DNA from: a virus
Reading direction: 5' to 3' (one strand)
Virus record (IMG/VR): IMGVR_UViG_3300025778_000033
Span: 1-41,504 of that record
Length of the DNA stretch: 41,504 nt
Under the pieces are notes generated by a model that was given only the letters and a program-made list of their open reading frames with translations, had not been told where the DNA came from and made no database searches. The position numbers were made by a program, and so were the translations under genes. Shown in pieces: positions 1 through 41,504 of the stretch. Every line of letters begins with the position of its first letter. Position 1 is the first letter of the stretch.

Positions 1-264
1 TGTATCGTAAACTGATGATAGTAAAGCTAATAATACCTCAGCATCCGAATAGTCTATTGCAAGCTCTTGATTATTTACATTAATAGTATACCCATCCCCA
101 TGCTCAGTAATTGAAGCAATCTCTTTGCCTGCTCCAAATTCAGATACATTTGAATTGAATAAGGTATTTACTTCTAGGTGGTATTCGTTTTTAGATTCTA
201 CCACATCGTACTCATGTCTGATTGGCTCATCATTAATAGACTTGCACCATACTTCTTTTTTCAT
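1..264 (-). CDS. Hypothetical protein, 3' part cut by window edge
   Basis: An open frame of 88 codons starts at ATG 264 and runs off the left edge without a stop. It begins MKKEVWCKSINDEPIRHEYD and is acidic, with no transmembrane segment and no motif I recognise. It is the last visible gene of the leftward arm, separated from the next gene by about 86 bases. Function unknown; the coding call rests on the open frame, the codon use and the position in a leftward run of genes. Confidence 0.6.
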   Translation of the reverse strand, partial: MKKEVWCKSINDEPIRHEYDVVESKNEYHLEVNTLFNSNVSEFGAGKEIASITEHGDGYTINVNNQELAIDYSDAEVLLALLSSVYDT

Positions 265-275
265 GTTGTTTGTTT

Positions 276-344
276 TAAAAATGCCCCCACCGAGATAACA
301 TCAAACACCCCTATTTGTTTGTTAATAATAATTGTGGCGAGGGC
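276..344 (-). terminator. Possible weak terminator in the gap before the partial gene
   Basis: GCCC and CCAC (283-290) can pair with GTGG (334-337) and GGGC (341-344), leaving a three-base bulge and a loop of about 43 bases. On the minus strand the stem is followed by a short T run (276-280). The long loop and bulge make this weak; it may only be a pausing or processing hairpin. Confidence 0.25.
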
Positions 345-350
345 AATAAT

Positions 351-824
351 TTATAATTTAAAAAATTTTACATATTCAATATCAACCGAATAGAATAATA
401 AATCCTTTTGTTTGTACTTATCAAACTTTCTTTCTAATATCCACTTATCATTGGTCTCATCTCTTATGGATGCGAAATGGCTCTTGTCTTTGCTTAGGAT
501 AATATGAACATTAGGCTTTGGGTCTTTTGAATTGTATCCCGTATACGAGTTAACAATCATTGTTTTGTAAGGCCAATTAGTAAGATTAAATGTAATCCCA
601 CTATGCTTAATTTCTATTATCAAGGTCTCTCCATCTTTTGTTATAAACAAGTCTCCCTTATCAGCATACTTAGAGAATGCCCCAACCGTATGTGGTGCAA
701 TCACAAGATCTGGCATATAGGCATCGTACCCATGCTTTTCAAAATATTCCTTGAATAATTCTACTGCCTCTTGAGACTTTATCAGCCTCTCTTTAAATTG
801 CTCGTAATTCATCTTCAAAGGCAT
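351..824 (-). CDS. PD-(D/E)XK nuclease-like protein
   Basis: The 157-residue product carries a pattern typical of the restriction-endonuclease fold: GDLF with Asp58, then 12 residues later ETLIIEIKH with Glu71 and Lys73, a D-(X)n-E-X-K arrangement. The core lies after an N-terminal helical segment, as in many PD-(D/E)XK enzymes. The gene overlaps the end of the cytosine methyltransferase reading frame by about 30 bases, so the two were probably co-transcribed. ATG 824 (MPLKMN) and ATG 812 are both possible starts. It could be a restriction partner of the methyltransferase, a host-DNA nuclease or a repair nuclease; the sequence does not decide. The fold call is an inference from the short motif only. 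Confidence 0.55.
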   Translation of the reverse strand: MPLKMNYEQFKERLIKSQEAVELFKEYFEKHGYDAYMPDLVIAPHTVGAFSKYADKGDLFITKDGETLIIEIKHSGITFNLTNWPYKTMIVNSYTGYNSKDPKPNVHIILSKDKSHFASIRDETNDKWILERKFDKYKQKDLLFYSVDIEYVKFFKL

Positions 825-1755
825 TTATTGTCTTAAATATTTGCATGGCTACTTGGGGTACAATAGCATTACCATACGCCATTATTGATTGCTTTCTCCA
901 ATTAGAAAAGGTAATAGAGTCCAGTTCGCGGGGAATCCCATCATAGATTCCACAAAGAGGGGGTTGAGTTGGGAATTGGCTGAAGTCAAATTCGGTGTTC
1001 CATTTAGAATCCGAGCTGATTGTTCTAGACTCAGCCCCATCTCTTGACCCGATCTTGTTATGTTCTTGCCATCCGTTAGTGTCCTGTCCCCCTTGTAATC
1101 CCTCGTGCATGGAGTTGGTAACATTCCTAGTTTCGCCATTTGTTTCAATGGATTCTGAAGATTGACTCCCTTGGCTTTGTGCCTTGCTTGAGCCGCTATG
1201 AATGTCTCTTCCGTTCTTGCTGTGTTCCAATCGTAAGCCGTTGGAGTAGGCAACAAACCAAACTCTGAATCGTTGGTGGGGAGCGTTGACGCTTGCAGCT
1301 GGAATAAGAAACGATTGTACCTCATATCCTTGGCTTTCCAAGTCAGAGTACACCTCGTGGAATACCATCCCTTCATTCCAACTAACAAGTCCACGAACAT
1401 TTTCGCCAACAACCCATCGTGGTTGGATTTCTTTAATGACTCTAAGCATTTGTGGAAAGAGATGTCTTTCATCGTCCTTGCCTTTCCGTTTTCCTGCTGA
1501 GCTATATGGTTGACATGACCATCATGGGAACCCTCCGCAAACAATAGTGTCTGCTGAAGGGCTCCATCTTGATTTTTTAAGTGTTTCATAATTTAATGTG
1601 TGTATATCATCATGATGATATGAGTTAGGGAAATGGTGTTTAAGAACTCTTCTACCAAATGGATTAATTTCGCATGATAATACATTATCCCATCCAACTG
1701 ATTGAGCTGCAATTTCAAAACCACCTATACCACTAAATAGACTTATTACTTGCAT
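793..1755 (-). pseudogene. DNA (cytosine-5) methyltransferase interrupted in the catalytic motif
   Basis: One frame from ATG 1755 to the stop at 793 holds the ordered C5-methyltransferase motifs: SAM-binding LFSGIGGFE (motif I), GGFP of the catalytic GGFPCQ (motif IV), GENVRGL (VI), HQRFRVWFVA (VIII) and YGNAIVPQVA (X). Between GGFP and CQPYSSAGK lie nine extra bases (about 1514-1524) whose first codon is TGA (1522-1524). Removing them restores a continuous GGFPCQPYSSAGK and an enzyme of about 317 residues, a usual length. TGA ends other genes here, so recoding is unlikely, and even read through, three residues would be inserted beside the catalytic Cys. It is probably inactive, or is a sequencing or strain variant. 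It starts one base after the stop of the ERF gene and overlaps the nuclease-like gene. Confidence 0.8.
882..1589 (-). other. Long alternative-frame ORF overprinted on the methyltransferase
   Basis: A 235-codon frame, offset by one base from the methyltransferase, stays open across the 9-base insertion. Its product includes EFGLLPTPTA, GMLPTPCTRDYKG and LNPLFVESMMGFPANWT. I recall such motifs from phage proteins listed as methyltransferases. Part of the resemblance is mechanical: RVWFVAYSNG read one base later gives FGLLPTPTA, and DGIPRELDS gives MMGFPANWT. Whether this frame is translated is unknown. It may be a passive shadow, a real overprinted gene, or the source of a separate family. Confidence 0.25.
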
Positions 1756-1756
1756 A

Positions 1757-2302
1757 TTATTTAGTTAATAGTTCGCTTACCTTCTTGCTGATTTTGAACT
1801 TCTTTCTAGCATCAGCTAAGGTTGCTTTGCCATCTTGTATAGCCTTCTTAACCTTCTCAAATGATTCAGACTTCTCATCTAACCATGGTAGGTTGTTGTC
1901 TACAGGAACCTCTACCTTAGTAGGTTGAGATGAGGCATTGCCATCATCATCTTCATCAGCAATAATTAAGTTCAATAAACCACTCAATGAATATCTCTTA
2001 GCATAGCTTACAGCCGAGCCATATTCTTGTGGGGTATTCTTCTGAACAATGATTGGGAATACTGATGATATAGATTCATTGGTTGAGGCTTCAATTACAT
2101 CGGTCATTACATACAAACCATGTTCGTTTGTAATATTCTTTTGTACGATTACCAAGCCATACTTGGTTAGGTAAGGCTGAATGTGATGCTGAATGGCATC
2201 TAGGCTTGCGTACTTTGATTTGAAATAAGGATTGTCAGCTGACTTCCTTACTGCTGGGCATTCACTTTGGAATCCCACTAAAGCTTTTAATAATGCTTTC
2301 AT
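1757..2302 (-). CDS. ERF-family single-strand annealing protein
   Basis: The 181-residue product matches the ERF recombinase family (founder: phage P22 Erf), which binds single-stranded DNA and anneals complementary strands in phage recombination. Visible signatures are FKSKYASLDAI (27-37), the block around EYGSAVSYAKRYSLSGLL (about 93-110) and the acidic ADEDDDG (115-121). The C-terminus after residue 125 is a charged linker with a short helical end, which varies across the family. It reads into the methyltransferase gene with one base between stop and start, so they form one transcription unit. In a cytoplasmic phage replication setting it would act in double-strand break repair, genome concatemer formation or circularisation. 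Confidence 0.85.
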   Translation of the reverse strand: MKALLKALVGFQSECPAVRKSADNPYFKSKYASLDAIQHHIQPYLTKYGLVIVQKNITNEHGLYVMTDVIEASTNESISSVFPIIVQKNTPQEYGSAVSYAKRYSLSGLLNLIIADEDDDGNASSQPTKVEVPVDNNLPWLDEKSESFEKVKKAIQDGKATLADARKKFKISKKVSELLTK

Positions 2303-2317
2303 GTTGTTTATTTTGGT

Positions 2318-2524
2318 TTATAAATTTTCTCCTTTCTCAGTTCTTAATGGTGTGCCGGCTATACCATGCTTCCAAAAAGAATTAAGTATTGTAACTTCAA
2401 TTGTTTCCATAGCCATCTCAATCATCTCTTCCTTATGATCTGGAGATACAATGGTGGCTTCTAATAGTTTTCGTACACTTTGTCTAGCATCAGCTACAAC
2501 TGTGTCTTGTACATCTTTTATCAT
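2318..2524 (-). CDS. Hypothetical small protein
   Basis: A 68-residue, mostly helical, acidic protein beginning MIKDVQDTVV. It lies 15 bases upstream of the ERF gene on the same strand and so is probably in the same transcript. No known motif, no Cys cluster and no membrane segment. A role in recombination is suggested only by position. Confidence 0.5.
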   Translation of the reverse strand: MIKDVQDTVVADARQSVRKLLEATIVSPDHKEEMIEMAMETIEVTILNSFWKHGIAGTPLRTEKGENL

Positions 2525-2574
2525 GATAATTATTTTAGGTTTGTAAAGTTATATACAAATGTGAATTAAACAAA

Positions 2575-2781
2575 TTATTTAGTAGGTTTTTTTTCAAATT
2601 CTTGTAAAATTTCTTTACTAACCTCAGTATCAAGTTCTTTTAACTTTTCAAACTTTGTCAAGGCATTTGGCCCTTCCATGGTGGAGTATATGCAATCATA
2701 ATATGTGCCATTCCATTTCTCAATGTTATACCATATTGTTCCTTTGATATGATTTGTTTCTTTAATTAGTCTGATTTTCAT
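2575..2781 (-). CDS. Hypothetical small protein
   Basis: A 68-residue soluble protein starting MKIRLIKETNHIKGTIWYNI; the first half looks like a small beta-sheet and the second half is a charged helix. Its start overlaps the end of the upstream 56-residue gene by 20 bases, as in a translationally coupled run. Function unknown. Confidence 0.5.
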   Translation of the reverse strand: MKIRLIKETNHIKGTIWYNIEKWNGTYYDCIYSTMEGPNALTKFEKLKELDTEVSKEILQEFEKKPTK

Positions 2782-2932
2782 TTGGGAATAGTTTAATTGT
2801 TTTAACTGGATTGCTTTTCTTTACGATTGACATAATTTGTTTGTAGGCTTCGCTATCATATAATAACGAATGATTAATTTCTGTAATGATTAATCTTTTT
2901 TGCACCTCATCCATTAATTGATATTTAGTCAT
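2762..2932 (-). CDS. Hypothetical small protein, 56 aa
   Basis: ATG 2932 to TAA 2762 gives a 56-residue helical protein starting MTKYQLMDEVQKRL. Its ATG shares four bases (ATGA) with the TGA stop of the upstream gene at 2929, a coupling overlap that supports it being real. It fills what would otherwise be an unexplained gap in a tightly packed run. No recognisable domain. Confidence 0.5.
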   Translation of the reverse strand: MTKYQLMDEVQKRLIITEINHSLLYDSEAYKQIMSIVKKSNPVKTIKLFPNENQTN

Positions 2933-3123
2933 TTGATTTCATTTTGATGAATTAATTTAATTGTAGGCTTTTTGTTCCAAAACCTCTTTACAAACTTGTA
3001 GGTGTTGCATTCAGAACAATAATGCTTTTCTCTTAGGTACTTGCCATCTTTTGACTTGTACTCGTCTAATAGCACCCATTTATGCTGATGCTGATTCATT
3101 AGACTCAGAATTTTTCTTATCAT
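2929..3123 (-). CDS. Small CxxC protein, hypothetical
   Basis: A 64-residue basic protein with the segment KHYCSECNTYKFVKRFW. The CxxC and nearby His residues suggest half of a small zinc-binding knuckle, but a second Cys pair is missing. Both ATG 3123 and ATG 3099 (MNQHQHKW) are possible; the second gives less overlap with the upstream gene. Function unknown. Confidence 0.45.
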   Translation of the reverse strand: MIRKILSLMNQHQHKWVLLDEYKSKDGKYLREKHYCSECNTYKFVKRFWNKKPTIKLIHQNEIK

Positions 3124-3289
3124 TTTCTTCTTGTTGGTTAGCTAATAGAGTATCAAATGTCCCAATCATAAAGATTGTTATGGGCATTAATGCCTTTTTC
3201 TCTTTACTTAGTTCATTGTAGTCTTTCTTTAATTGGTCGTAGTTACTTGCTACGAAGGTCGCCAAGGCGTGTAAGATTTGATTTTTCAT
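3080..3289 (-). CDS. Hypothetical small protein
   Basis: A 69-residue protein starting MKNQILHALATFVASNY with a moderately hydrophobic middle (MPITIFMIGTFDTLL) and a Ser/Glu/Asn-rich tail. The hydrophobic part is short for a membrane span. It overlaps the next gene by up to 44 bases. Function unknown. Confidence 0.45.
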   Translation of the reverse strand: MKNQILHALATFVASNYDQLKKDYNELSKEKKALMPITIFMIGTFDTLLANQQEENDKKNSESNESASA

Positions 3290-3303
3290 CTTTGTTTATT
3301 TAA

Positions 3304-3570
3304 TTATGATACAATAGTTTCTTCCCAAGTTCCAATTGAATCGCCAGATACAATCCTTAGAATGCAATGGTAGGCATCCATATAGGATTGGAAGCGTATA
3401 GGTTTATTAGAATCTTTTATGGGATACCATCCATGCCAATTTTTATTGATGAATAGCAGTTTTTTTATTGCGCTGATGATAGTAATCTTTTTTACCTCTA
3501 TGGTAAAATAGTTCATGTCATCGGTTATGTATGCGCCTTGCCAACAATGTTTTATAATACGATACTTCAT
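3304..3570 (-). CDS. Hypothetical protein, 88 aa
   Basis: The frame is open from 3621, but the ATG at 3570 (MKYRIIKHCWQGAY) lies directly after the TAA of the upstream 52-residue gene and gives a soluble protein without the artificial hydrophobic N-terminus, so I choose it. The product is rich in Ile, Lys and Trp with predicted beta strands. No known motif. Confidence 0.5.
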   Translation of the reverse strand: MKYRIIKHCWQGAYITDDMNYFTIEVKKITIISAIKKLLFINKNWHGWYPIKDSNKPIRFQSYMDAYHCILRIVSGDSIGTWEETIVS

Positions 3571-3571
3571 A

Positions 3572-3730
3572 TTAGTTATCTTTAGGATTATTAAAATTGT
3601 CCATATAATAATAGGCTGCATTGATTATCCTCTCAATCAGCTCATCATCAGTTAGATAAACCAGTTCCGAGGAGTCATACTCATCAGCTAGTAGAATCTC
3701 CAATGCCTCTACGAGGTCTCTTCTTTTCAT
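3572..3730 (-). CDS. Hypothetical small acidic protein, 52 aa
   Basis: ATG 3730 to TAA 3572 encodes a 52-residue acidic helical protein starting MKRRDLVEALEILLADEY. The ATG overlaps the TGA stop of the upstream gene (ATGA, 3727-3730), which supports translation by coupling. Many small phage inhibitors look like this, but nothing identifies its role. Confidence 0.5.
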   Translation of the reverse strand: MKRRDLVEALEILLADEYDSSELVYLTDDELIERIINAAYYYMDNFNNPKDN

Positions 3731-3927
3731 ACTCGTTCAATTTGGGTGTAATAATAGTCATACCATTCATTAAAGGAATCTTGTGCCTCATCCGTATAGG
3801 TTAGGATGTCAGCCTTTGGGTCATCTACATTAACCCATACCTGATCCTCATCAGCACCAAGTTCCATCTTCATTCTTTCGTGAGCCAACTCACTAGCCAA
3901 CTCAACGACATTAATTGTTTTGTTCAT
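3727..3927 (-). CDS. Hypothetical small acidic protein
   Basis: A 66-residue, strongly acidic protein starting MNKTINVVELASELAHERM and ending in a Tyr-rich helix (NEWYDYYYTQIERV). It overlaps both neighbours by a few bases within a compact leftward run. Function unknown. Confidence 0.5.
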   Translation of the reverse strand: MNKTINVVELASELAHERMKMELGADEDQVWVNVDDPKADILTYTDEAQDSFNEWYDYYYTQIERV

Positions 3928-4132
3928 GTTTTTTATTTATTAATTCTATTAAATGTGGTTGTGTAAGGTGCATATTTTCTTCCCACTCTATGTCTGATAT
4001 TATATCATCAACCTCATCATCTGATGGCTCAGAATTGCACGATATGGTGCAATAAATAGCATCTCCGACATATAGTTGTAGTTCGTGGGTATGTTCATTG
4101 TAGTATGAACTGGTTATTATTAATTTATCCAT
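3911..4132 (-). CDS. Hypothetical small acidic protein
   Basis: A 73-residue acidic protein starting MDKLIITSSYYNEHTHELQL, with a predicted beta-rich first half and an Asp/Glu-rich segment (PSDDEVDDIISDIEWEEN). It is the first gene after the terminator at 4158-4195, so a promoter for the downstream run of small genes is expected just upstream, although I see no convincing box. Function unknown. Confidence 0.5.
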   Translation of the reverse strand: MDKLIITSSYYNEHTHELQLYVGDAIYCTISCNSEPSDDEVDDIISDIEWEENMHLTQPHLIELINKKHEQNN

Positions 4133-4157
4133 ATTTAAAATTTAATTTGATGATAGT

Positions 4158-4195
4158 AAAAAAGCCCCCCTACACCTAGAAAGATCGGGGGGATA
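4158..4195 (-). terminator. Rho-independent terminator after the GAT-II gene
   Basis: On the minus strand a CCCCCC run (about 4187-4192) pairs with GGGGGG (4165-4170) across a loop of about 16 bases and is followed by CTTTTTTT. It closes the amidoligase and GAT-II transcript, separating it from the small genes to the left. Confidence 0.75.
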
Positions 4196-4212
4196 TTTAT
4201 TAACAATGAAAA

Positions 4213-5073
4213 CTAATTGAATTCAGTATATACATTCTCTTTCTTATCAATGCTCTCAATATGTTTCACATCATCTAAATACATTTCGTATTCACAATCG
4301 CTACACATATCACAAGCCCACTCTCTATTGTAAACTACATCGTCTACTTCCTTCCACTCATTACAGCATTCACAAATGGCGTAGTCAAACCCTTCGCCAG
4401 ACTCAGTAACTTCCTCAACCTCAAACTCATCTTTGTTGTATTTGTATGTTGTCTTGCTATTACTGACTTTATCCTTATCATACCAATCATCAGCCCAACC
4501 ACCATAAGGTTTGTAGTTGTAGGTTACTCTCTCTCGCTTGTAAGAGGTGTTAGAGAACCATGCACCCTTGTTAGACCACTCGCCAGCTTTCTCATTAAGA
4601 ATAAAGTAGTCGCCATTGTCATCAAGGAATACAAACTTATTACCAAATCCTATGGTGTACTCAATCATATTCATAATAGCATTGTTCTTATAGAAGTTAT
4701 AAGGCAATGGCTTCATGAGATTGTTGTTGAATATTTGGGTATCGTTTTCCTTGCTACCACTTGGCACATCAATATCTAATATACCATTGTGACAGAAGTA
4801 TAGGTTCTTATGTACCTTGAATGGGTGGCAATTATATTCATTGATACCACCACTCGTTGCGATACGGAAGTGAATAACAACAGCTGAGTCATACTGACTA
4901 GCTTCGGTTATATACTCATAGAACTTCTCAAAGGATTTCATTTCCTTCTTAACGATTATCTTTTTATTGTGGGCATACATAATACCCCCGCCATGACCAT
5001 TGTTATCCCAACAGTTTTGTAAATATTGTTTACTGATTATATTACCCTTTGGTTGTACTGCAATTACACACAT
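4213..5073 (-). CDS. Class II glutamine amidotransferase (GAT-II) with C-terminal zinc ribbon
   Basis: The 286-residue product begins MCVIAV; removal of Met would expose Cys2 as the N-terminal nucleophile that defines Ntn-type glutamine amidotransferases. Further family features are HFRIATSGG (68-76), which sits at the glutamine site, HNGIL (95-99) and a following NDT (110-112). These enzymes release ammonia from glutamine for a partner synthetase. Residues 234-260 hold a zinc ribbon (C234, C236, C237, then C254, C257, C260) with the string CCNEW, which recurs in the amidoligase encoded three bases upstream. Gene adjacency and the shared ribbon suggest that the two act as one complex. Such GAT-II and amidoligase pairs are known in bacteria and phages from comparative genomics; the substrate here is unknown. 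Confidence 0.8.
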   Translation of the reverse strand: MCVIAVQPKGNIISKQYLQNCWDNNGHGGGIMYAHNKKIIVKKEMKSFEKFYEYITEASQYDSAVVIHFRIATSGGINEYNCHPFKVHKNLYFCHNGILDIDVPSGSKENDTQIFNNNLMKPLPYNFYKNNAIMNMIEYTIGFGNKFVFLDDNGDYFILNEKAGEWSNKGAWFSNTSYKRERVTYNYKPYGGWADDWYDKDKVSNSKTTYKYNKDEFEVEEVTESGEGFDYAICECCNEWKEVDDVVYNREWACDMCSDCEYEMYLDDVKHIESIDKKENVYTEFN

Positions 5074-5075
5074 GA

Positions 5076-6386
5076 TTATAAGTTTTTTAGTTTGATGAAT
5101 TTTTTAAGCATCGTATATTCCGATGACTGATTAATATATTGTTTGAATTGTTCTATTGATGTATCCTTAACATCTCTAGTGAAGTTGAATAAGGCATGAG
5201 TGAACTCAATGTTCTTCATAAAGGATTGGTAGTTCAATGTACCCCTAAAGATTCGTAGTTCAATCGTGCTATGATTTTGTAGATTGATTGCCACATATCT
5301 TCTAGAGTTACCATCTTTCTTCTTAGCCTTGTAGATGATTGAGTTGTCATTCTCTTCCTCAATGGTTGCCCATCTCTCAAGCTGTTCGGTCTTGCGTTGG
5401 GATATAGAGGTAACAAAGTCTTTGTTGTCTACAAAGAACTTGATGAACCTATATAGTTGCCAAGTACCAAAGGCTTTCTTTGTTAGATGAATGTGCATAC
5501 CACAAGTGGTTGAGTCGTATGAACGATACTTAGAGGCAATTAATTTGTCAAGCATACTCTTGAATACATCTACCTTATTCTCTTGTATGTAATCTATGGT
5601 CATTGGATGTGTTACAATCTCAAAGCCATTGTTAAGACTACCATCGCTTTTAAAGTAGTAGGATGAATGCTCTATCTCCTCAGCCATTTGCTTGAGTCCA
5701 ATTCTACTCTCGTGTCTCTCTACCTCTAACTCAATACCGAAGTATAAGGCATCAGCATCCTTTAGCTTCTCATCCTTAGCCTTAAAGAATATAGGCGTAG
5801 GCTTATATGAGTAACTGTTTATCTTAGCCCCACCACGATTTTCAGAGCATCTATTACAACACCATTGGTCGGAGTCATCCTCATCGGAGTTGGAGCAGTA
5901 GTCCATAGGCCATTCATTACAGCAATCGCAACATTCAAATGTACCTATGCTATCCCTACAGCCTTCGCAAATTGTGCCTATGGTACGAACAATCCAACGT
6001 TCATAGTAGTCGGATATATACTCGTTACATCTATCACAATAGTAGGCGTGATTGTCGGTGCAAGATTCGCACCACATCTCTTCGCCAGCTCTTGTGTCTA
6101 CCCTATAAAGGCTGAGGTCATCGCCTCGTTCCTCACAGCGTTCACAATATTCTAGGTTACCATAACATCTCTCACAATAGATGTCGCCTTCATTACTACA
6201 TGAGTCATCGTTGCTGATTGCCTTGTGGCAATTACAACAATTAGCATAGTTGTCTTCAAAACATTTTTCGCATACCAACCCATCTTCGGTATCAACTGCA
6301 TCGCAGTCTTCGGTAGGCTTACTACAACTAGAGCAGATAATCGTATCGGTTACCTGATCCTCTAGAGGTTCTAGATTCTCTTCCAT
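5076..6386 (-). CDS. Amidoligase (COOH-NH2 ligase family) with multi-zinc-ribbon N-terminus
   Basis: Residues about 215-400 of 436 match the amidoligase family related to the glutamine synthetase fold: FGIELEVE (216-223), SDGSL then FEIVTHP (247-261), CGMHIHL (295-301) and IELRIFRGTL (375-384). Glu, His and Arg in these strings are the expected metal, ATP and substrate ligands. These enzymes form amide bonds between a carboxylate and an amine. Residues 18-180 hold about six CxxC-type zinc knuckles, unusually many, and probably bind a protein or nucleic acid partner. One reads ECCDCCNEW and resembles the ribbon of the adjacent GAT-II, which would supply ammonia or trim a glutamine-derived group. 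The pair ends at the terminator near 4158. The leader upstream (6387-6560) is hairpin-rich. Confidence 0.8.
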   Translation of the reverse strand: MEENLEPLEDQVTDTIICSSCSKPTEDCDAVDTEDGLVCEKCFEDNYANCCNCHKAISNDDSCSNEGDIYCERCYGNLEYCERCEERGDDLSLYRVDTRAGEEMWCESCTDNHAYYCDRCNEYISDYYERWIVRTIGTICEGCRDSIGTFECCDCCNEWPMDYCSNSDEDDSDQWCCNRCSENRGGAKINSYSYKPTPIFFKAKDEKLKDADALYFGIELEVERHESRIGLKQMAEEIEHSSYYFKSDGSLNNGFEIVTHPMTIDYIQENKVDVFKSMLDKLIASKYRSYDSTTCGMHIHLTKKAFGTWQLYRFIKFFVDNKDFVTSISQRKTEQLERWATIEEENDNSIIYKAKKKDGNSRRYVAINLQNHSTIELRIFRGTLNYQSFMKNIEFTHALFNFTRDVKDTSIEQFKQYINQSSEYTMLKKFIKLKNL

Positions 6387-6419
6387 ACATAAAGTTTTAA
6401 GGTTAATAAAAGATTTCCT

Positions 6420-6512
6420 ATCTCATTTGCCGAGATTAAAAGGATGTTAAAATGGCTGTTAGAGTCGGGGCATAATCCGACTAGGTGGAGTAGTTGCTCC
6501 ATAGTTTTCTAG
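6420..6512 (-). promoter_or_regulatory. Hairpin-rich leader of the amidoligase operon
   Basis: The 174 bases between the amidoligase start and the next gene hold three hairpins: ATCTC/GAGAT (6420-6424 with 6432-6436), AGTCGG/CCGACT (6463-6468 with 6477-6482) and TGGAG/CTCCA (6486-6490 with 6497-6501), the last enclosed by a CTAG/CTAG pairing (6481-6484 with 6509-6512). None is followed by a T run on the minus strand, so this looks like a structured 5' leader rather than a terminator. No riboswitch class was recognised. Confidence 0.4.
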
Positions 6513-6560
6513 GTTTAAAAAGTAAAATTAAGATACCAATTCCTAATGAAATGTTAAAGT

Positions 6561-6800
6561 TTAAAAGGATGCCTTCATCCCTTTGCATACGCCATAACCT
6601 TGTCGCTGAGATGCTCTCGTAATCCTATCAGCTAGTTCCATTGGTAGGATTTGGATGGTGTTCCCAGTTTTGTGGTTGGTAATTGGCGCACAGCCTACTC
6701 TTTTTGTATCGCTACATTTCACGCAATACGAGTAGCCGAATTTTGTTAGTCTAAGAAGTGGCATACTTTTCCCACATCTTGTACAGCTTGTTTGCTCCAT
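6561..6800 (-). CDS. Zinc-ribbon protein, hypothetical
   Basis: A 79-residue protein with CTRCGK (C6, C9) and YCVKCS (C26, C29), a four-Cys zinc ribbon, followed by a conserved-looking segment with GNTIQILP and RQGYGVCKG. From memory, similar small ribbon proteins are common in Bacteroidota phages and are sometimes compared with TraR/DksA, but the DksA helical arm is absent. It could bind DNA or RNA polymerase. It reads toward the amidoligase operon across the structured leader. Confidence 0.55.
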   Translation of the reverse strand: MEQTSCTRCGKSMPLLRLTKFGYSYCVKCSDTKRVGCAPITNHKTGNTIQILPMELADRITRASQRQGYGVCKGMKASF

Positions 6801-6803
6801 GTT

Positions 6804-7064
6804 TTATTTTGTTTGAATGATATAAAGTTGTTCATTGTACCAATGTATATGGGTTACCTTACGCCCATTATATTTGCCATCCTCTATCCAACACATCTCT
6901 TTCATCAGCTCATTCGCCTCATCTATGGATACGACATCCGACTTATAAAAAGTCTTTTCGCCTTCGGATCTCGCAAAGGCTTCTAATCTTGGTTCTAGCT
7001 TTTCAATATGGTGGGAACGATAGTCCGACCTATCTAATAATAGGTAGTAGTTTGGTAGTGCCAT
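6804..7064 (-). CDS. Hypothetical protein, 86 aa
   Basis: A soluble protein starting MALPNYYLLLDRSDYRSHHI, rich in aromatic residues and ending in predicted strands (KVTHIHWYNEQLYIIQTK). Three bases separate it from the zinc-ribbon gene, so they are probably co-transcribed. No known motif. Confidence 0.5.
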   Translation of the reverse strand: MALPNYYLLLDRSDYRSHHIEKLEPRLEAFARSEGEKTFYKSDVVSIDEANELMKEMCWIEDGKYNGRKVTHIHWYNEQLYIIQTK

Positions 7065-7073
7065 AACATTGAT

Positions 7074-7373
7074 TTATTCAGCTGAGTAATCGTATATATC
7101 ACTTGCTGATGGTTTATAAATTGATTTAACTTTCTTAATAAATTGGGCTACTTTCTTTGAGTTGTCTATCTTATCCAGTGTAACCTCATACTTTATTCTA
7201 TACAAGGTATTGGGTATTTGCTCCCATAGTAATAGGTAACTTCTGCCGATCTGGATGTGGTAGAAATCGTCTATAACAATTTCGGCATCCGTTTCTTCCC
7301 AATAGTTTTCTTCAGTAAATTCTCTTACAACAATGTTGTTTGCGACTAATAAGTCATAGATAATTTTAAGCAT
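7074..7373 (-). CDS. Hypothetical protein, 99 aa
   Basis: A 99-residue acidic protein starting MLKIIYDLLVANNIVVREF with alternating hydrophobic strands (IVIDDFYHIQIGRSYLLLWE). Its start overlaps the stop of the upstream 53-residue gene by eight bases. Function unknown. Confidence 0.5.
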   Translation of the reverse strand: MLKIIYDLLVANNIVVREFTEENYWEETDAEIVIDDFYHIQIGRSYLLLWEQIPNTLYRIKYEVTLDKIDNSKKVAQFIKKVKSIYKPSASDIYDYSAE

Positions 7374-7527
7374 TTTCTACATCATTTAAAATTTGATTTA
7401 ATATTTTTTCTTCTTCCTTCTTTAACAGTTTTTGGTATACTTTTAATAGTATAACATCGTCCAAATCCTTTGAGTCTTGAATTTGGCTGATAAGTTCAGC
7501 TAGTTCTTGGTAGGTATATGGCTTCAT
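7366..7527 (-). CDS. Hypothetical small helical protein, 53 aa
   Basis: The frame opens at 7578, but ATG 7527 (MKPYTYQELAELISQ) lies just after the stop of the upstream membrane protein gene and gives a compact helical product, so it is preferred. The protein is charged, with a possible coiled coil (LLKKEEEKILNQILND). Function unknown. Confidence 0.5.
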   Translation of the reverse strand: MKPYTYQELAELISQIQDSKDLDDVILLKVYQKLLKKEEEKILNQILNDVENA

Positions 7528-7528
7528 G

Positions 7529-7768
7529 TTATTTATTTTTAGAGTAAAAGTTTTCATCAAACGACTCATAAAAAACAATGCCTAAAAATACCGACCAACA
7601 AATTGTAAAGATTGTGGCATAGAATGGGTGCATAGAAACATCCCTAAAGTTGCCACCAAATAACCAAACGATTGAAGGTATGATTGCATAACCTACAATA
7701 AAAAAGCCTACATATAGTAGGCATAGGATTGAAAATCTTGCTATCTTTTGCATGATATTGTATGCCAT
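7529..7768 (-). CDS. Small membrane protein, two predicted spans
   Basis: A 79-residue protein with two hydrophobic stretches, about residues 12-35 (ILCLLYVGFFIVGYAIIPSI) and 48-67 (FYATIFTICWSVFLGIVFYE), joined by a short loop. Residue 6 is a second possible Met start. Two-span proteins of this size include holins and superinfection-exclusion proteins, but its place in the left arm and its acidic tail do not point to lysis in particular. It is the first gene left of the terminator at 7830. Confidence 0.55.
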   Translation of the reverse strand: MAYNIMQKIARFSILCLLYVGFFIVGYAIIPSIVWLFGGNFRDVSMHPFYATIFTICWSVFLGIVFYESFDENFYSKNK

Positions 7769-7829
7769 TTTTACGACTCGGCTGTCGTTTAGCTTATATT
7801 TATAATTGAATATTACGGCTTAACCGATA

Positions 7830-7865
7830 TAAAAAAAGAAAGGACGCACAAAAACAGTGCGCCCC
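7830..7865 (-). terminator. Rho-independent terminator ending the structured RNA locus
   Basis: On the minus strand GGCGCAC (7858-7864 region) pairs with GTGCGTCC (7842-7849) around a seven-base loop, with one mismatch, and is followed by TTTCTTTTTTT (7831-7841). It must end a leftward transcript that covers 7870-8476, where no convincing protein gene exists. Confidence 0.7.
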
Positions 7866-8469
7866 TTCTTAGGTATAATTTTACTAACTTGAATTTTCCT
7901 TTTGTCTTGTTCTATGTGTCGTTTCCAATCTTGCGATGCTTTCACACATAGGATTGTATTATCTATTGTTTGCATTCTTTTGCTTGTTCAATAGGTCGGC
8001 CCAATCGTATCGGCTTAATATGGATTTGTTTAGTGATTACCTCAACCTACAAAAATCTATAAAAAAATCTATTGTAGGGATTCGCCTTTCTCTATCATTT
8101 AAATAGTGCGAGGTTTGACTTATAAAATTATAATATAGGCAAAAGTCGTTAGCTCATTGTCTTGAGCATCCAATTTTATCCCTTGCAAATAGCAAGGTAT
8201 TGCTTTGAATTATAGCTTTTATAAGCTATTGAGTAATGTAAGTTAGTTAGCAATTACTTTGTGAGCTTTGCTAAATTTGTAGCTCTTACAATTTACTAAT
8301 GTATGTTTGAATCCTATAAAAATAGGCTTCAATTTGTGCTACATTTAAACAATTATGAATCCCTTTTGAGGATTGTAACATATTATAAAAAATTATAATA
8401 TCATTACTATTGTTTAAATTTAGAGGGATGCAAGGTTATGAACCTTTTAGCTCTCTTAGAGCCATCCCT
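7842..8469 (-). ncRNA. Candidate large structured noncoding RNA
   Basis: Over about 600 gene-free bases I find a nearly unbroken chain of helices: 7912-7919/7944-7951 (8 bp), 8046-8052/8072-8078 (7), 8117-8121/8143-8147, 8152-8156/8163-8167, 8181-8186/8192-8197, 8212-8218/8223-8229 (7), 8232-8237/8253-8258, 8263-8267/8281-8285, and 8307-8317/8322-8332 (10 pairs, one mismatch). An 11-bp stem 8343-8353/8409-8419 encloses two hairpins (8358-8374 and 8380-8401, 9 bp). A 7-bp stem 8424-8430/8463-8469 encloses two more (8432-8446 and 8450-8462). The strand is inferred from the leftward terminator at 7830. A 51-codon ORF (7975-7820) overlaps it but runs through the terminator. Size and ornateness recall phage RNAs such as ROOL or GOLLD, but I cannot assign a class. 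Confidence 0.55.
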
Positions 8470-8476
8470 AAGTTAA

Positions 8477-8965
8477 TTACTTAACTTTTTTTACTTTGAT
8501 AGGTGCAAAGTTCTTTACTATCAAAGTTTCAACCATCCAAAACGACCACTTATTCCCATTGTTCTTTTGTCTCTCGGTATCCTTTGCACTCATAAACTTG
8601 CAAAGGTCGGATGCTGTTAACTTTTGTACTTGCGCCATTGTAACCTTTAAAGAGTGCTTAATGTTGAATTCATTAAGGTACTTTTGTCCTCTTGTTTTAA
8701 ATGATTCAAGGTTAAAATTAAAGCTAAAAATATACTTTTTATGCTCATTGTTAGCTTCAATCTTTGCACCTTGTAAAGCACTTAATTCTCTTTTTACTTT
8801 CTCAATGTATGCACCTTTAACATTCTCTTGAATGTTTGCTACATTGTTAGCACTTGTTTCCATTGTTACTTTACCACTCTTTGAGCTTTTAAGATAACTA
8901 ATGGTAGAATCTTTTTTGGTAGCTTTTTTATTGGTAGCTAAAACCAATTCATTTGTTTGCTTCAT
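8477..8965 (-). CDS. Hypothetical basic protein upstream of the structured RNA
   Basis: The 162-residue product is Lys-rich (starts MKQTNELVLATNKKATKKDS, ends in KVKKVK) with a Ser/Lys-rich N-terminal tail and a folded-looking part from about residue 50. It lacks Cys clusters and membrane spans. It is the first gene of the leftward arm, with a good TAnnTTTG promoter at 9029-9061, so it is probably made early. Its stop codon sits in a perfect hairpin (8470-8476/8481-8487) that begins the structured RNA region, so gene and RNA may share a transcript. It could bind nucleic acid; I do not recognise the family. Confidence 0.6.
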   Translation of the reverse strand: MKQTNELVLATNKKATKKDSTISYLKSSKSGKVTMETSANNVANIQENVKGAYIEKVKRELSALQGAKIEANNEHKKYIFSFNFNLESFKTRGQKYLNEFNIKHSLKVTMAQVQKLTASDLCKFMSAKDTERQKNNGNKWSFWMVETLIVKNFAPIKVKKVK

Positions 8966-9002
8966 TGTTAATTTTTTTAAGCATTAATAAATTTAAAGAA
9001 CT

Positions 9003-9029
9003 TGCATAGCTAAATCGCTATTGCATAGC
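9003..9029. repeat. Direct repeat TTGCATAGC near the leftward promoter
   Basis: TTGCATAGC occurs at 9003-9011 and again at 9021-9029, 18 bases apart. The second copy overlaps the edge of the -7 box of the leftward promoter and the first lies at or just after the expected transcription start. This is where a repressor would sit, so it is a candidate operator. Confidence 0.4.
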
Positions 9030-9061
9030 AAAGATAGTAGTAATTCACAATTAGATCCAAA
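9029..9061 (-). promoter_or_regulatory. Bacteroidota-type promoter for the leftward arm
   Basis: On the minus strand TTTG (9058-9061) is followed after 21 bases by TATCTTTG (9029-9036), matching the -33 TTTG and -7 TAnnTTTG boxes of the primary sigma factor of Bacteroidota. It faces the 162-residue basic protein gene, whose ATG is about 64 bases downstream. Confidence 0.6.
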
Positions 9062-9228
9062 TTTTTTAATAACTTTTTTTAAATATTTATTATAATAATA
9101 TTTAATTAATTGAATAACAATAAAATAAGTACAAAAATAATTTTAAAAAAATATTGAAAATATATGAATGTCAATTATAAAATGGCAATAAATATATAAA
9201 TAGATATATAAATATAAAAGAAATAAAA

Positions 9229-9375
9229 GGATATATAAATAACATACAAAGGATATAAACATATACGAACATATCAAACGATATAAGATATTATAAATAT
9301 GTAAGCATTGGATATAAAAAAGTATAAAGGGATATTTTACAAAATAGTTTTTAGTTTAATGATATTAGGATATTG
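9229..9375. repeat. Iteron-like GGATATAAA motifs in the AT-rich divergent region
   Basis: Variants of GGATATAAA start at 9229, 9251, 9279 (CGATATAAG), 9310, 9330 (GGATATTTT) and 9368 (GGATATTGT), with one more at 9625. They lie in an extremely AT-rich stretch between the two divergent arms and about 500 bases before the RepL-like gene. Repeats plus easily melted DNA beside an initiator-like gene suggest an origin, but low complexity can produce similar patterns. The rest of 9037-9228 is A/T-rich sequence without further structure I can name. Confidence 0.35.
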
Positions 9376-9489
9376 TTTTTACTATTTAGTGCGAGAAACA
9401 TAAAAATAACCAATTACCAGTTTCATATTATCTTTTTCTTTTATATAAATTACAAAATATATTTATTTATTTATATATTTAGAATAATT

Positions 9490-9715
9490 AATATGAGGGT
9501 ACACGGCTCTCCAGATCTGGATTCCACCCCTACCCCTGGGATTGTGGGGGATATAGAGTCCCCCTACTACGACTATATCTATTTGCATATAAAAAGTACA
9601 TAATCAGCTAAATTATATGCATTAGGATATAAATCCCGCTACGTCTCCCGTTGGTCGTCCTCGCTATATAAATACATATATAGGGTTGCCCTGAAACGTA
9701 ATACCAGTATAGAGG
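9490..9715. other. GC-rich islet within the AT-rich control region
   Basis: The stretch about 9497-9572 and again 9632-9700 is far richer in G and C than its surroundings. It contains the palindrome CCAGATCTGG (near 9513), C-tracts CCCCTACCCC, the hairpin GGGGGA/TCCCCC around 9547-9565 and GGGTTGCCC near 9681. A 76-codon frame (9373-9603) crosses it, but its first half is low-complexity, so I do not call a gene. It could be a structured RNA, a binding region or a recent insertion. Confidence 0.35.
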
Positions 9716-9728
9716 CTTGTTCATATTT

Positions 9729-9767
9729 TTTGACATATTTGAGCTGATATTCCTAAAAATTTGACAT
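9729..9767. repeat. Direct repeat TTTGACAT upstream of the rightward promoter
   Basis: TTTGACAT occurs at 9729-9736 and 9760-9767, start to start 31 bases, about three helical turns. Both copies lie just upstream of the promoter at 9796-9827. Same-face spacing suggests a cooperative regulator site. Confidence 0.35.
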
Positions 9768-9795
9768 TTTAACTAAATAAATATGTTATCAAATA

Positions 9796-9827
9796 TTTGG
9801 ATAGTATTCAAATTATTAGTACATTTG
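9796..9827 (+). promoter_or_regulatory. Bacteroidota-type promoter for the rightward arm
   Basis: TTTG (9796-9799), a 20-base spacer, then TACATTTG (9820-9827). The ATG of the RepL-like gene begins only four bases after the box, so the transcript would be almost leaderless unless a later start is used; the next Met in that gene is near residue 63. Confidence 0.6.
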
Positions 9828-9831
9828 ATAT

Positions 9832-10314
9832 ATGAGTTTAAATAACTATCCAAGTTTTGAGCACAATCCATTTAGAGTAAAACCAAATCATTTCCATGTA
9901 TATACTAATCTTAAGGAGGTTAATGGGGTACAGATTCAGCAACAAAAGTTAGCTGACCAAGAACAACACATTAGGGTATTCCCATCAGCCTACGATGACC
10001 TTCGTAAATTAAACTCTATGGCTATAGCAATACTTGGTTATATATTCAAGGAAATTAAAACAGATTATGTAAGGTTGAATGTACCAGAGCTGATGGAAGC
10101 GTTCAGCTGTAATAGTAAGAATACAATTTACAGGGGTATAATGGATTTGTTAAAAAATAAGTTTATAGTTCGTATGGTAGGCTGTGATATGTACTTTATT
10201 AATCCTGCAAAGATATATAAAGGAAGCAGGGCTGAATGGTATAAAAAGACAAGTGAGTTTGATGATAACTATGATGGTTTGATGACAACAATATGTACAG
10301 ATGAGAGAGACTGA
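9832..10314 (+). CDS. RepL-like winged-helix replication or regulatory protein
   Basis: The 160-residue protein has a central winged-helix region (about 60-125), with helices AMAILGYIFKEI-like and MEAFSCNSKNTIYRGIMDLL as the likely recognition part, then a wing ending FINPAKIYKGSR (about 127-140). An INP..I..G.R ending is, as far as I recall, typical of RepL-type plasmid and phage replication proteins. It is the first gene of the rightward arm, next to repeats that could form an origin. It may be an initiator, or a regulator of the divergent promoters. It ends in TGA, overlapping the next start by 14 bases. Confidence 0.5.
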   Translation: MSLNNYPSFEHNPFRVKPNHFHVYTNLKEVNGVQIQQQKLADQEQHIRVFPSAYDDLRKLNSMAIAILGYIFKEIKTDYVRLNVPELMEAFSCNSKNTIYRGIMDLLKNKFIVRMVGCDMYFINPAKIYKGSRAEWYKKTSEFDDNYDGLMTTICTDERD

Positions 10315-10516
10315 TTTTTATTTAAAGGTAAAGAGTTCTAGGAATTATGTAATTATAAGGGCTGATGACTTTTATCAAGCCTGTAATGAGGTATGTAAAC
10401 AGGCTAAGTTTAAAAAAGAAGATGTTGAATTGTGGCATGTTGATTGTGATGGATTAATGACAAGAATGATGACTGCTAAACCAAATTTTAAAAATAGTAA
10501 ATATGATATTAGATAG
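10301..10516 (+). CDS. Hypothetical small protein, 71 aa
   Basis: Starts MRETDFYLKVKSSRNYVIIR inside the end of the RepL-like gene and overlaps the following gene by 14 bases. The product looks like a small alpha/beta domain. No recognised motif; the overlaps support a coupled transcript. Confidence 0.5.
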   Translation: MRETDFYLKVKSSRNYVIIRADDFYQACNEVCKQAKFKKEDVELWHVDCDGLMTRMMTAKPNFKNSKYDIR

Positions 10517-10712
10517 AGAAAAGATAGCTGAACTATACCTAGGGGTATTAGACTATGATTTAGATGGTAAGTTACCAGTGTTAAACAGGGAGTTCCTAAA
10601 CACCATCTGTTTTATTATAGAGAACAATGATGTGATGATTGAGAAACCTAAGTATGGTACTGAGTGGTATACAAGTGTAAGTACTGACCTTAAAATAACA
10701 AATATCAAATGA
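10503..10712 (+). CDS. Hypothetical small protein, 69 aa
   Basis: Starts MILDREKIAELYLGVLDYD; acidic, soluble, with no known motif. Its TGA stop overlaps the ATG of the next tiny gene (ATGA, 10709-10712). Confidence 0.5.
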   Translation: MILDREKIAELYLGVLDYDLDGKLPVLNREFLNTICFIIENNDVMIEKPKYGTEWYTSVSTDLKITNIK

Positions 10713-10789
10713 AAACAACAAGAGGAATATTGATACTATTTATACTTGTAGTGATAATGCTATTATTAGAATTAAAACTTATATTATGA
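10709..10789 (+). CDS. Tiny single-span membrane peptide, 26 aa
   Basis: ATG 10709 to TGA 10787-10789 encodes MKTTRGILILFILVVIMLLL followed by ELKLIL: a positively charged start and one hydrophobic span. Four-base ATGA overlaps at both ends fit a coupled run. It could be a lysis, exclusion or envelope-altering peptide. The shortness keeps confidence modest. Confidence 0.4.
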   Translation: MKTTRGILILFILVVIMLLLELKLIL

Positions 10790-10923
10790 AAGCATTTAAA
10801 CTAACACTTGTTATTATTGTATACTTCTTTTATCTACCATACCTAATTGTAATGTTGGGATTTGATATGATAAAGGGTATATTGTATGAGTCTATTAATT
10901 ACTTTGAAAACACCAATATATGA
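10786..10923 (+). CDS. Small membrane protein, 45 aa
   Basis: ATG 10786 to TGA 10921-10923 gives a protein with a hydrophobic span (LTLVIIVYFFYLPYLIVML, about 6-24) and an acidic C-terminal tail. It overlaps its neighbours by four bases on each side. Together with the preceding 26-residue peptide it forms a pair of tiny membrane proteins. Function unknown. Confidence 0.45.
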   Translation: MKAFKLTLVIIVYFFYLPYLIVMLGFDMIKGILYESINYFENTNI

Positions 10924-11162
10924 TTTGCTACATTTGTAACAGACAGGTATCTAAGTCCCTAAAGGTAGATGAACTACACTTTGGCTATTGCGACAAGCAC
11001 GAGTCTATTGTTCAGCTAGGGGTTGTTAAGTATATGCTTACTCATAAGCTAGACTATCTACACGATGTTAAGTATAATGAGGTACTCCATAACAAGAGTG
11101 CCAATCAAATAGAGTTTGAAAAACAAGTATTACCTGAAGACCTAAATGAACTAGAAGATTGA
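10920..11162 (+). CDS. Small zinc-binding protein, hypothetical
   Basis: The 80-residue protein starts MICYICNRQVSKSL and then has YCDKHES; CxxC near the start and C..H about 20 residues later make a CCCH-type zinc site. The remainder is a charged helix ending NELED. It sits in the coupled run of small genes. Function unknown. Confidence 0.5.
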   Translation: MICYICNRQVSKSLKVDELHFGYCDKHESIVQLGVVKYMLTHKLDYLHDVKYNEVLHNKSANQIEFEKQVLPEDLNELED

Positions 11163-11383
11163 TACACGAGTTTAAAACATATATACCCGTTCACACCCCA
11201 CACGGTGAAGGGGAAGCTATCCTCTTTATTGACTATAACCTTACGACCAATAGTGTATGGGTTGTTAGACTTAAAGGAGGTTCAGTTAGACACTACTTCA
11301 GCAATGACATAGTAATCTACGGAAATCCTATGGAAGGAAAAGGATGGGATATTAATATACCTAAAGAATGGAATAATGATTAA
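11159..11383 (+). CDS. Hypothetical protein with probable TTG start
   Basis: The frame starts with TTG at 11159, overlapping the TGA stop of the previous gene (TTGA), which fits the coupling style here. The 74-residue product (IHEFKTYIPVHTPHGEGEA) is predicted beta-rich, like a small barrel. No known motif. Confidence 0.45.
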   Translation: MIHEFKTYIPVHTPHGEGEAILFIDYNLTTNSVWVVRLKGGSVRHYFSNDIVIYGNPMEGKGWDINIPKEWNND

Positions 11384-11819
11384 AAGAAAAACACCTATTA
11401 AGAGGAAGCCTATTAAAAAAGGAACAAAGAAAAAGTCTAGTTTATTAGATAAAAAACGAGACAAATTAAAGTCTATTCCTAAGCTTACAAAGGAAGCCCA
11501 GCAAGTGTTTAACAAGTATATAAGAACACGTGACCATGGTATGAATTGTATTAGCTGTGGGTCAGACAAAGCCAACCAAGCAGGTCATTGGATATCAGTT
11601 AAGCAATCAAGTGCCCTAAGGTTTAACGAATGGAATGTAAACCTACAGTGTGCTGGCTGTAATCTTTACCTCCATGGCAATCAGGTTATGTATAGGGTAG
11701 GACTTGTTAAAAAGATAGGAGATAGAGCTGTAAATGAACTAGAGTTTATATACATGAATCAGCGAATCAAGAAGTGGACGCGTCAAGAGTTAGAGGACAT
11801 AATTAATAAATATAAATAG
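11376..11819 (+). CDS. ninG: NinG-like HNH/recombination protein
   Basis: The 147-residue protein has a very basic N-terminus (1-35) and then the NinG (lambda Rap) layout: C58ISC61, AGHW with His71, SSALRF, QCAGC with C92 and C95, then YLHGN (99-102) and YRVGLVKKIG. The two Cys pairs bind zinc, and the His and Asn residues form an HNH-type site. Lambda Rap resolves branched DNA during recombination, so this protein may work with the ERF annealing protein of the other arm. It closes the run of small genes; a -7 box follows right after its stop. Confidence 0.75.
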   Translation: MIKRKTPIKRKPIKKGTKKKSSLLDKKRDKLKSIPKLTKEAQQVFNKYIRTRDHGMNCISCGSDKANQAGHWISVKQSSALRFNEWNVNLQCAGCNLYLHGNQVMYRVGLVKKIGDRAVNELEFIYMNQRIKKWTRQELEDIINKYK

Positions 11820-11827
11820 TATATTTG
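11820..11827 (+). promoter_or_regulatory. Putative -7 box before the Lys-rich gene run
   Basis: TATATTTG (11820-11827) matches TAnnTTTG and overlaps the end of the ninG-like gene; the next ATG is at 11831, three bases later. No good -33 box is visible. If active, it would give a nearly leaderless message. Confidence 0.4.
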
Positions 11828-11830
11828 TGT

Positions 11831-11986
11831 ATGGCAAAGATTAAAGTAAAACTAAGAGAGGAAAAGAAAGGTCAGTTTCAACCAGCAGTTGAAAAGAAAT
11901 TAGCTAAGCGTTCAGCTGAGGCTATGGCTTCTCTTGAAAAGAAATACAACGATAAACTTAACAACCAATCAAAGTGGCAAAAGTAA
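11831..11986 (+). CDS. Tiny Lys-rich protein, 51 aa
   Basis: ATG 11831 to TAA 11986 encodes MAKIKVKLREEKKGQFQPAV and a charged helix ending KWQK. It is strongly basic. It shares the MAK(I/V)K start with the products of 11974 and 12405, which suggests related or duplicated genes. It overlaps the next gene by 13 bases. Possibly DNA- or RNA-binding; no known family. Confidence 0.5.
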   Translation: MAKIKVKLREEKKGQFQPAVEKKLAKRSAEAMASLEKKYNDKLNNQSKWQK

Positions 11987-12117
11987 AAATAATTAAAAGA
12001 GCTGATGGTCATTATTCAAAGAGAGGTCTTTGGGATAATATCCGTGCTGCTGCAGGTAGTGGTAAGAAACCTACCAAGGAAATGTTAAAACAAGAAAAGA
12101 AAATAAAAGGTAAATAA
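11974..12117 (+). CDS. Tiny Lys-rich protein with GTG start, 47 aa
   Basis: GTG 11974 to TAA 12117 gives MAKVKIIKRADGHYSKRGLW followed by a basic tail with GSGKKPTKEML. The GTG is inside the end of the previous gene, and the reading frame shares the MAKVK start of its neighbours. The GSGKKPTKEM string recurs, from memory, in small proteins near phage head genes. Function unknown. Confidence 0.5.
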   Translation: MAKVKIIKRADGHYSKRGLWDNIRAAAGSGKKPTKEMLKQEKKIKGK

Positions 12118-12118
12118 T

Positions 12119-12403
12119 ATGTCAGAAGCTTGGCAAAGGTCAGAGGGTAAAAATAAAGAAGGAGGTTTAAACGCCAAAGGTAGAGCATCTTATAATAAGG
12201 CTCATGGCGGTCATTTAAAGGCGCCAGTTAAGTCAGGTACTAATCCTCGTAGGGTTTCTTTTGCTGCTCGCTTTGCGGCTATGGCAGGCCCAATGAAAAA
12301 ACCAAATGGAGAACCAACAAGAAAAGCCTTGGCATTAAAGGCATGGGGATTTAGTTCACCAGCAGCTGCAAGGTCATTCGCAAACAAACATAAAAAATCA
12401 TAA
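12119..12403 (+). CDS. Conserved small basic phage protein (DUF6321-like)
   Basis: The 94-residue product has the layout WQRSEGKNKEGGLNAKGRAS, a central HLKAPVKSG, then MAGPMKKPNGEPTRKALALK and a short C-terminal helix. As far as I recall this matches a domain of unknown function found in many phages next to head genes. It is strongly basic. One base separates it from the previous stop. It could be a minor virion or DNA-binding protein. Confidence 0.6.
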   Translation: MSEAWQRSEGKNKEGGLNAKGRASYNKAHGGHLKAPVKSGTNPRRVSFAARFAAMAGPMKKPNGEPTRKALALKAWGFSSPAAARSFANKHKKS

Positions 12404-12404
12404 T

Positions 12405-12578
12405 ATGGCAAAAGTTAAAATGAAAAAGCAGGAGCCTGCTAAAAAAACAATCAACGTACCAGTAAAGTCAAGTGATATTGTTAAACCTGGTTACGGAGAA
12501 ATGGGTCGTAAGCTTCGTAAAAATTACGAGAAGACTGAAATCAAAATGGCATCAGTAGGTAAAACAAAAAAGAAATAA
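12405..12578 (+). CDS. Tiny Lys-rich protein, 57 aa
   Basis: ATG 12405 to TAA 12578 encodes MAKVKMKKQEPAKKTINVPV, then a segment with GYGEMGRKLRKNYEKTE and a basic tail ending TKKK. The MAKVK start matches two neighbouring genes. Its last base is the first base of the next ATG. Function unknown. Confidence 0.5.
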   Translation: MAKVKMKKQEPAKKTINVPVKSSDIVKPGYGEMGRKLRKNYEKTEIKMASVGKTKKK

Positions 12579-12841
12579 TGGCACTATCTAAATCAGCTTT
12601 ATATTTCCGTTCTCATCCTGAGGCTCGTAAAAAGAAGAATGAGTACAACACAAAGTACCATGCTACACCAGAGCGCAAGAAGTATCGTGTTAAACTTAAC
12701 AAGGCTAACAGAGATGCGGGTACATACGGAAATGGAGATGGTAAGGATATGAGTCATACAAAATCTGGGAAGCTGACAAAAGAAAGCCAATCAGCCAACA
12801 GAGCTAGAAATGGTAAAGACGGAAAGTCAACAAAAAAATAA
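12578..12841 (+). CDS. Conserved small basic phage protein, 87 aa
   Basis: Starts MALSKSALYFRSHPEARKKK and continues with KYHATPERKKYRVKLNKANR and a DGKDMSHTKSGKL segment before a Lys-rich end. I recall the DMSHTKSG part from small proteins of marine and gut phages that are sometimes compared with degenerate HNH proteins; the His and Asn pattern is incomplete here. It ends the run of five tiny basic genes. Confidence 0.55.
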   Translation: MALSKSALYFRSHPEARKKKNEYNTKYHATPERKKYRVKLNKANRDAGTYGNGDGKDMSHTKSGKLTKESQSANRARNGKDGKSTKK

Positions 12842-12851
12842 AACACACAAC

Positions 12852-13445
12852 ATGAAAGCAAGAAGAAAGATGCTTGTGGTAAAAAGCTACCGCGAGCAAA
12901 AAGAGGTGCATGAAGTCGCCTTACAAAATGGAGAAACTTTAAGACTCTACATTGGTAGAAAGTACGGAGAAAACAATCGTGAGATTAACCCTGTGGTATG
13001 TGAGGTACTTGCAGTAGGCCCAGAAGTTAACAACATTGAGTTAGGAGATTTATTAATCTTACACCACAACTGCCTAGACAACGAAGCCTTGATTATTGAA
13101 AAAGATAATGCTGAGATGTGTGATATTGTTTCAGTATTTTGGGACAAAACTATCTACGCAAAGATTGATAAGGAGACTGGAGAGTTAACTCCTGTAAATG
13201 GTAATGTAATTGCCAAAAGAATTCCAAAAAAAATTAATACAACCTTAGTTACCCCTGACTTTAATTATACTGAAGACTACGAGTTTGATGTGGTATCAGT
13301 ATCCTCTGACTTTGAGGATGTAAAGCCAGGAGATAGAATTCTATGTTACAAACATTCTGACTATGAGATGGTTTATCATTTTAAGAATAAAGAGCATAGA
13401 GCTATTAGAATAACTAAAGAAGACATCATTGGAGTATTCAATTAA
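12852..13445 (+). CDS. GroES-like beta-barrel protein, possibly a tandem co-chaperonin
   Basis: The frame opens at 12810, but ATG 12852 (MKARRKML) follows the upstream stop and is preferred, giving 197 residues. Two segments resemble the GroES barrel: PVVCEVLAVGPEVNNIELGD (about 47-66) with a following HHN, and DYEFDVVSVSSDFEDVKPGD (about 143-162) followed by HRAIRITKEDIIGV at the end. The V.AVG...N.I..GD pattern is the best evidence. Phage co-chaperonins such as T4 gp31 help the host GroEL fold the capsid protein, and this gene lies just ahead of the head genes. The family call is tentative. Confidence 0.45.
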   Translation: MKARRKMLVVKSYREQKEVHEVALQNGETLRLYIGRKYGENNREINPVVCEVLAVGPEVNNIELGDLLILHHNCLDNEALIIEKDNAEMCDIVSVFWDKTIYAKIDKETGELTPVNGNVIAKRIPKKINTTLVTPDFNYTEDYEFDVVSVSSDFEDVKPGDRILCYKHSDYEMVYHFKNKEHRAIRITKEDIIGVFN

Positions 13446-13461
13446 AGGATTAAATTTGGGC

Positions 13462-13809
13462 ATGAAAAATGCTCTAGTAATTAATCTTACAAACGCAGCA
13501 AACTATATAATAGAAATAAAACCTATTAAAGATTTGTATTACGAAACTGGAGATAATTCTGGGGTAGTATTATTCTTTGATAAGTATTATGATATTATAA
13601 TGTTTGGAGAAAGTTCTGATGGCGTTGAAGACCTTGCAAAGGATATAGAACCATTAGATGCCTCTCATTATCATATTATTAAAGATGTAAATAATCAGCT
13701 AACAGAAGAAGAAATAGATAATATATACGAAGGAATACTTCACAATAAATTCTCTATACATATTATTAATCAACAAGAGCCAATACAAGCAACCATATGT
13801 CTGAATTAG
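13462..13809 (+). CDS. Hypothetical protein, 115 aa
   Basis: A TTG at 13429 would extend the frame by 11 codons into the previous gene, but ATG 13462 (MKNALVINLTNAANYIIEIK) looks more natural. The acidic product has predicted beta strands and a C-terminal helical end. It overlaps the next gene by 13 bases. Function unknown. Confidence 0.5.
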   Translation: MKNALVINLTNAANYIIEIKPIKDLYYETGDNSGVVLFFDKYYDIIMFGESSDGVEDLAKDIEPLDASHYHIIKDVNNQLTEEEIDNIYEGILHNKFSIHIINQQEPIQATICLN

Positions 13810-14114
13810 AAACACTAAAGGAAGAATTATTATTATACAAGCAAGACGGAATGTATGCCTTGTTTTTTGCTCTTAATAGAAAGATTAATGAGTTATCAGT
13901 ATCATTGAACAGTATTACCCTTGACCTTAATGGAGACGACAAAACATTTGAGCGCTTCCAAAAGCTGACTTCAAGTTTAAAGGACATGGTTGATTCAGTT
14001 AATTGGTTAAGGGTAAACTATCTTAAAATGGATGAGGCAGAAGCCAAGGAAGCCGAGAAAAAAGGAATACCACTAATAGAACAGCTAATCAATGAAAATA
14101 AAAGGTCAAAGTAA
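13797..14114 (+). CDS. Hypothetical helical protein, 105 aa
   Basis: A helical, partly coiled-coil protein starting MSELETLKEELLLYKQDGMY and ending in a charged Glu/Lys/Ala-rich helix. Its end overlaps the next start by 23 bases. Its length and position before the portal gene would suit a head-assembly or packaging helper, but no motif supports that. Confidence 0.5.
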   Translation: MSELETLKEELLLYKQDGMYALFFALNRKINELSVSLNSITLDLNGDDKTFERFQKLTSSLKDMVDSVNWLRVNYLKMDEAEAKEAEKKGIPLIEQLINENKRSK

Positions 14115-14829
14115 CGGGATTAATATATCAGCCTTTATTAATACCGATGAATTTGAAAAAGCCTATGTAACCCCTCTGAAACAAAGAGTTAAGGTATTAG
14201 AAGCACAAGTTCGTAAAAGAAACGATTACATTAAACAAATGCACTTTCAGCTTAAGAGAAGAAAGTGGATGTTGTACATTGGATATATATCTAATGAATT
14301 AATTAAACCATTACCTAATGGAGTGAATACCAAAAGGTTAATGTGTTTATTCTATATGTATGAAAGAGAGTTTACAAGTCTTATTAAAATGAAAAAAGAC
14401 TTTAAGGAACTTGGGATACCTCATTCATATTTGTATTCTGATTTTAAGTTCCTAGAAAGAATAGGTCTTGCTACAAAGGATAATAGAAACTTTTATTATA
14501 TCCTTGACAAAGGTAGGGAGGTCGTAGAATATTACGAGAAGAATATGAAGATCAGGTTTTTGCATATGACCAAGATTAAGCAAGACGATAGTCAGCTTAA
14601 AAAAGAAAAAGCCCCCAAGAAAGAGAATGGAACTAAGTTTAGCCCAGAGGAGATAGAAAGAAGAAGAGCTACCTACCATAAAATGATGAGACCATTTTGG
14701 GATTCAGGGATTAAGCTTATGCCAAAAGACAAAGGTAAAAGGATTGAAATACTTTTAAATTGGATGGAAGTAAAAGGTATTAAGGATGAATGGTATACCA
14801 AACTTGTATTCAATTGGGGTTCAAAATAA
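14092..14829 (+). CDS. Winged-helix protein ahead of the portal gene
   Basis: The 245-residue product has a basic helical N-terminus with a short coiled coil (about 28-55) and a probable winged-helix domain (about 80-155) with the helix pair MKKDFKELGIPHSYLYSDFK and the strand FYYILDKGREVVEYY. The last third is Lys-rich, with a second helical unit (KRIEILLNWMEVKGI). A DNA-binding protein directly before the portal is in the usual place of a small terminase subunit, but a late-gene regulator fits as well. The large terminase is not in this window. Confidence 0.5.
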   Translation: MKIKGQSNGINISAFINTDEFEKAYVTPLKQRVKVLEAQVRKRNDYIKQMHFQLKRRKWMLYIGYISNELIKPLPNGVNTKRLMCLFYMYEREFTSLIKMKKDFKELGIPHSYLYSDFKFLERIGLATKDNRNFYYILDKGREVVEYYEKNMKIRFLHMTKIKQDDSQLKKEKAPKKENGTKFSPEEIERRRATYHKMMRPFWDSGIKLMPKDKGKRIEILLNWMEVKGIKDEWYTKLVFNWGSK

Positions 14830-14842
14830 TTTAGTACATTTG
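14814..14842 (+). promoter_or_regulatory. Late promoter before the portal gene
   Basis: TTG (14814-14816), an 18-base spacer, then TACATTTG (14835-14842). The portal ATG is at 14859, 17 bases after the box. The boxes at 20275, 21270 and 38225 have almost the same distance to their start codons. Confidence 0.6.
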
Positions 14843-14858
14843 TAGGAAACACAAGAAT

Positions 14859-17183
14859 ATGTTTTCAAGTATTGACAGTCTATTACAGATGCACATGGAT
14901 AAGCCCTCCAAAAAAAGGAGCAAAGAGTATGGCTTAAAAGTGGCACAAGGTATATTTAATTCAGCTGATAGAAATTCAGATGGGTTCTATGGGCGTAGAT
15001 ATAGAATATGGAAAGCCAATCGTGAGTTTTCCATGGGTACAAACAACATGAAGGAATTCATGGACTTGCTTAGAGTAGAGGGTAATCAAACATATATTAA
15101 TTTGGATTGGAGCACCATTAAGATTGCTCCTAAGTTTGTTGAAATTCTTTTAGGTTCTTTTATGTCAAGAAGAGAGAAGCCTATTGTAAAGGCTACTGAT
15201 GACATGAGCTTTTCTATTAAAGAAATGGAGAAGCAAGAGGCTATGTTCAGAATGAAAAACAAAGAACAAATCCAAGCCTTAGAAGAACAGATAGGACAAC
15301 AAATTGAATCTCAAAAGTTTATGCCAGAAGACGAGGATGATTTGGCATTATACTTTGATTTAGAATATAGACTTCCTGAGGAGATATTATTTGAAACAAG
15401 AATCAAGAAAATACTTGATGATAATGATTATAGTGTTTTAAAAAGAACCTTAATAAGAGATTTGGTAGATGTAAACTTTGCATCTACTAAGGTATATAAG
15501 GATGCTAATGGTAACATTAGAATCAAAAGAGTTAAGCCAGAGAACTTAATTTACAATGTATTTGAAACAGACAATGGTAGAGACCTAGGATACATTGGAG
15601 AGGTTAAGCCAATGAAGATTTCAGTAATCAGAAAAAAATACAATTTAGATGAGGAAACAATTTTTAAATTGGCTCAGAAAGCTTCTCGTGAACTTAAAAG
15701 GTCTGAGAATCTTTACTGGAGAGACTCATACAAGTATACAGAAATTAGGCCCTATGACGACTATTCGTTATTGGTTTTTGACTTTGAAGTAAAAACTACT
15801 GATGTAGAATATACTGTTAAGACAGAAAACAAATATGGCAATGTACTTGCTATTCCTAAGCAAGGAAAGCCAGTAGCTCCGGCAGGACAAGAATTAGCGG
15901 GAGAGGTTATTGAATCAAAGATAATGAACATCTATCATGGAGTATGGGTATGTGATACCGATACAATGTTGGAATGGAATCTTACTACAAATACTATTAG
16001 ACCTTACAACAACGGAGTAGATGCTATGTTCAGTTATTCTGTTATATGTCCTAATGCAAATGGTTCCTTAATACCATCTATGATTGAGAAGGCTATGGGG
16101 CCTATTAGACAGATGTTGGTTATTAGATTAAAAATGCAACAATTAATTGCCTTAATGAAACCAGATGGATTTGCGGTAGACATTGAGGGATTCTCTGATG
16201 TGGATTTAGGAACAGGTAATAGTATTGAGCCACTTAAATTAATGAAAATTTATGACCAAACAGGACGTGTATTTTGGAGTTCTAAAAATGACGATGGTAG
16301 TCCAAAGGCTTTTCCTATCCAGCAGCTTCCAAATAATGGTAATGTTGCTCAGTTAAATATGCTGATTGGGCAATACAACTTTGAGTTAGATAGATTAAGA
16401 GAGGAGATGGGTATATCTGAATATAGAGATGGTTCTAGCGTTCCTGTTAAGACTGGTCTTGGTGTAATGCAAAGCCAAATCCAAGCATCTAACTCAGCAA
16501 CAGAATATATTTATGATGGGTTCTCTACCTTGGTTGAAGAAACATCTGAGAAGGTTGCTATGATGTTATGGGATAGCGTTGTATTCAAGGCTACTAAGTA
16601 TAAGGAAATGGAAGGTTATGATTTAAGCCTTTTAGATATGACCTTTGATATTAAGGTTGATATGATGCCTGATGATAAACAAAAGGCTGAATTAAATAAC
16701 CTTATGATGCAGGCTTTACAATCAGGAGCTATTACCTATGAGCAGGTATTTAAGATTAAGAATATTGAGGATGTTAAATTAGCTGAGTTGTATTTAGCTA
16801 AAAGTATGAAGAGGGCTAAGAAAGATGCTGAGGAGGCTGCTCAAAAAAATAGTCAGATGAATGCTCAGATACAACAACAATCAGCTCAAATGAAGATGCA
16901 ACAAGATGCTCAATTGATTCAATTAGAATCTCAAGGCAAAATGGGCATCAATAAGAGCAAAGGAGAATCTGATAAGGATATAGAGTTGATTAAGTTTGCA
17001 ACTACTATGTATATGGAATCTTTAAAAACGGGACAACCATTGCCTGATGATATTAAACAAATGGTTGATTCTATTTTAGGAGAGGCTGTACAAGAAAAGA
17101 TGCAACAAAAACAACAAGAACAAATGGCTCAACAACAAGCTCAGCAACAACAAGAACAACAACCTGAACAAGGTTCAGAATAA
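14859..17183 (+). CDS. Portal protein
   Basis: 774 residues, close to the length of P22-type portals. The N-terminal half has the charged clip and wing-like regions, and around residues 395-440 lies MFSYSVICPNANGSLIPSMI followed by long helices, including the segment MGPIRQMLVIRLKMQQLIAL that portal proteins use to line the channel. REEMGISEYRDGSS (about 507-520) and a helical barrel follow, and the last 100 residues are extremely Gln-rich, as in the C-terminal barrel of P22-like portals. The portal forms the dodecameric ring at one capsid vertex through which DNA enters and leaves. Its place before the scaffold and capsid genes agrees. Identity by order and composition; the exact family is not shown. 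Confidence 0.75.
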   Translation: MFSSIDSLLQMHMDKPSKKRSKEYGLKVAQGIFNSADRNSDGFYGRRYRIWKANREFSMGTNNMKEFMDLLRVEGNQTYINLDWSTIKIAPKFVEILLGSFMSRREKPIVKATDDMSFSIKEMEKQEAMFRMKNKEQIQALEEQIGQQIESQKFMPEDEDDLALYFDLEYRLPEEILFETRIKKILDDNDYSVLKRTLIRDLVDVNFASTKVYKDANGNIRIKRVKPENLIYNVFETDNGRDLGYIGEVKPMKISVIRKKYNLDEETIFKLAQKASRELKRSENLYWRDSYKYTEIRPYDDYSLLVFDFEVKTTDVEYTVKTENKYGNVLAIPKQGKPVAPAGQELAGEVIESKIMNIYHGVWVCDTDTMLEWNLTTNTIRPYNNGVDAMFSYSVICPNANGSLIPSMIEKAMGPIRQMLVIRLKMQQLIALMKPDGFAVDIEGFSDVDLGTGNSIEPLKLMKIYDQTGRVFWSSKNDDGSPKAFPIQQLPNNGNVAQLNMLIGQYNFELDRLREEMGISEYRDGSSVPVKTGLGVMQSQIQASNSATEYIYDGFSTLVEETSEKVAMMLWDSVVFKATKYKEMEGYDLSLLDMTFDIKVDMMPDDKQKAELNNLMMQALQSGAITYEQVFKIKNIEDVKLAELYLAKSMKRAKKDAEEAAQKNSQMNAQIQQQSAQMKMQQDAQLIQLESQGKMGINKSKGESDKDIELIKFATTMYMESLKTGQPLPDDIKQMVDSILGEAVQEKMQQKQQEQMAQQQAQQQQEQQPEQGSE

Positions 17184-17215
17184 AATAGCTTTCTTTGTGT
17201 GTGTTTTCATGGCTG

Positions 17216-17248
17216 AAAGGGGTGCGGTTTCTACCGTGCCCTTTTTTT
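17216..17248 (+). terminator. Terminator after the portal gene
   Basis: GGGTGCGGT (17220-17228) pairs with ACCGTGCCC (17233-17241) around a TTCT loop, with further A-T pairs extending the stem, and a T7 run follows. The two internal G-U pairs are allowed only in RNA of the plus strand, which confirms direction. Confidence 0.85.
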
Positions 17249-17258
17249 ATGTAATATT

Positions 17259-17284
17259 TTGTAATATAAAAATCATTATATTTG
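17259..17284 (+). promoter_or_regulatory. Possible promoter before the scaffold gene
   Basis: TATATTTG (17277-17284) matches the -7 box, with TTG at 17259-17261. The 15-base spacer is short compared with 18-21 elsewhere, so the -33 assignment is doubtful. It lies right after the portal terminator, where transcription of the scaffold and capsid genes must restart. The ATG is 43 bases on. Confidence 0.45.
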
Positions 17285-17327
17285 TGATACGTTTAGGACA
17301 AGTAAATCCCTTTAAACAAAAATAAAT

Positions 17328-18530
17328 ATGGAAAACACAGATTTCATGCAGCAATATGCTGCTGAACAACAAGCAAGCAGCTCTTTAACAGAACAACCAA
17401 GTCAAGAACAAGCAGCAGTACCAACTGCCGAGGCTGTTCCTGCTGAACAAACAATTACTCCAGTAGAAACTACAGAAGAGTTAGACCCTCTTCAAGAGTT
17501 TGCTAGAAGTTTATCAGCTGAACAGTTACAGGAGATTGAGGAAGCTCAACCAACTTCTTCACAAGAGTTTGAGGAAGAGCAACCAGACCCTAATGCTGAG
17601 GAAGTTCTAGATGAGGATGATTTTATAAAACAAAGAACAGATGGTCAGTTTTCATCTTGGGAAGAATTGCAAGAAGCCTTAGCAGCTCAAGCAACTCAAC
17701 AAGTTAAATTTGAAAATGAAACCTCTGAGGCATTATATAATCTTATAGCTGAGGGTAGAATTAATGAGGTAGCAGATATCCTTTATAATAAAAAGGTAGC
17801 TGATGAGATTAAAGATAAACCAGATGAAGACGTATTAAAGTCTTATATCAAGTTTCAAAACCCAGAGTTTGACAACGATGATGTACAGGCTGAGTACGAA
17901 GAAAAATATTCTATAGATGAGTTTGCGTTTGACGATTCCAAACTCAAAAGAGAACAAAAAAAATTGTCACAGAAAATCAAAAATGATGTATCTGAGGCAA
18001 GAGAGTTTTTTGACAAGATGTCTGAGGAAATTAAATTTCCGCAATACACTAGGACTGAACAAGAGTTTGAACCTCAAGTAGATATTGAAGCCCAAGAAGA
18101 AAGGCAGAAATTTCTGGAGAGTTTAGATGGTGTTGAGTCTCGTGTAGGCGCTCTTCCATTTAATTGGAAGGACGACAAAGCAAGTCTTACAATCAATGGT
18201 AAGTTTGAAATCCCTGCGCAGGAAATTTCAGACTATCGTAAAGCGGCTGAAAGCTTACAGGATTATTATGCAGAAAGATACTACCAAGATGGTAAGTACC
18301 AATCTGAAAAGCTTTTAAAAGACTTGTATATTGCTGATAACTTTGAGAAGATAATTCAATCTGTAATTAGTCAAACGGCTAATCAAACAAGAATTGAAAT
18401 GTTGAAACAAAGAAAGAACATTACCACAGACGTTGAGCAACAAGGAACTTATAGACCTAGTGCTGCAGCTGAGGAGTCTACCTTATTAGATAAACTTTTC
18501 AACGGGCACAGACAACAAAACATGTATTAA
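17328..18530 (+). CDS. Capsid scaffolding protein
   Basis: The 400-residue product is very acidic and Gln/Glu-rich in its first third (starts MENTDFMQQYAAEQQASSSL), largely helical, with coiled-coil stretches and a basic C-terminal end. This composition, and its place between portal and major capsid protein, are typical of scaffolding proteins, which guide procapsid assembly and are then released or digested. No protease is fused to it. The identification rests on order and composition, not on a specific motif. Confidence 0.65.
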   Translation: MENTDFMQQYAAEQQASSSLTEQPSQEQAAVPTAEAVPAEQTITPVETTEELDPLQEFARSLSAEQLQEIEEAQPTSSQEFEEEQPDPNAEEVLDEDDFIKQRTDGQFSSWEELQEALAAQATQQVKFENETSEALYNLIAEGRINEVADILYNKKVADEIKDKPDEDVLKSYIKFQNPEFDNDDVQAEYEEKYSIDEFAFDDSKLKREQKKLSQKIKNDVSEAREFFDKMSEEIKFPQYTRTEQEFEPQVDIEAQEERQKFLESLDGVESRVGALPFNWKDDKASLTINGKFEIPAQEISDYRKAAESLQDYYAERYYQDGKYQSEKLLKDLYIADNFEKIIQSVISQTANQTRIEMLKQRKNITTDVEQQGTYRPSAAAEESTLLDKLFNGHRQQNMY

Positions 18531-18550
18531 AAATTTAAAACTAAACAAAT

Positions 18551-19957
18551 ATGGCTAATACTTTGCCTACTTACGCGCAGGGTGGTATCGCAACATCAGC
18601 GGTGAATCGTACCTTGCTTAACAACCTTAACATTTTTGACCGTTCTTTTGAAAAGAATTTGGTAAGAATTTATGGTAACGAAAACTATGCCTTAGTACAA
18701 ATGGCATTAGGAAACTCAGTAATGGAAGCTAAAACAGACAATCGTCAGTTTTACCATTATGAAAAAAGAAGCTTACACTCTGTAGTGGGTGTTAAAGCTC
18801 AAGTAACTGGACCATCTGCTGGTGCTGCTGTAACAGTAACTATTGGTAGCTCTGCTGGTTCTACTTACGCAAATGACCCTTACTACTACAACTCTACTAT
18901 TCCTTTGAGAGTAGGTGAGGTTGTTCGTATTATGACTTCTGGTATTGAAGGTCAAGTAACTGCTGTAAGTAACTCATCTTACCCAGCTACTGCTACAATC
19001 CAACCAGTACGTTCTACTGATGCTTTTGTATCTGCAGGTTCTGCTAACTTATTAACTACTGATTTCTTATTATTAAGAGGTGCTGTAAACATTGGAGAGC
19101 AATCAAGCAAGTTGAATGGTATCGCTCCAATCTTGGATAAGATTACCAACACAACTACTGAGCACAGAGATGACTTTACAATTACTGACCGTGCTGATAT
19201 TGAAAAGAACGAGGTTGATTTTGGTAATGGACAACACTACTACTACTACCTTGCAATGGACGATATGAACCGCCGTTACATGAACAACGCTTTCTTCAAA
19301 ATCATGGAGGGTGTTACAATTGATAACTTAGGTTCTTATGGTGGTTCTGTAGGTACATTGGGAGTTATTCCTCGTGTTGCTGCTGGTGGTTCTACTATTC
19401 AGTACACTGCTTCAAGCGGTCCTACTTTAGCAAACATCCATACATTGACTCGTACATTGAACTTCTACGGTTCTCCAGGTGAATACCATTTCTTACAAGA
19501 TATCTACCAAAGACAAGCGGTTAACGACTTATTATTTGGTACTTATAACAATGGTGCTATCCGTTACGCTTCAGTTGGTGGAAACGAAGAGGCTGCTGTT
19601 TCTTATGGTTTCAACTCTTTCTCAATTGATGGTTTCACTTTCCACTTCTACTTGAACAACATGTTCTCTCCAGAAGCTGTGTACAATTTCAACCCAGGTT
19701 CAGCTGTACCAGAAAAGAGAAACTATGGTGTGTTAATTCCTCAAAAGATTAATAGCGATGCGAAGACAGGTAAGCAATTCCCTTCATTCCAAATCGTATT
19801 CCAAGAGGTTAATGGACAAAGAGTCTTGACTACTGAAACAGGTATGTTAGCTCCTAGCAACAAAACTACAGATGCTCAAAAGACCATTAGCATGTTGTCA
19901 TTCCCGGGAGTAAGAACTTTCGCTGCTAATCAGTACGCAATCTTCCAAGGAGTTTAA
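18551..19957 (+). CDS. Major capsid protein
   Basis: 468 residues, starting MANTLPTYAQGGIATSAVNR. The first 80 residues are a helical N-arm, followed by a Gly/Ala/Ser/Thr-rich beta domain (about 85-165, with TVTIGSSAGSTYANDP) and then the core with FTITDRADIEKNEVDFGNGQ and a strand-rich C-terminus ending QYAIFQGV. Codon use is more C-ended than in the neighbours (TAC, AAC, TTC), as expected of a highly expressed gene. Location after the scaffold and before a strong terminator supports the call. An HK97-type fold is likely by analogy with all tailed phages but cannot be proved from these motifs. Confidence 0.75.
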   Translation: MANTLPTYAQGGIATSAVNRTLLNNLNIFDRSFEKNLVRIYGNENYALVQMALGNSVMEAKTDNRQFYHYEKRSLHSVVGVKAQVTGPSAGAAVTVTIGSSAGSTYANDPYYYNSTIPLRVGEVVRIMTSGIEGQVTAVSNSSYPATATIQPVRSTDAFVSAGSANLLTTDFLLLRGAVNIGEQSSKLNGIAPILDKITNTTTEHRDDFTITDRADIEKNEVDFGNGQHYYYYLAMDDMNRRYMNNAFFKIMEGVTIDNLGSYGGSVGTLGVIPRVAAGGSTIQYTASSGPTLANIHTLTRTLNFYGSPGEYHFLQDIYQRQAVNDLLFGTYNNGAIRYASVGGNEEAAVSYGFNSFSIDGFTFHFYLNNMFSPEAVYNFNPGSAVPEKRNYGVLIPQKINSDAKTGKQFPSFQIVFQEVNGQRVLTTETGMLAPSNKTTDAQKTISMLSFPGVRTFAANQYAIFQGV

Positions 19958-19978
19958 TCTTAAACGATTGAATAACAG

Positions 19979-20005
19979 AGCCCTCCAGAAATGGGGGGCT
20001 TTTTT
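19979..20005 (+). terminator. Terminator after the major capsid gene
   Basis: AGCCCTCC (19979-19986) pairs with GGGGGGCT (19993-20000), including one U-G pair valid for plus-strand RNA, and is followed by TTTTT. It isolates the capsid message from the next transcription unit. Confidence 0.85.
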
Positions 20006-20040
20006 GTTCACGTTTACGTGAACGTTTACTGTTTGTGAAC
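20006..20040. repeat. Perfect palindrome GTTCACGT-TT-ACGTGAAC with an extra half-site
   Basis: GTTCACGT (20006-20013) and ACGTGAAC (20016-20023) are exact inverted halves two bases apart, and GTGAAC recurs at 20035-20040. A tight dyad without a T run looks like a protein binding site (operator) rather than a terminator, although it directly follows the capsid terminator. Confidence 0.5.
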
Positions 20041-20135
20041 ATGAAGTTTTAATGAACAAAATCTGCATGAATTTTTAGAAAATTTCATGCAAATTGTATT
20101 ACAATTATAATATGTTGTTGTACTTAAATTATAAT

Positions 20136-20211
20136 AATGTGTTATAAAATGCACAACTAGATATGCATAATGTGTCATAAAATGCACAATAGTGTCGCAC
20201 AAAGTGTCGCA
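20136..20211. repeat. Long direct repeats in the gap between the capsid and 301-aa genes
   Basis: A 21-base unit, AATGTGTYATAAAATGCACAA, occurs at 20136-20156 and 20169-20189 with one difference, 33 bases apart; each copy has TGTG/CACA inverted ends. GTGTCGCA then occurs at 20192-20199 and 20204-20211, 12 bases apart. The whole set lies 40-120 bases upstream of the promoter at 20253. This is the most repeat-rich gap of the late region. Bases 20041-20135 show only AT-rich sequence. Confidence 0.6.
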
Positions 20212-20252
20212 AAAGGGACATTATGATTTAAAAAAAAACTTTGGCATTTTTG

Positions 20253-20282
20253 TTGTTATGTATGTTATATTATATAACTTTG
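20253..20282 (+). promoter_or_regulatory. Late promoter before the 301-aa virion gene
   Basis: TTG (20253-20255), a 19-base spacer and TAACTTTG (20275-20282), a good match to the Bacteroidota consensus. The ATG is 15 bases after the box. It is preceded by the direct-repeat array and thus probably regulated. Confidence 0.65.
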
Positions 20283-20296
20283 TTAAAAATTAAATT

Positions 20297-21202
20297 ATGG
20301 CAAAAGCAACTGAGTTGGCAAGTGTACCAACTATAGGTACGCCGACTACCAAAAAGACTGTGGTAAAGAAGGCGAAAAAAGAACCAGACCTTTACATCTT
20401 CAGATTGGTTGAAGAACATCCTAAGGCACATGCAGCAGCATCTCCATTCCCTGCTGTATTTACTATTCCTAATCAGGATACTATTTTATGGAACTATGGT
20501 ACTGAGGAAGAGCCTGATTTCCAACCAAGAGAGATTAGATATATAGATGGAGCAAAAACAATATTTGTTGATGAGCAAGAAGAGAAAGCACCATTAGCTG
20601 ATAGTGTTTTAAACAAGCAAACAAACTTACTTACATTTGAGCAAGGATATTTAAAGGTTGATTCTTGGAACAAAACTAAGTATCAGTACCTTTTATTGAC
20701 TAACCAATGCGAGCAAAATACTAATAAGTTTAAGATGACAAAGAACATCTACAAGTTATTAGACTTTGGAAACACAGATGATAACATTGTAGAGTTAGGT
20801 AAAAAGAAAGATAGAGCATATGACCTAGCTCGTTCAGCTTCTGAGGATGATATGATACCACACGCAAAATTCTTAGGCATCCCTTTCAGACATGCATCAA
20901 CAGGAGAAGATAGAGATATGGACGCAATCAGAGAAGATTACAAGGCTAAGGCTTTAGAAAATCCTGAGAAGTTCTTATTGATGGCTAACAACCCTAAACT
21001 TAAATTAAGATACTTAATTGAGAAGGGTCTTGAGAAGAGTATTCTTACAACAGGATTAGTTAAAAATCAAGCTCATTGGGTAACAACTAAGCAGTTAATT
21101 ACCGAGCTTCCTGCTAACGCAACAGCCTTAGATGCCTTAACTGAATTTGCTTCTACAGATGAAGGATCAGGTTTTGTAAGCACCTTAAAGATGCAATTAT
21201 AG
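20297..21202 (+). CDS. Probable virion protein next to the capsid gene, 301 aa
   Basis: Starts MAKATELASVPTIGTPTTKK with a Lys-rich N-terminal tail (about 18-30), then a mixed alpha/beta body. It forms its own transcription unit between a regulated promoter and a terminator at 21239. Genes in this place often encode capsid decoration or head-completion proteins. There is no motif that I recognise. The Lys-rich tail could contact DNA or be processed. Confidence 0.5.
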   Translation: MAKATELASVPTIGTPTTKKTVVKKAKKEPDLYIFRLVEEHPKAHAAASPFPAVFTIPNQDTILWNYGTEEEPDFQPREIRYIDGAKTIFVDEQEEKAPLADSVLNKQTNLLTFEQGYLKVDSWNKTKYQYLLLTNQCEQNTNKFKMTKNIYKLLDFGNTDDNIVELGKKKDRAYDLARSASEDDMIPHAKFLGIPFRHASTGEDRDMDAIREDYKAKALENPEKFLLMANNPKLKLRYLIEKGLEKSILTTGLVKNQAHWVTTKQLITELPANATALDALTEFASTDEGSGFVSTLKMQL

Positions 21203-21238
21203 TTCTCATGTTTTCATAATAGTTTTTTAGGTTAAACA

Positions 21239-21267
21239 CCCTGTAGTTTCCACTACGGGGTTTTTTT
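21239..21267 (+). terminator. Terminator after the 301-aa gene
   Basis: CCCTGTAG (21239-21246) pairs with CTACGGGG (21253-21260), one U-G pair, loop TTTCCA, then T7. The promoter box of the next unit starts three bases after the T run. Confidence 0.85.
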
Positions 21268-21269
21268 AT

Positions 21270-21277
21270 TATATTTG
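21270..21277 (+). promoter_or_regulatory. -7 box before the connector and tail genes
   Basis: TATATTTG (21270-21277) sits 14 bases before the ATG at 21292, the same distance as in the other late promoters. A -33 TTG is not evident because the terminator hairpin occupies that position. Confidence 0.5.
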
Positions 21278-21291
21278 TACAAAATAGTATA

Positions 21292-21957
21292 ATGACTGTA
21301 GACCAATGCTATTCCATACTTAAGTTTATTGTTAGAAAGAATCAGCTAGGAAGTTTAAGCCCTACAGATTTTCAATTTGCTTTTAACACAGCTCAGAGGA
21401 ATTATTATGACCTTTTAGTAGGTCGTATAGAACAATACCAATATGGTAGACCAGTTCCTAGAATAGGTCTTTCAATGACTGATAATGTGGTATCTAGATT
21501 AATGCCATTTGAGTCTTCAACATCAGCTAGTATTACAAACGGATTGGTTACTAAGCCTAATGGATTTAATAAGTTATTGGCAATGTATACACCTAATAAT
21601 TACAGAGTTTATAGAATTGAGGAGAATAGATTTGCTGAACGTATACAAGACTCTATTGACCCAATAGATGAGGCTAATGCTTTTTATGTAGAGCAATCTA
21701 CAAATTGGAGAGTATACCCAACAACTTTGTCAACTGTTACCTTAAAATATTTAACAATACCTACTGATGTTGTATGGAATTATACTACTGATGGAAGTGG
21801 TAGAGCAGTATACAATCCTACAGGAAGTGTTGACCCATTATGGTATAATAATGACATAGATGAGATTGTAGCTCGTGCAGCTAAGATTATAGGTGTAAGT
21901 TTAAAGGAACCAACATTAACTCAATTTGGAGAATCAGTAATAGCTAAAGGAGAATAA
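21292..21957 (+). CDS. Probable head-tail connector protein, 221 aa
   Basis: Starts MTVDQCYSILKFIVRKNQLG, with an N-terminal helical part (SPTDFQFAFNTAQRNYYDLL) and a beta-rich centre (NNYRVYRIEENRFAERIQ, YFLTIPTDVVWNY-like). It opens a run of five tightly spaced genes. By order (after capsid, before the large tail protein) it should be an adaptor or connector ring protein, as in P22- and crAss-like phages. No catalytic motif. Moderately sure of the role, not of the family. Confidence 0.5.
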   Translation: MTVDQCYSILKFIVRKNQLGSLSPTDFQFAFNTAQRNYYDLLVGRIEQYQYGRPVPRIGLSMTDNVVSRLMPFESSTSASITNGLVTKPNGFNKLLAMYTPNNYRVYRIEENRFAERIQDSIDPIDEANAFYVEQSTNWRVYPTTLSTVTLKYLTIPTDVVWNYTTDGSGRAVYNPTGSVDPLWYNNDIDEIVARAAKIIGVSLKEPTLTQFGESVIAKGE

Positions 21958-21959
21958 AA

Positions 21960-22589
21960 ATGATAGTAACAAGCAATAATATGATTGATAGGGTTAGAAG
22001 GGCCTATTACAATGATTACCCTGATGACGCTTCTGTACTTACGGATAACGAAATGTTATTGCATCTTAATGATGCTGTGGCGCAGGTTGCTACTAAACAA
22101 GCTAACGATGCCTATGCTATTACTGGAATTAGAATGATTCCAGAAGGATACATTACAACTTATAAACTAACATCATTTACAAAAGATGCCGATACGGGAT
22201 ATTATTATGCTAGCTTACCTCATGTACCATTTGGGCTTCCTGAAAATAGTGGAGTTAATTCCTGTTTTTTTTCTGGTACTAAGGGTCAGAGTAAACCAAT
22301 ATTATATGTATCTGCTAATGAGGTAGATTACTTTAGAAATATGGCTACACCTCCAGGTGCTGCTTTTTATTGGATAGAGGGTTCTACTTTATATTTATGC
22401 GTTAAGACAAATTTGCCTACGGGTTCTCAAGTAAGTGTAAGAATGGCAACCCATGTAACATCTAATTTAGATGCAGCAATCAATGTTCCACCAGATGCTA
22501 TTGGTATGGTGTTTGATTTGATGATGCAAAAAATAATGTCAAGAAAGAATATTAAGGCTGACCATATTACTGATACCGTTGAAGAATAA
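21960..22589 (+). CDS. Probable connector or tail-accessory protein, 209 aa
   Basis: Starts two bases after the previous stop (MIVTSNNMIDRVRRAYYNDY). The N-terminal helices (PDDASVLTDNEMLLHLNDAV) followed by a beta-sandwich-like centre resemble small neck proteins of podoviruses that sit between portal and tail. Five bases separate it from the next gene. The family is not recognised. Confidence 0.5.
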   Translation: MIVTSNNMIDRVRRAYYNDYPDDASVLTDNEMLLHLNDAVAQVATKQANDAYAITGIRMIPEGYITTYKLTSFTKDADTGYYYASLPHVPFGLPENSGVNSCFFSGTKGQSKPILYVSANEVDYFRNMATPPGAAFYWIEGSTLYLCVKTNLPTGSQVSVRMATHVTSNLDAAINVPPDAIGMVFDLMMQKIMSRKNIKADHITDTVEE

Positions 22590-22594
22590 TAATT

Positions 22595-23365
22595 ATGGAT
22601 AATCAAATACAAAAATATATCAAGCTTAGAGATGTAGTAAATTATTACATTGATGAGGCTAAATTAACTTCTAAGGAGTTTAGAAGACTTTGGGTGCTTG
22701 CATTTAGAGGATTGCAAGAAATTGGTATGGATGTTTCTTGGAGCCCTAAAATGGATTTACTTGAGGTAAACGCAAACAAAACAGTTAGTTTACCAGATGA
22801 TTATTTACAATGGGTAAGAGTTGGTATATTTAATTCTGTTGGGGAGTTAGCTACCCTAAGAGTTAATGAGCAATTAACTACCTATAGAGATACAGTGCCT
22901 TCAAGACTTAATGATATTACCTCTCCATTAGGAGCTGATATAAACTATCTTCAATATCCTTATTGGTATGGGTATTGGGATGAACAAGGTTATGAGCATT
23001 ATTTTGGCGCAGGCTCTGGTATGGTTCAAGCAGGAGAGTGCAGGGTAGATGCAGCTAATAATGTGATTGTATTAGACCCTCAGTTTGCTTATAACCAAGT
23101 TGTATTAGAGTATATATCTAGTCCTATTATGGATGATGATTATGGTATTGATATGTTAACTCAAGAGGCTATGATTGCTTGGTTAAGATGGAAAGATACT
23201 CAATCTTTGCACAGTATGAATAGAGCAAGTATTATAGAAAAGCAATCAAGAGAAAGAGAATATTACAATCAAAAAAGAATGGCTCGTAAGAGAATAAAAC
23301 CATTTAGATTACAGGTATCTGAACAATATTACAGAGAAGCTCAGACATTGGGCATTAAAGGATAA
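22595..23365 (+). CDS. Probable ring/connector protein, 256 aa
   Basis: The helical N-terminus contains KEFRRLWVLAFRGLQEIGMD (about 27-47), then NANKTVSLPDDYLQWVRVGI (about 58-77), an aromatic-rich insert (YWYGYWDEQGYEHYFGAGSG) and a C-terminal helix with REREYYNQKRMARKRIKPF. The V.LPDDY..WV pattern is, from memory, common to head-tail connector proteins of Bacteroidota podoviruses. It precedes the giant tail protein by two bases, and both probably meet at the neck. Confidence 0.55.
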   Translation: MDNQIQKYIKLRDVVNYYIDEAKLTSKEFRRLWVLAFRGLQEIGMDVSWSPKMDLLEVNANKTVSLPDDYLQWVRVGIFNSVGELATLRVNEQLTTYRDTVPSRLNDITSPLGADINYLQYPYWYGYWDEQGYEHYFGAGSGMVQAGECRVDAANNVIVLDPQFAYNQVVLEYISSPIMDDDYGIDMLTQEAMIAWLRWKDTQSLHSMNRASIIEKQSREREYYNQKRMARKRIKPFRLQVSEQYYREAQTLGIKG

Positions 23366-23367
23366 TT

Positions 23368-26300
23368 ATGATTGAAGAGAAAAGGTTAAAAGGGGTAATG
23401 AACTATGATGACCCTAATGATACAATTCCGGGTAATCATCATAAGGATGCCTTGAATTTAATATTTAGAGGTAAAGACAATAACTTAAGAGCTGAAAATC
23501 TTGAGGGTAATCGTCTTGTAAATAACTCATCATTACCAAGTGGTACAAATAAAACCATAGGAGCTTTTTACGATTCAGTTAATAATAGAATATTTTACTT
23601 CAATTATAACTCCAATAACAATCATGGTATTTACATTTATAATACTTTGGCTGGCACGTTTCAAACGTTAATACAATCTAATACAAACACTATAGGAGAT
23701 GTATTAGGATTTGACCCAAGTCCAATTACCTCTGTTAATATTATATATGGAGACCCTAATGATGGAGATATATTATATTTTATTGATACAAAAGGAAGAC
23801 CTACAAAATTAAACGTACAAAGATATTTAGCTGGCACATACACTTCTATTCAAAGAAGCTATTTAGATGTGGCTAAAATGCCGCCTAGCAGCCCAATTAA
23901 GGCAGCTTATGGTGCTGATATTACCAAGAATGCCAACAACCTAAACAACGGCTTATTTCAGTTTATTTATCGTTATGTATATGATGATAATGAAAAAAGT
24001 GTTTGGAGTACAGGTAGTGAGGTTCCTTTGCCTTTTATGCCTAATAATGATGGCACTATAACTAATGCTAAATATTTAAACAATTATATAGCCTTATATT
24101 TTCCTACTGGAGATGTTAATGTTAAAAAGATTGAGGTAGCATTTAGAGAAACAAGAGATGGCGCAACAAGTGATTATAGTTTAATTAATTCATTTGTTAA
24201 GGCTGATTTATCTATTAATAGTAATGATGTATATAGCTATAACTTTTACAAGGATAGTATCTATACATTTATTGATAAGACGGAGCAAACTCTTTTATTT
24301 GATTATGTTCCTCAAACAGCTAAGGCTCAAGAGTTGCTTAATGGAGCAACATTAATATATGGGGGTATCAATGAAGGATATGCTAATACTCCTTTAAACG
24401 CCTCTATATCTCAACAATCAGATTCATTACATTTATATACAAATAGAAACGGATTATTGTTTGGTGCTGAACAAATAGGCACTAATACAATTAAATTATT
24501 TGTTGATGGTACAGTTGGTAACACAGCAGGTACTCTTGCATCTATTTACGACACAGGAGCAGGAGGGGTAATATTTAATATTAATGTTACAGATGCATCA
24601 GCTACAAATTTATCTTTTACTTATACCGCTACTAATAACAATATATCTACCTTACTTACAGGTTTAGCTAGTGCAGCATCAGCTAAAGGTTTTACTACCT
24701 CAGTTAGCGGCAACTTTTTAACCATAACAAAAACAGGTGCGTTATTAGGTTCAGCTACATCTGAATATAATTTTCCTTCATTAACTAATTTAAGTTGGGA
24801 TGTTATATATTCTTTGTATACAAACTCTGCTTATCAATATGGTATTGTTTATTATGATGCTAATGGTAAAACAAATGGCGTAAATACCATATCAACATTA
24901 AAGCTTGGAACAAATGCAGTGGGTTCTTATAACAATCCATATAACCAAGCTATAACGTGGAGACAATTAGTTATAAATAATAACCCTCCAAGTTGGGCGA
25001 ATTATTACCAAATAGTAAGAACAGATAATTTAACATACGGAGACAAAGCTTTATACTGGGTATCTAGCGGGGCGTTCTCAGACAAAGATGTTGTTGTAAA
25101 TCAAAAGTATGCATATATTAGAATAGATAATATATATGACTATAATCTATCTATCAAGGCTACTGAAGGTGTAGTTGGTTATACTTTTGCTCAAGGAGAT
25201 AGGGTTAGATTTACTCAAAGATTTAATTCATCAGGTGCTGTTACAACTGATTTGTCAGCAGCTAATTATGACTATCCTATTATAAGTTTAGAAACAAACC
25301 CGGTAATGACTGGTATTGTTAAGGAAGGTTCTTATTTAAAAATAGCATATCCTACAAATGATATAAGTGCTACCTTTAAATTTGATGATACTCCTGACTT
25401 TCAAAACTATGAGATATTTATTTATAACAATGCAGCTAGTTCATCTCCAAACGAACAAACATATTTTGAGATAGGACAGAAATATCCAATTGTAAACAAT
25501 TATCATGCAGGTAATTATCAGAATCAAACATCCTCACAATCAGCTATAGTATACTTTACTGATGGCGATATATTTTATAGAAATAGAAATGTATTAATTA
25601 GTCCTACTAAAATAATTACAGCTCAAGGTATAGAACAATATGCAACTCAATATGCTACTTGTAAAATAGGAGATTCAAGCCAAGATGTTGTTACTACAAA
25701 TTACACAATAGGTCATAGTATAACTCAAACTGTATCTAACCTAGCATATAATCAATATCCTAGTACAGCTGACTCTACATACAATTATTACAACTCATCT
25801 AGCGTTGATTATAATGTAAGATTTAAGTTTTCATTTAGTGCATTTAGTAATGATATTAATACAGGCAGAACAGGATTTTTATCAATATTTGTAAAGGTAT
25901 ATAGTGCTTCAACGGGATTCCCAACTGCATCATATCCAGTTACTAAAATATTAAGTTCAGTTATCATACCTCAGCCACAATCAAATAGTAACCCTTATGT
26001 AAATGTTCCTATTAATGTGGATGCTGTTGTTAAGGTTCCGGCAGGGTTTAGGGCATCTTTAATATTTACAAATGATAACAATACAAATGCCTTGCATGTT
26101 ACTCCATTCAATATGGAGATAACTCCATTAAATACAATCAATATTCAGATAGATGACTATTCATTTAGTGATGTTTATAATCTTAAAACCAATTCTAACT
26201 CAAGACCATTGGTTGTAGATGTAAATGCTAAAAATGCTTACTATTCTACCTTAGTTAGATATTCTCAAGCTTATCAAGAAGGTACATCTATAAATGGAAC

Positions 26301-27300
26301 TAATAGATTTTATTATTTAGATTACGATAATTACGATAAGAAGTATGGAGATATTGTAAGATTTAAACTTCACAATAGAGATTTAAGGGTATATCAATAT
26401 AGAAAGGTTGGTGTAGTTCCTGTGTATTCAGTAGAAACCTTAAACCAGGATTCAACTGCAAACCTTGTTGCTTCTTCTAAGATAATCAATCCAATAAGAT
26501 ACTATGATGGGGAGTTTGGTATTGGTAATCAGCCAGCTAGCTTAGCTACATCTAACCATAATGATTATTTTGCTGACCCAATTAAAGGACAATACATTAG
26601 GGTAGGTCAAGATGGTGTTAAGGCTATTAGTGAATTATATAATATGATGACCTTTGCAGGGGCTAATTTGCCTAATTATTTAAGCAATTACAACTATGCA
26701 ACTGGAGGTTATGCTACAATATTAGGATGTTTTTTCTTCTGTAATGGTAAGAATGGAGAGTACATATCAGCATTACAACCAGGTACTGGATTGACAGGGT
26801 ATACTTTATCTTATGATGAGAATGCTAAGGCTTATACTAGTTTCTATAGTTTCCAACCAGAATGGATGATTGCATACGAAAACGTATTGGTTACATTTAA
26901 GGCTGGCAAACTTTATATACATGACTCAAGTACCTCAAACAATTTCTACGGAACTCAATATAGTTCTTCAATAACACTTGTGTTTAATAAGCAAAATGTA
27001 ATGAAGAAAACATATAACTATGTAACGCTTGATGCTTCTGATTATTGGACAGCAGCAACTATGGGAGATGTAAATACCTCTTTAGGTCAATCAAGTAATC
27101 TAGTTCAATCGGATTATGAAATACACGAGGGTATGTACCATGCAGCATTACAAAGAGATAATAATAGTTTAGGTGGGGTTATCAATGGAGATTATCTTAA
27201 AGGAACATGGGCTCAGATTAAATTTTCAAATAGTGCGACTAATTTAGTATATTTGTCGGGACTATATTTGGGATACATATTGTCAAACAGAAACTTATAG
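23368..27300 (+). CDS. Large tail (stump/hub-like) protein, 1310 aa
   Basis: The first 200 residues (MIEEKRLKGVMNYDDPNDTI, then GAFYDSVNNRIFYFNYNS and similar strand repeats) look like a beta-propeller, as in P22 gp10-type and crAss-like tail proteins. The rest is almost entirely beta-rich, with high Asn, Tyr, Ser and Thr and few charges. It lacks coiled coils and enzyme motifs. It lies between the connector genes and the internal-protein genes, fitting the central tail tube or nozzle of a short-tailed phage. The size suggests several domains; I cannot place their borders. Confidence 0.6.
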   Translation: MIEEKRLKGVMNYDDPNDTIPGNHHKDALNLIFRGKDNNLRAENLEGNRLVNNSSLPSGTNKTIGAFYDSVNNRIFYFNYNSNNNHGIYIYNTLAGTFQTLIQSNTNTIGDVLGFDPSPITSVNIIYGDPNDGDILYFIDTKGRPTKLNVQRYLAGTYTSIQRSYLDVAKMPPSSPIKAAYGADITKNANNLNNGLFQFIYRYVYDDNEKSVWSTGSEVPLPFMPNNDGTITNAKYLNNYIALYFPTGDVNVKKIEVAFRETRDGATSDYSLINSFVKADLSINSNDVYSYNFYKDSIYTFIDKTEQTLLFDYVPQTAKAQELLNGATLIYGGINEGYANTPLNASISQQSDSLHLYTNRNGLLFGAEQIGTNTIKLFVDGTVGNTAGTLASIYDTGAGGVIFNINVTDASATNLSFTYTATNNNISTLLTGLASAASAKGFTTSVSGNFLTITKTGALLGSATSEYNFPSLTNLSWDVIYSLYTNSAYQYGIVYYDANGKTNGVNTISTLKLGTNAVGSYNNPYNQAITWRQLVINNNPPSWANYYQIVRTDNLTYGDKALYWVSSGAFSDKDVVVNQKYAYIRIDNIYDYNLSIKATEGVVGYTFAQGDRVRFTQRFNSSGAVTTDLSAANYDYPIISLETNPVMTGIVKEGSYLKIAYPTNDISATFKFDDTPDFQNYEIFIYNNAASSSPNEQTYFEIGQKYPIVNNYHAGNYQNQTSSQSAIVYFTDGDIFYRNRNVLISPTKIITAQGIEQYATQYATCKIGDSSQDVVTTNYTIGHSITQTVSNLAYNQYPSTADSTYNYYNSSSVDYNVRFKFSFSAFSNDINTGRTGFLSIFVKVYSASTGFPTASYPVTKILSSVIIPQPQSNSNPYVNVPINVDAVVKVPAGFRASLIFTNDNNTNALHVTPFNMEITPLNTINIQIDDYSFSDVYNLKTNSNSRPLVVDVNAKNAYYSTLVRYSQAYQEGTSINGTNRFYYLDYDNYDKKYGDIVRFKLHNRDLRVYQYRKVGVVPVYSVETLNQDSTANLVASSKIINPIRYYDGEFGIGNQPASLATSNHNDYFADPIKGQYIRVGQDGVKAISELYNMMTFAGANLPNYLSNYNYATGGYATILGCFFFCNGKNGEYISALQPGTGLTGYTLSYDENAKAYTSFYSFQPEWMIAYENVLVTFKAGKLYIHDSSTSNNFYGTQYSSSITLVFNKQNVMKKTYNYVTLDASDYWTAATMGDVNTSLGQSSNLVQSDYEIHEGMYHAALQRDNNSLGGVINGDYLKGTWAQIKFSNSATNLVYLSGLYLGYILSNRNL

Positions 27301-27303
27301 ATT

Positions 27304-28020
27304 ATGCCTACATACGGATTACCAGATGTTGAATCACAATATTATACAGACCAATACGGAAACAATGCAGGTTTGCAACAATCAGCTGCTGATGCAGGTG
27401 GTGCTCAAGGTAAAGGGTTTCTTCGTAATATGACAGGAAGTCAAAAGGCTGGAGCAGGACAATTTTTAACAGGAGCTGCTCAGTTGACTATGGGTTTAAT
27501 TAATGGTAGAAAGGTAAAAAATGCTGCAAAAGATGCTGTTGAGGCACTTGGCACATATGCACCATCTCAAGAAATATCAGGTGTATATGAGGGGGCTAAA
27601 ATGCGTTCTACAACAGGGTTAAGTGGGGCAGCTAAACAAATTGGTCTTCAAGGTATTCAAAGAGCAACTGCTTCTGCAAAAAGTGCAGCTCAAACAGGCA
27701 AAGCTTCATTAGCAAGTATAGGAGCTGTCCAAGCAAGAGAGACGCAAGGTACACTTGGTTTAGCTAAAGAAGAGGCTGCTGCTAATAGACAAAATCAAGC
27801 AAGCTTAGTTCAAGCCGCAGGATTGCAAGGAAGAGAAAAAGAAAAATCATTTAAGTCTCAACAAGAAAAACAACAACTTAAGGCTAGTATTGCTTTACAA
27901 GAATTGGCTTCTAAGAGAGCAATGGTTGCACAAGGAATTGGAGGAATGGCTTCAGGTTTAGGAAATATAGCTACTGGTGGAAGTGGAGATATGTCTAAGT
28001 TTCTTGCAATGATGGGTTAA
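27304..28020 (+). CDS. Ala/Gly/Gln-rich probable internal virion protein, 238 aa
   Basis: After a short polar start (MPTYGLPDVESQYYTDQYGN) the protein has a weakly hydrophobic helix (GAGQFLTGAAQLTMGLINGR) and then a long Ala/Gln/Lys-rich helical region up to a Gly-rich end (MASGLGNIATGGSGDMSKFL). This is like small ejection proteins (for example T7 gp14) that insert into the cell envelope during DNA entry. It is followed by three large probable internal proteins, which supports the role. Confidence 0.5.
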   Translation: MPTYGLPDVESQYYTDQYGNNAGLQQSAADAGGAQGKGFLRNMTGSQKAGAGQFLTGAAQLTMGLINGRKVKNAAKDAVEALGTYAPSQEISGVYEGAKMRSTTGLSGAAKQIGLQGIQRATASAKSAAQTGKASLASIGAVQARETQGTLGLAKEEAAANRQNQASLVQAAGLQGREKEKSFKSQQEKQQLKASIALQELASKRAMVAQGIGGMASGLGNIATGGSGDMSKFLAMMG

Positions 28021-28034
28021 AATAAAATATTAAT

Positions 28035-29708
28035 ATGCCTTTAGGAATATCAGAAAATTTAATTAAAGCTGCGTATGGTCCACAGGACTTTAGTGGCATT
28101 TATAAAGGGTTTCAAAGAACTATAGATAAATTAGCTGCTGAAGAAAAGGCTTATAAACAAATGGCTGCTAGAGAATACTCCCAAGAGTATAATAAGTTAG
28201 ATCAGGCTATGAAAGGTGTTAAGGAAGCTGACTCTAAACTTTATGCAGATAAATTTAATGAATGGAAGAAGCTTTCAATGGTAAAAGCTAATACTCCTAA
28301 TTATTATGATAATATAGACTTGGCTATGAAAGGAGATGCAAAGATAAGTTCTTTGTATACCGACATTTACACATCAGCAAATGATAGTAAATTAAAAGCT
28401 AAGGAGCATATGGATATGTGGAAGGATATGACTACACATCCTGATAACTATATAGAGAATGCAAGAACATTATTTAAAAAAAATGTAATTGACCAACCTA
28501 CATCTCACATAATTCAGAACAATACAGATGACCCTTCTTTATATATAAACCCTATCCCAAACTATGATAAAAAGATTGTAGCTGAAATAGACAAGGTTGC
28601 AAAAGATGGTGTTGTAAAAGAATTTAAACCTATAGTAAAGGTTAAAGGTTGGGTAGGAAGACAAGATGAGTATAAAGACATTCCTAGATATGATTTATTA
28701 TGGGAAGGAAGTCATAAGGTTTTTGGGAATCAAAATCCAAATTACAGAGGGGCTGCTGCAAATAAATTCCTTGGTAATTTTCTTAGCGAAGATGGCAAGG
28801 TAAATGATTATGGTAAACAAATTATATCAAGATTTAATGATATATTAAAAATACAATCAGACCCAACAAAGCATGATATAAGAGGATTGGGATTAGATAA
28901 AAATCTAGATTCAAATTTATACTTTAAAGATGAGAATTCATTGTTGAATACTATTAGTAATAATAAAGCCAATGCTGCTGCTACAATGGCTGCAATGGAA
29001 AATTATATTAAGAAGTATGAGACCGTTACATACAATCAAGGTATGAATAAAAGTATTGACCCAATGTCTGAAAAAATATGGGCTAAGAATTTGAATTTAT
29101 CAGAAAGAGAGCAATACTATTATGACACTCATCCTGGTGCATTAGCTTTACAGAAAACAGATATTAATAAATTATTTGCAGGATTATCTCAATCAGAACA
29201 AGAGCAACCTAATACTACTAGATATAAAAAAGATATTATAAATGTTTATAATCAAAGTGGTTTTATGCCAGGAGATATGAAATTTATAACATCCAAAAAA
29301 TCATCAGTAGAATCTGAACCTGATGTTTATGGTTATCTTGATGATTATAAAAAAGATTTAGGATTAGTTGATGGTAATTATTCTGCTCAAGATATTGCAG
29401 ATGCAATGAAAAAGGCAAATGAAAATAATGCTTTCCGTGGTTTAGATGTTAATGCAGAATCATTTAAAAATGGAAGAGTAGTTGTATTTCCTGTTTTAAA
29501 ATCAGATAAGAGTGTTGCTTATGTTTTTGCTGACCCATCTACTCAATCTGGTAGAAACTTTTTAACAAGAGAAACAAAGAAACATATTGCAACTAAAAAG
29601 CAGGAAGCTGGATTGTTTAGTAATATTGAAGAAGACAATGTTCCATCAGCACCTGCTACAAGAACAACTCCTAGAGCATCAACAAGTTATGGTGGTAATG
29701 TAAGATAA
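28035..29708 (+). CDS. Probable internal/ejection protein, 557 aa
   Basis: Starts MPLGISENLIKAAYGPQDFS and is largely helical and Lys-rich, with coiled coils in the first 130 residues and a disordered Thr/Arg-rich tail (APATRTTPRASTSYGGN). No enzyme motif is seen. Its place between a gp14-like protein and two larger helical proteins suggests a virion cargo protein delivered with the DNA. Confidence 0.5.
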   Translation: MPLGISENLIKAAYGPQDFSGIYKGFQRTIDKLAAEEKAYKQMAAREYSQEYNKLDQAMKGVKEADSKLYADKFNEWKKLSMVKANTPNYYDNIDLAMKGDAKISSLYTDIYTSANDSKLKAKEHMDMWKDMTTHPDNYIENARTLFKKNVIDQPTSHIIQNNTDDPSLYINPIPNYDKKIVAEIDKVAKDGVVKEFKPIVKVKGWVGRQDEYKDIPRYDLLWEGSHKVFGNQNPNYRGAAANKFLGNFLSEDGKVNDYGKQIISRFNDILKIQSDPTKHDIRGLGLDKNLDSNLYFKDENSLLNTISNNKANAAATMAAMENYIKKYETVTYNQGMNKSIDPMSEKIWAKNLNLSEREQYYYDTHPGALALQKTDINKLFAGLSQSEQEQPNTTRYKKDIINVYNQSGFMPGDMKFITSKKSSVESEPDVYGYLDDYKKDLGLVDGNYSAQDIADAMKKANENNAFRGLDVNAESFKNGRVVVFPVLKSDKSVAYVFADPSTQSGRNFLTRETKKHIATKKQEAGLFSNIEEDNVPSAPATRTTPRASTSYGGNVR

Positions 29709-29713
29709 TAAAT

Positions 29714-32575
29714 ATGCCAGATCAAAATAACAATATACAACAATCTTTATTAGATTTTCATGCTACAATATTAGCAAAGCCTAATTTGTCTGACAAAGAT
29801 TTATTGCAAAAGTTTCCTGAGTTTGGTAATGATTCAAAGAAATTACAGGCAGCAAAAGATTATGCTGCTACAATGGAATCTGGTAAGTACAAGTCTACAT
29901 CAGAATTTAATAATAAGTTTCCAGAGTTTTTTGGACAACAAGATTCTAAGAAGCCACAACAAGAACCTAAACCAATAGGTTTAAAACCATTAAAAGAAAA
30001 AGGACTATTATCTACATATGAGGAGATGAAGGCAATGCCTACTACTCCTATGCATCAAGCAATAGCTGAGGATAGAGAAACTAATTATGCATTTGGTAAA
30101 TCATTATGGAATGCTGTAATAAATTCAGCAGAAAGACTTGGTGGTAGTATGGCAGAGTTAGCTACCAAAGGAACTTTTTCAGCAGGTGTAGGTGCTCCAG
30201 GATTAGGAGGAGATTTTAAACAACCAGAGTTTACCAAAGAACAAAGAATACAAATGGCTAAGGATATTAAATCCGACATGGGTAAAGAGTTCTATGGTAA
30301 GGCTAAGTTTGATGTATCTCAAAAGAGTCAAAACGAAATGAAGTTTGATTTAAAAGATGGACTTGGCATTTCTGATTTTGAGGGTTTAGGAATAGGTACT
30401 GTTGGTCTTTTATCAGACCTTGGATTAAATGCACTTACAGGTGGCAAGGGTATTACATTTGCTTTACAAGCAATGAATGATGCTTTTGATGAATATGATA
30501 AGACAGCAGAAAGTAGAGGTATTAAACCAGATGCTACAGCAAGAGATTTCTATGGTTTTACAACAGGAGCTATTGTTGGTGCCATGCAAGAAATAGGATT
30601 TGATAAAATATTTAAGGGGGCTCCTAAAGTTTTAAAAGGAATACAATCAAAGGTATTTGCTGATGTAATGTTAGATGTTGAGAAGAGTGAAGCTCCATTA
30701 ACAGCAAAGGTAATAGAAGACCTAGTTAATCAAAAGACTAGGGATGTAATGAAGAGTTCCGTTGTAAAAAGATATGGCATACCAATGTTATCTGGTGCTG
30801 CTGTTGGTGGTATAATGGGAGCAGGAACAGAAGGTGCTAAGGATGTGTTTAAACAAGTGACTAATTTAATTCAAAATAAAGAGGTTTTTGACGAAAAGGA
30901 ATTGCACGAAAATAGATTATGGAATATTGCAAATGCATTTACACAAGGTTCTGTTATGGGTAGCGCATTAACTCCATTCCATGTATTTATGCAAAAGACT
31001 GATAATCAAATATTAAATCAGGTTGTTGGAGCTAGAACACCAGAGCAATTAGCGGTTGTAATGAAGGATGTTAATAATGCAATGGATGAATATAAGTTTA
31101 CTGACCAAGAAAAACAAATGGTTACTAAGTCTGTAAATGATTATATTAATATTAAAAAAACAATACCTAGCAATCTTAGTGAGGCAAATCAGCTAAAAAT
31201 AATTCCATTAATTAAAAATAGAAATGAGATTAATGCTGATATTGAAACTAAGAAACAACAAATTGCAAATATGGATGAGGCATTTAAGGGTGCTGAATTA
31301 GAGAATTTGCAAATATTACAAGACAGAAAAGATGGTATCAATCAGCAAATACAAGATATACATAATGGTAAGGAACAACCAATAGATGATATTAAACAAG
31401 ATTATACTGCTGCTGAACCATTTATAATTGGTGACCAAGCAAGACAAGATGTTTCAAATGTTGTTAATAAAATAAACAATGCTGAAAACATTAATGAAAA
31501 TGAATTGTCTAAGGCGGCTGACCATTTATACGAATTATTAGATAAGCATGGAGATAATGAGTCTTTTGCTAATTTAATTGAACCATTAATACATAAAATA
31601 GAAGGATATGAATTTGCAACAAAGACTGAAACTAGCACAGTTACCGAAAGAGTCCCAACTAAAACTCCTAGAGCAACTGGCGGCCCAAAAGTCACAAACG
31701 AACTTGAAAACTTCTCAGGAGACAAAACAATCATCACAGATGCCAACGGCAAATCAATAAGTGGTGTTTTAAAATCAGAGAATGGTATATATTATCTTCA
31801 TGATGAGAATGGCAATAAAATAGCAACCATAGGAGAGAAAGCTATGACTGATAGAGGTATATCTTTACCTACTGTTGATTTCTCATCCTCTCCTATTGAA
31901 TTTAATGAAGATGGTACGGTTAAATCTATTACGCTTGATTTAAGTCAGCTTAATAAAACTGAAGGTGGAATGACAGAAAATAAGACTGTTAAGATAGATT
32001 TTGCTGACCCACAAAAAGGATTAGATTTTGCTATTAGACTTCGTGCAGATCAGGTAGGAGAAGTTCCTCAAGCTCAATTTGATGAGGCATATCAAACAAT
32101 CAGCAAAGAAGTTCCTAAGTATACTGAAGAAGACCTTGCTAAAATGGATGCCAACAAAAAAGCAAAGCAAATGGGATTTGATAATTCAACTCATGCTATT
32201 AATGCAGTTAATGAGGCGTTAGGAACGAAGTATAAAAAGGTGCAAGATATTAAACCTGAAGAATTTCAAAAAGCAATAGAAATAAGAAATCATAATAAAG
32301 CATACGAAGACGCAATAAAAAATACAGAATATGAAAAGCAAGGAGGAGATACTAAGCCTAGTGGAGAAGCTGCCACAGGAGTTACAACAGAAGTTCCATC
32401 AGAACCTGAGTTCTTATCAAAAGCAACAGACGATGAACTTTCAAAATACAGAGAGCTTGACAAAGCAAGAAGAGCAGATGAAGCCAAGTTCAGAGCAGAA
32501 TATGAATCAGATGAAGTCGTTAAACTCACAGGAGAAACCGAGGAACAATACCTTCGTAGGAAGGCTTGCGGATAG
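29714..32575 (+). CDS. Large probable internal virion protein, 953 aa
   Basis: The N-terminus holds two similar short units ending in KFPEF (around residues 34-38 and 69-73), then a Gly-rich, weakly hydrophobic stretch (about 225-380; GLSDLGLNALTGGKG-like and IPMLSGAAVGGIMGAGTEGA) that could contact membranes, followed by long helical regions and, near 650-720, a segment that reads like a small beta domain (TDANGKSISGVLKSENGIYY). It ends TEEQYLRRKACG, a type of short terminal peptide seen in cargo proteins. A 91-codon ORF in another frame overlaps the end (32331-32606); I regard it as a shadow. Likely ejected with the genome. Confidence 0.55.
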   Translation: MPDQNNNIQQSLLDFHATILAKPNLSDKDLLQKFPEFGNDSKKLQAAKDYAATMESGKYKSTSEFNNKFPEFFGQQDSKKPQQEPKPIGLKPLKEKGLLSTYEEMKAMPTTPMHQAIAEDRETNYAFGKSLWNAVINSAERLGGSMAELATKGTFSAGVGAPGLGGDFKQPEFTKEQRIQMAKDIKSDMGKEFYGKAKFDVSQKSQNEMKFDLKDGLGISDFEGLGIGTVGLLSDLGLNALTGGKGITFALQAMNDAFDEYDKTAESRGIKPDATARDFYGFTTGAIVGAMQEIGFDKIFKGAPKVLKGIQSKVFADVMLDVEKSEAPLTAKVIEDLVNQKTRDVMKSSVVKRYGIPMLSGAAVGGIMGAGTEGAKDVFKQVTNLIQNKEVFDEKELHENRLWNIANAFTQGSVMGSALTPFHVFMQKTDNQILNQVVGARTPEQLAVVMKDVNNAMDEYKFTDQEKQMVTKSVNDYINIKKTIPSNLSEANQLKIIPLIKNRNEINADIETKKQQIANMDEAFKGAELENLQILQDRKDGINQQIQDIHNGKEQPIDDIKQDYTAAEPFIIGDQARQDVSNVVNKINNAENINENELSKAADHLYELLDKHGDNESFANLIEPLIHKIEGYEFATKTETSTVTERVPTKTPRATGGPKVTNELENFSGDKTIITDANGKSISGVLKSENGIYYLHDENGNKIATIGEKAMTDRGISLPTVDFSSSPIEFNEDGTVKSITLDLSQLNKTEGGMTENKTVKIDFADPQKGLDFAIRLRADQVGEVPQAQFDEAYQTISKEVPKYTEEDLAKMDANKKAKQMGFDNSTHAINAVNEALGTKYKKVQDIKPEEFQKAIEIRNHNKAYEDAIKNTEYEKQGGDTKPSGEAATGVTTEVPSEPEFLSKATDDELSKYRELDKARRADEAKFRAEYESDEVVKLTGETEEQYLRRKACG

Positions 32576-32606
32576 ATTAAAACAAGGCTTTAAAAAGAAA
32601 AAATAG

Positions 32607-32614
32607 TAACTTTA
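32607..32614 (+). promoter_or_regulatory. Weak -7 box before the ATP-grasp gene
   Basis: TAACTTTA (32607-32614) differs from TAnnTTTG at the last base and lies four bases before the ATG at 32619. No -33 box is clear. If used, the ATP-grasp gene would have its own nearly leaderless message inside the virion block. Confidence 0.3.
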
Positions 32615-32618
32615 GACC

Positions 32619-33920
32619 ATGGAAAAATTAAACTTAGGAAAGGCAAAAGACAAGGTAATATTGTGTGTAGATAACGGACTTTTTTTTGAGTTCTGTTTAA
32701 AACTTGCTGACCATTTTAAAAAGGTATATTATTATACAGAATGGAAAAATGCCTACCCTGGTATGGCTGAGGCTGTAATAGGTACTGAGTGGAAGAATGG
32801 GAAGAAGCTAAATACATTTGATGGTAAGAATATTGAAAGGGTTGAAAACCTTTTTGAGGTAATGGATAAGGTTGATTGTTTCTTTACCCCAGATATTTAC
32901 GATGGAGATTTATTAGAGTTATTAGAGGCTTCTGGTATACCTTGTTTTGGTTCAGGTAAGGCTGAGTGTCTTGAGTTGAATAGATACGAGACTGCAATGG
33001 AAATGAAGAAGATAGGAATGGATGTTGCTCCTACAGTTCGTGTAGTTGGATTGCCTGCCTTAAGAGAGCATTTAAAAAAGAACAAAGACAAATATGTTAA
33101 AATTTCTAAATATAGAAAGACATTTGAAACATTTCATCATATTAATTACAAGCTATCCGAGCCTTTATTGGATAACCTTGAGTCAACACTTGGGCCATTA
33201 AAGACTATTTGTGAGTTCGTGGTTGTTGATTCTATTGATGCTGTGGTAGAAGAGGGTATAGATGCTTACGCTATTGATGGTGTAATACCCAATAAAATGT
33301 TTACAGGATGCGAAATTAAGGACGTATCTTACGCAGGTAAGCTTATATCTAAAGAAGAATTAAGTGTCGGTAATAAGTCTGTAAATGATAAATTTGAGAT
33401 ATTATTAAAGAAATATGACCACAATGGATTCTTCTCTACTGAGGTAAGAACTACTAAGGATGGTAAGCATTATTTTATTGACCCTTGTATGCGTTTAGGT
33501 TTACCTCCTAATGCGTTATATCAAGAAATATATAAAAATCTAGGAGATATTATTTGGTATGGTGCTAATGGAATATTAGTAGAGCCAGAGACAGATAACC
33601 CTTATGGAATGGAAATATTAATCAGCTCAGGCTGGGCTAGTGGTGGTCACCAAACAGTTTACTTCCCTCCAGAGATTCGTCAATGGGTTAAGTTGATTGA
33701 CCCTATTAAGATTGATGGCACATACCATGTATTACGTTTAGGAGAGTCTTCTACAATAGGAAGTTTGGTTGCTGTAGGTAAAAGCCACGAAGAGTGTAAG
33801 AAAAAGATTGAGAAGATGGCTAAATTAATTGAGGGCTATGATTTAAACATTAAGACAGATGGAGCTGATGAGGCTATTGAGGCATTTGAAACTATGGTTA
33901 AAATAAGCAAAAAGAAATAA
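32619..33920 (+). CDS. ATP-grasp ligase
   Basis: The 433-residue protein follows the ATP-grasp layout of PurD-like enzymes: a pre-ATP-grasp domain (about 10-105, with FFTPDIYDGDLLELLEASGI), then GIPCFGSGKAECLELNRYET (106-125) and KKIGMDVAPTVRVVG, a nucleotide lysine segment KYVKISKYRK (158-167), CEFVVVDSIDAVVEE (198-212), and the metal-binding EVRTTKDGKHYFIDPCMRLG (275-294) with Glu275, Asp288 and Arg292. ATP-grasp enzymes join a carboxylate to an amine or thiol through an acyl-phosphate. The canonical purine context is absent; the gene sits among ejected virion proteins, so it probably modifies a peptide, protein or cell-wall precursor. It may work with the amidoligase and GAT-II of the left arm. 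Confidence 0.75.
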   Translation: MEKLNLGKAKDKVILCVDNGLFFEFCLKLADHFKKVYYYTEWKNAYPGMAEAVIGTEWKNGKKLNTFDGKNIERVENLFEVMDKVDCFFTPDIYDGDLLELLEASGIPCFGSGKAECLELNRYETAMEMKKIGMDVAPTVRVVGLPALREHLKKNKDKYVKISKYRKTFETFHHINYKLSEPLLDNLESTLGPLKTICEFVVVDSIDAVVEEGIDAYAIDGVIPNKMFTGCEIKDVSYAGKLISKEELSVGNKSVNDKFEILLKKYDHNGFFSTEVRTTKDGKHYFIDPCMRLGLPPNALYQEIYKNLGDIIWYGANGILVEPETDNPYGMEILISSGWASGGHQTVYFPPEIRQWVKLIDPIKIDGTYHVLRLGESSTIGSLVAVGKSHEECKKKIEKMAKLIEGYDLNIKTDGADEAIEAFETMVKISKKK

Positions 33921-33921
33921 T

Positions 33922-34074
33922 ATGCCATTAAAAAAAGCAAAATCAGCAAGCAAGAAAGCTGTAAGTAAAGCAGTAAGTGCTAATATCCATGAGTTAGCTC
34001 ATCATGGGACTAAAAAAAGAAGTCAAAAACAAATAGTGGCTATAGCAATATCAGCTGCAAAAAAGAAGAAGTAA
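33922..34074 (+). CDS. Tiny basic protein (DUF6496-like), 50 aa
   Basis: ATG 33922 to TAA 34074 encodes MPLKKAKSASKKAVSKAVSA followed by NIHELAHHG and QKQIVAIAISAAKKKK. The SANI..L...G....QIVAIA.S.A pattern is, from memory, that of a family of small phage proteins of unknown function (DUF6496). One base separates its stop from the next ATG. It lies between the ATP-grasp gene and a giant virion gene; a Lys-rich chain beside a ligase could be a substrate, which is speculation. Confidence 0.6.
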   Translation: MPLKKAKSASKKAVSKAVSANIHELAHHGTKKRSQKQIVAIAISAAKKKK

Positions 34075-34075
34075 T

Positions 34076-37000
34076 ATGTCTATATGCCCTCCAAAACAAG
34101 GTCCATTAGCAGAATCAAGTGGATATAATCAGCTTGTAAAAGATATACAGGCTAAATATAATGTTAGTGAAGACACTGCAAAGGGTCTTGCTGACTTTTC
34201 ATTTTTTTCAAAAGGCGATATGCCTACAATGGAAGAGGCATCTAGTATTATAGATAAAAGTGTTTTCTTTCAAGAAATAAAACCTATTAAACAACAAATT
34301 AAAGATTTATTTAATAAGATTGTTAAGAGAAAGCCAGAGGATGTAGGATACAGAATGGGTATTGCAGAAGGTAAACAAAAAACAAAAGCAGCGGTACTAG
34401 AAGGAGAGGCAAAGGTTAAGCAATTAAAAGAGCAAAGAAAGGCTGAGAAACAAGCTTATAAAGAGGCTAAAAAACAATTTGCTAATAAACTAACAGAGTA
34501 TTTAAAATCAAACGATAAGTTAAGGGCAAGATTATCTGATAGGCAGGTTGACGCTGTTGCTAGAAGAGCTAATGCTATTGGAGTAAGTGAAAACTCATAT
34601 AATAAATTTGTTAAATATTTTGAAAAGGTAATAGCAAATAAAGATTATGAGGCTGACCTATCTATAGCAAACAAAGTTAAAGGGGATATGAAATTATCTC
34701 TTGCTGATTCAGCAGGATTTGTAAATAGAATGAAGTCTCTTGACTTTGAAAGACTTTCTCCAGATCAGCTAAAAGAATATAACAAATTAGCACAAGATTA
34801 TATTAACAGCACTAAAACTGCTGGTAGTGAAAACTACAAACCATTTGAAAGAGAGGTATCAGAAACAACCTTAAATAGATTAGAACAGGCTGTTAATGAT
34901 GATATAATAAAAGAGACAGAAGAAAGATTTGGGGTAGAAGGGTTAGGATTGACTAAGGAGGAGGCTGACTTGATGAATGAGTATATGATGTCTCAAGACA
35001 AGGATGCCTTTGAGCAAAAATTAAAACAAGAAGAAAAAGACAGATTAAAAGAACATTTATACAATACAGCTAAGTATTCTCAAATGAGTTTAACTGATTG
35101 GATAGATGAGAATAGAAATAAACTATTGTCTTATTTTGGTAAAGATATTACAGGAAATTTTGATATGTTAGCTAATGCTGATTTATCAAATGTTACAGAT
35201 TTAAAAGACCTATCTTATTTAACAAGGGTAATGGATAACTCTATTACAAATAATACTGTTGCTAATATTAATGATGTAGCTAGTATTGTTAAGGCTTATG
35301 ATGGGATAGGTAAGTTAGCAGAGGCTACAAAAGGATTGTATAAAACAGATATAGGCAAGATTAGAGAAGCCTTAGAAGATACTCCAATATTATTAAAGGC
35401 TTTATTGGGAGACCCAAAAGCAATATCAGCATTGAGAGAATATACTGGATATAGAGATATGGTATTGGCTAAATCAAAAGCTGATGATGCCACAATTAAG
35501 CTAAGAGAGGATTATGAAAAATTCTTAAAAAAGAATAAGATAGATAATGATGCTGAGCATGATATATTTACAGGCGCTTACTCAGACTTATTGAATGTAA
35601 GAACTGGATTTGAGAATGAAGATTTCTTACATGCTAAGGGTCAGCTAGAAAACTCTATAGAAAGATACTCTAAGAGTAAGAAACAGGATGATATTGAAAT
35701 GGCAAACATATTATCTAAGTTTTATGATGACCATGTTAAGAATTACAAAGACTATAATGATTTTATAGATAACTTTAAAAAGAATGAGCCAGATGTTCAT
35801 AAGGCAGCAGAATGGATGGCAAATGAGTTCTCAAAAATTAGAGACCAATATGCTCAGTTCTCTTTAGCATCTCAAGGTAAGCAAGGAGATTTTAGTTCAA
35901 GAAGATACTATAGCCCAAAGGTATATAAAATGGTATCAGAAAAGGCTATGGAAGCAATGTCTCCAGAAGAATACAATTACTATAAAAATTCAATCAACCC
36001 AATAGAAACGGGTAGAAACAAAGAGATACAACTTGAGAATGGTCAGCTACCTGATAACAAATCAGTTGACTATAGATTTATGTATAAGTCAGCTAAATCT
36101 TTCCAAGATATTATGTTTGAGATGGGCTCATGGGATGCCAAGAAGATTCACTCAAAAATGACAAAAGTAAATGGGTGGAATGATATATTTGGTGGTGTTA
36201 AAAATGCTGATTCATTTACAAGAATGTATGATACCCAATATGCAATAGCTAAAAAAGGTAAGATTAATAGTGATGGTCTTGGTAATTTATATTTTATAAA
36301 AACATTAAGAACATTAAAGAATATAGGTGCTCCTCAAGCATTAGCTAGATGGTCTCAATATTTCTCTCAAAGAGCCGTGTTATTTAATACATGGGGTCAG
36401 GCGGGTAAATATTTTAGAGATGTAATGGGTAGTTATGGTAAAGAGGCGTTAGGACTTAAGAAATTAGATAATATCCAACTAATAAAAGAATCTACCATAG
36501 GATATAGAGAGCAAGAGATGGGATTTTTAGGTACCACGGAATCAGCTGAAACCACTGGGTATAACAAATTAAAAAGAGGTGCCGGCAAATTAGTAGATGA
36601 TGTATACAAAGGAACAGGTGCATTAAGAGACATATCAATGAAGCCTCTTGTTAAGGGGGACGTTAGGTCAGCTGAAATATCATTCTTATCATATTATTTA
36701 AAATATATGAATGAGGCTGGTGTTAAGGTTACTGCAAAAGATTTACCTACAGAGCATTTAAGAATGGATGAGACAAGAAGATTGGCAATGTCTTATGCTG
36801 AACAACAGGTAGATGCTACCCAAGGTGTAAGTAACAAGATACAACAATCTAAGTTTAAAAGAAATGATAATGGAGATACAATGACAGAGCTTGCTAAGTC
36901 TATTGTAATGCCATTTAACAACTTTGCTTCTAATACTAAATCAAGAATGATTGAGGATATTTATCAAATAAAGAATGGTAATAGCACTCAAAAGAAATAT

Positions 37001-37711
37001 GCATCTGTTGATTTGGCTAGTACAATAGGGGAAACCGTTGCATTCCAAGCGGCTAATGCATTTATTATAGCTGGGGTAGAAAGATATGGTATTAGAGTAG
37101 GATTAGGTAAATTATTTGGATTAGACCCTGAAAAGGATAATGTATATGAGTATACTGCCAAGCAATTCCAAAAATTCTATACAGGTATTGCTAGGGAGAT
37201 TATATTCTCTGGATTTGGTGGAGAGGCTGAACAAGTAGGTATGGATGGTCTTAATCGTTTAGCTTATCAGCTTTCAGAAAAGTCTAAAAAAGAATCAGGA
37301 GAAGATTATTACACTTGGCTTAAAAAAGAGCCATTATTTACTCCTCAGTATACACCACCAACAGACAATGGTGTTTTAAAATGGTCTACTAATATGGGTG
37401 CTTATGGTATTGCTGTAAGAAACGCATATCAAGTAGAAGAAGAGGCAAGAGCTGCATATAAAGGTGTAGGAGAGGGGGAATATGAATTTACGAAGCAAGG
37501 CAAGGCGAGTCCTATTACAAAAAGAAAAGGAACAGTTACATTTGATACTCCTACTGATAAGTATTTGAATATGAATGAAAGAGCCTTTTCTACTTTCATG
37601 GCATTAGGACATGGATTATCTGCAATAGGTTTATCAGAGCAAGATATTATAAGAGCAGGAGAGTCTAAAGAAAGAGATGTATTTAGAGCACCTAAAACTG
37701 CTAGAAGATAA
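34076..37711 (+). CDS. Giant probable internal/ejection protein, 1211 aa
   Basis: The first 130 residues contain a folded start and a long charged coiled coil (KAAVLEGEAKVKQLKEQRKA). The middle (about 150-700) is helical. Toward the C-terminus MPFNNFASNTKSRMIEDIYQ and a moderately hydrophobic stretch (VAFQAANAFIIAGVERYGIR, about 970-990) appear, then a tail with KGTVTFDTPTDKYLNMNERA. Such giant helical proteins next to other cargo genes are typical of podovirus proteins that leave the virion with the DNA, and of phage large polyvalent proteins. No polymerase, protease or lytic transglycosylase motif was recognised. Confidence 0.6.
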   Translation: MSICPPKQGPLAESSGYNQLVKDIQAKYNVSEDTAKGLADFSFFSKGDMPTMEEASSIIDKSVFFQEIKPIKQQIKDLFNKIVKRKPEDVGYRMGIAEGKQKTKAAVLEGEAKVKQLKEQRKAEKQAYKEAKKQFANKLTEYLKSNDKLRARLSDRQVDAVARRANAIGVSENSYNKFVKYFEKVIANKDYEADLSIANKVKGDMKLSLADSAGFVNRMKSLDFERLSPDQLKEYNKLAQDYINSTKTAGSENYKPFEREVSETTLNRLEQAVNDDIIKETEERFGVEGLGLTKEEADLMNEYMMSQDKDAFEQKLKQEEKDRLKEHLYNTAKYSQMSLTDWIDENRNKLLSYFGKDITGNFDMLANADLSNVTDLKDLSYLTRVMDNSITNNTVANINDVASIVKAYDGIGKLAEATKGLYKTDIGKIREALEDTPILLKALLGDPKAISALREYTGYRDMVLAKSKADDATIKLREDYEKFLKKNKIDNDAEHDIFTGAYSDLLNVRTGFENEDFLHAKGQLENSIERYSKSKKQDDIEMANILSKFYDDHVKNYKDYNDFIDNFKKNEPDVHKAAEWMANEFSKIRDQYAQFSLASQGKQGDFSSRRYYSPKVYKMVSEKAMEAMSPEEYNYYKNSINPIETGRNKEIQLENGQLPDNKSVDYRFMYKSAKSFQDIMFEMGSWDAKKIHSKMTKVNGWNDIFGGVKNADSFTRMYDTQYAIAKKGKINSDGLGNLYFIKTLRTLKNIGAPQALARWSQYFSQRAVLFNTWGQAGKYFRDVMGSYGKEALGLKKLDNIQLIKESTIGYREQEMGFLGTTESAETTGYNKLKRGAGKLVDDVYKGTGALRDISMKPLVKGDVRSAEISFLSYYLKYMNEAGVKVTAKDLPTEHLRMDETRRLAMSYAEQQVDATQGVSNKIQQSKFKRNDNGDTMTELAKSIVMPFNNFASNTKSRMIEDIYQIKNGNSTQKKYASVDLASTIGETVAFQAANAFIIAGVERYGIRVGLGKLFGLDPEKDNVYEYTAKQFQKFYTGIAREIIFSGFGGEAEQVGMDGLNRLAYQLSEKSKKESGEDYYTWLKKEPLFTPQYTPPTDNGVLKWSTNMGAYGIAVRNAYQVEEEARAAYKGVGEGEYEFTKQGKASPITKRKGTVTFDTPTDKYLNMNERAFSTFMALGHGLSAIGLSEQDIIRAGESKERDVFRAPKTARR

Positions 37712-37750
37712 TTTTGGTAGTTTCAAAATAATTACTAATTTTACATTGCA

Positions 37751-37877
37751 AATCCGATAAGGTAATGAGAGTACGTTATCGGGTTGAATAATCCCCGCAA
37801 TAGTCTCAGTATTATTGTTCTGCTTCCAATGGAAGCGTTTTAATCAACCCATCAACTCTCATTTGGTGGGTTTTTTA
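37751..37877 (+). ncRNA. Candidate small structured RNA or 3' UTR ending in a terminator
   Basis: Right after the 1211-residue gene lie four helices in a row: AATCCGATAA/TTATCGGGTT (37751-37760 with 37776-37785, 10 bp with one U-G pair), AATAAT/ATTATT (37787-37792 with 37811-37816), GCTTCC/GGAAGC (37822-37827 with 37831-37836, loop AAT), and the terminator stem. The U-G pair holds only for plus-strand RNA. A box-like TACATTG at 37742 could start it, or it may be cut from the long virion transcript. No Rfam-type class was recognised. Confidence 0.5.
37846..37877 (+). terminator. Terminator ending the internal-protein transcript
   Basis: AACCCATC (37846-37853) pairs with GGTGGGTT (37865-37872), one U-G pair, loop of 11 bases, followed by a T6 run overlapping the stem end. 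It ends the virion-interior operon and the hairpin series before it. Confidence 0.8.
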
Positions 37878-37915
37878 TTTGCCATCGGTTAGGTTTTAAC
37901 ACGTTTTTCCCTATT

Positions 37916-38224
37916 AAGGCACAACTGCCTTCTAAATGAAAGTTTGCTGTTCTAGGTACTAAAGCATGGTGCTTTTCGCATCCTATAGAAATATAGGGAA
38001 ACTTTTGACACCATGAAAATATGGCTAATGGTAAAAGTGGTAGCAATGTCTTACAGGTTGACAACTGCCGACAAGCAAAGTTTTAAAAACTCCGTTAGTC
38101 CCCATGATATAGGGATGTATTGTAGAGCTATGAATTAGCAAGTTGTAAATAAAGCTAAGGAAAATTCAGCAACTAACTTTTGCTTGGATATAAAACCTGA
38201 TATGCACCTAACCAATTAATTTAG
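37916..38224 (+). other. Gene-free stretch with further RNA-like hairpins
   Basis: Between the terminator and the fibre promoter no plus-strand gene is seen. Hairpins include AAGGCA-CAAC-TGCCTT (37916-37931), AAAGCA-TGG-TGCTTT (37961-37975), CCTATA-GAAA-TATAGG (37982-37997, a GNRA-type loop on the plus strand) and TTAGC/GCTAA (38135-38158). A 70-codon minus-strand frame (37852-38064) crosses the terminator and shows no family features. This may be a second structured RNA; I see no promoter for it. Confidence 0.4.
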
Positions 38225-38232
38225 TATATTTG
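38225..38232 (+). promoter_or_regulatory. -7 box before the fibre genes
   Basis: TATATTTG (38225-38232), 14 bases before the ATG at 38247, the same spacing as at 20275 and 21270. No -33 TTG is found at the normal distance. Confidence 0.5.
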
Positions 38233-38246
38233 TGTAAAATATTCCT

Positions 38247-38786
38247 ATGTCGTTTACAGCGAATTTTACTGTCAGCCAAAGTGTAGCAGGTACATCCTTA
38301 ACAATTAATGATACCTCTGTTTATACCTCAGAGGGTAAGGGTACCTTTAGTTCAAGAAAGTTATACCTTTATAAGATAGATGGCACAACAGTTAAATATC
38401 CTTCTAATAGTACTACTGATTATATAGACTTCAGCTTTGCTAGCTATCCTAGTGACTCTATTACTATCACGGGTTTTACAAATGACTTATGCTTAAGAAT
38501 TGATTTAGTTTTAACCTCTACCAATCCTCAACAAGGAAGTACCTATTTAAAAGAGAGTATTGTAACCATGGTAGGGTTTACTAATAATCAAATCTATACA
38601 GCCTGTCAGATATTGGCACAGAATCCTGCTAGACAGAATGATGTGGTCTTTACAAAGAACCTTTTAGTTTTAAATAGAGAAAAGAATATAGCAGTTAATG
38701 CTGGTAGTTATAGTGACCAATTTGCTTCACAGGCAGCTCTTGATAGGGCTAACAACATTATTTTAACATCTAATATCAGATTTTAA
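38247..38786 (+). CDS. Probable tail or fibre-associated protein, 179 aa
   Basis: Starts MSFTANFTVSQSVAGTSLTI and is beta-rich in its first two thirds (TGTFSSRKLYLYKIDG-like strands, SITITGFTNDLCLRID), then has a helical end (TKNLLVLNREKNIAVNAGSY). It opens the fibre operon and its last base is the first base of the next ATG. Composition suits a receptor-binding or fibre-adaptor protein. No known domain is certain. Confidence 0.5.
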   Translation: MSFTANFTVSQSVAGTSLTINDTSVYTSEGKGTFSSRKLYLYKIDGTTVKYPSNSTTDYIDFSFASYPSDSITITGFTNDLCLRIDLVLTSTNPQQGSTYLKESIVTMVGFTNNQIYTACQILAQNPARQNDVVFTKNLLVLNREKNIAVNAGSYSDQFASQAALDRANNIILTSNIRF

Positions 38787-39328
38787 TGTATACAAATAGT
38801 CAGGTTACAGCGATATTACAATATTCTGATATATCATTATATTTAGGTGGTGGCGATTTTGCCCAAGAGAAATATTATAATTGGGTAGATGAGACAATGG
38901 AGTTGGATATGATTGAGGTGTTTACCGAGACTGTTAGATTCTTCCAACCATATTCCTTGGGTACAAGTTCTTATGATTTGGTTGTTAACTACCTTAATAC
39001 CTTAACGGGTAAGTGGAGAGCAAGGGCTATTGAGATTTCAGGTAATAGTAATGGTATTATTGCTGGTCAGCCTTCAACTACGACTTATGTATCAGCTACG
39101 GTTATAAGATTAACCTACACTGCTACGGGTGGGGAGACATCGGTTGTTTTCTCTGCAGGTATTGGAAGGGCTTGCTTAGATGTAACAAGGGGTGGTATAG
39201 ATGTACAAAATATTTTAACTTCAGGAACCCCAACTGGTGACAATGTATTATGGACAAGTTCTACAGGAACTTTAACATTTGCAAGGGTGTTATCAGCTGG
39301 TGAGTTTATAGCAATAAATTTAGAATAG
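38786..39328 (+). CDS. Probable tail or fibre-associated protein, 180 aa
   Basis: Starts MYTNSQVTAILQYSDISLYL and is Ser/Thr/Gly-rich and beta-rich, with TTTYVSATVIRLTYTATGG near the middle and an end (LSAGEFIAINLE) like a small beta-sandwich. Translation is coupled to the previous gene by a one-base overlap, and the fibre gene starts one base after its stop. It is probably a partner or attachment protein of the fibre. Confidence 0.5.
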   Translation: MYTNSQVTAILQYSDISLYLGGGDFAQEKYYNWVDETMELDMIEVFTETVRFFQPYSLGTSSYDLVVNYLNTLTGKWRARAIEISGNSNGIIAGQPSTTTYVSATVIRLTYTATGGETSVVFSAGIGRACLDVTRGGIDVQNILTSGTPTGDNVLWTSSTGTLTFARVLSAGEFIAINLE

Positions 39329-39329
39329 T

Positions 39330-41504
39330 ATGAGTCAAGGTTACTTTACTGGTGAGGTCAAGATAAGAAATGAGAATGGCGTTCTTGTGGCTAATAATGG
39401 GGTTGTTACTGCTACTAGTGGTATTACCTCAGGAACTACAGGAACCTCAGGAACGAGTGGTACCTCTGGCACCTCAGGGGTTGCAGGTACATCAGCTAGA
39501 TATGTAGATACCTTTACGGCAACTGCAGGTCAAACTAACTTTACCTCTACCTATGGATATAACCCAGACCTTATAGATATTTATGTAAATGGTGTTAAGT
39601 TAAGCAAGAATGATTTTACAAGACCAACAAATACAACTGTTGTTTTAAATAATGGCGTTTTAGCGGGAGATATTGTAGAAATATATAACTATGTTTCTTA
39701 CTATACTCCTACCTCTGGTACAGCGGGTTCTTCAGGTACTACAGGTACATCGGGTACGTCAGGGACCACAGGAACCTCAGGTACAACGGGAACGAGTGGT
39801 AGTTCAGGTAGTAGCGGAACATCAGCTACAGCAGGTACAAGTGGAACTACGGGCACCTCAGGAACTTCAGGCTTAACTGGGGATAAGTATTTCTCTTTGT
39901 CAAGTACTAGTTTTACTTTAGGAACAAATGGTTCTTTAACGGTTGCTACAAACCTTTCTTATACTCCTGGGCAGTCAATTATAATCTCTCACGATAACAC
40001 AAATTATCAGCTAAGTGATGTTACTAGTTATAACTCTAGTACGGGATTGTTGGTTTTTGGTATTGCTAACTTATTGATAGGTGGTGGTACTTACTCTACA
40101 TGGAGTGTAAATCTAAATGGTAAGCCAGGTACAAACGGGACCTCAGGTTCTTCAGGAACAAGTGGTTCTTCAGGAACGACAGGGACTAGTGGAACAAGTG
40201 CGACAAGCGGTACTTCAGGCACTACGGGTACTAGCGGCACTAGTGGTTCTAGTGGTTCATCAGGTAGTTCAGGTTCTAGTTCAACAAGTGGTACTAGCGG
40301 TACTACGGGTACGAGTGGTACAACGGGAACATCGGGCACAAGTGGAACGAGTGGATTGAATGGTATTAGTGGTGGGCAGATATATTTCTTAAATCAATCG
40401 GTAAATACAAGTTCAGCTTTTGGTACTCCTACCTATAAACAAATGGATACAAGCCCTACGGGTGGAGCTGAACAGACAGTGGCAATTACTGCTAGTGGTA
40501 ACACCTCAAATATTGTTTGGGCTACCTTTGCTACTAATAGTGGGGTGCCCAATTTAACTACCTTACCAGGGGGTATTTGGGCATGGCAAATGAATATATT
40601 ATGTAGTTCAGCAAATGCCGCAAACCTTTCTATATACGCACAAATATTCAAATATACAACAGGTGGTGCATCAACCTTGATTGCTACCTCAGGTATTATA
40701 AATTTACAAAATAATACAGGTGTTGTTTCTTATTACTTTGATTCATTTGTACCAAGTACTGCAATGAATTCAACGGATAGATTATATACTGTTTTATATT
40801 ATACGAATTCAAAGGCAGGTAATGTACCTTTTACTTTTTATACAGAAGGTACTTCTAACTACTCTTATATAACTACTTCTTTAAATGCCCCTTCAGGTAC
40901 TTCAGGTACTAGTGGTAATAGCGGAAGTAGCGGTACATCAGGAAGCTCAGGTACATCAGCTACCTCTGGAACAAGTGGCTTAAGTGGTAGTTCGGGGGTA
41001 TCGGGAACAAGTGGTACTACGGGTACAAGTGGGTCTTCAGGTACTACGGGTACATCGGGAACGAGTGCTACGAGCGGAACATCTGGAACAACGGGTACGT
41101 CAGGAACTTCTGGCGTTAGTGGTTCTAGTGGGGTTAGCGGAACGAGTGGTTCATCGGGTACCTCAGGTACAACCCCTACCAATCAAGTAACAGGGACAGG
41201 TTCAGCTTCTCAGATTGCCTACTTCAACGGAACAAACTCTATTACAAGTGATGCTACCTTTACTTATTCTCCTACTGCTCAACTATTAGTTAATAATAGT
41301 GTTACTGCTGCATCAGCAATAGCAAGAGGAACTAACCTTACTCCTACCTTAACAGCATCAGCTAATGGTGATGTATTAGTAGGATTAGATATTAACCCTA
41401 CGTTTACTAATGGTGCTTTTACAGGGGTATCAAATTATGGGATAAGAATAAGTTCTGCATTTCCTCTTACCAATACAATTTCTACAGTTAATTCTATTAA
41501 TACT
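39330..41504 (+). CDS. Tail fibre with collagen-like arrays, 3' end outside the window
   Basis: 725 codons are visible and the frame is still open at the edge. After a short start (MSQGYFTGEVKIRNENGVLV) comes a first GTSG array (about residues 30-51), then a domain with TFTATAGQTNFTSTYGYNPD and IDIYVNGVKLSKNDF (about 55-125), which I know from many phage fibres. Three longer arrays follow (about 130-185, 264-350 and 521-616), separated by beta domains (YFSLSSTSFTLGTNGSL; QIYFLNQSVNTSSAFG to the next array). After the last array, TGTGSASQIAYFNGTNSITS and repeated strand motifs look like the shaft before an S74-type chaperone end, which would lie outside. Gly-X-Y arrays trimerise as stiff rods in receptor-binding fibres. 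Confidence 0.8.
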   Translation, partial: MSQGYFTGEVKIRNENGVLVANNGVVTATSGITSGTTGTSGTSGTSGTSGVAGTSARYVDTFTATAGQTNFTSTYGYNPDLIDIYVNGVKLSKNDFTRPTNTTVVLNNGVLAGDIVEIYNYVSYYTPTSGTAGSSGTTGTSGTSGTTGTSGTTGTSGSSGSSGTSATAGTSGTTGTSGTSGLTGDKYFSLSSTSFTLGTNGSLTVATNLSYTPGQSIIISHDNTNYQLSDVTSYNSSTGLLVFGIANLLIGGGTYSTWSVNLNGKPGTNGTSGSSGTSGSSGTTGTSGTSATSGTSGTTGTSGTSGSSGSSGSSGSSSTSGTSGTTGTSGTTGTSGTSGTSGLNGISGGQIYFLNQSVNTSSAFGTPTYKQMDTSPTGGAEQTVAITASGNTSNIVWATFATNSGVPNLTTLPGGIWAWQMNILCSSANAANLSIYAQIFKYTTGGASTLIATSGIINLQNNTGVVSYYFDSFVPSTAMNSTDRLYTVLYYTNSKAGNVPFTFYTEGTSNYSYITTSLNAPSGTSGTSGNSGSSGTSGSSGTSATSGTSGLSGSSGVSGTSGTTGTSGSSGTTGTSGTSATSGTSGTTGTSGTSGVSGSSGVSGTSGSSGTSGTTPTNQVTGTGSASQIAYFNGTNSITSDATFTYSPTAQLLVNNSVTAASAIARGTNLTPTLTASANGDVLVGLDINPTFTNGAFTGVSNYGIRISSAFPLTNTISTVNSINT
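39717..41175 (+). repeat. Collagen-like Gly-Thr/Ser-Ser repeat arrays in the fibre gene
   Basis: Three blocks (39717-39883, 40120-40378, 40890-41175) encode runs of GTS, GSS and GTT triplets with few interruptions. The protein repeats are near-perfect, but the DNA uses many synonymous codons (all four Gly codons, all Thr codons, TCA, AGT, AGC, TCT, TCG), with more G and C than elsewhere in the window. Antisense frames give Pro/Val-rich ORFs that are artefacts of this repeat. Confidence 0.9.

Follow-up and report, generated by a model that had tools for sequence, protein, structure and literature searches.

The minus strand of the viral DNA analysed here (the window, the whole 41,504-nucleotide stretch of IMG/VR record IMGVR_UViG_3300025778_000033, positions 1 to 41,504) carries a lysine-rich protein gene at 8965-8477 and an intrinsic terminator at 7870-7836, with about 600 non-coding bases between them. 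A preliminary description had pointed to a dense chain of hairpins at 7842-8487 and proposed a large structured RNA, either of a known class of ornate phage RNAs or of a new one. The position was borne out and the chain placed on the minus strand, with the RNA running from 8487 to about 7830; the structure starts at 8487 because its first hairpin spans the stop codon of the gene. A coding sequence was rejected as the identity of the region, since no open reading frame of at least 60 aa exists within 7850-8470; the eight homologous RNAs described below hold chance frames of 25-45 aa, with no obvious frame in common. The locus is framed by the following features:

9061-9029, minus strand: match to a Bacteroidota-type promoter (TTTG-N21-TATCTTTG), found by pattern; presumed start of the leftward unit.
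8965-8477, minus strand: gene for a lysine-rich protein of 162 aa (pI 9.9, orphan family), an open reading frame with diverged homologues.
7870-7836, minus strand: intrinsic terminator or terminal hairpin of 14 pairs, 7 of them G-C, followed by a T run.

The minimum free energy of the minus strand is -166.3 kcal/mol, against -120.0 +/- 6.4 kcal/mol for dinucleotide shuffles (z -7.2). The excess over dinucleotide-shuffled controls, which the preliminary description had named as a check, is therefore present: with 60 shuffles, z is -7.5 for the minus strand, -6.1 once the terminator is removed, and -5.5 when the plus strand is folded. Compared with its complement, the RNA strand has the better fold in 5/5 loci taken singly and in four of five alignments. 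When the whole window is scanned 200 nt at a time, 8301-8500 (z -5.9) is among the lowest minus-strand values against a genome mean of -0.6, with only 16 shuffles per scan window and with other places reaching z -4 to -6. Of the roughly 16 consecutive helices with multi-branch junctions that had been described, the chain of hairpins stands; some helices, however, are without comparative support, and the succession of Y-shaped junctions is not exceptional. The strict count of perfect Ys in the RNA of the window is one, a value reached by 29 of 100 shuffles, and the chain of Ys was accordingly rejected as a statistical feature of the window. The exceptional features are the covariation of the first Y and the conservation of its place, not the Y chain itself. 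Elsewhere in the window, a 535-nt intergenic region on the plus strand (37712-38246, folding z -3.3) includes a terminator-like hairpin and may hold another structured RNA.

The portal protein of the window is 24-29% identical to the portals of cultured Flavobacterium, Cellulophaga, Maribacter and other phages, and 75-100% identical to those of uncultured IMG/VR relatives. This similarity identifies the window as a Bacteroidota-type phage, and its host is probably a member of the Bacteroidota. On the minus strand of the same window, a C5 DNA methyltransferase frame (793-1755) has an in-frame stop inside its catalytic GGFP-CQ motif, with a short inverted repeat (CATGA-TGG-TCATG) beside it. At 4213-6386 (minus strand), an Amidoligase-like protein (Pfam Amidoligase_2) adjoins a weak class-II glutamine amidotransferase match, which may be an enzyme pair unusual in a phage operon.

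Relatives were gathered by scans with the portal, the basic protein, two neighbours and a 79-aa neighbour protein. Eight loci, all from uncultured viruses (the window, L008, L009, L040, L043, L061, L062 and L063), contain the basic gene, the RNA and a strong terminal hairpin in the same order. The gene and the RNA occur together in all eight, and the RNA was never found apart from the gene, in a homologue search seeded partly with the basic protein and its neighbours. Neither is present at the start of the left operon in the relatives L048, L050 and L051. IMG/VR scans with a DNA pattern and with the basic protein alone gave few relatives, the three most divergent homologues being reached only through the 79-aa neighbour. 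No homologue of the basic protein was found in cultured phage records, and the genome collection gave no match to the 79-aa protein or to a DNA pattern of the RNA. A literature search, within an open-access library, brought up no report of this phage RNA.

The 5' part of the RNA consists of two elements that recur among these loci:

8487-8470, minus strand: stop-codon hairpin of 7 bp with UAA in the loop, from folding.
8469-8424, minus strand: first Y-shaped three-way junction (Y1), of equal shape in all eight homologues with differing arms; stem P1 8469-8463/8430-8424, P2 8462-8458/8454-8450, P3 8446-8441/8437-8432 (triloop).

The stop-codon hairpin is found in 7/8 loci, with a compensatory change between U-A and C-G, the one in L061 having only 3 bp. 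Y1 begins 6-12 nt past the stop codon in all eight loci, with a closing stem of 7-9 bp, a first hairpin of 5-10 pairs and a second hairpin of 6-7 bp, which ends in a triloop in seven of the eight and stands 0 or 1 nt ahead of the closing strand. By comparison, a strict Y occurs anywhere in the 160 nt considered in 0.1-3.4% of shuffles; the strict detector misses L040, where the first arm has a bulge. In a hand alignment of the eight sequences, made with the structure in mind, 134 of 136 cells are paired, and two or more pair types occur at 15 of the 17 pairs. When six sequences are aligned with MAFFT, 99.1% of cells are paired and 15/19 pairs show double-sided changes. The covariation score of these six is 1.03, compared to 0.28 for shuffled sequences (0/500 reaching it) and 0.11-0.24 for slid partners, in a test for which the columns came from MAFFT and the structure and trimmed ends were picked by the analyst. 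The loop of the first hairpin, GAAAAUA, is identical in five of the eight loci, and its preservation despite differing stems suggests a tertiary contact or a protein site.

A covariance model of Y1 built from six relatives matches the junction of L040 weakly (E 0.002 in a 600-nt search) and misses that of the window, where its best match (8 bits) lies elsewhere. The junction of the window is assigned by position and shape, and the membership of the window in the family follows from position, from its 3' domain (75-81% identity over 145-210 nt) and from the covariation of that domain. The model gave no convincing new copies, its best match outside the family being in L067 (E 0.011); a weak match (E 0.006) is also present elsewhere in the contig of L061.

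The remainder of the RNA is divided into a middle part, for which the structures of the window (8150-8419) are single-sequence folding predictions, and a 3' domain with comparative data:

8419-8343, minus strand: predicted Y2-like junction, an 11-bp closing stem with two hairpins; single-sequence minimum free energy fold, the second modules of the relatives being different.
8342-8279, minus strand: predicted Y3-like junction with a weak third arm; minimum free energy fold without comparative support.
8275-8150, minus strand: predicted simple hairpins at 8274-8247, 8229-8212, 8210-8168 and 8167-8152; minimum free energy fold without comparative support.
8115-8039, minus strand: start of the 3' domain, a conserved CGCACUAUU..GAUAG hairpin and a long hairpin (8078-8046); from fold and identity.
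8006-7952, minus strand: stem GAUUG/CAAUC (8006-8002/7956-7952) around the hairpin CUAUUG..CAAUAG (7994-7989/7968-7963); from covariation.
7951-7912, minus strand: conserved 3' hairpin CUAUGUGU-GAAAG-CAUC-GCAA-GAUUG-GAAACG-ACACAUAG; from sequence and shape.

A 30-nt block at the start of the 3' domain is 83-87% identical to L008, L040 and L043. In the stems at 7952-8006, four pairs are changed on both sides across the window and these three loci, the stem GAUUG/CAAUC of the window standing in place of GCAUA/UAUGC. The 3' hairpin at 7912-7951 is almost invariant among the same four, and in L009 and L062 its shape and the strand UGAAAGC are kept, with a change from A-U to C-G. Over the whole 3' domain of the window, L008, L040 and L043, 6 of 38 pairs show double-sided changes. 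The corresponding counts from RNAalifold are 27/67 for L061 and L063, 15/43 for L043 and L062, 11/85 for L009 and L062, and 18/54 for L008, L009 and L040. Compensatory changes in homologues, the other check that had been named, are therefore many, in pairwise and multi-sequence alignments alike, and we regard it as almost certain that a conserved structured RNA is present at this locus.

The preliminary description had seen a leftward terminator that otherwise had nothing to terminate. This no longer holds, as the promoter match (9061-9029), the basic-protein gene and the RNA together make up a leftward unit ahead of it. The promoter match was made with the Bacteroidota consensus (PMC7366714) and is at most suggestive as the start of this unit, considering that shuffling the intergenic region upstream of the basic gene 300 times gives a full match by chance in about 9 cases. 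A looser form is present at an equal distance upstream of the gene in L008, L009 and L040, and was not found there in L043, L061, L062 and L063. Since the match precedes the gene, a transcript of about 1.2 kb comprising gene and RNA is plausible. By its pattern the terminator is a real one, and a strong terminal hairpin occupies the corresponding place in all eight loci, without a U run in L061 and L063. Further elements were noted around the unit. Right after the terminator, the minus-strand sequence at 7789-7835 (TATATCGGTTAAGCCGTAAKATTCAATT...) is strongly conserved in five loci, with one copy in the window, and is perhaps a phage-type promoter or a 5' UTR. A hairpin with a 5-bp stem and the loop AGCCGA (7773-7788, minus strand) lies a few nt upstream of the ATG that opens the next leftward gene and recurs in L008 and L009 with other stems and the loop AGCCRA, a variant being present in L040 and L043; it is possibly a translational operator. 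On the plus strand, the AT-rich divergent intergenic region (8966-9831) contains a GC-rich element, GATTCCACCCCTACC (9520-9534), also found at the corresponding place in L050, and several copies of (A)GGATATA(AA) within 9228-9640.

The layout of the unit also admits processive antitermination, in which hairpins of the put or nut kind, perhaps with the basic protein in an N-like role, would let RNA polymerase pass the terminator at 7836 and transcribe the leftward early genes beyond. A small basic protein as the first gene of the left unit, followed by the structured RNA, the terminator and more genes in the same direction, recalls lambdoid early operons. The put and nut elements are however under about 100 nt, and HK022 put is much smaller than the RNA described here. 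The anatomy is compatible, as the RNA lies between promoter match and terminator; a TAnnTTTG promoter match was not found between the terminator and the next gene, and HK022 put RNA provides a precedent for RNA-driven antitermination (PMC9378689). The terminal hairpins of L061 and L063, which have no U run, and the strongly conserved sequence after the terminator, which may hold a phage-type promoter, argue against it, and we consider antitermination improbable.

The RNA is also a mosaic. The last 320 nt of L043 are 96% identical to L040, while the earlier parts differ. The 5' part of L009 is similar to that of L008 (83% along 166 nt), and its 3' part to that of L062 (74% along 474 columns). 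These mosaics indicate that the RNA recombines in pieces, its 5' and 3' halves being, as judged from the alignments, swapped between phages. A mosaic of modules, good folding of both strands and a location adjoining the AT-rich divergent intergenic region would also suit an element acting at the DNA level, either as cruciforms or single-strand hairpins serving replication, packaging or recombination, or as a nest of mobile double hairpins. Against this, the position and orientation are fixed behind a stop codon, a promoter match and a terminator accompany the structure, and the RNA strand is the better folded one; furthermore, the sequences of the Y arms do not fall into one family, and a search of loci and records turned up no strong second copy. 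A DNA element is thus highly improbable.

The exchange of modules bears on whether the structure is a cis-acting 3' UTR, which would stabilise or regulate the mRNA of the basic protein (for example through autoregulation by the protein) and have no separate RNA function. The hairpin over the stop codon in seven of the eight loci agrees with this, as does the constant placement of the RNA right behind the gene, in what promoter and terminator suggest is one transcript. However, an elaborate covarying structure of 500-800 nt with its own 3' domain exceeds what stability or autoregulation would need, and this conserved domain, about 500 nt distant from the gene, is exchanged separately from it. 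A UTR role is in our view unlikely, while being the first alternative to consider. A UTR would hardly account for the size of the RNA or for a 3' domain exchanged on its own, which is why a trans-acting ribonucleoprotein is favoured, a mode of action to which we give roughly even chances.

The candidate partner in such a particle is the basic protein. The preliminary description had placed the RNA just downstream of a basic protein that may bind it, and the placement was confirmed in all eight loci, where diverged homologues of the protein are encoded directly upstream of the RNA. The eight proteins have a pI of 9.7-10.1 and a net charge of +9 to +18. This high pI, together with the joint presence of gene and RNA in the eight loci and their joint absence from L048, L050 and L051, gives the proposed binding indirect support. 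AlphaFold predicts a disordered K-rich N-terminal tail and a small helical C-terminal domain, with a pLDDT of 52 when 5 sequences are used and 69 with 8 (82-89 over most of the C-terminal domain). Searches of Pfam, PHROG and PDB and a fold search gave no match, and a recognisable RNA-binding fold is absent. In four relatives the protein is 22-33% identical to the copy of the window; the product of the 79-aa gene about 1.5 kb downstream is 81-84% identical in those four loci. Fast joint evolution of protein and RNA would fit an RNA-protein pair, without proving one.

We infer from these observations a family of highly structured RNAs of about 0.5-0.8 kb in Bacteroidota-type podoviruses. Leftward transcription would begin at the promoter around 9029, with the lysine-rich protein encoded first and the RNA forming the 3' part, and would end at the terminator at 7836. 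The RNA would fold into the stop-codon hairpin, the Y three-way junction, variable and exchangeable hairpin or Y modules, and the 3' domain with the terminal hairpin. Most likely it accumulates as a stable molecule, either cleaved from the mRNA or left on it, and joins the adjacent basic protein in a ribonucleoprotein that acts in trans; as to purpose, our guess is that early in infection it provides a scaffold for a host factor or acts as its sponge. That the locus represents a new family of ornate RNA, co-transcribed with the basic protein and acting in trans with it, seems to us an evenly balanced proposition. The more specific reading, in which an autonomous phage RNA and a dedicated, co-encoded basic protein form a particle whose RNA modules are swapped while the protein co-evolves, is put forward tentatively and is somewhat less probable. 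In either form the locus would offer a ready-made RNA-protein pair whose binding, assembly and function are directly testable, and the finding that phages swap RNA modules intact illustrates a way in which RNAs of this sort may evolve.

As to known RNA classes, Rfam searches with the window and its seven homologues gave no family at gathering thresholds, nor a relevant one at relaxed thresholds where these were tried, which supports the new-class option of the preliminary description; taken with the folding excess and the compensatory changes, the proposal of an ornate phage RNA is upheld. No tRNA was found in the 41.5-kb window, tRNA and tmRNA were discarded as identities of the RNA, and so were group I and II introns, riboswitches, 6S RNA and RNase P RNA, for which no Rfam match was obtained. 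The Rfam covariance models of GOLLD, ROOL and OLE match neither the window nor the homologues. The RNA is non-coding and phage-borne, and its structure is kept by compensatory change, as in large structured phage ncRNAs. It is best read as a new family of this known kind, resembling GOLLD and ROOL at most in outline. A divergent member of such a class, missed by the Rfam models, would share its size, its phage location and, as in GOLLD, a conserved 3' and variable 5' part (PMC12286853); considering the lack of any Rfam match even at relaxed E-values and of a tRNA in the window, there is only a slim chance of this.

Large phage RNAs without an assigned function are few, and what they are for is an open question. 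The chief ones, GOLLD and ROOL, are both phage-borne and form RNA-only cages (PMC12286853). The present RNA would add to these a family unrelated in sequence, found in uncultured phages of Bacteroidota type and sharing a transcript with a candidate protein partner. It is like GOLLD in being a large ornate phage RNA. The 3' region of GOLLD is conserved and its 5' region less so (PMC12286853), and the window, L008, L040 and L043 show a similar pattern; the 3' version of L009 and L062 differs, however, and Y1, at the 5' end, is kept in all. With 0.5-0.8 kb it is however smaller than GOLLD, which often exceeds 0.8 kb and often lies near phage tRNAs, whereas none is present in this window, and it always stands behind a small basic-protein gene. 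ROOL is likewise a large structured phage-borne RNA of about 0.6 kb (PMC12286853), but it has another parts list and no identified protein partner, and the tRNA island is missing here. OLE is a large ornate RNA which works with the proteins OapB, OapC and others (PMC12286853), and was described from extremophilic bacteria, not from such phages. HK022 put, likewise structured and located in an early phage transcript, affects termination (PMC9378689); it is a protein-independent cis element of the nascent RNA. If the particle proposed above is real, this would be an ornate phage RNA with a protein partner, in contrast to the RNA-only assemblies of GOLLD and ROOL.
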